From contig PAYS01000017.1 in assembly GCA_002715265.1 (NCBI GenBank), forward strand, positions 23,440-66,774: a stretch of DNA of 43,335 nt. Reading direction: 5' to 3'. Under the pieces are notes generated by a model. It had not been told where the DNA came from. It saw only the letters and a program-made list of their open reading frames with translations, and searched no databases. Source of the DNA: Candidatus Pelagibacterales bacterium. GTDB lineage: Bacteria; Pseudomonadota; Alphaproteobacteria; TMED109. The position numbers and the translations under genes are program-made. Below, one piece after another: positions 1 through 43,335 of the stretch (its first letter is position 1; each line of letters starts with the position of its first letter).

Positions 1-1029
1 TTTTATAGAAGGTTTAATATTTGCAGAAGAAATTAAATAAATTGCGTTATCAAATTCATAGTTTAATAAACTTTTACTAGTATTCTCTATTAAAAAAGTA
101 TTATTTTTATTATCTATTTTAGTAATTTTTATTAAACTTTTAAATTTTTTGAAAATTTTATTATCATTATTTAGTTCGATATTATTTTTAGAATCTCTCT
201 CATCTTGTAATATATTATTAATGTCAGTTATTAATTGTATTATATTCTTAGGCTGATTATTCTTCATTTCGCTTAATACTGAAAGAGAATTTTTAATGTC
301 ATTAGGCATTGTTTGTTTATTCATATGTTCTATAAAATACGTTAGCTTTTTAAGGTTAGGTGTATTATAGATATTATCCTTTAACCAAAATAGGTATAAA
401 ATTGCCTCTTTTTCTTTTAAATTATCTTTAAATTTTTCTATTTCATCTATGTTTTGTACAATTAAGTTATCTTCATTATTACTTATTAATTCATCATAAT
501 TCGAATAATTGTCATATATTTTTTGGATATTTTCTTTATTCAACTTGTTAATAGAGGATTGGTTTTTGAGTTCATTAGATATTTGGTCAATTTCTATTTG
601 ATAACGGTTAAGATAATTTTCTTGTATATCAATAATATTATTTTCTAATTTTAGTAATTTTGTGTTTAGTAATTCAATTTTTTTATCATTTTGAATATAT
701 AAAAATGATATTAATAATAAAATTATAATAAAAACAATTATAAATTTTATTGGTTTTTTAAATTTTAAACTATTAGAAATTATTTCAGTTTGAGTAATAT
801 CTTTCTCTACATTTTTATTCTTATTATTAATTAGTTCCATATTTTGTAAATTATTCATTAAATCCCTATATCTATAAGGAATACCATTTTTTTTCCATTT
901 ATAAATAGATTCAATATTTATATTATGTCCTTTAGAAACCAAAAACCTTTGAATGGCTTTGGCTCCACCAAGGTTTTTAATAGTGGTTGAAATATTTACA
1001 TCTTTATCTTCAGAAGCTTCTTTTTTCAT
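1..1029 (-). CDS. HTH-like / transmembrane / coiled-coil protein downstream of hemD (3' end beyond window)
   Basis: The frame is open for 343 codons from an ATG at 1029 to the window edge, so the C-terminus is missing. Residues about 18-60 look like a short Cro/CII-type helix-turn-helix: a Gly-Gly pair at 21-22, then a segment ending in IYKWKKNGIPYRYRD. Pro93 precedes one strongly hydrophobic membrane segment at about 94-116. The rest is polar and rich in Asn, Lys, Glu and Ile with coiled-coil character. Many alphaproteobacteria carry a mitofilin-like coiled-coil membrane protein (COG4223) after hemD, often followed by hemY, so position and layout suggest a divergent member of that group. The N-terminal HTH-like part is not something I expect in that family. 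Function is unknown. It is probably co-transcribed with hemC-hemD, with a 43-base gap after hemD. Confidence 0.7.
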   Translation of the reverse strand, partial: MKKEASEDKDVNISTTIKNLGGAKAIQRFLVSKGHNINIESIYKWKKNGIPYRYRDLMNNLQNMELINNKNKNVEKDITQTEIISNSLKFKKPIKFIIVFIIILLLISFLYIQNDKKIELLNTKLLKLENNIIDIQENYLNRYQIEIDQISNELKNQSSINKLNKENIQKIYDNYSNYDELISNNEDNLIVQNIDEIEKFKDNLKEKEAILYLFWLKDNIYNTPNLKKLTYFIEHMNKQTMPNDIKNSLSVLSEMKNNQPKNIIQLITDINNILQDERDSKNNIELNNDNKIFKKFKSLIKITKIDNKNNTFLIENTSKSLLNYEFDNAIYLISSANIKPSIK

Positions 1030-1072
1030 ATAAATGCCTCAATTTAAACAAAATAAATTTAATAAAAATAGT

Positions 1073-1795
1073 TTAGTCTTCAATTATAGCATTAGCAAAG
1101 GTTTTTAAGCTTGTGTCATTAACGACTTGAATTTTTTTCCAATTATCTTTTTTGAAAATATTTCCAGTTTTATTGCCTAAGCAAATTATTTTAATATTAT
1201 TTATATCTATATTTTTTGTGAGGTTTATAAAAGTTTTTGCGGTTTCTGGCGAGTATATTATTATATTCTTAATCCTATTATTTTTAATTACTTCAATACT
1301 TTCTTTGGATAAGTTTTTAATAGGTATGGTGTCATATATTATTATGCGCTCAGATTTTAATCTTGCAGTATTAAAACCTGCAATTGGATTATGTGCAATT
1401 TTTTTTCCTCCTATAATAAGTATTTTATTATTGGATGGTTTAACAAATTTTATAATTTCCTTTTCAAGTGATTGCCCTGTATTTGCAGTTGTTTTAATAC
1501 AGTTATATCCATATTTTATGGCAGTTTCATAAGTAACTTTTCCTACACAAAATGTTTGTATATTCTTGAATTTATTATCAATATTTTCTTTTTCAAGTAT
1601 CTCTATAGTAGTGGCACTGGTAAACATTATAGCTGAGTAATTTTTATAATTTATATTTTTATGCTTTATAGCTTTTATTTTAAAAACTGGTTCCACTAAA
1701 ACGTCAAAACCTTTTAATTTTAAAAATTTTTTTAAGGGTAATGCCCTATTTTTTTGTCTTACTATTAAAGTAATATTTTTGTTAGTGAGAATCAT
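1073..1795 (-). CDS. hemD: uroporphyrinogen-III synthase
   Basis: Closes and isomerises hydroxymethylbilane to uroporphyrinogen III, the branch point of heme and related tetrapyrroles, in the cytosol. The protein is 240 residues, a normal length. HemD sequences are poorly conserved, so the call rests on the two-lobed alpha/beta pattern and on context. Segments such as MFTSATTIEIL (about 57-67) and IIIYSPETAKTFINL (about 178-192) match the family's 'FTS' and 'SP.t' substrate-binding loops. Its start overlaps the end of hemC by 14 bases on the same strand, which implies translational coupling. The membrane coiled-coil gene follows. Confidence 0.9.
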   Translation of the reverse strand: MILTNKNITLIVRQKNRALPLKKFLKLKGFDVLVEPVFKIKAIKHKNINYKNYSAIMFTSATTIEILEKENIDNKFKNIQTFCVGKVTYETAIKYGYNCIKTTANTGQSLEKEIIKFVKPSNNKILIIGGKKIAHNPIAGFNTARLKSERIIIYDTIPIKNLSKESIEVIKNNRIKNIIIYSPETAKTFINLTKNIDINNIKIICLGNKTGNIFKKDNWKKIQVVNDTSLKTFANAIIED

Positions 1796-2699
1796 TTTTT
1801 AGTAACTCTGACGCCCCTTGTTTAATAAGGTTTTCTCCTAGCTGATGACCTAAAGCACAAGAATCTTTTAATTCACCATTTATGCTGTCTTTAATAAAAG
1901 AGTCTCCATTTCTGGAATATACTGTAGAATTAATAGAAATTTTATTATTTTTTATTTTTGAATTTACAGCTATTGAAGAGTTACAATTTCCATTTAATTT
2001 TTCAAGAACAGCTCTTTCCGCTCTAGCCTGATATGTAACCGGATAATTTTTCATATTAAATAGTATATTTTTTATTTCATTATTAGTTTTTAAATATGTT
2101 ATTGCAATTATCCCTTGTCCTGCAGTAGTTAAAAAATTTGGACTTCTTAAAATTGCATAATGAACTTTAATTTTTAATCTTTTAATACCAGCTAGAGCTA
2201 AAATAATAGCATCTAAATTTTTTTCTTTAATTTTATTTATTCGAGTTTGAATATTGCCTCTTATGGTAACAATATTAATATCCGGCCTTATATTTTTTAT
2301 TTGAGAGAATCTCCTAGGACTAGAGGTTCCTATTTTGCTGCCAAAAGGAAGATCTGTCAGCTTAGTAATATTATTTTTAGAAATTAATACATCACTAATA
2401 CTACTTCTAGGAAGAATATAGGCTAAATCAATTTTATTAGAAATTACTGTGGGTACATCTTTTAATGAATGAACAGCTATATCTATCTTCTTGTTTAAAA
2501 GAGCTTCATCTAGTTCTTTGGTAAACAAACTTTTCCCTCCAATTTCTGATAAGGGTTTATTAATAAATTTATCTGCTGTAGTCTGTATTTTAATTAATTT
2601 CCCTTCTTTAATTTTTTTATTCACTTGGTTTGCTTGCCAAAGTGCTAAGGGACTTTTTCTAGTTCCAATTAATATAGGTTTACAGGTTTTTTTTATCAT
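1782..2699 (-). CDS. hemC: porphobilinogen deaminase (hydroxymethylbilane synthase)
   Basis: Polymerises four porphobilinogen units into hydroxymethylbilane for heme synthesis. The 305-residue length is typical. Visible motifs are IGTRKSPLALWQ near the N-terminus (11-22), HSLKDVPT at 77-84, GTSSPRR at 124-130, RGNIQTR at 147-153 and GQG near 194. The Cys that holds the dipyrromethane cofactor is most likely C239 in LNGNCNSS; the residue before it is Asn rather than the Gly seen in E. coli. ATG start at 2699 has no evident Shine-Dalgarno sequence. It is transcribed divergently from tsaD across a 61-base gap that contains a palindromic -10 element. Confidence 0.96.
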   Translation of the reverse strand: MIKKTCKPILIGTRKSPLALWQANQVNKKIKEGKLIKIQTTADKFINKPLSEIGGKSLFTKELDEALLNKKIDIAVHSLKDVPTVISNKIDLAYILPRSSISDVLISKNNITKLTDLPFGSKIGTSSPRRFSQIKNIRPDINIVTIRGNIQTRINKIKEKNLDAIILALAGIKRLKIKVHYAILRSPNFLTTAGQGIIAITYLKTNNEIKNILFNMKNYPVTYQARAERAVLEKLNGNCNSSIAVNSKIKNNKISINSTVYSRNGDSFIKDSINGELKDSCALGHQLGENLIKQGASELLKNDSH

Positions 2700-2744
2700 T
2701 ATTTATTTGTACATCATTTTAAACTGTTAAAAAACATTAATCAT

Positions 2745-2754
2745 ATTATATAAT
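2745..2754. promoter_or_regulatory. Palindromic -10 element shared by hemC and tsaD
   Basis: ATTATATAAT is its own reverse complement, so a consensus TATAAT is present on both strands: plus 2749-2754 and minus 2750-2745. On the plus strand, start of transcription about 6-7 bases downstream would fall on or just before the tsaD ATG at 2761, giving a leaderless or nearly leaderless mRNA; tsaD has no Shine-Dalgarno sequence. On the minus strand the hemC leader would be about 40 bases. No convincing -35 hexamer is seen for either direction. Confidence 0.5.
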
Positions 2755-2760
2755 AGTACT

Positions 2761-3792
2761 ATGATTGTATTAGGTATAGAAACAAGTTGTGATGAAACCG
2801 CTGCGGCTTTGGTTAATACAAATTATGAAATATTATCTGAGTGCATTTATAGTCAGGTAAAAATTCATAAGGAATATTTGGGGGTTGTGCCTGAATTAGC
2901 CGCTCGAAGCCATGTAGATCATTGTGACAAAGTAATTTATGAAGTTTTAAAGAAAGCTAATTTGTCTGTTTTTGAAATTGATGCGATTGCTGCCACTGCG
3001 GGGCCTGGTTTGATAGGTGGTTTATTAGTTGGTTTAACTGCAGCCAAGGCAATTTCGTGTGTGGCAAATAAGCCTTTTTTAGGAATAAATCATTTAGATG
3101 GTCACGCGCTTATGCCAAGATTTACTCATAAGTTGGATTTCCCTTATTTATCGCTTTTGATATCAGGAGGTCATAGTATGTTTCTTTCTGTAGAGGGTCC
3201 GGGAAAATATGTTGTTTTAGGACAGTCTATTGATGATGCACTTGGTGAGGCCTTTGATAAAACAGGACGTTTGCTTGGTTTAGGCTATCCTGGGGGGCCA
3301 GAAATAGAAAAAATATCTCAAAATGGTACAGAAAATAAATTTCAGTTTCCTCAACCACTTAAGGGTAGGAATAATTGTGATTTTTCATTTTCAGGTTTAA
3401 AAACCTCTGTTCGTCAATTAGCAGAATCATTATCTCCATTATCTGATAAAGATAAGAGCGATATAGCTGCATCATTTCAGCAAACTATATGTAAAATAAT
3501 TGAAGAAAGAACTCAAAAAGCTATCTCTATGTTTTTGAAACTGCATCCTGACTCAAAAGTTATGTCCGCTTCCGGAGGGGTGGCTTCTAATGTAGAAATA
3601 AAAAGTGCTTTACAGAAAGTAGCTAAAAAAAATGATTTCGAGTTATACGTTCCTTCTCCAAAACTATGTACAGATAATGGAATTATGATAGCTTGGGCAG
3701 GAATAGAACATAGAAGAATAGGTTATAAAAGCGATTATTCATTTGATGCATTAGCTAGGTGGCCTTTGGGAGAAAAAACTTATGAAATATAA
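2761..3792 (+). CDS. tsaD: tRNA N6-adenosine threonylcarbamoyltransferase TsaD
   Basis: Transfers the threonylcarbamoyl group to A37 of ANN-decoding tRNAs (t6A), working with TsaB, TsaE and TsaC/TsaC2. The 343-residue protein has the ASKHA fold. GIETSCDETAAAL lies at 5-17, metal-binding H111 and H115 sit in INHLDGHALMPR, and SLLISGGHS, DDALGEAFDKTGRLLGLGYPGG and a C-terminal CTDNG-IAWAG stretch follow. All family motifs seem intact. The 3' end overlaps gpsA by 11 bases, a common alphaproteobacterial pairing. There is no Shine-Dalgarno sequence, in line with the promoter placing transcription start at the ATG. Confidence 0.98.
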   Translation: MIVLGIETSCDETAAALVNTNYEILSECIYSQVKIHKEYLGVVPELAARSHVDHCDKVIYEVLKKANLSVFEIDAIAATAGPGLIGGLLVGLTAAKAISCVANKPFLGINHLDGHALMPRFTHKLDFPYLSLLISGGHSMFLSVEGPGKYVVLGQSIDDALGEAFDKTGRLLGLGYPGGPEIEKISQNGTENKFQFPQPLKGRNNCDFSFSGLKTSVRQLAESLSPLSDKDKSDIAASFQQTICKIIEERTQKAISMFLKLHPDSKVMSASGGVASNVEIKSALQKVAKKNDFELYVPSPKLCTDNGIMIAWAGIEHRRIGYKSDYSFDALARWPLGEKTYEI

Positions 3793-4780
3793 ATATGCGG
3801 TTGTTGGCGCAGGTGCATGGGGAACTGCTATAGCTAATTTCTTGGCCAAAAATAATAATGACAAAGTTTTAATCTGGGCGAAGGAAAATAGATTAGTAGA
3901 TCAAATTAATAAATATAATAGAAATGATTTATTTCTTCCTGAAATAAACTTAGAAAAAAATATTATAGCTACAAATCAAATTAAAGATATTATTGCAGAT
4001 TATATTTTTTACGTAACTCCTTCTCAATTTTTTAAAAAAATATTAATTAAACATAAAAAATACATACCTAAAACTGCGAAAGTTATTATTTGTTCTAAAG
4101 GAATAGAGATCAATACGGGTTTTATGATGAGTGATATTTTTGAAAGTGTTTTGCTAAAAGATAATTACTTTATTTTATCAGGCCCATCATTTGCAAAAGA
4201 GGTGGCTAGTGGATTGCCTGCGGCACTCGTTATCGCATCTATAGATATAAAAGAGTCTATTTCACTCGCCAATATAATTTCAAAAAGAAATTTTAGAATA
4301 TATCCTAGTGATGATGTTGCTGGGGTTCAATTAGGAGGAGCTATTAAAAATATATATGCAATTGGAGCTGGTATAGTAAAAGGCTTAAATTATGGAGAAA
4401 ATGCTAGGGCTGCATTTCTTACTCGTTGCATAGCAGAAATGGTAAAAATTTGTGATGTAATGGGAGGAAAAAAAGAGACTATTTATGGTTTATCATGCAT
4501 AGGTGATATTTTATTAACTTGCAATAGTGAAAAATCTAGAAATTTTGTTTTAGGCAAATCCCTTGGCGAAGGAAAAGAAATAAAAAATATATTAACTACA
4601 AATAAAACTATTGCAGAAGGTTATTTTACCACTCAAGCATTCTTTCCTATTCTAAAAAAAAACAAAATAGATGCTCCTATAATGATAGGGATATATAATA
4701 TCTTATTTAATAATTTTAGTCTTAAAACTGTTGTTAATTCATTGCTTAATAGACCTGTAAAAAATAGTGAGTTTGATTAA
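3782..4780 (+). CDS. gpsA: NAD(P)-dependent glycerol-3-phosphate dehydrogenase
   Basis: Reduces dihydroxyacetone phosphate to sn-glycerol 3-phosphate, the backbone of phospholipids. 332 residues, usual length. The Rossmann motif [16 protein letters not shown] is at about 7-22. [16 protein letters not shown] follows at mid-protein, and [18 protein letters not shown] contains the catalytic Lys. [11 protein letters not shown] is the substrate-binding signature. It overlaps tsaD by 11 bases, so the two are probably translationally coupled. Its TAA stop overlaps the stop of convergent dapD. Confidence 0.97.
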
Positions 4781-5616
4781 TCTCGCAGTAGCTCATTAAT
4801 GGAGGTTTTTGCCCTAGTTTTTTCATCAACTTTTTTTACTATAACAGCACAATATAAAGATAAATCACCATTATTACTTTTTTCTGTTTTTAATGAACCT
4901 GGTACAACTACTGAATAAGCAGGAACTTTTCCATAAAAAGTATTTCCAGTTTCTCTATCAATTATTTTTGTGGAGGCTCCAATATATACGCCCATTGATA
5001 TTACTGCACCTTCTTCTACTATTACACCTTCTGCAATTTCAGATCTGGCTCCAATGAAACAATTATCTTCAATAATTACAGGAGTGGCTTGTAAGGGGTC
5101 TAAGACTCCTCCTAAACCCACACCTCCAGAAATATGACAGTTATTTCCTACTTGAGCGCATGAACCAACTGTAGCCCATGTATCTATCATTGTTCCTGAT
5201 CCTACTCTTGCGCCCAAATTAACGAAGGAGGGCATTAAAACTGCATCAGGCGCTATGTATGCGCTATATCTTACAACAGAACCTGGTACTGTCCTAAAAC
5301 CAGAATCGATAAAGTCTTTATTGTTCCATTTTGAAAATTTTGAGGGTACTTTATCCCACCAATTACTATTTCCTGGGCCTCCTGATATTTCAGCCATAGG
5401 CCATAATTTAAATGATAATAAAACTGCTTTCTTTAGCCACTGATTTACAATCCAATCTTCATCTATCTTTTGACTAACTCTAACTTCTCCATTATCTAAA
5501 AGTGCTAAACATTTTTCAATTATATCTCTTTCATTTCCCGAAGTTTTTGAGTTTATATTATTTCTATTTTCCCATATTATTTCTATCTCTTTTTCGAGTT
5601 CTAGTAGATTTATCAT
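4777..5616 (-). CDS. dapD: 2,3,4,5-tetrahydropyridine-2,6-dicarboxylate N-succinyltransferase
   Basis: Adds succinyl from succinyl-CoA to tetrahydrodipicolinate in the succinylase branch of lysine and diaminopimelate synthesis. 279 residues, as usual. An N-terminal helical domain (about 1-100) carries the [16 protein letters not shown] stretch. It is followed by left-handed beta-helix hexapeptide repeats ([36 protein letters not shown] and others). The C-terminal [14 protein letters not shown] motif is intact. It ends on the stop of gpsA and is the last gene of the minus-strand run from rpmH. No dapE is present in the window. Confidence 0.97.
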
Positions 5617-5662
5617 TATATTCTCTTCTCTTTATTGTGTATGATATACAGTATTAAATTAT

Positions 5663-6352
5663 TCAGTTATTTATATATATGTTTATATTATTAAGCAACT
5701 TAGTTAAGTCATATGTGGTATAGTCAATATATTTCATATTTATTGCTTTTTTTTTATTTTTTTCATCAGGGTGGTTGGTGCTTTTAATTAATACTGTTTT
5801 AAATCCTACTATTTTTGGATTTTTTAAATTAATTTCTATGTCCTCAAAAAAAACTGACCTATTAGGGTTGATTTCATATTTTGTAATAAACTTATCTAGA
5901 GATTTATTGGAGGGTTTAGGTATGTAGTTTGCATCTTTAATATCGAATATATTAAAAAGTGAATAATCTATATTTAAATTTTTTAAAACATTAATAGCAT
6001 GGGCCTTAGATCCATTAGTATAAATATATAATTTTCCAGGCAGTTTTTTTAGTTCATTTTCAAGTTTAGAATTTTCAGTTAATGAAGATGCATCGATATT
6101 GTGAACATATTTTAAAAATTTGTCTGGATCTACTTTATGATGTTTCATTAAACCAAAAAGAGTAGTGCCATATTTTTTATAATATTTTTTTTGTATTTTA
6201 TGTGCATCAATTTCAGATACATCTAAAGTTTCACTTATGAACTTTTTCATTTTTTTATCTATTTTGTTAAATAGATTTGAAGCGGCAGGATATAAAGTAT
6301 TGTCTAAATCAAATACCCAATAATCTATATTATTTAAATTATATTTTACCAT
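5663..6352 (-). CDS. HAD-family pyrimidine 5'-nucleotidase-like phosphatase
   Basis: Putative cytosolic phosphatase of the SDT1/pyrimidine 5'-nucleotidase branch of the HAD superfamily, 229 residues. Motif I is DLDNTLYPAASN starting at 15, with nucleophile D15 and acid D17. The cap region is helical (about 22-100). Motif II is in YIYTNGSKAHA, motif III Lys in PKPSNKSLDKF, and motif IV in FFEDIEINLKNPK. This nucleotidase next to argB or dapD is common in alphaproteobacteria. The physiological substrate is not known; a nucleoside monophosphate is the family expectation. It lies 10 bases downstream of argB. Confidence 0.85.
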   Translation of the reverse strand: MVKYNLNNIDYWVFDLDNTLYPAASNLFNKIDKKMKKFISETLDVSEIDAHKIQKKYYKKYGTTLFGLMKHHKVDPDKFLKYVHNIDASSLTENSKLENELKKLPGKLYIYTNGSKAHAINVLKNLNIDYSLFNIFDIKDANYIPKPSNKSLDKFITKYEINPNRSVFFEDIEINLKNPKIVGFKTVLIKSTNHPDEKNKKKAINMKYIDYTTYDLTKLLNNINIYINN

Positions 6353-6362
6353 TTAATAATAT

Positions 6363-7265
6363 TTAATCAATCATGGTTCCATAGCCACCTTTAGTAAAAA
6401 CCTCTCTTAATATGGCGTGTTTAACGCGACCATCTATAATCACCGCCGCTTTTACTCCCGATTTAACTGTTTTTAAACATGTTTCAATTTTTGGGATCAT
6501 GCCTCCAGTAATGATATTTTCTTCTATCATTTTTGTTGCAGTATCCACTGATATCTCTGATATTAATTTTTTATTCGAGTCGAGAACCCCTTCTACATCC
6601 GTTAAAAGCAATATTCTTTCTGCTTTTAATGCGCTAGCAATATGTCCTGCAGCAGTATCTGCGTTTATATTAAAAGTTGCACCATTTTTTCCATAACCAA
6701 CTGGAGCGATTACTGGTATTATTTGATTAGAAGATAATTGATTTATAATTGACGGATTTATCTTCTGAGGCTCTCCTACAAAACCAATATCTAAAAATTT
6801 TTCTATATTTGAATCTTTGTCTTTTATTTTACTTTTTAATTTTTGTGCAAATATTATTTTTCCATCTTTGCCAGACAAGCCTACAGCTGTACTATTTGTT
6901 TTATTAATTTTATTTACGATATCTTTATTTATAGAGCCGGATAAAACCATTTCTACAATTTTTACGGTTTCCTCATTAGTAACTCTTAATCCTTCAATAA
7001 ATTTGCTTTCAATATTCAGTTTTTCTAGCATTGCACCAATTTGAGGCCCTCCACCATGAACTATTACTGGTTTTATTCCTAGTTTTTCTAAATATGAAAT
7101 ATCTTGAGCAAAAGATATGGACAGAGACTCGTCCCCCATTGCATGACCACCATATTTAATCACAAAATATTTACCCTTAAACTTTTGTATAAATAGTTCT
7201 ATTGTTTCAACTTTAATATTTAAAGTTGCTGATATTTTATCAATTATCTCTTTTTTTTTAGACAT
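6363..7265 (-). CDS. argB: acetylglutamate kinase
   Basis: Phosphorylates N-acetylglutamate in arginine synthesis. 300 residues, amino-acid kinase fold. KYGGHAMGD (about 38-46) carries the phosphate-binding Lys and Gly residues, and PVIVHGGGPQIGAMLEKL is the N-acetylglutamate site. NINADTAAGHIASAL and a late GGMIPKIETC segment are also typical. The ATG at 7265 shares a base with the TAA stop of the upstream yihA gene, which suggests coupling. Many feedback-inhibited enzymes have an N-terminal helix; a helix of about 25 residues is present here, but regulation cannot be judged from sequence alone. Confidence 0.97.
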   Translation of the reverse strand: MSKKKEIIDKISATLNIKVETIELFIQKFKGKYFVIKYGGHAMGDESLSISFAQDISYLEKLGIKPVIVHGGGPQIGAMLEKLNIESKFIEGLRVTNEETVKIVEMVLSGSINKDIVNKINKTNSTAVGLSGKDGKIIFAQKLKSKIKDKDSNIEKFLDIGFVGEPQKINPSIINQLSSNQIIPVIAPVGYGKNGATFNINADTAAGHIASALKAERILLLTDVEGVLDSNKKLISEISVDTATKMIEENIITGGMIPKIETCLKTVKSGVKAAVIIDGRVKHAILREVFTKGGYGTMID

Positions 7266-7900
7266 TAAATATTCTCTTTTTTTTTCTCTATTTGACTAAT
7301 ATATGAATGAATTTTTTCTATACCTATTTTATTTTTTGAGCTCGTAATAATTACCTCTGGATAAGAGGCAGCATATTCATTTAACTTTAGTTTTGTTTCA
7401 TTATATATATTTTTAAGATAACTTTCAGTTACTTTATCAGATTTAGTTAAAATACATTGGAAATTCACTCCCATAACATTTAGTAAATTCATGAGTTCTT
7501 TGTCATTGTCTTTGATTCCTCTTCTAGAATCTATTAATATAAATGCTCTAATAAGGGAAGATCTATTCACAAAATATTTATTTAATAATTTGTTCCAATT
7601 ATTTATTTTTTCCTTAGGAGCCTTTGCATATCCATATCCTGGAAGGTCTGAAATTATGATACTGTCTTCCATATTATAAAAATGTATAAGTTGCGTTCTT
7701 CCAGGCGTGTTACTTGTTCTTGCTAATGATCTTTTATTACATATTGCATTAATTAAACTAGATTTTCCTACATTAGACCTTCCAGCAAAACATATCTCGG
7801 GAAGATTCAAATCGGGAAAATTTTTATGGTTTGCGGCTGCCGTATAATGCTCTATTCTTCTATTAAAAATTAAAATATTTTTTTTAATTTTTGTTTTCAC
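7265..7900 (-). CDS. yihA: ribosome biogenesis GTPase YihA/YsxC (EngB)
   Basis: GTPase needed for assembly of the large ribosomal subunit. 211 residues. The G1 P-loop GRSNVGKSSLINAI starts at residue 40. A switch I threonine lies in ARTSNTPGRTQLIHF. G3 DLPGYGYAKAP is the family hallmark, G4 is TKSD, and G5 lies near TSSKNKIG. It sits 14 bases after yidC and overlaps argB by one base. The yidC-yihA-argB order is a familiar alphaproteobacterial block. Confidence 0.96.
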   Translation of the reverse strand: MKTKIKKNILIFNRRIEHYTAAANHKNFPDLNLPEICFAGRSNVGKSSLINAICNKRSLARTSNTPGRTQLIHFYNMEDSIIISDLPGYGYAKAPKEKINNWNKLLNKYFVNRSSLIRAFILIDSRRGIKDNDKELMNLLNVMGVNFQCILTKSDKVTESYLKNIYNETKLKLNEYAASYPEVIITSSKNKIGIEKIHSYISQIEKKKENI

Positions 7901-7914
7901 TGTTTTTCCATCAA

Positions 7915-9603
7915 TTACGAATTATTATTATCCATTTTTTTCATAATAATCCATTGTTGTGCAATTGAAAGAGCATTGTTACATGTCCAATAAATCACAA
8001 GGCCTGCTGCAAATTGAGCAAACAAAAATATAAATATAAAAGGAAGCATACCCATAACTTTTGCTTGTATAGGATCTGGTGGAGCTGGATTAAGTTTTTG
8101 CTGAAGAACCATTGTAGCTCCCATAATTAAGGGCCATATGCCTATAATTAAAAAGGATGGAAGATCGATTGGTATAAGACCAAAAAGATTAAAAATAGAA
8201 TACGGATCTGGCTCAGACAAGTCTTTAATCCATCCGTAAAATGGAGCATGTCTCATTTCAATTGTTACATATAAAACTTTATATAAAGCAAAAAAGACTG
8301 GAATTTGTAATAAGATGGGAAGACATCCAGCTAAAGGGTTGGCTTTTTCTTTCTTGTAAAGCGCCATAACTTCTTTTTGCATTTGCATTTTATCATTTCC
8401 ATAACGTTCCCTAATTTCCATCATTTTAGGTTGTAAAATCTTCATTTTGTTCATTGATTTGAATGATTTATTTGCAAGTGGAAATAATAGAATTCTTATA
8501 CATATAGTTAACGCTATAATAGCAAGGCCTACATTTCCCAATAAATTTGAAAAAAATGTTAATAAGTAGAATAATGGTTTTGTAATTATATAAAACCAAC
8601 CAAAATCTACTGCTTTGTCAAACATTGGTATGCCAGATTTTTCATGTCTATCAAGAATGTCTAGTTCTTTAGCTCCAATGTATAATTTACTTGAATAACT
8701 CGCTTCATTATTTGATTTTAAATTTATTGCTGAACCAGTAAAACTGCTTTGAAATGAAGGATTAGAATTATAATTAAAACTCTGAAAATATCCTTTAAAT
8801 TTTGATTCTTGATTAGGAATAAGAGCTGCCAACCAATATTTATCAGTAATTCCTATCCAGCCTCCACTAGACGATAATTCAGATATTTCATTAGTATCTT
8901 CCAAATCATCATAGTCAACTTCTTGCAATCTATTTTCTATTACGCCTATAAGACCTTCGTGAAGAATGTATAGGCCGGATAGTTTAGGGAAACCTTTACG
9001 GTTAATTGACGCATAAGGGTACAAAGTAATATCTTCATTAGAATTATTAATTACAGTTTGTTTTATTTCAAACATATATTCTTTATCTAATTTTATAGTT
9101 CTTTTAAATATTATTCCTTCCCCATTATCCCATGTAAGTGTGGTTGAGGAATTAGGATTAATTTCAGTATTATTTGAGGTCCATACACTATTTTCATCAG
9201 GAAGTTTTATATTAGAATTATTACTTTTTAGCCACCCGTATTCAGCATAATATGAATCTTTAGTGCCCTTAGGAGATAATAATTTAACATAATCTGCTTC
9301 TGTAGAAAGATCTTCAAAATAATTTTTTAATATTATATCATCTATTCTTGCCCCAGTAAGAGATAATGATCCAGATATCAGGCTGTTATTAATATTTACT
9401 CTATTGGATGCATTAATAATTTCTTCTCTGGGCTTGTCTTCTACTTCATTTATTTCAGGAAATGGTTGTAGGTTTTGCTCCGTAGCATTATTAGTGCTTA
9501 CAACATTATTAGAACTTTTGTCTCCAGGAAACATTAATTGGAAACTTAACAAAACTACCAAAGATACAAGTATTGCAAGTAATAAATTCTTTTGTTCACC
9601 CAT
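7915..9603 (-). CDS. yidC: membrane protein insertase YidC
   Basis: Inserts and folds inner-membrane proteins, alone or with SecYEG. 562 residues, the Gram-negative long form. There is an N-terminal signal-anchor at about 7-25 and a periplasmic beta-sandwich domain at about 60-330. The conserved multi-spanning core follows, with a P-L-A-G-C-LPILLQIPVFFALYKVL segment and a last pair of helices near IFIFLFAQFAAGLVIYWTCNN. The cytoplasmic loop KSMNKMKILQPKMMEIRERY is present. The C-terminal tail is short. It is co-oriented with rnpA and rpmH upstream, as in most bacteria. Confidence 0.98.
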   Translation of the reverse strand: MGEQKNLLLAILVSLVVLLSFQLMFPGDKSSNNVVSTNNATEQNLQPFPEINEVEDKPREEIINASNRVNINNSLISGSLSLTGARIDDIILKNYFEDLSTEADYVKLLSPKGTKDSYYAEYGWLKSNNSNIKLPDENSVWTSNNTEINPNSSTTLTWDNGEGIIFKRTIKLDKEYMFEIKQTVINNSNEDITLYPYASINRKGFPKLSGLYILHEGLIGVIENRLQEVDYDDLEDTNEISELSSSGGWIGITDKYWLAALIPNQESKFKGYFQSFNYNSNPSFQSSFTGSAINLKSNNEASYSSKLYIGAKELDILDRHEKSGIPMFDKAVDFGWFYIITKPLFYLLTFFSNLLGNVGLAIIALTICIRILLFPLANKSFKSMNKMKILQPKMMEIRERYGNDKMQMQKEVMALYKKEKANPLAGCLPILLQIPVFFALYKVLYVTIEMRHAPFYGWIKDLSEPDPYSIFNLFGLIPIDLPSFLIIGIWPLIMGATMVLQQKLNPAPPDPIQAKVMGMLPFIFIFLFAQFAAGLVIYWTCNNALSIAQQWIIMKKMDNNNS

Positions 9604-9625
9604 TATATTTCCTTTTAAATAAATT

Positions 9626-9970
9626 TTAATTTTTGTATTTTTTAATTTTTTTTAAAGCCTTTATAAGATCTTCTTTTAATAAGTTAATATCTCTATCATA
9701 GGTTGTATTTCTAGCAATTAAAACATAATCATTATTTTTATGAGCAAAATTTTTTAATATATCGTTTGCAACTGTTCTTAGTTTTCTTTTACATCTGTTC
9801 CTAGTAACAGCGTTCCCTATTTTTTTTGTAGCTGTGATTCCTATTCTAATATCGTGTTCATTATTAATTTTACATTGAAGAACTAAACCATATTGAGGAG
9901 ACAAAAGCCCATTTTTTGTAATATCTAAAAAATCTTTGCGATTTTTTATAGTGGGCAATAAATTTAACAT
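9626..9970 (-). CDS. rnpA: ribonuclease P protein component
   Basis: Protein subunit of RNase P, which matures tRNA 5' ends with the RNA subunit (not found in this window). 114 residues, basic, normal length. The RNP-like motif is recognisable in TRNRCKRKLRTVAND (about 55-69), followed by the central NDYVLIARNTTYDRD segment. It starts 4 bases after the rpmH stop, and yidC follows; the usual membrane-protein gene yidD is absent between them. Confidence 0.95.
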   Translation of the reverse strand: MLNLLPTIKNRKDFLDITKNGLLSPQYGLVLQCKINNEHDIRIGITATKKIGNAVTRNRCKRKLRTVANDILKNFAHKNNDYVLIARNTTYDRDINLLKEDLIKALKKIKKYKN

Positions 9971-9974
9971 AGTA

Positions 9975-10109
9975 CTAAGCCGATAAAACTTTTCTACCCT
10001 TTGCTCTTCTTCTTGCTAAAACCAATCTACCATTTTTTGTTGACATCCTCGAGCGAAACCCATGACGTCTAGCTCTAACTAATTGACTGGGTTGAAATGT
10101 ACGTTTCAC
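9975..10109 (-). CDS. rpmH: 50S ribosomal protein L34
   Basis: A 44-residue, very basic large-subunit protein. The sequence opens [20 protein letters not shown], continues [19 protein letters not shown] and ends KVLSA, which is the L34 pattern over its whole length. The start codon is GTG at 10109, preceded by a GGAG Shine-Dalgarno sequence about 7 bases upstream. It is the first gene of the minus-strand run rpmH-rnpA-yidC. The 90-base divergent gap to the VTT-family gene must hold its promoter; a TATAAT on the minus strand (10178-10173) is a candidate -10. Confidence 0.97.
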
Positions 10110-10121
10110 TATTTTTCTCCA

Positions 10122-10150
10122 AAAAATAAAAAAAATCTTATATGAGATTT
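10122..10150 (-). promoter_or_regulatory. Hairpin and U-tract in the rpmH leader (possible attenuator)
   Basis: Read on the minus strand, a short stem AAATCT/AGATTT (10150-10145 with 10138-10133, loop of 6) is followed directly by a T-rich run and then by the GGAG of rpmH. This is the layout of an intrinsic terminator inside a 5' leader. The stem is short and AT-rich, so it may be chance in this base composition. Confidence 0.25.
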
Positions 10151-10199
10151 ATACTTATATATTATTCTTTTTATTATACAATGTTATATTTAAGTTAAT

Positions 10200-10901
10200 A
10201 TGAGAAAATATTGGAAATTAATTGCATTAGCAACCTTTTTATTACTAATTATTATTATTAACTTTAGTGGATATTTTTCTTATTTAAATCTACATCAAAT
10301 AAGCAGCAACTATTTATTTATAGAAAATTATATAGACAGCAATTTTTTTTCTGCATGCCTAATTTTTATATTAGTATATATATTAGCAGTTATAGTGGTT
10401 ATGCCTGGAGCATGGTTATTAACTTTTTCAGGTGGGTTCTTTTTTGGTTGGATAATTGGAAGTTTTTTAACTATAATAGGAGCCACAATTGGTGCTTGTA
10501 TTTTATTTATTCTTTCTAAAAGTATTTTAGGCAAATATTTAAATCAAAAAATTAAAAATAAAAAAGGAGTGTTAGCTAATTTTGAAAAAAATATTAATGA
10601 TAATGCATTTAATTATTTATTATTTATGAGATTAATGCCTCTGTTTCCTTTTGTTTTTGTAAATATAGCGCCTTCATTATTAGGTATTGGGTTTTTTGTA
10701 TTTTTTATTACTACATGTTTGGGTATTATTCCTGCCACAATAATATATAGTTTGTTGGGTTCTGGAGCGAGTGATATATTTGTTTCCGGAGACTTATTTC
10801 ATATAAAGAATTTAATATCATATAAAATAGTTATAGGTTTAGGAGGTTTATCATTATTATCTTTAATTCCAATTATTTTTAAATATAAAAAACATAATTG
10901 A
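10200..10901 (+). CDS. TVP38/TMEM64 (VTT/DedA-type) membrane protein
   Basis: Integral inner-membrane protein, 233 residues, with about five to six hydrophobic segments (the first at about 7-27, the last near the C-terminus). The VTT-domain signatures are visible. PGAWLLTFSGGFFFGWIIGS is the glycine-rich re-entrant region, FMRLMPLFPFVFVNIAPSLLGI has the conserved Arg and Pro residues, and GIIPATIIYSLLGSG follows. Relatives include DedA-type lipid flippases, so a role in phospholipid or polyprenyl-lipid translocation is likely, but the substrate is unknown. It is divergent from rpmH. ATG 10200 has no clear Shine-Dalgarno sequence. Confidence 0.88.
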   Translation: MRKYWKLIALATFLLLIIIINFSGYFSYLNLHQISSNYLFIENYIDSNFFSACLIFILVYILAVIVVMPGAWLLTFSGGFFFGWIIGSFLTIIGATIGACILFILSKSILGKYLNQKIKNKKGVLANFEKNINDNAFNYLLFMRLMPLFPFVFVNIAPSLLGIGFFVFFITTCLGIIPATIIYSLLGSGASDIFVSGDLFHIKNLISYKIVIGLGGLSLLSLIPIIFKYKKHN

Positions 10902-10970
10902 GTAATTAATGAAATAGCTGTATTTTAATAGAGTTTTAAAATTATTTTACATATGTTCTTGGAGAGTAAA

Positions 10971-11615
10971 TTGGCTGAATTAAGGTTTTGGTGGGTGAGG
11001 CATGCAACTGTAATTGGAAATAACGGTTGCTGTTATGGTAATAATGATGTTGATTGTGATGTGTCTGATAGAGAATCTTTTCAGGTTTTAGCAAAAATAT
11101 TGCCTAAGAATGCTGATGTTTATTCTTCACATTTAAAAAGAACTATTAAAACTATGGAGGCAACTATTAAAGAAGGTTTTGTCTCAGGTAAGTATACTTT
11201 GGAAAAAGGTTTTGGTGAGCAAAATTTAGGGGATTGGCAAGGAATGAAGTATGAAAAATTAGAAGAAAAAACAAAAGAATTGGGAATTTTCCATCCTAAT
11301 TGGTTGTTAAAAACTAGTTATACACCACCTAATGGAGAAAGCTATGATAACCTATCTGAAAGGGTATGCAGGAGTATACAGAGGATACAAGAAATGAAAA
11401 AAGAAGGAGATGTAGTCATTTTTTCTCATGGAGGACCAATTAAAGCTGCTATAGGGTATGCCTTAGGTGCTCTGCCAAATACCACTCTTCCTTTCTGGAT
11501 AGATAATTTAGCTGTCAGTCGATTTGATTACTCAGATGGGGTTTGTAGAGTAAGATTTGTAAATTTATTACCAAAGATTATAGCTAATCCGTTTTCTATA
11601 TGTCATGAGGTTTAA
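10971..11615 (+). CDS. histidine phosphatase family protein
   Basis: Member of the phosphoglycerate-mutase-like histidine phosphatase branch. The start chosen is TTG 10971, because GGAGAG (10961-10966) sits just before it and the 214-residue product opens MAELRFWWVRHAT, with the catalytic RH motif at about 10-11. An in-frame ATG at 10953 would add six residues but has no Shine-Dalgarno sequence. Other motifs are SSHLKRTIKTMEA, FGEQNLGDWQGM with the catalytic acid, and IFSHGGPIKAAIGYALG with the second His. The substrate is unknown; alpha-ribazole phosphatase (CobC-like) is one option, but there is no cobalamin context. The sco gene starts two bases after it. Confidence 0.8.
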   Translation: MAELRFWWVRHATVIGNNGCCYGNNDVDCDVSDRESFQVLAKILPKNADVYSSHLKRTIKTMEATIKEGFVSGKYTLEKGFGEQNLGDWQGMKYEKLEEKTKELGIFHPNWLLKTSYTPPNGESYDNLSERVCRSIQRIQEMKKEGDVVIFSHGGPIKAAIGYALGALPNTTLPFWIDNLAVSRFDYSDGVCRVRFVNLLPKIIANPFSICHEV

Positions 11616-11617
11616 TA

Positions 11618-12220
11618 ATGAATTCAGCATTTATTAAAGGGTTGTCGCGAGGTTTATTTTTATGTTTTATTATTCTACTAGGTTTTATATTTTATTATTT
11701 GTATTATTCAAATTATTCAAAAAATAATAATGGCAGTGCGGACATAGGAGGAGATTTTGAATTAATTGGTAAAGAAGGCCGAATATATAACCAAGACGAT
11801 TTTTTAGGAAAACCTTTATTAATTTTTTTTGGTTTTGCTTCTTGTCCAGATATTTGTCCTTATGGCTTAACTATTATAAGTGAAGTTTTAGATGATTTAG
11901 AAGCAGACAAAAATAAATTTAACAGTGTTTTTGTTACTTTAGATCCTGAGAGGGATGATTATGCAAAAATTACAGATTTTGTTAATTTATTTCATTCTAA
12001 TATTATTGGTTTGTCCGGCAGTGTTGAGCAGATAGATAATATTGCTAAAAATTGGAGAGTATATAAAAAGAAAGTTGATTTTAGTGGATCAGAATTAGAT
12101 TATACCATAGATCATTCAGCTTTCATATATTTAATGAATAAAAATGGTAAATATCATACTCATTTTTCTCATAATGCTGATGCCGCGGATATAATTAAAG
12201 AAATATCGAAGTTATTATAA
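11618..12220 (+). CDS. SCO1/SenC family copper chaperone
   Basis: Membrane-anchored periplasmic thioredoxin-fold protein that helps metallate the CuA site of cytochrome c oxidase. 200 residues. A single N-terminal anchor lies at about 10-30. The copper ligands are C76 and C80 in FGFASCPDICPYGL and H166 in TIDHSAFIYL. FVTLDPERD (about 105-113) is the family signature. No oxidase genes are in the window. It is tightly linked to the upstream histidine phosphatase. The TAA stop touches the stop of the convergent aldolase gene. Confidence 0.93.
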   Translation: MNSAFIKGLSRGLFLCFIILLGFIFYYLYYSNYSKNNNGSADIGGDFELIGKEGRIYNQDDFLGKPLLIFFGFASCPDICPYGLTIISEVLDDLEADKNKFNSVFVTLDPERDDYAKITDFVNLFHSNIIGLSGSVEQIDNIAKNWRVYKKKVDFSGSELDYTIDHSAFIYLMNKNGKYHTHFSHNADAADIIKEISKLL

Positions 12221-12994
12221 TTATTCTCTATAGGATGGATCTATCTTATCCATTAGTCGGGTTAATGCTTGAAAAGCTAAATTACCATTATCAGAGTTCT
12301 CTATTTCATCCGCATGTGCTTTTGCAATATTATCAGAAACGTCTATAATTTTATCATCAATTGCACGTGTTTTTAGTTGTACTTCGCATGCTCTTTCTAA
12401 ATTATGCATCCTTATAAATGCATGTGCTATTGTGGAGCCTACAGATAGTAGCCCATGATTCCTGAGTATCATAACATCTTTATTGTTTAAATTGTTTGCA
12501 AGACGTTCACACTCTTCTTCACGAACTGTAACACCTTCAAAATCGTGAAATGCAATACGGTTTGTAAACATCATTCCAGAAAAATCTATATTTTTTATGG
12601 GATCTTTAAGAGCCGCAGCAGCCATTCCTGCTACTGTATGAGTATGCATGACACAATGTGCATCTTCTCTAGCAGCATGTATGGCGGAATGTATAATAAA
12701 GCCTGCTGGGTTAACAGGATAATCACTTGGTTCAACAATTTTACCATTAATATCTATTTTTACTAAATTAGAAGCTGTAACTTCATCATATCTAAGGCCG
12801 AATGGATTAATTAAAAAATGTTTTTCAGGCCCAGGAACTCTTACCGTAATATGACCATAAATTAGGTAATCCCATTTAAGATAATTAAATATTCTATATG
12901 CAGCAGCTAATTGAATTCTTAATTCACTCTCGTTAGGTGAAGTATTTTTAGGTTTAAAATTCTTTAAATCTACAACTTTATTATATTTTTCCAT
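12221..12994 (-). CDS. class II aldolase/adducin family protein
   Basis: Zinc-dependent class II aldolase fold, 257 residues. The start chosen is ATG 12994, because an AGAGAGTG stretch precedes it and the frame upstream, though open to 13162, would run over the divergent promoter and reads as unlikely hydrophobic sequence. HTHTVAGMAAAAL carries the metal-binding His pair, and RNHGLLSVGSTIAHAF has the third His. The N-terminal RIQLAAAYRIFNYLKWDYLIYGHITVRVPG is a typical family opening. Substrate cannot be assigned; relatives range from fuculose-phosphate aldolase to proteins of unknown role. It is divergent from an SDR gene with which it may be functionally paired. Confidence 0.85.
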   Translation of the reverse strand: MEKYNKVVDLKNFKPKNTSPNESELRIQLAAAYRIFNYLKWDYLIYGHITVRVPGPEKHFLINPFGLRYDEVTASNLVKIDINGKIVEPSDYPVNPAGFIIHSAIHAAREDAHCVMHTHTVAGMAAAALKDPIKNIDFSGMMFTNRIAFHDFEGVTVREEECERLANNLNNKDVMILRNHGLLSVGSTIAHAFIRMHNLERACEVQLKTRAIDDKIIDVSDNIAKAHADEIENSDNGNLAFQALTRLMDKIDPSYRE

Positions 12995-13023
12995 TTTACA
13001 CTCTCTGAATTTATAAATATAAT
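12995..13023 (+). promoter_or_regulatory. Strong sigma-70-type promoter for the SDR gene
   Basis: TTTACA (12995-13000) and TATAAT (13018-13023) are separated by 17 bases. This matches 5/6 of the -35 and 6/6 of the -10 consensus with ideal spacing, the best promoter match I found in the window. Transcription would start near 13030, giving a leader of about 47 bases. The -35 directly abuts the start codon of the divergent aldolase gene. Confidence 0.6.
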
Positions 13024-13076
13024 ACATCGCTATGACAAAATAAATATTAATATAAATTTTTATGAGAGGGAAGCTA

Positions 13077-13850
13077 ATGCAAGATAATCCATTATTTGAT
13101 CTTAAAGGTAAATCAGCAGTTATTACTGGTTCTAGTAGAGGAATTGGAAAGGCAATTGCCATAAGAATGGCGCAGTATGGTGCAAAAGTTATGGTATCGA
13201 GTAGAAAAATTGATTCATGTAATAAAGTGGTAGAAGAAATTACATCTTTAGGTGGAGAGGCTGTAGCCCATGAATGTAATATTGGACATAAGGATGCGTT
13301 ACAAGGACTGACTGATGCAGCCTATAAAAATTTTGGTAAGGTAGATATATTAGTATTAAATGCAGCATCTAATCCATATTATGGGCCTTTAGCAAATATT
13401 ACAGATGAGGCTTTTGAAAAGGTCATGCATAATAATGTTAAATCAAATTTATGGTTATCTAATATGATATTACCTAAGATGGCAGAAGCTGGAGGAGGTA
13501 AAGTGATTGTAATTTCATCAATAGCGGGAATTCAGGGCAGTGGTGTATTAGGCGCTTATTCTATTTCTAAAACTGCTGATTTAGGTTTAGTTAGATCCTT
13601 AGCTGTAGAATGGGGTCCAAAAAATATAACAGTTAATGCGCTTTGTCCTGGAATTATAAAAACAGATTTTGCAAGAGCATTATGGGAAAACCCTGACACG
13701 TTAGCAAAAGTTGAAGCTACAGCGCCATTGAAAAGAATAGGAAAAACTGATGAGGTGGCTGGAGCAGCTATTATGTTAGCCTCTTCTTCAGGAGATTTTA
13801 TTACTGGTCAAAAAATTGTTATGGATGGTGGTATAACTATATCAGGTTAA
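13077..13850 (+). CDS. SDR family oxidoreductase
   Basis: Short-chain dehydrogenase/reductase using NAD(P)H, 257 residues. Start ATG 13077 is preferred over the in-frame ATG 13062, because GAGAGGG (13064-13070) lies at the right distance before it. Residues 17-24 hold TGSSRGIG, the cofactor loop. LNAAS is the NAG-like motif, the catalytic Ser is in VISSIAG, and YSISKTADLGL provides the Tyr-x3-Lys pair. CPGIIKTDFARALW and a C-terminal FITGQKIVMDGGITISG end complete the classical SDR layout. Substrate unknown; this subgroup resembles dehydrogenases often annotated as glucose or 3-oxoacyl dehydrogenases. Confidence 0.9.
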   Translation: MQDNPLFDLKGKSAVITGSSRGIGKAIAIRMAQYGAKVMVSSRKIDSCNKVVEEITSLGGEAVAHECNIGHKDALQGLTDAAYKNFGKVDILVLNAASNPYYGPLANITDEAFEKVMHNNVKSNLWLSNMILPKMAEAGGGKVIVISSIAGIQGSGVLGAYSISKTADLGLVRSLAVEWGPKNITVNALCPGIIKTDFARALWENPDTLAKVEATAPLKRIGKTDEVAGAAIMLASSSGDFITGQKIVMDGGITISG

Positions 13851-13856
13851 AAAATT

Positions 13857-13891
13857 AACAGTCTTATATTGTTTAACAATATAAGACTGTT
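13857..13891. terminator. Bidirectional intrinsic terminator
   Basis: A perfect 15-bp stem (13857-13871 with 13877-13891) has a 5-base loop. It is flanked by TTAATTAATTTAA on the plus side and by a T-rich run on the minus side. It lies between the convergent SDR and thiolase genes and can stop transcription from both. It is the clearest terminator in the window. Confidence 0.85.
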
Positions 13892-13900
13892 TTAATTAAT

Positions 13901-15094
13901 TTAACTAGAAGGATGAACTTCAAATAGGCCAGCAGCTCCTTGTCCACCACCTATACACATTGTTACTACAACATTTTTAGCTTTTCTTCTTCTTCCTTCA
14001 ATTAGGGCATGACCAACTAAACGTGATCCCGACATGCCATATGGGTGCCCCACAGCAATTGAGCCTCCGTTTACATTTAATTTATCATTAGGAATTCCTA
14101 ATTTGTCTCTACAATAAATTACTTGAACAGCAAAAGCTTCATTTAATTCCCATAAGTCAATATCATCCATTGTTAAGTTATTTCTCTCAAGAAGCCTTGG
14201 AATAGCATATACTGGACCTATGCCCATTTCATCAGGCTCTAATCCACTTACGGCTAAACCTTTAAAAATTCCTAAAGGTTCAATATTTCTTTTTTCTGCT
14301 AATTTAGAATCCATAACTACACAAGCAGATGCTCCATCTGATAATTGACTTGCGTTTCCAGCAGTTATAGTTTTATCTTCTCCTAATACTGCTTTAAGGC
14401 TAGCTAAACCTTCTTTGTTTGTATCTGCTCTAACTCCTTCATCTTGCTCTAAAGTAACTTCAACCTCAGATATCTCTCCTGACTCTTTGTCTTGAATGAG
14501 TTTTGTAGTAGTTAAAGGAACAATTTCTTCATCAAATTTTCCGGCTTGTTGTCCTGCAGCAGTTCTCATTTGACTTTGCAGACCATATTCATCCATTTGT
14601 TCTCTCGTAATATTATATCGCTCTGCTACTACTTCAGCAGTTTCTAACATTGTCATATAAAGTTCTGGTTTATTTTTTAAAATCCAGTCTTCATGAATAT
14701 GATGTTTGTTTGCATGATCGTTTTGAACCAGACTAATTGATTCTAATCCTCCTCCTATAGCGACAGGAACATTATCAACAATTACTCTTTGAGCAGCCAT
14801 CGCAATAGTTTGTAACCCAGAAGAACAAAATCTATTTACTGTCACTCCAGCTGTAGATACTGGCATACCTGCTCGAATTGCACATTGTCTTGCAATGTTT
14901 ACACCTGTGGCTCCTTCAGGAGTTCCACAACCCATAATTACATCTTCTACTTCTTGAGGGTCAATATTTGCTTTATCCATAGCATGTTTTATAGCATGAG
15001 CTCCCAAGACTGCTCCGTGTGTATTATTAAAAGCTCCTCTATAAGCTTTTCCTATTGGTGTTCTAGCTGTTGATACTATTACTGCTTCTTTCAT
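13901..15094 (-). CDS. fadA: acetyl-CoA C-acyltransferase (thiolase)
   Basis: Cleaves 3-ketoacyl-CoA with CoA, the last step of beta-oxidation. 397 residues. The acylated nucleophile is C90 in [33 protein letters not shown] has the active-site His, and [17 protein letters not shown] contains the second Cys. It lies 15 bases after the multifunctional fadB/J-like gene, so the pair forms a two-gene beta-oxidation unit. It could serve long-chain or specialised acyl-CoAs; sequence alone does not tell. Confidence 0.95.
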
Positions 15095-15109
15095 TATTAG
15101 TCTCCTTTA

Positions 15110-17248
15110 TTATGAAGTTCTTTTTTTAGGGTTACTGGTATCAGGAACAAATGCTCCTAATTTTTCATTAGATGATTCAAGTTTATTTAAAAGGTTAGAT
15201 TCTGGCCATGATAAATTATCGGCATTTCTATGAGTTTCAATTTCTTTATTAATTTTATCAATACCAATTTTATCTGCTTGCCACATTGGCCCTCCTCTAT
15301 GTGAAGGAAAGCCATATCCGTTAATGTAGCATACATCAATGTCTGATGCTCTAAATGCATGTCCTTCTTCTAATATACGAGTTCCTTCATTGATGAGAGC
15401 TCCATGTAAGCGGGATAAAATTTCGTCTTCGCTAATTTCTCGAGGGTTTATTCCTTTTTCTCTTCTAACATCTTCAATAATTTTTAAAACCTCTGGGTCT
15501 GATTCTCTTCTTCTAGTTTGAGGGTCATATTTATAAAATCCTTTACCTACTTTTTGACCAAAACGTCCTAATTCGCAGAGTCTATCCGCGACAGTAGAAG
15601 CGTATTTTTTTCCTTCGTAATAATTTTCTTCTTTATGTCTTTTTCTTATGAGCCAACCTACATCATTTCCAGCTAAGTCATTGACTGCAAAAGGACCCAT
15701 TGCCCAGCCCCATTTTTCGGCAGCAGCATCGACTTGTTCAGGTGTGGCGCCCTCTTCTACAAGTAAGTGAGCTTGCATTACATATTGGTGAAACATTCTG
15801 TTGCCCACGAATCCATCACAATTTCCGGCTATGATACCAACCTTTTTAATTTTTTTTGCAAGCTTCATAAGAGTTGCTAAAATATCTAAACTTGTTTGGC
15901 TTCCTCTCACTATTTCTAAGAGACGCATAACATTTGCAGGACTAAAAAAATGTGTTCCTACTACTTCGGTAGGTCTGTTAGTGGCATTTGCTATTTCATC
16001 AATATCGAGAGTAGAAGTATTAGAAGCTAGAATTGCCCCTTTTTTAGCTAAAGAGTCTATTTTACTAAAAATTTCTTTTTTAATATTCATTTCTTCAAAT
16101 ACTGCTTCAATAATTATATCGGCATCTTTAATAACATCCCAGTCTAAAGTTGCGTTGAGAAGCCCCATTCTTTTATCCATATTGGTCTGACTTAATCTTC
16201 CTTTAGATACTGTAGCAGCATAATTTTTTTTAATTATATTCATTCCTTTATCCAGAAACTCTTGACTAGTTTCTATAACGCTTACTGGAATTCCAGCATT
16301 TACAAAACTCATTGCAATTCCACCACCCATGGTTCCACATCCTATAACTACAGCTTTATTTATAGGTCTTAATGGCGTATCTTTATCTAATCCAGGAATT
16401 TTATTTGCCATTCTTTCAGAGAAGAAAGAATGAATTAATGCTTCAGATTCATCAGAATCATGACATATTTGAAATAATTCTCTCTCGTTTTTTAATCCTG
16501 CATCAAAGTTCAGATCTACAGCTCCTCTTACTGCTTCTATGCATCTTAAAGGTCCTTCTCTTCCTCTTAATTTAGGAGTAATTTTTTTAATAGCATTGTC
16601 AAAAATATCGCTTGATACATTTGAGACTTTCTCACTTCTTTCTCTAGTTTTAGGGTGAGTGTTTTTGGATATTATTGTTTGTGCAAAAACCATAGTTTTT
16701 TCAATTAATTCTTCAAGACTATTTGTTTCGTGAACTTCTTCAACCAAACCCTCTTCCAATGCTTTTTTTGCAGGAATAGGATTTCCTGAAGTAATCATCT
16801 CAAGTGCTAATTCTGGACCCACTAGTCTTGGAAGTCTCTGCGTTCCTCCTGCTCCAGGTAGAAGACCTAATTTTACCTCTGGTAAACCAAGCATAGTTTT
16901 AGAATCTGCAACTCTATATTGACAGCCCATAGAAACTTCTAAACCACCACCTAAAGGAGTACCATGTAATGCAGCTATTGTTGGTTTAGATGAATCTTCA
17001 TAAGCATTTATTACTGAATTAAGATCTGGACTTTTGGCAGGTTTTCCAAATTCAGATATATCTGCACCAGCCATAAAAGTTCTTCCCCCTCCAGTTACTA
17101 TTAAAGCTTCTGCACCATCATCATTTATACCTTGTTCTAAACATTCGGCCAGCCCCTGTCTTACTGCTTGTGATAAAGCATTTACTGGAGGGTTATTAAC
17201 TGTGATAATGCCAATATTTTCTTTAAGTTCATACGTAACTGGACTCAT
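15110..17248 (-). CDS. 3-hydroxyacyl-CoA dehydrogenase / enoyl-CoA hydratase fusion (FadB/FadJ-type)
   Basis: Multifunctional beta-oxidation enzyme of 712 residues. The N-terminal crotonase domain (about 1-190) has FMAGADISEFG and PLGGGLEVSMGCQYRVA for the oxyanion hole. The two catalytic Glu are in GGGLEVSMG and LPEVKLGLLPGAGGTQRL. The NAD-binding domain starts near 300 with VVIGCGTMGGGIAMSF. The 3HCDH C-terminal domain carries GTHFFSPANVMRLLEIV and GFVGNRMFHQY. It partners with the thiolase downstream. The enzyme type is clear; whether it is the general fatty acid complex or one dedicated to the neighbouring acyl-CoA genes is open. Confidence 0.95.
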   Translation of the reverse strand: MSPVTYELKENIGIITVNNPPVNALSQAVRQGLAECLEQGINDDGAEALIVTGGGRTFMAGADISEFGKPAKSPDLNSVINAYEDSSKPTIAALHGTPLGGGLEVSMGCQYRVADSKTMLGLPEVKLGLLPGAGGTQRLPRLVGPELALEMITSGNPIPAKKALEEGLVEEVHETNSLEELIEKTMVFAQTIISKNTHPKTRERSEKVSNVSSDIFDNAIKKITPKLRGREGPLRCIEAVRGAVDLNFDAGLKNERELFQICHDSDESEALIHSFFSERMANKIPGLDKDTPLRPINKAVVIGCGTMGGGIAMSFVNAGIPVSVIETSQEFLDKGMNIIKKNYAATVSKGRLSQTNMDKRMGLLNATLDWDVIKDADIIIEAVFEEMNIKKEIFSKIDSLAKKGAILASNTSTLDIDEIANATNRPTEVVGTHFFSPANVMRLLEIVRGSQTSLDILATLMKLAKKIKKVGIIAGNCDGFVGNRMFHQYVMQAHLLVEEGATPEQVDAAAEKWGWAMGPFAVNDLAGNDVGWLIRKRHKEENYYEGKKYASTVADRLCELGRFGQKVGKGFYKYDPQTRRRESDPEVLKIIEDVRREKGINPREISEDEILSRLHGALINEGTRILEEGHAFRASDIDVCYINGYGFPSHRGGPMWQADKIGIDKINKEIETHRNADNLSWPESNLLNKLESSNEKLGAFVPDTSNPKKRTS

Positions 17249-17343
17249 TTTTTGCTCCTTAATAAAACTTTTTGATTTTTTGAAATCTGATTATACTTTA
17301 AGCATAAAATCTATACAACTACTAATTTTGATATAAAAAATAT

Positions 17344-17371
17344 TTGTTCAAAAGTCATTTTACATTATAAA
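17344..17371 (+). promoter_or_regulatory. Putative promoter of tRNA-Arg
   Basis: TTGTTC (17344-17349), a 16-base spacer and TATAAA (17366-17371) lie upstream of the tRNA gene. The predicted start near 17378-17381 would give a precursor leader of about 28 bases. The -35 match is weak. Confidence 0.35.
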
Positions 17372-17380
17372 TATTTTAGT

Positions 17381-17416
17381 GGGGACGTATGTGCGGTTGG
17401 TAAGCACGGGGACGTA
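17381..17416 (+). repeat. Direct repeat of the tRNA 5' end with an intervening hairpin
   Basis: GGGGACGTA occurs at 17381-17389 and again at 17408-17416, where it forms the start of the tRNA acceptor arm. Between them GTGC (17391-17394) and GCAC (17404-17407) can pair around a 9-base loop, ending exactly where the mature tRNA begins. The block is noticeably more GC-rich than its surroundings. It may be a processing signal or the remnant of a duplication. Confidence 0.5.
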
Positions 17417-17484
17417 GCTCAGCTGGATAGAGCAATTGATTCCTAATCAATAGGTCGGAGGTTCGAATCCTCTCGTTCCCACCA
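17408..17484 (+). tRNA. tRNA-Arg (anticodon CCU)
   Basis: A 77-base cloverleaf with 3' CCA encoded. Acceptor GGGGACG (17408-17414) pairs with CGTTCCC before discriminator A (17481). The D arm is GCTCAGCTGGATAGAGC, the anticodon stem is ATTGA/TCAAT around loop TTCCTAA with CCT at positions 34-36, and the T arm is GGAGG-TTCGAAT-CCTCT. It reads the rare AGG arginine codon. Its last base abuts the stop codon of the convergent CoA-transferase-like gene with no gap. Confidence 0.96.
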
Positions 17485-18303
17485 TTAGTTATTTCCTAGC
17501 AGTATGCCGTGTGGATCAATGTCTTCACGTATAATTTTTAGTTCGTGTTTTTGTGGTGATTTGGTATTTTTTATATTGTTTAGATTTCCTAATTCAAAAC
17601 CTGTTGAATCTTGAAGATCTTTTAAACTTACATTTGGATGGATAGACCTTACTTTAATTTTGCCTTTAATTTTATCAAAATCAAAAATACATTTTGGAGT
17701 AATAACTAGTTCAGGTCCTCCTCTAGTTAAGCCAAGCTTTTTTCTTCCTTTTTTACCATCTGGGTAGCCTACTCCCGTAATATAGTCTACTTTGTTTGTA
17801 AAAGCTCTTTTTTCATGATGTGGCATCATCACATATTCTCTTCCAAACATTGAAAAATGTTCTGGAAGAAAAATAGGTCCTACCATTCTTACTCTAGGTT
17901 TATCGTGATTTCCAATACAAACACTATTTATATTTCCCTGTTTATCAATTTGAATTCCTGATCCAAAACCAAAACTAATACTCCCTCTTCTAAAACTATA
18001 TTGGTAAGGATATGTAAGATATTGCCCTTCGCAGGGAATGTCTCTCAAAGTTTCATCATATTCAGCATTAGGAAGGCGTGTTAATTTTGATAAATCAGGG
18101 TTTTGTATCCATCCTGCGAAAATAATATTTAAATCAGGAGCGTGAGTACGTCTTGCTAGCTCCATTGCTACTAATGGAATTGCGGTAATATATAGTGCTG
18201 CAGGTCCTCCAGTAGCTAAACCAGTAAAACCTACTTCACCATTTTTAAATTCTTTAGATAAATTAACAGCAATAAGCTCATTCAAAGTGTAGTCTATATT
18301 CAT
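17485..18303 (-). CDS. CoA-transferase-fold subunit beta, IpdB-like
   Basis: Second subunit of a heteromeric class I CoA-transferase-fold enzyme, 272 residues. The N-terminal part (EVGFTGLATGGPAALYITAI) and a C-terminal segment with SIHPNVSLKDLQDSTGFEL and a late IDPHGI resemble, from memory, IpdB. IpdAB of Mycobacterium and Rhodococcus hydrolyses a cyclic keto-acyl-CoA in steroid ring degradation. I do not see the S-E-N-G type motif with the catalytic Glu of true 3-oxoacid CoA-transferases, which also favours a hydrolase-like role. It starts by 4-base overlap with the alpha subunit. The alternative is a glutaconate or other dicarboxylate CoA-transferase. Confidence 0.75.
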   Translation of the reverse strand: MNIDYTLNELIAVNLSKEFKNGEVGFTGLATGGPAALYITAIPLVAMELARRTHAPDLNIIFAGWIQNPDLSKLTRLPNAEYDETLRDIPCEGQYLTYPYQYSFRRGSISFGFGSGIQIDKQGNINSVCIGNHDKPRVRMVGPIFLPEHFSMFGREYVMMPHHEKRAFTNKVDYITGVGYPDGKKGRKKLGLTRGGPELVITPKCIFDFDKIKGKIKVRSIHPNVSLKDLQDSTGFELGNLNNIKNTKSPQKHELKIIREDIDPHGILLGNN

Positions 18304-19208
18304 TTTTGTGTATCCACTTGGAGCAGAGAAGATAAATGTGCTCCTCCTATTTTATTAAGATAATCATCATTATTTTTTGATGAATGTATGTATTTATTTA
18401 TGTATTTTTTAAAAGATTCGTTATTGTCTGATGCTCTAATATATTCATTCCAATGTTCTTCATCGTCTGAATATTTACCTAACATAGAAGTAGGGTGAGC
18501 TCCGAAAGGTGCTAACGAAATACTTTTTACCCTGTGATTAGGAATTTCTATTAAATTAGGATGTTTTTTAATAAAATTATTACTTACTATTTTTTCCACT
18601 GTAACTAACGTATTTTCGCAACTTCTAGATATTAATATATCCAAACTTTGAGCCATATTTTTGTAACTTGGAGATATTATATTGCCAAATTCATCTGCTG
18701 CTAATGCGTGAATAATTGCTACATTTGGTTTGGCGGCAGGAACTGCGTGCAATATTTTTTTTGTAATTGGACATAAAAACTTTTTTATATTTTTATTAAG
18801 TTTAACAATATCAGTTCCTCCTAAACCAGCTGCAGGCCAAAAATCAAGATTTTCTTGGCTAGCTCTAAACCTATCTATACAAATTAATTCAGGATAATCT
18901 ATTACTTTGATTTTGCCTTTTTCAGCGTAATTTCTAAAGTTTGGTGCTAATCCATACTTTTCAAATCCCACATAACTAGTTTCAATTGATTTTAAACTAT
19001 TAGCACCAATTAAAATGTCAGATTCTATGCTATTTGTTACTCCAATTACAGTTAGATTTTTAATTTTTTGTTTAATGATTTCTCTAACAAAAGCCATAGG
19101 TCTCTGATAAATTGCAAACCCTCCTATAGCTATAGTATCGCCTTTATTAATATTTTTTACAGCATCTTCCAAGTTAATTATTTTTTTTGATCTTTTAGGA
19201 AATGACAT
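18300..19208 (-). CDS. CoA-transferase-fold subunit alpha, IpdA/GctA-like
   Basis: First subunit of the pair, 302 residues. It opens with a typical GDTIAIGGFAIYQRPMAFVREI segment (about 19-40). It has FWPAAGLGGTDIV at mid-protein, VPAAKPNVAIIHALAADEFGN as the CoA-transferase core strand-turn, VTVEKIVS, and APFGAHPTSMLGKYSDD near 240. A Glu in VIDYPELI (about 104) could match the catalytic Glu reported for IpdA, but this needs an alignment. The 4-base overlap with the beta subunit indicates stoichiometric synthesis. It lies 62 bases downstream of the sirtuin gene on the same strand. Confidence 0.78.
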   Translation of the reverse strand: MSFPKRSKKIINLEDAVKNINKGDTIAIGGFAIYQRPMAFVREIIKQKIKNLTVIGVTNSIESDILIGANSLKSIETSYVGFEKYGLAPNFRNYAEKGKIKVIDYPELICIDRFRASQENLDFWPAAGLGGTDIVKLNKNIKKFLCPITKKILHAVPAAKPNVAIIHALAADEFGNIISPSYKNMAQSLDILISRSCENTLVTVEKIVSNNFIKKHPNLIEIPNHRVKSISLAPFGAHPTSMLGKYSDDEEHWNEYIRASDNNESFKKYINKYIHSSKNNDDYLNKIGGAHLSSLLQVDTQK

Positions 19209-19270
19209 ATTTTAACCATTTTATTAAAAATTAGACTATATGCTATAGTAAAAATTGTACTGAGTTAAGT

Positions 19271-20017
19271 TCAAAATTTAATATTTGAAAGAGTTTTTCC
19301 TATTTCGTCATTTATTACTAAATGAGCAATTGAATCTAATTCTGTATTCTCTCTATTAATAATTATTAATTTTGATCCATTCTTTCGTGCAATGATGGGT
19401 AAATTTGCAGCAGGATAAACTTTAAGCGATGAACCTATGACTATGAATAAATCACATTCAAGGGCAGCTTTTTCCGCGACCCTCATCTCTTTTTCTGGCA
19501 TAGGTTGTCCAAAAGATATGGTGGCTGATTTAATAATTCCATTACAGTCAGAACATTTAGGAGCAACAGTATAGTTATTATTATTTTTTTCCAAAAATCT
19601 TTTTACATATTTTAGTTCGTATCTTTTATTACAATTAAGACATTTAGCAAAAGTACTATTTCCATGTAATTCAATAATTTTATTAGATTGAATCCCTGAA
19701 TCGTGATGAAGATTATCAATATTTTGAGTTATGACGTAAGAAACCTTATGTAATTTAAAAAGCTTAGCTATTACTTTGTGTCCTATATTAGGTTTAGCAA
19801 TATTTATATCTTTATCGATTTCAAATTTTCGTCTCCATGATTCTAGTTGCCATTTTTCAGATGAAATGAAGTCTTGAAACATTATTGGTTTCATCCTTGT
19901 CCAAATTCCTCCAGGGCTTCTAAAATCAGGTATTCCTGATTCTGTGCTTATTCCAGCACCTGTAAAAAAAACAATATTATTAGAGCTTTGTATTAATTCA
20001 TTTAAACTATAATTCAT
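19271..20017 (-). CDS. cobB: NAD-dependent protein deacylase (sirtuin, CobB-type)
   Basis: Removes acyl groups from lysine side chains using NAD. 248 residues from ATG 20017; the frame extends 10 codons upstream, but this ATG overlaps the upstream stop as TAATG and gives a standard sirtuin N-terminus. Motifs: FTGAGISTESGIPDFRSP (about 18-35), TQNIDNLHHDSG, the catalytic His in ELHGN, a four-Cys zinc site (CLNC and CSDC), and FGQPMPEKEM and GSSLKVYP. Coupling to the DpgC-like gene suggests it may reverse acylation of acyl-CoA enzymes, but general CobB function is equally possible. Confidence 0.94.
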   Translation of the reverse strand: MNYSLNELIQSSNNIVFFTGAGISTESGIPDFRSPGGIWTRMKPIMFQDFISSEKWQLESWRRKFEIDKDINIAKPNIGHKVIAKLFKLHKVSYVITQNIDNLHHDSGIQSNKIIELHGNSTFAKCLNCNKRYELKYVKRFLEKNNNNYTVAPKCSDCNGIIKSATISFGQPMPEKEMRVAEKAALECDLFIVIGSSLKVYPAANLPIIARKNGSKLIIINRENTELDSIAHLVINDEIGKTLSNIKF

Positions 20018-21384
20018 TATTCTTTTGGCCTTGAGGCTGCATTCCAATAATATTCTAAATTTTTAATTAGGGCAGGACTAAAGTGACAGTATGCTTGGTC
20101 ATGACAATAAGCGCTCATATATTTTCTAAATGTATCTAGAGGTTCTTGTCCAATTCTAAATGCTCTTCTATTGCTAGAAGCCCCTACTACTCCCGAGTTA
20201 GTATAGGCGTTTATTGTTTTTAATAGGCTTTTATCCATATTATTTTTTGAAATAATTTCGTCGCAAATTAGTTTTCCCTCTGGTGAATTAGATTTAATAG
20301 TTAGGCCATTTTGTATAGCTTGCCTTGCAATTCTATCTCCTGTAAACCTCCATAACCTTAAATTTGCCATCCCTGGAATTATACCTTCTTTCCTTGCAGG
20401 TAGAGTCATATAGCTTTGATCTTCAGCCATAATATGATCCATAACTAAAAGATATTGGCATCCTCCTCCTATTGCAAAAGTATCTAAAGTTGCTATCCAT
20501 GGCTTTTCTTTGATTGGAAAGAGTGAATTTTCAGGAGAAGTATCTGTATTAGCAATTCCTCGAAAAACTTTATTTACTGCCCCCATGTCTCTTATGATAT
20601 ACCAAAGGAAAGAAATTTTACCTTGATATAAATGTGTCAAATTTATACCAGCACCAAAAGTTCTTTTGTCAGCATATTTTGGATGATCGACTTTTTCTCC
20701 TCTTAATACACAAATTTCAGTATCATCATCTAAGATAGCTAGATCAATTGCTGCTTCAAGTGGTAATAGGGTTCTCTCATCTTCAGCATTTAAATACTGT
20801 TTATTCTCTAATGTTACAATTATGTGTTTGTCGTATTTTTTTACACTGGCACCATCGAATTGAACTTTTTTATTAGTTTTAAATTCATCCATTTTTTCTT
20901 TAGCTAATTGACTAGGTAGCAACATAGAATGACACAAATGATTGCCTTCTTCTTGGTGAGATAAAATTGATGACAAAAATAATCCTTGGTCAGTTTCAAT
21001 ACCATCTTTATCTTTTAAAAACTTCTTATTCTCTATTATAAGTTCTTCTTTAGAAGGATTTAAATAAGGAACATAGTCGTTAGCAGAAAAAACTAATTCA
21101 TTGATTTTAAAATGGTTTTTTTTATTATGAGTTATTAAGTTATAGATTGTTTTAGAGTGCTCATCTAAAAACACTTTCTTTGTATTTTCAACAACTGCTC
21201 TTAATTTTTTTCTGTCTTTTTTTATTTTGATTTTATTATTTTCAGATATTGCTTCTTTCCAAAAATTACTAAAATATTTTTTATCTTTTTGAAAATTGTT
21301 TGTTAATTTTGCATCGAATTTAAGAATATTATTATTATTTATATTTAGTTTTTTTATTTGATTCATTAAGTTTTTTATTTTCAT
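20017..21384 (-). CDS. DpgC-like crotonase-fold dioxygenase homologue
   Basis: 455 residues: an N-terminal, mainly helical part (about 1-180) followed by a crotonase-fold domain. From memory it matches DpgC, the enzyme that oxidises 3,5-dihydroxyphenylacetyl-CoA with O2 without metal or organic cofactor. Shared-looking segments are NHLCHSMLLP (148-157), YLNAEDERT (197-205), VLRGEKVDHPKYADKRTFGA (226-245), GINLTHLYQGKIS (246-258), DTFAIGGGCQYLLVMDH (301-317) and LPARKEGIIPGMANLRLWRF (328-347). Ordinary enoyl-CoA hydratases lack the long N-terminal part. It lies 6 bases after the iminopeptidase and overlaps cobB by one base. Glycopeptide synthesis genes are absent, so the natural substrate is unknown; an aryl- or cyclic acyl-CoA is the best guess. 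A non-oxygenase hydratase of the same subfamily remains possible. Confidence 0.8.
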   Translation of the reverse strand: MKIKNLMNQIKKLNINNNNILKFDAKLTNNFQKDKKYFSNFWKEAISENNKIKIKKDRKKLRAVVENTKKVFLDEHSKTIYNLITHNKKNHFKINELVFSANDYVPYLNPSKEELIIENKKFLKDKDGIETDQGLFLSSILSHQEEGNHLCHSMLLPSQLAKEKMDEFKTNKKVQFDGASVKKYDKHIIVTLENKQYLNAEDERTLLPLEAAIDLAILDDDTEICVLRGEKVDHPKYADKRTFGAGINLTHLYQGKISFLWYIIRDMGAVNKVFRGIANTDTSPENSLFPIKEKPWIATLDTFAIGGGCQYLLVMDHIMAEDQSYMTLPARKEGIIPGMANLRLWRFTGDRIARQAIQNGLTIKSNSPEGKLICDEIISKNNMDKSLLKTINAYTNSGVVGASSNRRAFRIGQEPLDTFRKYMSAYCHDQAYCHFSPALIKNLEYYWNAASRPKE

Positions 21385-21390
21385 ATAAAT

Positions 21391-22335
21391 TTATCCTTCA
21401 TTTTTAATTCTTTCTAAAGTTTGAAGTATTTCATTCCTAATCATAGGCTCTGAAGAACTGTGCCCTGCTTTTTCTATAATTTTAATTTCTGAATTTGTCC
21501 AAGCTTTAGACAAATCGTAAGCGCTTTGAGGTGGGCAAATTACATCGTATCTTCCCTGGATAATATAGCCTTTAATATTTTTTATTTTATACACATTATC
21601 AAGTAATTGGTTTTCTTCTAAGAATAAATTATTTTTGAAATAATGTGCTTCTATACGCGCTAAATTTAATGCTGATTTAATATCTACAAAGTCCTCTTTT
21701 ACAGAATTATTAGGAAGATAAGTTGAACAATTTGCCTCATACCTAGCCCAGGCAATTCCTGCCTCCTCATTTATTTTAGGGTTTTTATTAATAAGTCTTT
21801 CATAATAGCTATCTAGCAAGTTATTTTGCTCTTTCGTAGACAAAATACTAACAAACTTTTTCCAATATTCTGGAAATATATTTTTCATACCATAAAGGAA
21901 CCAATCTATTTCTTGCTGTCTACACAAAAATATTCCTCTTAAAATAATGTTTATAATATTATTAGGATATTTTTGGGAATAAGCTATAGCGAGAGAAGAT
22001 CCCCAACTACCTCCAAATATATTCCATTTATTTATTTTAAGGTATATTCTGATTTTTTCTATATCTTCTATTAAATCTGGAGTTGTATTATTATCTATGC
22101 TTCCTGAGGGTATTGATCTGCCGCAACCTCTTTGATCAAATATGATAATGTTATAGTATTTAGGGTTAAAAAATTGTCTTAAGGATGTATTGCCACCCGC
22201 CCCTGGTCCTCCGTGAAGAACCAAAATAGGAACACCATTTTTATTTCCTATTTTTTCCCAATAAATTTTGTGGTTATTACCAACGTCTAATAATCCAAAA
22301 TCATAGGGTTCTATTAAAGGGTATAATTTTCTCAT
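21391..22335 (-). CDS. pip: prolyl iminopeptidase
   Basis: Alpha/beta-hydrolase that removes N-terminal proline from peptides; cytosolic S33 family. 314 residues from ATG 22335, matching the usual MR-LYP-IEP opening. An upstream in-frame ATG at 22404 would add 23 residues that reach towards the divergent promoter and do not fit the family. Motifs: LVLHGGPGAGG oxyanion loop (about 38-48), FDQRGCGRS (about 66-74), nucleophile S110 in GGSWGSS, and a late GHSSSEP His. The acid is probably in GRYDVICPP. It heads a minus-strand run with the DpgC-like, sirtuin and CoA-transferase-like genes. Confidence 0.9.
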   Translation of the reverse strand: MRKLYPLIEPYDFGLLDVGNNHKIYWEKIGNKNGVPILVLHGGPGAGGNTSLRQFFNPKYYNIIIFDQRGCGRSIPSGSIDNNTTPDLIEDIEKIRIYLKINKWNIFGGSWGSSLAIAYSQKYPNNIINIILRGIFLCRQQEIDWFLYGMKNIFPEYWKKFVSILSTKEQNNLLDSYYERLINKNPKINEEAGIAWARYEANCSTYLPNNSVKEDFVDIKSALNLARIEAHYFKNNLFLEENQLLDNVYKIKNIKGYIIQGRYDVICPPQSAYDLSKAWTNSEIKIIEKAGHSSSEPMIRNEILQTLERIKNEG

Positions 22336-22441
22336 ACTTTCACAATTACTTATATAATATAATAATATTTCAAATAATTTTAGTTGATTTGTTTTAGATT
22401 GCATAGATAATGTTATTATAAATTAGGCTATAGGGTCTAAA

Positions 22442-24934
22442 ATGCTTTATCATCATTTAGAAAATAAAAATATATTATATTCAAATTCCTCAGATAACAT
22501 ATCGGCAGTTCTTGGTCCAACTAATACAGGTAAAACTTTTCATGCGATAGAAAAAATGCTTTCTTATGATTCTGGAATGATGGGATTTCCACTAAGATTA
22601 TTGGCAAGAGAAGTTTACGATAAATTAGTTATAAAAAAAGGTGTGTTAAATGTAGCTTTAATTACTGGGGAAGAAAGAATAGTTCCTAAAACAGCCAAAT
22701 ATTTTGTTTGTACAGTAGAAGCAATGCCAAAAAATTTAACTGTTGATTTTGTAGCTATTGATGAGGTGCAATTATCAGCACATAGTGAAAGAGGACATGT
22801 ATTCACAGATAAAATATTAAATATTAGAGGAAAATTAGAGACTTTATTTCTTGGCTCTGAAAATTTAGAACCTTTACTAAAGAGAGTTTTTCCAAAAATA
22901 AAAGTAAAAAAAATGAATAGATTTTCTAAAATTGAATATATAGGAAATATAAAGTTGTCTAGAATGCCGCCAAGATCAGCAATAATAAGTTATTCAGTTA
23001 ATGAGGTTTATGAAATTGCAGAATTAGTTAAAAGAAGGCATGGAGGAACAGCAGTCGTTTTAGGAGCTTTAAGTCCTAAAACTAGAAATGCACAAGTTGA
23101 ATTATATGAATCTGGTGAAGTAGATTATTTAGTAGCTACAGATGCTATAGGTATGGGTCTAAATATGGATATTAATCATGTAGCTTTTGCAAGAATGTCA
23201 AAATTTGATGGAAAGATTACTAGACCTCTAACGCACTCAGAAGCAGCGCAGGTTGCTGGACGAGCAGGAAGATATAAAAACGATGGAACTTTTGGAGTTA
23301 CATTAGGTTGTAATAGCCTCTCTTCTCAGATGGTTAATGCAATAGAGACACATTCATTTTCAGAAATTGAGTCAGTTCTTTGGCGTAATAGCGATCTTGA
23401 TTTTTCCTCCATTAGAAAGTTATTAAGAAGTTTAAGTATGAGGCCTAATAAGCCTTTTTTTGTACTTAGTCCTGAGGCTGAAGATGAGAAGTTATTAAAG
23501 ACAATTTCTAAAAAAGTAGATCATAATCATTTAAATTTATTATGGGATATTTGTTCTATACCCGATTATGGTAAAAATTTTGATGATTCTCATATCAATC
23601 TGCTTGAAAATATTTATAAATTAATAATAGAGAATGGAGAATTACCAGAAATTTGGTCCAATACCAATTTGGATAATTTAAATAATGTTAAAGGCGAGTT
23701 AGATATGCTTGCAATGAGATTAGCAAATGTTAGGACATGGAATTATATTTTTAATAAGAAAGGATGGGCACAAAATAGCGTAGAACTATCCTCAAGAGCA
23801 AAATATATTGAAAATAGATTATCTGACGCATTGCATAAAGGATTAGTTGAAAGATTTGTTGATTATAAGATGGCTAGATTTTCAAAACATCTTAAGGTTA
23901 ATAATGATCTAATTGCATCTATAGCTAAAGATAATTCTGTAATGATAGAAGGTCATTATGTAGGAAGGTTAGAAGGTTTAAACTTTATAAATGAAGTTTC
24001 TAAAAATAAGGAAGATAAGAGAGAGGTTTTGAGAATAATAAGAAGAGCTTTATCTTATGAGATATCGAATAGAATTAAATTAATTAATAATTGTAAAGAT
24101 TCTGATTTAAGTTTTGATAATAATTTAAATATTTATTTTAAAGACGTTTGTTTAGCTAGATTAGGTAAAGGATTGAAATTGCTTAAGCCTAAAATAATTT
24201 TAGTAGGATCTGAGCTAGTAAATGACAGGGATCAAAAAATTTTAATTAAAAGATTATTTATGTTTTTAAATAATAGTATTTGTGAAATTACAGATCCTTT
24301 AAGTAATTTAGCAAATAATTTAGATTCTGGAGTTTTAAAAGGAATTTCGTATCAATTAAGAGAATCTTTGGGAGTAATAAAAATAGATAATGTAAAAGAC
24401 TTAATTCAAAATATTAGTAAATCAGATAAAAAATTATTAAATGATATGAATATAATTGTTGGGGAGTATTTTATGTGGTATGGGCCACTAATGACTAGAG
24501 AAAATATAGAAATGATATGGAAATTTTTTCAAATATTTAATGGTATAAAGCCAGAGATAAAATACCCAGATTTTAGTAAGCCAGTATATTTTAAAAATTT
24601 ACCAAGTAATCTTTTGAACAATAGAGAGTTTATTTTAATTGGTAATTATATTTATAATTTTTATTTAATAGAAAATATTTCAAAGTATTTTAGAAGGTTT
24701 GCTAATTCAAAAAAGAAGTTTTATTTAAATAAAAAGAATATTAGTTTTTTAAATAAAAAGTTCTCATTATCATTTCAACAGATAAAAAATGTATTGACTT
24801 TTTTAGGGTTTAAAAAAGACAAGGAAAATCCAGTTAAATACTCTTTAATTATAAATAGTTATAATAAACCTAATATAGTTGTAAGAAGTAAGAATTTAAA
24901 AAATTCTCCATTTGCTATTCTTGCAAAAGTTTAA
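22442..24934 (+). CDS. SUV3-like DEAD/H-box RNA helicase
   Basis: Ski2-like superfamily 2 helicase related to mitochondrial SUV3, 830 residues. Walker A is GPTNTGKT at 25-32. MMGFPLRLLAREVYD is the SUV3-type motif Ia and IDEVQLSAHSERGH (from about 106) the DExx box. TDAIGMGLNMDINHVAF and AAQVAGRAGRYKNDG are motifs V and VI. The C-terminal half (about 480-830) is long, lysine- and asparagine-rich and less conserved. Alphaproteobacterial homologues are widespread and usually have an S4-domain gene after them; here a TerB-like gene follows instead. Likely role is RNA turnover or remodelling. Divergent from pip. Confidence 0.9.
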   Translation: MLYHHLENKNILYSNSSDNISAVLGPTNTGKTFHAIEKMLSYDSGMMGFPLRLLAREVYDKLVIKKGVLNVALITGEERIVPKTAKYFVCTVEAMPKNLTVDFVAIDEVQLSAHSERGHVFTDKILNIRGKLETLFLGSENLEPLLKRVFPKIKVKKMNRFSKIEYIGNIKLSRMPPRSAIISYSVNEVYEIAELVKRRHGGTAVVLGALSPKTRNAQVELYESGEVDYLVATDAIGMGLNMDINHVAFARMSKFDGKITRPLTHSEAAQVAGRAGRYKNDGTFGVTLGCNSLSSQMVNAIETHSFSEIESVLWRNSDLDFSSIRKLLRSLSMRPNKPFFVLSPEAEDEKLLKTISKKVDHNHLNLLWDICSIPDYGKNFDDSHINLLENIYKLIIENGELPEIWSNTNLDNLNNVKGELDMLAMRLANVRTWNYIFNKKGWAQNSVELSSRAKYIENRLSDALHKGLVERFVDYKMARFSKHLKVNNDLIASIAKDNSVMIEGHYVGRLEGLNFINEVSKNKEDKREVLRIIRRALSYEISNRIKLINNCKDSDLSFDNNLNIYFKDVCLARLGKGLKLLKPKIILVGSELVNDRDQKILIKRLFMFLNNSICEITDPLSNLANNLDSGVLKGISYQLRESLGVIKIDNVKDLIQNISKSDKKLLNDMNIIVGEYFMWYGPLMTRENIEMIWKFFQIFNGIKPEIKYPDFSKPVYFKNLPSNLLNNREFILIGNYIYNFYLIENISKYFRRFANSKKKFYLNKKNISFLNKKFSLSFQQIKNVLTFLGFKKDKENPVKYSLIINSYNKPNIVVRSKNLKNSPFAILAKV

Positions 24935-24987
24935 TTATTTATAAAAAATATATATATAATAAAGTAATATTGTGTTAAGAGAGGTCA

Positions 24988-25035
24988 ATGATTTTTAATT
25001 TTTATATATTATTTAAATTAGATTTTAAGTTGTAG
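24988..25035 (+). CDS. Possible 15-codon leader ORF before the terB-like gene
   Basis: ATG 24988 follows AAGAGAGG (24977-24984) and reads 15 codons, mostly Phe, Leu, Ile and Lys, to a TAG at 25033-25035. That stop overlaps the AGG that probably serves as ribosome binding site of the next gene. The arrangement suits translational coupling, but the Shine-Dalgarno spacing is only 3 bases and the AT-rich DNA makes chance likely. Confidence 0.15.
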   Translation: MIFNFYILFKLDFKL

Positions 25036-25041
25036 GTTTTA

Positions 25042-25485
25042 ATGTTAGGTTCTATTCGAGATCTTTTTAAAGATAAAAATGTCAAAATTGAAAATTCTTC
25101 GGAAGAGTATCATCTTGCTTGTGCTGCTATTTTGTGTGAAGCAGCTGGCATGGATGGAACTTTTGATGACGGGGAAAGGCAATTAATACTGGCATTATTA
25201 AAAAAACAATTTTCACTAAGTGATGAAGAATTAGGTGCTCTTTTTGAAGAAGCTAAAAGTTTATCAGAAAATTCATCTCATCTGTATGGCTTTACTAAAG
25301 TTATTAAAAATTCTTGGGATATTAATAAGAAGGTTAGAATGCTAGAAATGATGTGGGAAGTAGCATATGCGGATGGTAAATTAGATGCTGCTGAGGATAT
25401 GTTAATTAGAAGAATAGCAGGTTTAATTCATGTTGAAGATAGAGATAGAATGAAAGCTAAGCAAAAGGTTTTAAATAAACATTAA
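25042..25485 (+). CDS. TerB-like (tellurite resistance/COG4103) protein
   Basis: 147-residue, all-helical TerB-fold protein. Two repeats carry acidic metal-like sites: AAGMDGTFDDGERQLILALL (about 34-53) and VAYADGKLDAAEDMLIRRIA (about 112-131). It ends in a basic tail. Such proteins occur widely in alphaproteobacteria without a tellurite phenotype; the molecular function is unknown. Start ATG 25042 has TAGG five bases upstream, and an in-frame stop lies just before it, so no longer form is possible. It is co-oriented with fdxA and carD. Confidence 0.85.
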   Translation: MLGSIRDLFKDKNVKIENSSEEYHLACAAILCEAAGMDGTFDDGERQLILALLKKQFSLSDEELGALFEEAKSLSENSSHLYGFTKVIKNSWDINKKVRMLEMMWEVAYADGKLDAAEDMLIRRIAGLIHVEDRDRMKAKQKVLNKH

Positions 25486-25516
25486 TACTTATGTATAATT
25501 AATAAGGGGTATAAAT

Positions 25517-25849
25517 ATGACGTATGTTGTTACAGAGGATTGTATAAAATGTAAATACACAGATTGTGTTGAAGTTTGTCCTGTTGATTGCTTCTATGAA
25601 GGCGAAAATATGCTTGTTATAAATCCAGATGAATGTATAGATTGTGGAGTATGTGAGCCAGAGTGTCCTGCTGAAGCTATATTACCAGATTCAGATGAAG
25701 TGGCTGAAAAATGGTTAGACTTGAATGCAAAACAATCAAATATTTGGCCAAATATTACAGAAAAAAGAGAACCAGCTAGTGATGCAGATGACTATCAGGG
25801 AATGGAAAATAAATATGAAAAATTTTATTCGGATAAAAGTCCTGAATAA
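25517..25849 (+). CDS. fdxA: ferredoxin FdxA (7Fe-type)
   Basis: Small electron carrier with one 3Fe-4S and one 4Fe-4S cluster. 110 residues. Cluster ligands are visible: C9, C17 and C21 at the N-terminus with [10 protein letters not shown], and C40, C43, C46 and C50 in [16 protein letters not shown]. The C-terminal tail with [16 protein letters not shown] is the usual FdxA extension. AAGGGG about 10 bases before the ATG is a good ribosome binding site. fdxA followed by carD is a conserved alphaproteobacterial pair. The electron partner is not known. Confidence 0.96.
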
Positions 25850-25869
25850 TTGATGATTTTGGAGATATT

Positions 25870-26370
25870 ATGACAGAAACAATTAAAGAATATAGTGTTG
25901 GTGATTGGTTGATATACCCAAAACATGGTTTAGGTAAAGCCATAGATTTTGAAACTCAAACTATTTTAAAAGAAAAAGTAAAACTATTAGTTGTTTATTT
26001 TGAACAAGAAAGAATGACATTAAGAATACCTGTTAAAAAATTAGCTGAATTAGGATTAAGATCAATATCTGATAAAGAGGAAATGAAAAAGGCTATGGTT
26101 GCTTTGAAAGGTAAAGCTAGAATTAAAAAAACTATGTGGGCAAAGAGGGAGAAAGATTATAAGGATAAATTAAATAGAGGAGACCCTATTTCAGTTGCAG
26201 AAGTTTTAAGAGATTTATATAGAGGAGAGGGAGATCCTGAACAATCATATAGTGAGAGACAGTTATATGAAATGGCTTTGGATAGATTTTCAAGAGAAAT
26301 GATTGCGGTTCATGAAATTGGAAGTGATGAAGCTATAAAAAAAATAGAAGATAATCTCAAGGCAAGTTAA
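25870..26370 (+). CDS. carD: CarD family transcription regulator
   Basis: RNA polymerase-binding protein that stabilises open promoter complexes, 166 residues. The N-terminal Tudor-like RNAP-interaction domain (about 1-65) opens with YSVGDWLIYPKHGLGKA. The helical DNA-binding C-terminal domain includes TMWAKREKDYKDKLNRGDPI, VLRDLYRGE and RQLYEMALDRFSREM. A GGAG ribosome binding site lies just upstream. CarD may be important for housekeeping promoters in this AT-rich genome; that is inference. A degenerate phosphoesterase gene follows. Confidence 0.95.
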   Translation: MTETIKEYSVGDWLIYPKHGLGKAIDFETQTILKEKVKLLVVYFEQERMTLRIPVKKLAELGLRSISDKEEMKKAMVALKGKARIKKTMWAKREKDYKDKLNRGDPISVAEVLRDLYRGEGDPEQSYSERQLYEMALDRFSREMIAVHEIGSDEAIKKIEDNLKAS

Positions 26371-26455
26371 TAAATGAAAGTTTTATATTATTAGTAATTA
26401 TAAAATAAATGCTCATACTGATTATGAGAAAAAGATATCTGCACAAGATCCAAGA

Positions 26456-27238
26456 ATGCACAACTTGGGTTCTTTAAATAGAGTATGGGTTGTTGGTTCA
26501 GTCAGAGGTAAAGCTAGTTTATTAGAAAAAATATTTAATAAAATTATTAAAAAAATTCTTCCTTTAGATAGATTGGTTTTTACAGGAAATTTGATAGGAA
26601 GTAACTTGTATGAGAAGAATTATTCTGCAAGAACTATTGATTTAGCCCTTCAATTTAGAGCACATTTTATATCTAATAAATTTTCTAACGCTATAGATAT
26701 AGTTTTTCTAAGAGGCTATTTTGAAGAACTATTGGAAAAATCGATAGAGTTACATATGTCTCCTAATCCTTTAGAACTAGTAAATTGGATGTATAGTAAA
26801 GGTTTAGATCAAATATTAAAATCTTATAATATTCCTTCTAATTTATTAGATAATGCAGCAAGAAGCGGGGCTGGAGCTTTATCTAGGGCATCTATGGAAA
26901 TTCGTGAGGCCATAAAAAATAATTCTGGACATTCAGAATATTTAGCATCTTTAAAAAGGTTGGCATATAATCAAGAAAAAACACTTTTGTTTGTATCAGC
27001 TGGAATTTCTAAGGATAGACCCATAGAAACTCAAGGTGATGAATTATGGTGGGGTGGTGGATTTTCAAATTTAGATGACCCTTATTTTGATATATTAAGA
27101 TTGGTTAGGGGGTTTGATCCTAATAAAAAAGGTTTAGCTGCGGGGAAGTATGGCGTTACTCTTGATGGAGGAGAAGAATCTATATGTGCGGCTCTTTTTC
27201 AGTCAGATGGAAAGTTATTAGAAACAATTCAAGCATAA
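26456..27238 (+). CDS. Calcineurin-like metallophosphoesterase with degenerate active site
   Basis: 260 residues. The fold order of PPP-type phosphatases can be followed, but the metal motifs are lost. RVWVVGSVRG stands where GDxHG is expected, RLVFTGNLIGSN where GDxxDRG is expected, and IVFLRGYFEE where GNHE is expected; the later His motif reads LLFVSAGIS. LWWGGGF and a closing TLDGGEES segment are family-like. I recall similar degenerate proteins near carD in other alphaproteobacteria, so it is probably a conserved non-catalytic or regulatory protein. The start is uncertain: the frame stays open upstream to 26378 without a standard start codon, and no Shine-Dalgarno sequence precedes 26456. 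Confidence 0.7.
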   Translation: MHNLGSLNRVWVVGSVRGKASLLEKIFNKIIKKILPLDRLVFTGNLIGSNLYEKNYSARTIDLALQFRAHFISNKFSNAIDIVFLRGYFEELLEKSIELHMSPNPLELVNWMYSKGLDQILKSYNIPSNLLDNAARSGAGALSRASMEIREAIKNNSGHSEYLASLKRLAYNQEKTLLFVSAGISKDRPIETQGDELWWGGGFSNLDDPYFDILRLVRGFDPNKKGLAAGKYGVTLDGGEESICAALFQSDGKLLETIQA

Positions 27239-27239
27239 G

Positions 27240-28139
27240 TTAATTGGAAAAGCTGCAGAGATTTTTGTTTATTAGGTTTTCTTTATCCATCATTAAGTTT
27301 TTGATTCTTAACTTCAGCTTATTTAAAGCTTGTGTTTCCACTTGCCTAACTCTTTCTTTGCTAATATTTAGTTCCTTACCAATATTTTCTAGTGTAAGAG
27401 GAGTTTCACTTAGGTGCCTCTTATTAATTATTTTTTTTTCTCTATCTGTTAACGAGGACATTGCTTCTTTTAGCCATTTTCTTTTTTTTTCTATTTCATC
27501 ATTTTTTATAACAGTATCTTCGGGGTTACATATACTATCATCTACTAAAAAGTTTTGCCATTCTTCTTCAGTTTCTGAATTAAGTGGAACATTTAGTGAA
27601 GAATCTTTTTTTAAAAAGTGGTTTTCTCTTTCTTCTACGAATTTTTCGTTTATTCCTAGTAATCGGGCTATTTTTTTTCTTTCTTCATAACTAATAAAAG
27701 AATTACCTTGCACAAATGAACTACTTTTAAACCTTCTAAGATTAAAAAATAATGACTTTTGTGCTGAACTTGATCCAGTTTTAACTATAGACCAGTTTTT
27801 AAGGACAAACTCTTGTATATTTGCTCTAACCCACCATCTTGCGTAAGTAGAAAACCTTAAGTCTCTGGATTGTTCAAATCTATCTAGAGCTAATAAAAGT
27901 CCTATATGTCCTTCTTGAACTAAGTCGCTAAAAGATAAACCATAGTGACGAAACTGCGAGGCTATTTTTATTACTAGTTTGCTATAAGCTAGAATTAGTT
28001 TTTCTAAGGCCTTTGGGTCTTGATTAGTTTTCCATAAAGTTGTTAATGACTTTTCCTCGTCTTTAGATAAGATTCTAGCTCGCATGGCATTATTCATGAA
28101 AGTTTTACTGTGATTTGTTTTGTCTTTATTTTTTATCAA
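27240..28139 (-). CDS. rpoH: RNA polymerase sigma-32 factor RpoH
   Basis: Heat-shock sigma factor, 299 residues. Region 2 is clear: FSDLVQEGHIGLLLALDRFE and FSTYARWWVRANIQEFVLKN. The RpoH box follows as QKSLFFNLRR, and region 4 ends with LTLENIGKELNISKERVRQV. The start is TTG 28139, supported by AGGAAAG (28150-28144 on the minus strand) four bases away; the first in-frame ATG (28097) lacks any ribosome binding site. Its stop nearly touches that of the convergent phosphoesterase gene. It is divergent from the PaaK-like gene. Confidence 0.95.
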   Translation of the reverse strand: MIKNKDKTNHSKTFMNNAMRARILSKDEEKSLTTLWKTNQDPKALEKLILAYSKLVIKIASQFRHYGLSFSDLVQEGHIGLLLALDRFEQSRDLRFSTYARWWVRANIQEFVLKNWSIVKTGSSSAQKSLFFNLRRFKSSSFVQGNSFISYEERKKIARLLGINEKFVEERENHFLKKDSSLNVPLNSETEEEWQNFLVDDSICNPEDTVIKNDEIEKKRKWLKEAMSSLTDREKKIINKRHLSETPLTLENIGKELNISKERVRQVETQALNKLKLRIKNLMMDKENLINKNLCSFSN

Positions 28140-28249
28140 TTTACTTTCCTATCTAATTTAAGTACGGAGTAAAAACTAATATAGATTTATTTAAATATTT
28201 TTATGCTATATAAGTTTATGTAAGATATTTAATTTTGATGAGGTTGATT

Positions 28250-29470
28250 ATGGATAAATTAGAAACTAGGTCAGTTGAAGAGAGAGAAAATTATCAATTT
28301 ACTAAACTAAATGAAATTTTTTTAAACGCAAAAAAATGTTCAAAGGGATGGAATAAAATATTAAAAGATATCAATTTTGATAAAATTTCTGATAGATCAT
28401 TTTTACAAAAGTTACCCATTACTCGTAAGTCCTCTTTATCAAAAATTCAAGCGGAGAGCCCGCCTTTCGGAGATTTAACAACTATTTCTACAAATGAATT
28501 TAAAAATATATTTGTATCTCCCGGTCCTATTTATGAACCAGGTGGAGATCAAGATTTTTGGAGAATGTCTCGGGCGATGAACGCTGCAGGTTTCAAGAAG
28601 GGAGAGATTTTATACAATACGTTTTCATATCATTTAACACCAGCAGGTCAAATGATGGAGCAAGGTGGAGAAAAATTGGGAATGTGTGTAATACCAGGAG
28701 GAATTGGAAATACAGAACAACAGCTTTCAGCAATAGAAAATTTAAAGCCTGATAGGTATGTAGGTACGCCATCTTTTTTAAAAATGTTATTGGATTCAAG
28801 TATGAAAAATAATATTGATATATCTTTTCTTAAAACTGGCTTAGTAGGAGGAGAAGCATGTCCTCCATCGTTAAGTAAAATTTTAAAAGAGCTAGGATGT
28901 CCAGTATTACAATCATATGGCACCGCAGATTTAGGGTTAGTAGCATATGAAACTTGGGATGATGATGGAATGTTTTGTGATGAGGATGTTATTGTTGAGA
29001 TAATTAGACCTGGTTCTGATGAAGTGCTTGAAAATGGTGAAGTTGGAGAATTAGTAGTTACTACATTAAATCCATTTTATCCATTATTTAGATTTGCAAC
29101 AGGAGACTTGTCGGCGGTTATGACAGAGAAAAGTAATTCTGGGAGAACTGCTATGAGGATTAAAGGTTGGATGGGTAGGGCTGACCAGACAACAAAGGTA
29201 AGAGGAATGTTTGTTAGGCCAGAACAAATTGCTAAAATAGTTAATGCCTCTGAAGAAATAATTAAGGCAAGATTAGTAGTAGGTAATGTAGATCACAAGG
29301 ATACGCTAAAGTTATTTGTTGAAACAATTAATAAAGATGAAAAAGTTATATCTTCAATTGAGGAGCAAACTAGGTCAGAATTAAAATTAAGAGCAGAAAT
29401 TGAATTAGTTGATAGTGGCTCATTAGTTAATGATGGTTTGGTAATAGAAGACACTCGAACTTATGAATAA
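28250..29470 (+). CDS. PaaK-like adenylate-forming acyl-CoA ligase
   Basis: Phenylacetate-CoA ligase family member: activates a carboxylate with ATP and joins it to CoA. 406 residues from ATG 28250, chosen because GAGG (28240-28243) sits six bases upstream; the frame also offers TTG 28235. Recognisable segments are FVSPGPIYEPGG (nucleotide loop), YNTFSYHLTPAGQMMEQGGE, VGTPSFL, VLQSYGTADLGLVAYE (adenine pocket) and FRFATGDLS. The C-terminal half resembles the AMP-binding C domain with GRADQTTKVRGMFV. The substrate is unknown and need not be phenylacetate. It heads the long run that includes the ccm genes. Confidence 0.88.
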   Translation: MDKLETRSVEERENYQFTKLNEIFLNAKKCSKGWNKILKDINFDKISDRSFLQKLPITRKSSLSKIQAESPPFGDLTTISTNEFKNIFVSPGPIYEPGGDQDFWRMSRAMNAAGFKKGEILYNTFSYHLTPAGQMMEQGGEKLGMCVIPGGIGNTEQQLSAIENLKPDRYVGTPSFLKMLLDSSMKNNIDISFLKTGLVGGEACPPSLSKILKELGCPVLQSYGTADLGLVAYETWDDDGMFCDEDVIVEIIRPGSDEVLENGEVGELVVTTLNPFYPLFRFATGDLSAVMTEKSNSGRTAMRIKGWMGRADQTTKVRGMFVRPEQIAKIVNASEEIIKARLVVGNVDHKDTLKLFVETINKDEKVISSIEEQTRSELKLRAEIELVDSGSLVNDGLVIEDTRTYE

Positions 29471-29485
29471 TAGTAAGGTAATGAA

Positions 29486-30103
29486 TTGGCTAATAAACCT
29501 TTAGTAGAGGCTAAGAGTATTTTTTTTGAAAAAGGAGGTAGGAGAATTTTTTCTTCTCTGACTATGGTGCTTAATGAGCATGATATAGTTATCGTAAAAG
29601 GTAAAAATGGTTCAGGAAAAACATCATTTTTGAAATGTTTAGCAGGGTATTATAGCATAAAAAAAGGGGATATATTATGGAATGGAGAAAAAATATTTCC
29701 TGTTCAGGAGCCTGAAAAAATTATGCTAGCTTGGTTAGGACATCATAATGCTATAAAACCCTCTTTAACGGTGAGAGAAAATTTAAAATTTTATGCTGAC
29801 CTTTGGTCAACTAGCCAATCTGATTTTTATTCTTCAATAAATTATCTATCATTTTCAAATTACTTGGAATTTCCTGTATCCTGGTTATCTGCAGGTGAAA
29901 AAAGAAGGTTATGTTTAATACGACTTATGTTGAATCCAGCAAAAGTATGGTTTTTAGATGAGCCTACTACATTTTTGGATGTAGAAAATAAAAAGATATT
30001 TGAGGACGTAATTAGTAAGCATGTATCTAATGGTGGGGCTGTAGTTTGTGCAACACATGAAGAATTAAAAGTAAAGAATTATAAGACACTTAATTTAGAT
30101 TAG
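29486..30103 (+). CDS. ccmA: heme exporter ATP-binding subunit CcmA
   Basis: ATPase of the CcmAB(CD) complex that releases holo-CcmE during cytochrome c maturation. 205 residues. Walker A GKNGSGKT (39-46), signature LSAGEKRRLCL and Walker B VWFLDEPTTFLD are intact. The start is TTG 29486, with AAGG about seven bases upstream. An ATG five bases earlier is out of frame. It lies 15 bases after the PaaK-like gene and 18 bases before ccmB. Confidence 0.95.
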   Translation: MANKPLVEAKSIFFEKGGRRIFSSLTMVLNEHDIVIVKGKNGSGKTSFLKCLAGYYSIKKGDILWNGEKIFPVQEPEKIMLAWLGHHNAIKPSLTVRENLKFYADLWSTSQSDFYSSINYLSFSNYLEFPVSWLSAGEKRRLCLIRLMLNPAKVWFLDEPTTFLDVENKKIFEDVISKHVSNGGAVVCATHEELKVKNYKTLNLD

Positions 30104-30121
30104 ATGTAAAGTATTTATAAT

Positions 30122-30787
30122 ATGAGAAATTTTTTTAAATTAGTATTAAGAGACTTTAAATTAGTGATTAAAGGTTCAAATGAGACATTAGCTGCAATTA
30201 TGTTTTATGTTTTAGCTATAATAATGTTTCCATTATCGTCAGGTACTGAAACTGATTTGCTTAGTAAGATAGCGGGTGGAGCAATATGGATGGCCGCTTT
30301 ATTTTCATCTTTATTGTCTTTAGATAGAATGTTGAGGTCTGATTTTGAGGATGGTTCATTGGAACTTATGGTTTTATCTAAAATGTCTTTGGAGAGTATT
30401 ATTTTGGCAAAATGTTTATCTCATTGGTTAACAAATGGACTACCATTAGTAGTTTTATCTCCTATATTATGTATTATCATAGGACTAGATTTTTCTTATT
30501 GGTGGATATTACTTTTGACACTTTTGATTGGTACTCCATCTTTGACTCTAATAGGGGCTACTCCAGCAGCATTGTCCTGTGTTATAGGTAAAGGAGGTGT
30601 TATAACAGCTATGGTGATGTTACCTTTAATGCTACCAATATTAATATTGGGCGCAGGTGCTATAGAAGCTGAAATTTCTGGTTTAGGTGGAATTGGTCAC
30701 TTATATGCATTATCTGCTATTTTGCCAATATCTCTATTAGTTGCACCTTTTTTAGCTGCTAAAGCCGTTAGGTTGGGTTGGGAGTAA
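30122..30787 (+). CDS. ccmB: heme exporter permease CcmB
   Basis: Membrane partner of CcmA, 221 residues with about six transmembrane segments. Family features are the cytoplasmic FEDGSLELMVLSKMSLESIILAK loop, the GTPSLTLIGATPAAL segment, and a GGVITAMVMLPLMLPILILG stretch. No defects are seen. It is expressed with ccmA and ccmC, which follow each other within 20 bases. Confidence 0.95.
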   Translation: MRNFFKLVLRDFKLVIKGSNETLAAIMFYVLAIIMFPLSSGTETDLLSKIAGGAIWMAALFSSLLSLDRMLRSDFEDGSLELMVLSKMSLESIILAKCLSHWLTNGLPLVVLSPILCIIIGLDFSYWWILLLTLLIGTPSLTLIGATPAALSCVIGKGGVITAMVMLPLMLPILILGAGAIEAEISGLGGIGHLYALSAILPISLLVAPFLAAKAVRLGWE

Positions 30788-30801
30788 ATAAGGATTATTA
30801 A

Positions 30802-31542
30802 ATGGCGGGAATTTTTAACTTTTTAGCAAGTCCATCAAGATTTAGAAGATTATCAGAGAGGCTTTACCCATACACAATATTTCTGATGGTTTTATTTTTA
30901 ATACTAGGCTTGTGGTATGGAATTTATTCTTCTCCTCCTGATTATCAGCAAGGTGAAACTGTACGTATCATGTATGTTCATGTTCCTGCAGCATGGATGG
31001 CTATGATGATTTATTTCTCCATGACTTTAATGAGTATATTTTCTTTAGTTTGGAGACATCCTTTGGCTGATTTATTAGCAAAAGAGAGCGCTCCAATTGG
31101 AGCTATGTTTACCTTAATAGCTTTAGTAACTGGTTCAATATGGGGAAAACCTACCTGGGGTACTTGGTGGGTTTGGGATGCAAGGCTTACATCAGTATTA
31201 ATTTTGTTTTTTATATATTTAGGCCATGTAGCATTAATAAAGTTGTTTGATGATGAAGAGAAAGGATCTAAAGCAGCAGCAATTTTAACTATAATTGGTG
31301 CTATAAATCTTCCAATAATTAAATTTTCTGTAGATTGGTGGAATACACTTCATCAACCTGCAAGTGTTATGCGACTAGATGGACCTAGTATTCATATAGA
31401 TATGATGATCCCACTAATATTTATGGCATTTGCTTTTTTATTTTATTATTTATCTTTTTTATTTATTAATACTCAAGCAGAATTATATAAACGTAGAGTT
31501 AAAAAAATTTATTTACAGAACTTAATGAGGAAGGAAAAATGA
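30802..31542 (+). CDS. ccmC: heme exporter/handling protein CcmC
   Basis: Delivers heme to CcmE at the periplasmic side of the inner membrane. 246 residues and six transmembrane segments. The tryptophan-rich heme-binding motif WGKPTWGTWWVWDARLTS (about 112-129) is intact, and conserved His residues flank it in YVHVPAAW and LHQPASV. A GG-rich ribosome binding site region precedes ATG 30802. It overlaps ccmD by 4 bases. Confidence 0.97.
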   Translation: MAGIFNFLASPSRFRRLSERLYPYTIFLMVLFLILGLWYGIYSSPPDYQQGETVRIMYVHVPAAWMAMMIYFSMTLMSIFSLVWRHPLADLLAKESAPIGAMFTLIALVTGSIWGKPTWGTWWVWDARLTSVLILFFIYLGHVALIKLFDDEEKGSKAAAILTIIGAINLPIIKFSVDWWNTLHQPASVMRLDGPSIHIDMMIPLIFMAFAFLFYYLSFLFINTQAELYKRRVKKIYLQNLMRKEK

Positions 31543-31679
31543 GCAATCAATTAACTTATGTATTTTTTGCCTATTTTTTTACTTTTTTTGTATTAATAAT
31601 ATTAGCAGTAAAGAGTTATTCAACATATTTAGCTAATCTAAAAAAGTTTAAAAAATTTGATATAAATGTAAAAAAATAA
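31539..31679 (+). CDS. ccmD: heme exporter small protein CcmD
   Basis: A 46-residue protein with one transmembrane segment at about 7-24 followed by a short basic tail (NLKKFKKFDINVKK). It starts inside the ccmC stop (ATGA overlap) and ends three bases before ccmE. Size, topology and position between ccmC and ccmE fit CcmD, which keeps the CcmABC-CcmE complex together. CcmD sequences are too variable for a motif-based call. Confidence 0.85.
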   Translation: MSNQLTYVFFAYFFTFFVLIILAVKSYSTYLANLKKFKKFDINVKK

Positions 31680-31682
31680 ATA

Positions 31683-32129
31683 ATGAATATAGCGCGAATT
31701 AAAAGAAAAAAGAGACTATTTATAATATTTTTGGCTTTTTTAGCTTTAAGTATTTCAGGATTCCTAATTTTAAATGCTTCGAGAGATTCTTTAATATATT
31801 TTTATAGCCCATCTGAAATTTTAGAAAAACAGGGCTTACAAGAAAAAATAATAAGGATAGGAGGATTAGTGGAAGAAAATAGTGTGAGTTATAAAAATTC
31901 AACTAGAATAGAGTTCAATGTAACTGATGGAAATAAAAAAATATTAGTAACATATATTGGGATTCTTCCTGATTTATTTAGAGAAGGTCAAGGTGTTATA
32001 TGCGAGGGTAAATTAAATGCATTAGGAACTTTTGAGGCAAATAGAATACTTGCGAAACATGATGAAAATTATATGCCACCAGAAGTTGCTGAAAAATTAA
32101 AAAAATCAGGTAAATGGAAAGGAGAGTAA
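31683..32129 (+). CDS. ccmE: cytochrome c maturation heme chaperone CcmE
   Basis: Periplasmic, membrane-anchored heme carrier, 148 residues. A basic N-terminus and one anchor at about 12-31 precede an OB-fold domain. The covalent heme His is H126 in ILAKHDENYMPPEV, with the conserved Tyr at 130. It is complete and typical. It lies 3 bases after ccmD and 8 bases before ccmF. Confidence 0.97.
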   Translation: MNIARIKRKKRLFIIFLAFLALSISGFLILNASRDSLIYFYSPSEILEKQGLQEKIIRIGGLVEENSVSYKNSTRIEFNVTDGNKKILVTYIGILPDLFREGQGVICEGKLNALGTFEANRILAKHDENYMPPEVAEKLKKSGKWKGE

Positions 32130-32137
32130 TAATATAA

Positions 32138-34102
32138 GTGATAGTAGAATTTGGACATTTTTTTCTAGCATTAGCTTTATCTATTTTTTTGATACAGTTT
32201 ATTATTCCTTCTTTAGGGGTAAAATTTAACTCTGTTAATATGATGAGAATAGCACCATTTTCAGCATATTTTGGCTTTATTTTAGTTTTTTTATCGTTCT
32301 TATCTTTGGTTTGGGCTTATGTTACTTCAGATTTTTCTGTCTCTTTAGTTATAAATAATTCTCACTCTCTCAAACCTTTAATTTATAAAATTTCAGGTGT
32401 ATGGGGTAATCATGAGGGCTCACTATTATTGTGGATACTTATATTAGCTTTTTATAGTGCTGCTATAGCCTATTTAGGAAAGAGGCTTCCATTAAAATTA
32501 ACGGCTTTAGTGCTGGCATCTCAAGGTTTAATATCGTTAGCATTTACAAGTTTTTTATTGTTTACTTCAAATCCATTTATAAGAGTTTTTTATCCAAGCG
32601 AAGAAGGAAATGGTTTTAATCCTATTTTACAAGATTTTGGTTTAGCAATTCATCCGCCATTTTTATATTTAGGTTATGTAGGATTATCTGTTTCTTTTTC
32701 ATTTGCAGTAGCGGCATTATTTCTTGGAAAAGTTGACACTATTTGGGTGAAATGGGTAAGGCCTTGGACATTAATTGCATGGATTTTTTTAACTTTAGGA
32801 ATAGCTCTAGGCTCATGGTGGGCTTATAGAGAACTTGGATGGGGAGGATGGTGGTTTTGGGACCCAGTTGAAAATGCTTCTTTTATGCCTTGGTTAGCTG
32901 CTACAGCTTTGCTTCATTCTTCAATAGTTGCAGAAAAAAGGGATACTTTAAAAGCTTGGACTATTTTATTAGCTATAGTTGCTTTTTCTTTTTCTTTATT
33001 GGGAACTTTCATAGTCAGATCAGGCGTTTTAGTATCAGTTCATGCTTTTGCCTCAGATCCATCTAGGGGAATATATATATTATTATTATTATGTTTTTTC
33101 ACTGGTGGAGCTTTATTTCTATTTGCTAAAAAATCTCCTTATTTGAGATCTGGAAGCTTATTTCAACCTATCAGCAGAGAAGGTGCTTTGATAATTAATA
33201 ATATTATTTTTTCTTCAGCTGCAGCAACAGTTTTGATTGGCACACTATATCCTTTATTTGTAGATGCAATTAGTAATACAAAAGTATCAGTAGGCCCTCC
33301 TTATTTTGAAGCTGTCTTTATTCCTTTGATGATACCAGCCTTATTAATTTGTGCTTTTAGCCCAATGATTTCATGGAAAAGATCTGTATTATCAAATCTA
33401 TATGAAAGAATTATTGCCATATTTATTATATCTATTTTAATTACCTCCTTTATAATTTTTATATACGGTGGATCTTATTCTGCATTTTTGGGAATATTTT
33501 TAGGATTTTGGGTTATATGCGGAACTCTATATGAGCTAATTATTAAAATAGGTGTAGGAAAAAAATTGGATATTATGTATAGCAGAATTTTATCTTTACC
33601 GAGGTCTTCTTATGGTATGAGCTTAGCACATATAGGAGTTGCTATTTTTGTAATAGGTGTGACAGTTTCTAGTGCTTGGAAGGTCGAAATTGAAAGATCG
33701 ATCTCAATTGGGGAAGATTTATTTATTAATGATTATAAAATTAGTTTTGATTCCTATAGTGAGGTTAAAGGACCAAATTGGATTGCTGAACGAGGATCTT
33801 TTACGGTATCTAAAAATGAAAAAATAATAACCGTACTTTTACCAGAAAGAAGGTTCTATCCTGCATCCGAAGTTACTACTACTGAGCCTGCAATTATGAC
33901 CAATATATTTGCTGATTTGTATATTGTTTTAGGAGAAAATATTGATGGTGGAAATTCATATGGTTTAAGAGCCTATTATTCTCCTTTATTGAATTGGATA
34001 TGGATAGGAATTGGGTTTATGGTATTTGGAGGTATCACCTCATTATCTGATAGAAAACATAGATTAGGTTATTTAAAAAATAAGAAAGCTAATTTAATAT
34101 GA
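32138..34102 (+). CDS. ccmF: cytochrome c heme lyase subunit CcmF
   Basis: Core of the heme ligation complex with CcmH and CcmI. 654 residues, with about fifteen membrane segments. The WWD domain is WGGWWFWDPVENASFMPW at about 231-248; histidines in VWGNHEGSLLLW and LAIHPPFLYLGY are the expected heme-site residues. The start is GTG 32138. AAGGAGAG at the end of ccmE provides its ribosome binding site. Its stop overlaps ccmG by 4 bases. Confidence 0.97.
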   Translation: MIVEFGHFFLALALSIFLIQFIIPSLGVKFNSVNMMRIAPFSAYFGFILVFLSFLSLVWAYVTSDFSVSLVINNSHSLKPLIYKISGVWGNHEGSLLLWILILAFYSAAIAYLGKRLPLKLTALVLASQGLISLAFTSFLLFTSNPFIRVFYPSEEGNGFNPILQDFGLAIHPPFLYLGYVGLSVSFSFAVAALFLGKVDTIWVKWVRPWTLIAWIFLTLGIALGSWWAYRELGWGGWWFWDPVENASFMPWLAATALLHSSIVAEKRDTLKAWTILLAIVAFSFSLLGTFIVRSGVLVSVHAFASDPSRGIYILLLLCFFTGGALFLFAKKSPYLRSGSLFQPISREGALIINNIIFSSAAATVLIGTLYPLFVDAISNTKVSVGPPYFEAVFIPLMIPALLICAFSPMISWKRSVLSNLYERIIAIFIISILITSFIIFIYGGSYSAFLGIFLGFWVICGTLYELIIKIGVGKKLDIMYSRILSLPRSSYGMSLAHIGVAIFVIGVTVSSAWKVEIERSISIGEDLFINDYKISFDSYSEVKGPNWIAERGSFTVSKNEKIITVLLPERRFYPASEVTTTEPAIMTNIFADLYIVLGENIDGGNSYGLRAYYSPLLNWIWIGIGFMVFGGITSLSDRKHRLGYLKNKKANLI

Positions 34103-34647
34103 AAAAGGTTAGTTATTATATTCCTTTATTATTATTTTTAGTATTAGCCATATTTTTTTCTATCCAACTTTTGACACAAAAAGATCCGTCTGAATTGCCA
34201 TCAGTTTTTATTGAGAAAAAATTACCTAATATTACATTAGACCCATTTGAAGGTTATGAATTTTTATCTCAAGATATGCTCAATAATACGGGTAATTTAT
34301 ATTTAATAAATATATGGGCAAGTTGGTGTGCCCCATGTATGGCAGAACATCAGTATTTAATGGAACTTAGTAAATCTTATAATATTACAATATATGGAAT
34401 AAATTATAAAAATAAGTTATTAGATGCTAAAGCATTTTTAGAAAATTATGGCAATCCTTTCACGGCTATTGGAAGAGATGTTTCAGGAAGAGAATCTATT
34501 AATTTAGGGGTTTATGGAGTTCCAGAAACTTTTATAGTAGATAAATATGGATTTATAAAATATAGGCATGTAGGTCCCATTTTGGAATATGATATTAACA
34601 ATACTATTCTTCCTATAATTAAGAAATTAGGAGTCGAAGTAAATTGA
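34099..34647 (+). CDS. ccmG: thiol:disulfide interchange protein CcmG (DsbE)
   Basis: Periplasmic thioredoxin-like reductant for apocytochrome c and CcmH, 182 residues. A signal-anchor at about 7-25 is followed by the thioredoxin fold with active-site C77 and C80 in NIWASWCAPCMAEH. YGVPETFIVDKYG has the cis-Pro loop. It begins in the ccmF stop and overlaps the ccmH start by 4 bases. Confidence 0.95.
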   Translation: MKKVSYYIPLLLFLVLAIFFSIQLLTQKDPSELPSVFIEKKLPNITLDPFEGYEFLSQDMLNNTGNLYLINIWASWCAPCMAEHQYLMELSKSYNITIYGINYKNKLLDAKAFLENYGNPFTAIGRDVSGRESINLGVYGVPETFIVDKYGFIKYRHVGPILEYDINNTILPIIKKLGVEVN

Positions 34648-35078
34648 AAAAATTTTTAATTATTATTATGTATTTTTATAGCTTCTCTGCATTTAGTAAT
34701 GAAAATAAAGTTGCTGAAGAATTATATGAAGAATTAAGATGTTTGGTTTGTCAAAATCAATCAATTAAAGAATCTGATGCGCCACTTGCAAAAGATTTAA
34801 AGTTACTAGTATTAGAAAAATTAAAAGAGGGAAAAAATAAAAAGGAAATAAAATCTTTTTTAGTAAATAAATACGGTGAATTTATTTTATTTAAACCAAC
34901 CTATTCTTTAAAAAATATATTTTTATGGTTAGCACCAATTCTGTTTTTATTTTTTGGAATTATATTAGTATTTAGATCTCACAAGTATTCTAAAAAGATT
35001 ATTCAAGAAGATATTCAGCTTTCTAATTATGAAAAGAAAAAATTAAGAACAATTTTAAATGAAGATCATAAAATATGA
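34644..35078 (+). CDS. ccmH: cytochrome c-type biogenesis protein CcmH
   Basis: Short-form CcmH (CcmL/CycL type), 144 residues. A signal sequence of about 18 residues is followed by ELRCLVCQNQSIKESDAPLA with redox C33 and C36. A transmembrane segment lies at about 88-108. The start is TTG 34644, overlapping the ccmG stop as TTGA. It keeps apocytochrome c thiols reduced for heme attachment. It overlaps ccmI by 4 bases. Confidence 0.95.
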   Translation: MKKFLIIIMYFYSFSAFSNENKVAEELYEELRCLVCQNQSIKESDAPLAKDLKLLVLEKLKEGKNKKEIKSFLVNKYGEFILFKPTYSLKNIFLWLAPILFLFFGIILVFRSHKYSKKIIQEDIQLSNYEKKKLRTILNEDHKI

Positions 35079-36388
35079 ATACTTTTATATTTTTAATTAT
35101 ATTTATTACCATAGTCGTATCTTTAATTTTTATTAAATTTTTAAATAAACCTGCAAAAAATATTAGTGTTGAAGAAATTAATACTAAATTATTTCAACAG
35201 CAATTTAATGAAATAGAATCTGATTTGAATAGAGGTCTAATTGAAAAAGATGCATACGTTTCTATGAAAAAAGAGCTTTCAAAAAGAGTTTTATCCTATG
35301 CATCAAAAAACACTAAAAATGATATATATCAAGATAACAAATTATTAAATTTTTCTGTATTTTTTATAATTATTATTTTATTTTTTATTACTTTTTTTAC
35401 TTATTTTTACAATGGTAACCCTACTTTACCTGATCTGTCTTTTAATAAGAGATCAAATTATGGAGTTCCTAGTATTTTTTACGAGGAAGCTCTCAAAGAT
35501 GTAGAAAAAAAAATACAAATACAACCTGATAATATTGAACTGCATATCTTAAAGGCTAATACTTATTCTTTATTGGGTAAACAGGATTATTCATTAAAGT
35601 TATGGAAATATATAATTGATTCTTATCCAGAAAAGATTTCAGCAGATATTTATTTATCATATGGAGAGTCTTTGATGCAGGAGGCTTTGAATAAACAAAA
35701 TGAAATTTTAATTTCTGACAAAGCTTTTAAAATGTTTGAAAAAGCTAGTATTGAATCTGAAATTTCATCGGAAGTTTGGGCCATATCTTCTTTTTATGTA
35801 GGTTTGTATTTTTATCAAAAAAATAAAATAAATGAGGCAAAAGATATTTGGTCATTTGTTATTGACGAATCTCCAGTAAACGCTTCTTGGAGATCTAATT
35901 TATTAGAGCAAATTAATCAAATTTTGCCAGATACAAATAATAATTTTAATGATGAAGAAATAATTGAAATGGTTAATAGATTGGCAAAAAGATTATATAC
36001 AAATGATAGTGAAAATATTTTGGATTGGCAAAAATTGGGAAAATCTTTTATGGTTTTAGGTAAAATAAATAAAGCCATTGATGCTTATAATAGAGCATTA
36101 ATATTAGATAGTGAAAACATTGATAGTCTTATAGGTTTGGCAGAGGCAAAATTATTAAATTTAACGCCTGAGCAAAAAGTTACTGATGATATATTAAAAT
36201 TATTTAATACAATAATTATACATGAACCAAGTCATCCATTAGCTTTATGGGTCCTGGCGGAGGAAGAAATAAATTTAAATAATTTTAATAAAGCTAAAAT
36301 TTTGTTAAATAATTTATTATTACAGTTAAATCCAGACTCTGAAGAATATAAGTTAGTTGAAGATAAATTAGAACAAATAAATAGGTAG
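35075..36388 (+). CDS. ccmI: cytochrome c-type biogenesis protein CcmI (TPR apocytochrome chaperone)
   Basis: 437 residues. Two membrane segments (about 2-22 and 90-112) flank a short loop with the family-type FNEIESDLNRGLIEKDAY segment. The periplasmic part has tetratricopeptide-like repeats, e.g. around 140-195 and 305-345 (KINKAIDAYNRALILDSEN). CcmI recruits apocytochrome c to the heme lyase. It is the last ccm gene; the glycosyltransferase starts only 4 bases later. Confidence 0.9.
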   Translation: MNTFIFLIIFITIVVSLIFIKFLNKPAKNISVEEINTKLFQQQFNEIESDLNRGLIEKDAYVSMKKELSKRVLSYASKNTKNDIYQDNKLLNFSVFFIIIILFFITFFTYFYNGNPTLPDLSFNKRSNYGVPSIFYEEALKDVEKKIQIQPDNIELHILKANTYSLLGKQDYSLKLWKYIIDSYPEKISADIYLSYGESLMQEALNKQNEILISDKAFKMFEKASIESEISSEVWAISSFYVGLYFYQKNKINEAKDIWSFVIDESPVNASWRSNLLEQINQILPDTNNNFNDEEIIEMVNRLAKRLYTNDSENILDWQKLGKSFMVLGKINKAIDAYNRALILDSENIDSLIGLAEAKLLNLTPEQKVTDDILKLFNTIIIHEPSHPLALWVLAEEEINLNNFNKAKILLNNLLLQLNPDSEEYKLVEDKLEQINR

Positions 36389-36392
36389 GTTT

Positions 36393-37139
36393 ATGCAAAA
36401 TAAAATATCAGTTGTTATCCCTGTTTATAATGAGTCTGGAAATATTAACCAGCTTGTGAAGGAAATAATAGAAGTTCTTGATAAATTAGGGGGAGGCGAA
36501 ATAATTTTCGTGGATGATGCGTCTACCGATACAACTGTAGATAAAATATTAGGTAATAATGGTTCTGATCATACCAAAATTAATTTGCTTCAGCACAAAA
36601 ATAAATATGGTCAAAGTTCAGGTTTATTAACTGGTATTAAGTTTTCTAAGTATGATGTAATAGTAACGTTGGATGGTGATGGCCAAAATGATCCAAGAGA
36701 TATTCAAAAAATATTTAAAGTGTGGCAGGAAAATAATAATGATATGTTATTAATTATTGGAAATAGAGTTAATAGAAAGGATACTTGGTCTAGGCGTTTT
36801 GCCTCTCGTTTAGCGTATAAAATGAGAAAAATAATATTGAATGATATTACTCCTGACAGTGGTTGTGGTTTAAAAATATTTAGTAAGAAACTTTTTTTGA
36901 GTTTACCATATTTTGATCATATACATAGGTTTTTGCCGGCTTTAGTTAGACGACAGGGAGGAAAAGTTACTTCTGTTGAAGTTTTTCATAGAGAGAGATC
37001 ATCAGGTAGATCAAAATATAGTAATTGGCAGCGATTTAGAGTAGGTTTAGTTGATTTGTTCGGTGTGTCGTGGTTAATAAAGAGATCATCTTTTCCAATA
37101 AAGTTAAAAGACGGTAAAAATATTAGTGATAAGGATTAA
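36393..37139 (+). CDS. family 2 glycosyltransferase (polyprenyl-phosphate sugar transferase type)
   Basis: 248 residues, GT-A fold, cytoplasmic side of the membrane. VVIPVYNESGNINQLV opens the protein, VDDASTDTT (about 41-49) is the nucleotide-binding Asp motif, and TLDGDGQNDPRDI holds the metal-binding Asp residues. SGRSKYSNWQRFRVGLVDLFG is the membrane-proximal segment typical of dolichyl-phosphate-mannose-synthase-like enzymes. There is no C-terminal membrane domain. It probably makes a polyprenyl-phosphate-linked sugar used by the GT39 enzyme two genes downstream. The sugar is unknown. Confidence 0.88.
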   Translation: MQNKISVVIPVYNESGNINQLVKEIIEVLDKLGGGEIIFVDDASTDTTVDKILGNNGSDHTKINLLQHKNKYGQSSGLLTGIKFSKYDVIVTLDGDGQNDPRDIQKIFKVWQENNNDMLLIIGNRVNRKDTWSRRFASRLAYKMRKIILNDITPDSGCGLKIFSKKLFLSLPYFDHIHRFLPALVRRQGGKVTSVEVFHRERSSGRSKYSNWQRFRVGLVDLFGVSWLIKRSSFPIKLKDGKNISDKD

Positions 37140-37143
37140 ATAA

Positions 37144-37419
37144 ATGGATAAAAATACAATATGGATGATTATTGGTTTTACAGGGCAAGGTTTTTTTTCT
37201 GCGAGATTTATTCTTCAATGGATAAAGTCTGAGCTTAAGCAACAAAGTATTATTCCTTTAGGTTTTTGGTATTTTTCATTATTAGGAGGCGCTACATTGT
37301 TCGCTTATGCTATTCATAAAGAAGATCCAGTTTTTATTGTTGGTCAAGGCGCAGGTCTATTTATATATTCACGGAATTTGTATTTGATAAGGAAAAAATC
37401 ACTAGAAGAAAAGACCTAA
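37144..37419 (+). CDS. small membrane protein with lipid-A-disaccharide synthase N-terminal-like (LAB_N) domain
   Basis: 91 residues with about three membrane helices. GFTGQGFFSARFILQWIKSE (about 11-30), PLGFWYFSLLGGATLF and VGQGAGLFIYSRNLYLI are LAB_N signatures; the domain is also found fused to LpxB in some bacteria. Here it stands alone between a GT2 and a GT39 gene, an arrangement seen elsewhere in proteobacteria. It may help lipid-linked sugar handling, perhaps as a small flippase-like partner. That role is inferred. Confidence 0.85.
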   Translation: MDKNTIWMIIGFTGQGFFSARFILQWIKSELKQQSIIPLGFWYFSLLGGATLFAYAIHKEDPVFIVGQGAGLFIYSRNLYLIRKKSLEEKT

Positions 37420-37420
37420 T

Positions 37421-38893
37421 ATGATAAAACTTAAAGATAGTAGTTATTTATTTTCTATAATTTTATTACTTTCATCATTTTTTTTTATTCGATTATTTTT
37501 ATGGAATTGGGCTAGTTTAGACTTATCTTTTGATGAAGCTCAGTACTTCAGTTGGGCGCAGAATTTAGATTGGGGATATTATTCAAAACCTCCAATGTTA
37601 GCATGGATAATTAAGATATTTACTGCATTATGTGGTGATTCTGAATTATGTATAAGGATTGCGTCTCCATTTTTACATTCATTTACCGCACTATTTATTG
37701 GTTTAGCGTCATATAATTTTGCTTCATATAAAAATAAATTTATTATATTAATGGCAGCTTCTATTTGGTTATTAATACCTGGTATAAGTTTATCATCGGG
37801 TTTTATAAGTACTGATGTGCCCTTACTGTTTTTTACTTCATTATGTTTATGGATACTTAGTTTATTTTCATCTGAAAATATGAATTATAAAAATAATATT
37901 TACTTTTTATTATTAGGAGTTTTTCTAGCACTGGCATTCTTATCAAAATACGCAATTTTATATTTGTTAATAGGTAGTATAGTTGCTGTAGTTATGGATA
38001 GAGATATTAGAAATAATTTTTTTATTTACATTAATTTTAAGCGTTTGTGTCTAATATTAATATTTTTTTTCATTATAATTATTCCTCATATATTATGGAA
38101 TTTTGAAAATGGTTTCATTACAGCTCAACATACAATGGCTAATGCCAATTTAGGTGGAGAATGGAAAGGTATTAGCAATTTAATAAAATTTTTTGTAGAA
38201 CAATTTTTTGTGTATGGTTTTATAACATTTTTAATACTATTAGTGATCTTATTTAAATTTAAAACTTTTAATAGAAATGAACGCTTTTTAATATTTTTAA
38301 CATTAACACCAATTCTAATAGTATTATTTCAAGCTTTTATTTCTAGAGCTCACGCAAATTGGGCAGCTATTGCTTATGTCCCAGGTACCATATTAGTAAC
38401 AACATATTTTATGCAACTTTGGGATAAAAATAAAAAGCATTTATTTTATATTAACGTTATTAGTGGCCTATTTATTATGTTCTTAATTCCTCTTAGTGGT
38501 GTTTATAATCTAGGTGTGGATCCATATAAAAAAAATAGAGGCTGGTCTGAATTGGGATTAGCCATATCAGAGATATTTTACATTTATCCTGATGCTGTGT
38601 TAGTTGCAGATGATAGAAGAGTTCTTGCAGAGGCATTATATTATATGAAAATTAAACCTTATAATTGGGTAAGATGGAATGCTGATGGAATAATTCATGA
38701 TCATTATGAATTAGTTACTGATCATAATGACCTGATATCTAAAACGGGTATCATGGTTTCTTCAGAAGAAGACAATATACATTTTAAATCATTTTTTAAA
38801 GATGTAATCTTTATTAAAACTATTACTAGAAAAATGGGAAATGATAAAGTAAAAGAGTATAAGGTTTGGATGCTTAAAGGATATATAAAATAA
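37421..38893 (+). CDS. ArnT-like family 39 glycosyltransferase
   Basis: Integral membrane GT-C transferase, 490 residues with about 11-12 membrane helices. The first periplasmic loop contains LSFDEAQYFSWAQNLDWGYY, with the catalytic-type Asp-Glu, followed by SKPPMLAWIIK. SRAHANWAAIAYVPG is a mid-protein loop seen in PMT_2 proteins. The C-terminal globular part (about 375-490) is periplasmic. It should move a sugar from a polyprenyl-phosphate donor made by the GT2 enzyme to an envelope acceptor such as lipid A. The acceptor is not shown by the sequence. Confidence 0.88.
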   Translation: MIKLKDSSYLFSIILLLSSFFFIRLFLWNWASLDLSFDEAQYFSWAQNLDWGYYSKPPMLAWIIKIFTALCGDSELCIRIASPFLHSFTALFIGLASYNFASYKNKFIILMAASIWLLIPGISLSSGFISTDVPLLFFTSLCLWILSLFSSENMNYKNNIYFLLLGVFLALAFLSKYAILYLLIGSIVAVVMDRDIRNNFFIYINFKRLCLILIFFFIIIIPHILWNFENGFITAQHTMANANLGGEWKGISNLIKFFVEQFFVYGFITFLILLVILFKFKTFNRNERFLIFLTLTPILIVLFQAFISRAHANWAAIAYVPGTILVTTYFMQLWDKNKKHLFYINVISGLFIMFLIPLSGVYNLGVDPYKKNRGWSELGLAISEIFYIYPDAVLVADDRRVLAEALYYMKIKPYNWVRWNADGIIHDHYELVTDHNDLISKTGIMVSSEEDNIHFKSFFKDVIFIKTITRKMGNDKVKEYKVWMLKGYIK

Positions 38894-38904
38894 TTATTTA
38901 AAGA

Positions 38905-39456
38905 TTAAGATTTTTCTAATTCAGTGTCCCAATATAAATAGTCTAACCAGCTTTGGTGTAGATAATTTGGCGGAAAATTTTTTCCTATAGCATGTAGCTG
39001 ACTATTAGATGGGTAATAAGGTTTTTTTATTAAAGTCATGTTTACTTCTGACAATAAAAAATTACTCTTTTTTAAATTACATTTTGAGCATGCGGCAACA
39101 ACGTTGTCCCATTTAGTCTTTCCTCCTTTAGATTTAGGAATAACATGGTCGAATGTAAGTTCCTTAGTATGATATTTACCTGCACAGTATTGGCAAATAA
39201 AGCGATCTCTTAAAAACAGATTAAATCTAGTAAATGCAGGTTTCCTTGAAATTGGAATATAATTTTTTAGGGCAATTACACTAGGTATTTTCATAGAAAA
39301 AGAAGAAGATCTTACTTCTGTTTCATATTCAGCAATTATGTTTACTCTATCTAAAAAAACGGCTTTAATTGTATCTTGCCAACTCCATAAAGATAAAGGA
39401 AAATAGCTTATGGGTTGGTAATCTGCATTTAAAACTAGAGCTGGGTGATTTTTCAA
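38905..39456 (-). CDS. HNH endonuclease family protein
   Basis: 183 residues. The HNH core is CQYCAGKYHTKELTFDHVIP followed by SKGGKTKWDNVVAACSKCNL, with the zinc CxxC pairs and the DHV catalytic His. The N-terminal part (VLNADYQPISYFPLSLWSWQ) is the conserved lead of a housekeeping HNH group common in alphaproteobacteria, so it is probably not a phage or homing enzyme. Cellular role is unknown. It is convergent with the GT39 gene, with only 11 bases between them. Confidence 0.88.
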   Translation of the reverse strand: MKNHPALVLNADYQPISYFPLSLWSWQDTIKAVFLDRVNIIAEYETEVRSSSFSMKIPSVIALKNYIPISRKPAFTRFNLFLRDRFICQYCAGKYHTKELTFDHVIPKSKGGKTKWDNVVAACSKCNLKKSNFLLSEVNMTLIKKPYYPSNSQLHAIGKNFPPNYLHQSWLDYLYWDTELEKS

Positions 39457-39522
39457 TTTTTCTCCTAAAATTATATTATGTAATAATACAAATATTATTC
39501 AATAAAATTAAGTTATCTTAAT

Positions 39523-40197
39523 TTAGATATTACATTTTTTTATAAATTCAATTCCTATTTCTATTCCTTCTTCATTTATACTGTGACCTAAATTTTTACA
39601 GCTATGACTAGTTACATCAGCTCCTAATTCAGTTAAATCAGATTTAGCTTTAATCATACTTTTAATTGGTATAGTTTCGTCTAATTCACCGTGAATAAGC
39701 ATTATTTTATGTTCTTTAGTTAGAGTGTGTTTGTTATTTATAAATGACCCAGAATAACATAAAAGTCCTCCTATTTTATTCTTACTACCGCATTCCAATG
39801 CAACCATTGAGCCCTGACTAAAACCTATTAAATAAGTATTTTCAGAAGTAATTGAGAATTTATCTTGCCAATAATTTATAAAATTTAAAACATGTTCTGA
39901 TGCTGCACTTACCTTTTGTGGCATATTTGCTCTATTTATAGTTCCATCATTATTGATATCGAGCCCAAACCATTGTCTTCCTCCGAAAGGGTTTTGTGGA
40001 CATACTTCAGGGCCGTTAGGACTAATAAAATATGCGTCAGGAAAGTGTTTTGAAAATAGCGGGGCTAATTGAATAAGATCATCACCATTTGATCCCCATC
40101 CATGTAATAATATTATGAGAATTTTTGGATTATCTATTTGAGAATTTAAACTTGGACCTGTAATTAAATTTTCATTTTGCATAAGTAAATCTTTCAT
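39523..40197 (-). CDS. carboxylesterase/phospholipase-type alpha/beta hydrolase
   Basis: 224 residues, the acyl-protein-thioesterase-like branch of serine hydrolases. LLHGWGSNGDDLIQLAPLF is the oxyanion loop, GFSQGSMVALECG holds the nucleophile Ser, GELDETIPIKSM the Asp, and LGHSINEEG the His. The protein has no signal peptide, so it is cytosolic. The ATG at 40182 (residue 6) is a possible alternative start. Substrate unknown; small carboxyl or thioesters are expected. It is divergent from gluQRS. Confidence 0.88.
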   Translation of the reverse strand: MKDLLMQNENLITGPSLNSQIDNPKILIILLHGWGSNGDDLIQLAPLFSKHFPDAYFISPNGPEVCPQNPFGGRQWFGLDINNDGTINRANMPQKVSAASEHVLNFINYWQDKFSITSENTYLIGFSQGSMVALECGSKNKIGGLLCYSGSFINNKHTLTKEHKIMLIHGELDETIPIKSMIKAKSDLTELGADVTSHSCKNLGHSINEEGIEIGIEFIKKCNI

Positions 40198-40253
40198 AAA
40201 GTTTATTTATAATATACTAGTATTTAATATTAATAAAAATTATAAATATAAAA

Positions 40254-41132
40254 ATGAAATTATATTCATACAATACTCGTTTTGCTCCTAGTCCCACTGG
40301 ACATATGCATTTGGGACACGCTTTTTCTGCAATATTTGCGTCAGAGCTAGCTAAAAAGATAAATGGTAAATTTATTGTCAGAATAGAAGATATAGATCAG
40401 AACAGGTCTAGAAAAATATTTGAAGATTCAATTCTTGAAGATTTAGATTGGTTAGAAATAAAATATGATAAAAAAGTAAGAAAGCAATCTGATCATTTAG
40501 ATGATTATAAGGCAGCTATAGATGAACTAAATAGACTTGGTATTATATATCCGTGTTTTTGCTCGAGATCGGATATTAAGGCTGAAATAATGAGGGCAGG
40601 TAATGCGCCACATGAAGAAGAAAATTTATTTTATCCAGGAACATGTAGACGTTTGACCAACCAAGAAAGAATAGAAAAATTAGAAAAGGAGAATAATTTT
40701 GCATGGCGATTAAATATTAGAGCAGCAGCAAAAAAAATAGGTAGATTAATTTGGCAAGATATTAGATTGGGTTCTAATACAGTTCCAGTAGGCACAATAG
40801 GAGATGTTGTTTTAGCTAGAAAAGATATTCCTACGTCGTATCATTTATCTGTTACTTTAGATGATCATATTCAAAGGATTGGATTAGTATCTAGGGGAGA
40901 AGATTTGGTGGAAGCTACTCATATTCATAAAATTATTCAAATGCTTTTAGGACTAAATACTCCTATTTATTTTCATCACCCTTTAATCTTAGATTCTACT
41001 GGAAAAAGACTTTCTAAGAGAAATAGAGCACAAACTTTGAAATCACTAAAAGCTAAAGGTTACAAAAGAGAGGATGTTATAGATTTATTTGGAAGAAAAA
41101 ATATATTATCTTTGTTAGACTTTATAAAGTAA
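40254..41132 (+). CDS. gluQRS: tRNA glutamyl-Q(34) synthetase GluQRS
   Basis: Attaches glutamate to the queuosine base at position 34 of tRNA-Asp. 292 residues: a GluRS-like catalytic domain without the anticodon-binding domain. RFAPSPTGHMHLGHAFSA is the HIGH-type motif (about 8-25). CFCSR and a later YPGTCRR supply the Cys-type zinc site, and KRLSKRN is the KMSKS equivalent. The gene has no Shine-Dalgarno sequence; TATAAA eight bases upstream of the ATG could be a -10 that gives a leaderless mRNA. It implies that the cell makes or salvages queuosine. Confidence 0.95.
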   Translation: MKLYSYNTRFAPSPTGHMHLGHAFSAIFASELAKKINGKFIVRIEDIDQNRSRKIFEDSILEDLDWLEIKYDKKVRKQSDHLDDYKAAIDELNRLGIIYPCFCSRSDIKAEIMRAGNAPHEEENLFYPGTCRRLTNQERIEKLEKENNFAWRLNIRAAAKKIGRLIWQDIRLGSNTVPVGTIGDVVLARKDIPTSYHLSVTLDDHIQRIGLVSRGEDLVEATHIHKIIQMLLGLNTPIYFHHPLILDSTGKRLSKRNRAQTLKSLKAKGYKREDVIDLFGRKNILSLLDFIK

Positions 41133-41162
41133 TTTCCTATTTAAATTATTAGGAGTAAATAT

Positions 41163-41372
41163 GTGATGCAAATTATTGAGCTAATATTACCTTACTTAAT
41201 ATATATTTTCTTATTTGCGGTTTTTATAGTTTTAGCTACTGGAATAATTTCAATGTTAAGAGGTGGAGATTTCAATAAAAAATGGGGTAATAAGCTAATG
41301 AGAGCTAGAGTTATATTACAAGCTATTGCAGTTTTATTAATAGTTTTGTTAGGAATCATTTTTAGTAGATAA
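41163..41372 (+). CDS. twin-transmembrane small protein (HIG1-like)
   Basis: 69 residues with two membrane helices (about 8-30 and 48-68). The polar loop carries NKLMRARVILQ, which fits the (Q/I)x3(R/H)xRx3Q pattern of HIG1-domain proteins. HIG1 proteins associate with respiratory supercomplexes in mitochondria, and bacterial homologues may do likewise. The start is GTG 41163 or the next codon ATG 41166; GGAG (41152-41155) is seven bases from GTG. ATG 41161 is out of frame and meets a stop at once. It lies 66 bases before etfB. Confidence 0.85.
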   Translation: MMQIIELILPYLIYIFLFAVFIVLATGIISMLRGGDFNKKWGNKLMRARVILQAIAVLLIVLLGIIFSR

Positions 41373-41438
41373 AAAATTTGTTTTTTTTATAAGCAAAATA
41401 AATTACAAATAATTAAATTTAATAGTTAAGGAAGATTT

Positions 41439-42188
41439 ATGAAAATATTAGTGCCTGTAAAAAGAGTAATAGATTACAATGTTAAAATAAGAGTTAATGC
41501 TGAAGGTTCTGCAGTAGAAACAAATAATGTTAAAATGTCCATGAATCCTTTTGATGAAATTGCTGTAGAAGAAGCGGTGAGACTTAAAGAAGCGGGTATA
41601 GCTGAAGAAATAATAATAGTTTCTATAGGAGACAAAGGAGCGCAAGAAACAATCAGAACTGCTTTTGCTATGGGCGGAGATAGAGGAGTTCATATATTAA
41701 CAGATAAAAATACAGAACCCCTTGTTGTTGCTAAAATTTTGAAAGAAATAGTGGTTAAAGAAAATGTTGATCTTGTAATTTTAGGAAAACAAGCAATTGA
41801 CGATGATTCAAATCAAACCGGTCAAATGTTAGCTGCTATTCTTGACTGGCCTCAAGGAACTTTTGCTTCTAAATTAGATATAGATGGAAAAAAAATAAAA
41901 GTAGTTAGAGAGATTGATGGTGGTTTAGAAACTTTAGAAATGACTATTCCAGCCATTATTACTACAGACTTGAGATTAAATGAACCTAGATATGCTTCAC
42001 TACCTAATATAATGAAGGCTAAGAGAAAAGAAATTTCTGAAGTTAATATTGATGATTTAAAAATCGATACTAAAAATAGATTAGAAGTTTTAAAAGTATC
42101 AGAGCCAGCAATTCGTGAAGGAGGAAGAAAAGTCGAAGATGTAGATGAGTTGATCAAAATGTTAAAAAATGAAGCGGGAGTAATTTAA
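41439..42188 (+). CDS. etfB: electron transfer flavoprotein subunit beta
   Basis: AMP-binding subunit of ETF, which accepts electrons from acyl-CoA and other flavin dehydrogenases and passes them to ETF:quinone oxidoreductase. 249 residues. [19 protein letters not shown] opens the protein, [18 protein letters not shown] is the conserved early motif, and [20 protein letters not shown] is the ETF-beta signature. AAGGAAG is a good ribosome binding site. It overlaps etfA by one base (TAATG). It links the beta-oxidation genes of this window to respiration. Confidence 0.98.
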
Positions 42189-43114
42189 TGGCAGTTTTAG
42201 TTATTGCAGAAAGTAATGGAAAAACAATCGATAGAGGAACCTTATCAGCAATTAGTGCGGCAATGAAAATTGATGATAGTGTAGATTTAATTATATTTGA
42301 CGAATCGCAAGAAGTTGTAAATTTTGCTAAAAAAATATCAGGATTAAAAAAAGTGATATTTTGTAAAGGCGCTTTAGAAGGCACACTTGCAGAAAATATC
42401 TCTCCTGTTGTGGTTGATTTAAGTCAGAACTATAGTCACATATTAAGTTCTGCTGGCACTTTTGGAAAGAACATTATGCCAAGAATAGCTGCTTTATGCG
42501 ATTCTCAGCAAATTTCAGATATAAGTGATATTATAAATGAGGATACATTTGTACGTCCAATTTATGCTGGTAATGCGCTAGCAACTATTAAATCTTCTGA
42601 TGATAAGAAATTTATTACTGTTAGGGCTACAGCTTTTCAGGCTGCCGATATTAACACGGGTCAAGCAGAAAGTGAAGAAGGTCCTAAAGTTGAACAATAT
42701 GGTAAAATAGAATTTAGTGGTAGAGAATTATCAAAATCTGATAGACCAGAATTGACAGCCGCCAAGATAGTAGTTTCTGGTGGAAGAGGCATGGGTAGCG
42801 GTGAAAATTTTGCTATCTTAGATTCTTTAGCAGATAAGTTAGGGGCAGCTGTTGGAGCAAGTCGTGCAGCTGTAGATGCAGGATATGTTCCTAATGATTA
42901 TCAAGTTGGACAAACTGGCAAGGTAGTAGCGCCAGAGTTATATATTGCTATTGGCATTTCAGGTGCTATTCAACATTTAGCTGGAATGAAAGATTCTAAG
43001 GTTATAGTAGCTATTAATAAAGATGAGGAAGCTCCAATATTTCAAATTGCAGATTTTGGTTTGGTTGGTGATTTATTTAAAATTATACCAGAACTTACAG
43101 AAAAATTGGATTAA
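42188..43114 (+). CDS. etfA: electron transfer flavoprotein subunit alpha
   Basis: FAD-binding subunit of ETF, 308 residues. An N-terminal adenosine-nucleotide-like domain (about 1-180) precedes the FAD domain with VVSGGRGMGSGENF, GAAVGASRAAVDAGYVPNDY and QVGQTGKVVAPELYIAIGIS. GAIQHLAGMKDSKVIVAINKD completes the signature. All FAD contacts I know of seem intact. It is coupled to etfB, and thrH follows 20 bases later. Confidence 0.98.
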   Translation: MAVLVIAESNGKTIDRGTLSAISAAMKIDDSVDLIIFDESQEVVNFAKKISGLKKVIFCKGALEGTLAENISPVVVDLSQNYSHILSSAGTFGKNIMPRIAALCDSQQISDISDIINEDTFVRPIYAGNALATIKSSDDKKFITVRATAFQAADINTGQAESEEGPKVEQYGKIEFSGRELSKSDRPELTAAKIVVSGGRGMGSGENFAILDSLADKLGAAVGASRAAVDAGYVPNDYQVGQTGKVVAPELYIAIGISGAIQHLAGMKDSKVIVAINKDEEAPIFQIADFGLVGDLFKIIPELTEKLD

Positions 43115-43134
43115 TTATATTTTGGAATTGAAAA

Positions 43135-43335
43135 ATGAGAATTATTTGTTTGGATTTAGAAGGTGTTTTGGTTCCAGAAATATGGATTTCTCTAGCTAAT
43201 AGAACAAATATTAAGGAGTTACTTGTAACTACTAGAGATATTGAGGATTATAATGAGTTAATGACTCATAGATTAAACGTGTTAAAAAAAGAGGGTTTAA
43301 CTATAAAAGATGTAAATGATGCAGTTAGTACATTA
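43135..43335 (+). CDS. thrH: phosphoserine phosphatase / homoserine phosphotransferase ThrH (5' part only)
   Basis: The first 67 codons of a gene that runs off the window edge. The HAD motif I with ThrH-specific context is visible as CLDLEGVLVPEIWISLA (about 5-21), followed by TTRDIEDYNELMTHRLNVLK. From memory this matches Pseudomonas ThrH closely. ThrH removes phosphate from phosphoserine and can pass it to homoserine, so it serves serine and possibly threonine synthesis. It lies directly downstream of etfA. Confidence 0.9.
   Translation, partial: MRIICLDLEGVLVPEIWISLANRTNIKELLVTTRDIEDYNELMTHRLNVLKKEGLTIKDVNDAVSTL

Follow-up and report, generated by a model that had tools for sequence, protein, structure and literature searches.

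The window, by which we mean the whole stretch of 43,335 nucleotides analysed here, holds two adjacent genes resembling the subunits of CoA-transferases, and the question is whether their product transfers CoA or performs another reaction on CoA thioesters. A preliminary description of this DNA had named a CoA-transferase-fold pair, and two coupled ORFs lie exactly at 17485-19208 on the minus strand. The alpha subunit (18300..19208, 302 aa) and the beta subunit (17485..18303, 272 aa) overlap by 4 nt at the alpha stop and beta start. Both match Pfam CoA_trans (2.7e-18 for alpha and 3.8e-06 for beta). In NCBIfam, alpha reached 48 bits with 3-oxoacid and acetate CoA-transferase families, against cut-offs of 128.5 and 315, and beta matched no family. 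The only match to alpha in the source assembly (1.67 Mb, 89% completeness) at E ≤ 10 was alpha itself. The nearest ortholog, in genome G008, is 74% identical in alpha and 80% in beta. Both subunits are under purifying selection, with a dN/dS against this ortholog of about 0.1, as for three neighbouring genes, at a dS near saturation.

The two subunits have the fold of glutaconate CoA-transferase. AlphaFold (AF2) models of the single subunits, built from 11 and 13 sequences, had a pLDDT of 83.6 and a pTM of 0.86 for alpha and 80.8 and 0.84 for beta, in which residues 80-104 and 142-145 scored under 50. The best solved match of both was GctAB from Acidaminococcus fermentans (1poi), with VIA Z 34.8, rmsd 2.1 and 290 aligned residues for GctA (1poi_A) and VIA Z 26.6, rmsd 2.7 and 250 aligned residues for GctB (1poi_B). 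The COCHEA-CoA hydrolase IpdAB, solved from R. jostii RHA1 (6co6, 6co9, 6coj) and M. tuberculosis (6con), gave VIA Z 33.5, rmsd 2.2 and 282 aligned residues for IpdA (6co6_A) and VIA Z 23.3, rmsd 3.0 and 231 aligned residues for IpdB (6con_B). The decarboxylase AibAB (5mzw) gave VIA Z 31.3, rmsd 2.1 and 260 aligned residues for AibA and VIA Z 23.9, rmsd 2.8 and 237 aligned residues for AibB (5mzy_B). Judged by these models, the fold does not separate a transferase from a hydrolase.

Residues at the catalytic places of the two subunits

Both subunits score highest against GctAB in sequence similarity and in fold, but GctAB differs from them at two places. In beta, phmmer and MAFFT aligned the motif IIFAGW with IIVESG of GctB, which puts Ala63 (codon 18115..18117, minus strand, counted from the ORF start) where GctB has its acyl-accepting, catalytic Glu54. 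The S-E-N-G motif is absent from beta, as the preliminary description had stated. Alanine also stands in this column in L010, L011 and seven further paired rows of the table described below. IpdB likewise lacks the Glu; where the window has Ala, it has Gly57 (PMC5380842), or Ser in L029 and L032.

In alpha, Glu107 of VIDYPE (codon 18888..18890, minus strand, counted in the same way) paired in the phmmer and MAFFT sequence alignments with the Glu of REMDEGM in IpdA. This is IpdA Glu105, which is an Ala in entry 6coj, titled IpdAB E105A, so the earlier suggestion that the VIDYPE Glu stands at the IpdA-type place agrees with the alignments. In the alpha model, Glu107 follows a strand and is the first residue of helix 107-118. 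The column holds Gln in GctA and Gly in AibA. The alpha Glu and the two-subunit fold are thus common to IpdAB and the window pair, whereas their identity over the structural alignments is 23-25%. Beta had also been likened to IpdB through its C-terminal half; such a match exists (query 117-266, 1.9e-13), but the one to GctB is stronger and nearly full-length (4-265, 1.1e-32), so the likeness stands while that to GctB is greater.

Distribution of the two glutamates and phylogeny

Both positions were tabulated in 66 pairs, namely the window pair, GctAB, AibAB and 63 pairs from loci that had been collected because they resemble the window's alpha or beta, many of them near-copies. The alpha Glu occurred in 25/66 pairs, none of which (0/25) had the beta Glu, and the beta Glu in 34/66, none of which (0/34) had the alpha Glu; seven of the 66 had neither and none had both. 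Together with the alpha Glu, beta carried A (10), G (8), W (5) or S (2), and together with the beta Glu, alpha carried H (30), N (2), Q (1) or A (1). The AibB row is that of the C56A variant and its 'A' is not native. The alpha and beta genes are more than 1 kb apart in three pairs (L079 and the second pair each of L014 and L015). Neither the table nor the tree includes duplicated or cut-short loci (L001, L002, L003, L016, L019, L020, L023, L082-L087) or those retrieved to look at DpgC or other surroundings (L052-L074, L077, L078, L080); four unpaired alpha and two unpaired beta genes were dropped afterwards. In L092 (5871-6806) and L093 (6359-7369) an extra alpha-like gene with the Glu follows an alpha-His/beta-Glu pair, and its own beta was not found. 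Because of this unpaired gene the mutual exclusion of the two glutamates is not established in these two loci.

The joint tree, computed after removal of the motif columns, comprised 67 rows, the 66 pairs and a single IpdA; its reference for IpdAB was this one alpha subunit, and full-length IpdB, ScdL1L2 and ScoAB/AtoDA references were not included. The window fell in a 10-row alpha-Glu/beta-Ala clade (support 100/100), its nearest subclade, in which the alpha Glu and beta Ala are kept in 10/10 paired rows. A 5-row alpha-Glu/beta-Trp clade is its sister. The resulting 15-row clade (100/97) includes Shinella, Azospirillum, Microvirga, a Hyphomicrobiaceae MAG and three genomes of another class. 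All but one of the 34 beta-Glu rows form a single clade (98/89) with GctAB inside and the window clade outside.

Hence the tree did not place both subunits inside proven transferases with an intact beta Glu, and the view of the pair as something other than a normal type I CoA-transferase is borne out by the missing beta Glu and the IpdA-type alpha Glu. The relation to IpdAB held only in part: in the best tree IpdA and two IpdAB-like rows stand elsewhere, apart from the window clade, although a joint clade of the two was not rejected (p-AU 0.29, with one IpdAB reference alpha in the tree). A single clade for all 26 alpha-Glu rows was neither demonstrated nor rejected (p-AU 0.16). Support is weak for some of the deep branches, and long branches come together. 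We discarded the idea that the residue exchange arose in many independent events; the tree needs few switches, and with 2 independent pairs on starred branches the sign test was not significant.

A second alpha-Glu/beta-Gly clade, apart from IpdAB, was formed by L004, L013, L014, L015 and L017, and the pairs of L004 and L013 each follow a gene judged by eye to be thiolase-like. An archaeal MAG (Jordarchaeia; L012, 10007-11671) has an alpha-Glu/beta-Gly pair with 42% alpha identity, and a beta-Glu pair of transferase type lies 2.6 kb from it.

Candidate reactions

Since the covalent catalyst has been lost, ordinary CoA transfer through a beta Glu is very unlikely on sequence grounds; in CtfAB the E46A and E46S exchanges at this place abolished activity (PMC12400318). 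An alpha carboxylate able to act as a general base suggests hydrolysis. The best explanation is probably a hydrolase which uses alpha Glu107 as general base and cleaves a C-C bond, and by analogy we give this reading a probability of roughly 0.55. The pair would be a GctAB-fold heteromer with an exchanged catalytic acid; as in IpdAB, its beta has no Glu at the GctB place (Ala63) and its alpha has a conserved Glu instead (Glu107). A CoA thioester would bind in the transferase cleft, Glu107 would act as general base on water, and a C-C bond of an oxo- or enone-type acyl-CoA would be hydrolysed in a retro-aldol or retro-Claisen reaction, whose acyl-CoA product would enter beta-oxidation. The substrate may be cyclic, but nothing indicates that it is. 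It counts against a C-C hydrolase that the closest solved relative by sequence and fold score, GctAB, is a transferase.

To our knowledge, IpdAB is the only characterised alpha-Glu enzyme. In the 2017 paper (PMC5380842), it did not transfer CoA between short acyl groups, together with a thiolase it converted COCHEA-CoA to MOODA-CoA, and it gave no changed product without the thiolase; the enzyme is described there as opening the ring with the thioester kept. By analogy with this one enzyme, we prefer C-C cleavage over thioester hydrolysis.

The pair could instead be an acyl-CoA thioesterase, in which water activated by alpha Glu107 attacks the thioester carbonyl and CoA is released. A shortened beta carboxylate converts type I transferases to acyl-CoA hydrolases, and for one of these, CtfB E46D, a general base acting on water was proposed (PMC12400318). 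The E46D carboxylate sits on beta, though, and its geometry is not directly transferable, whereas the alpha-Glu enzyme IpdAB is described as keeping the thioester. This makes a thioesterase unlikely.

Slightly less probable is a decarboxylase or another lyase of GctAB fold, like AibAB. AibAB shares the fold and also lacks the beta Glu, with Cys in its place, but AibA has Gly where alpha has Glu107, and AibB Cys56 (the native Cys is taken from entry titles) corresponds to Ala63 in the window. The AibB entries vary this residue (C56A, S, N and V). AibAB comes from Myxococcus and acts on 3-methylglutaconyl-CoA, with Cys56 in a catalytic role.

A working CoA-transferase, with alpha Glu107 as acyl acceptor or by a non-covalent route, appears improbable. 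The similarity to GctAB and the Pfam matches of both subunits favour it, as do the NCBIfam transferase families, which matched alpha only and far below their cut-offs. On the other side, the beta Glu is absent throughout the nearest subclade and the beta Glu-to-Ala and Glu-to-Ser variants of CtfAB were inactive. A decayed or non-catalytic pair is very improbable; the pair is absent at the same place in the relatives G012 and G023, but its frames are intact, its identity to the G008 ortholog and its dN/dS are those given above, and the motif is kept in distant relatives.

If C-C hydrolysis is right, pathways predicted for marine, rhizobial and other bacteria would need correction, and the chemistry of steroid ring opening would extend to other substrates. 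The two residues offer an easy criterion for telling probable hydrolases and true CoA-transferases apart under one shared annotation.

Genomic surroundings of the pair

Beta relatives on plasmids of Shinella, Microvirga and Azospirillum were 56.6-58.7% identical to the window beta, and six of them were among the best 40 of 153 matches. Pairs of Shinella sumterensis, Azospirillum argentinense, Microvirga sp. VF16, Shinella sp. PSBB067 and the genomes G436, G774 and G777 belong to the window's clade; all are alpha-Glu/beta-Ala, with 54-59% beta identity to the window and the motifs DYPE and AGW or AGC. Unlike the window pair, these relatives occur with LacI regulators, CaiB-type and mostly MaoC-type enzymes, and most also a TPP enzyme and DhaK/DhaL. 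Eight stretches around same-clade pairs (L011, L075, L088-L093) were searched with genes of the annotated plasmids, where absence from a stretch does not mean absence from the genome. CaiB and LacI were found in 8/8, MaoC in 7/8, an ABC permease, DhaK and DhaL in 6/8 each, and the TPP enzyme in 5/8; for G436 and G777 this gene sits some 9 kb away from the pair, outside the stretch searched. The TPP enzyme of L091 passed the cut-off of NCBIfam PRK06112 ('acetolactate synthase catalytic subunit'). Two diverged alpha-Glu pairs each were present in L090, L091, L075, L088 and L089.

CoA-thioester chemistry thus surrounds the same-clade relatives outside the marine family, as read from their gene content (CaiB 8/8, MaoC 7/8). 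From these genes one might expect a branched hydroxyacyl-CoA to be channelled to dihydroxyacetone by the TPP enzyme together with DhaKL. Tentatively, the residue swap from beta to alpha might mark a broad and mostly unnoticed group of C-C hydrolases annotated as CoA-transferases, which extends from bacteria to at least one archaeal MAG. The window clade would be a non-steroid branch of it. In Shinella, Azospirillum and G436-type genomes, where each cluster has two diverged pairs, this branch would act twice in one pathway, which would convert an imported polyol or sugar acid into dihydroxyacetone. Among the papers searched, none combined dihydroxyacetone kinase, acetolactate synthase and a CoA-transferase with LacI and MaoC, or with CaiB, though such reports may exist elsewhere.

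With 11 plasmid-cluster genes as queries, neither the G008 stretch L010 nor the short L076 gave a match, and the plasmid-cluster TPP enzyme (E ≤ 1e-80) and MaoC (E ≤ 1e-15) were not found in G000, G008, G012 and G023 (73 to 89% complete). CaiB-type genes are common in the marine genomes (10 matches in G000) and therefore say little there. The G436 pairs had no DNA match in E. coli genomes.

In the window, the gene order is PIP, DpgC-like, sirtuin, alpha and beta (all minus), tRNA-Arg(CCT) (17408..17484, plus strand, ARAGORN), FadB-like and thiolase (minus), SDR and class II aldolase; SDR and crotonase-type genes are among the 29 window ORFs named by Pfam or NCBIfam. The pair occupies exactly the interval from the sirtuin gene to this tRNA, and the 3' CCA end of the tRNA adjoins the beta stop codon with no gap. 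G008 has the identical order. G012 (from DpgC on) and G023 share this order and the tRNA but lack the pair. It is therefore an accessory of the locus, and the DpgC-like, sirtuin, FadB-like and thiolase genes do not identify its pathway or substrate. In steroid degradation, a thiolase is reported to act after IpdAB (PMC5380842), but the window's thiolase is kept in relatives that lack the pair. A gain of the pair before the split of G000 and G008 and a later loss in G012 and G023 would fit the sequence identities. A mobile element at the tRNA found no support: allowing up to 3 mismatches, the tRNA 3' end does not recur in the window, none of the 29 named ORFs is an integrase, and the GC of the pair region is like that of its flanks; the matter was left as presence or absence.

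The DpgC-like gene (20017-21384, minus strand) encodes a 455-aa protein that matches DpgC, a dioxygenase working without a cofactor, over residues 70-432 (3e-77) and reached 344 bits in NCBIfam, below the cut-off of 530. The residues at E189, R254 and Q299 of DpgC, their places counted in the alignment, are kept. A general link between this gene and the pair was rejected because their distributions differ: at E ≤ 1e-30 the gene occurs in 11/28 family genomes and 12/61 of all relatives searched, and 2/28 family genomes have a close alpha (at least 73%, E ≤ 1e-20). The gene was found in 10/385 class genomes, the window's own included, and no alpha or beta lay around 10 DpgC-like places in the nine others (mostly ~19 kb on each side, ~9 kb for one); the only matches in this search were in L013 and L014, included as known cases. 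In G769 and G770, of the alpha-Glu clade of L013 and L014, a DpgC-like gene stands on a contig as long as that of L013 and L014, apparently the same one, ~18 and ~13 kb from the pairs. The window also encodes a PaaK-like acyl-CoA ligase (28235-29470, plus strand; 153 bits against a cut-off of 700), and in G337 a 54% identical gene lies ~1.3 kb from an alpha relative, with one ORF between them.
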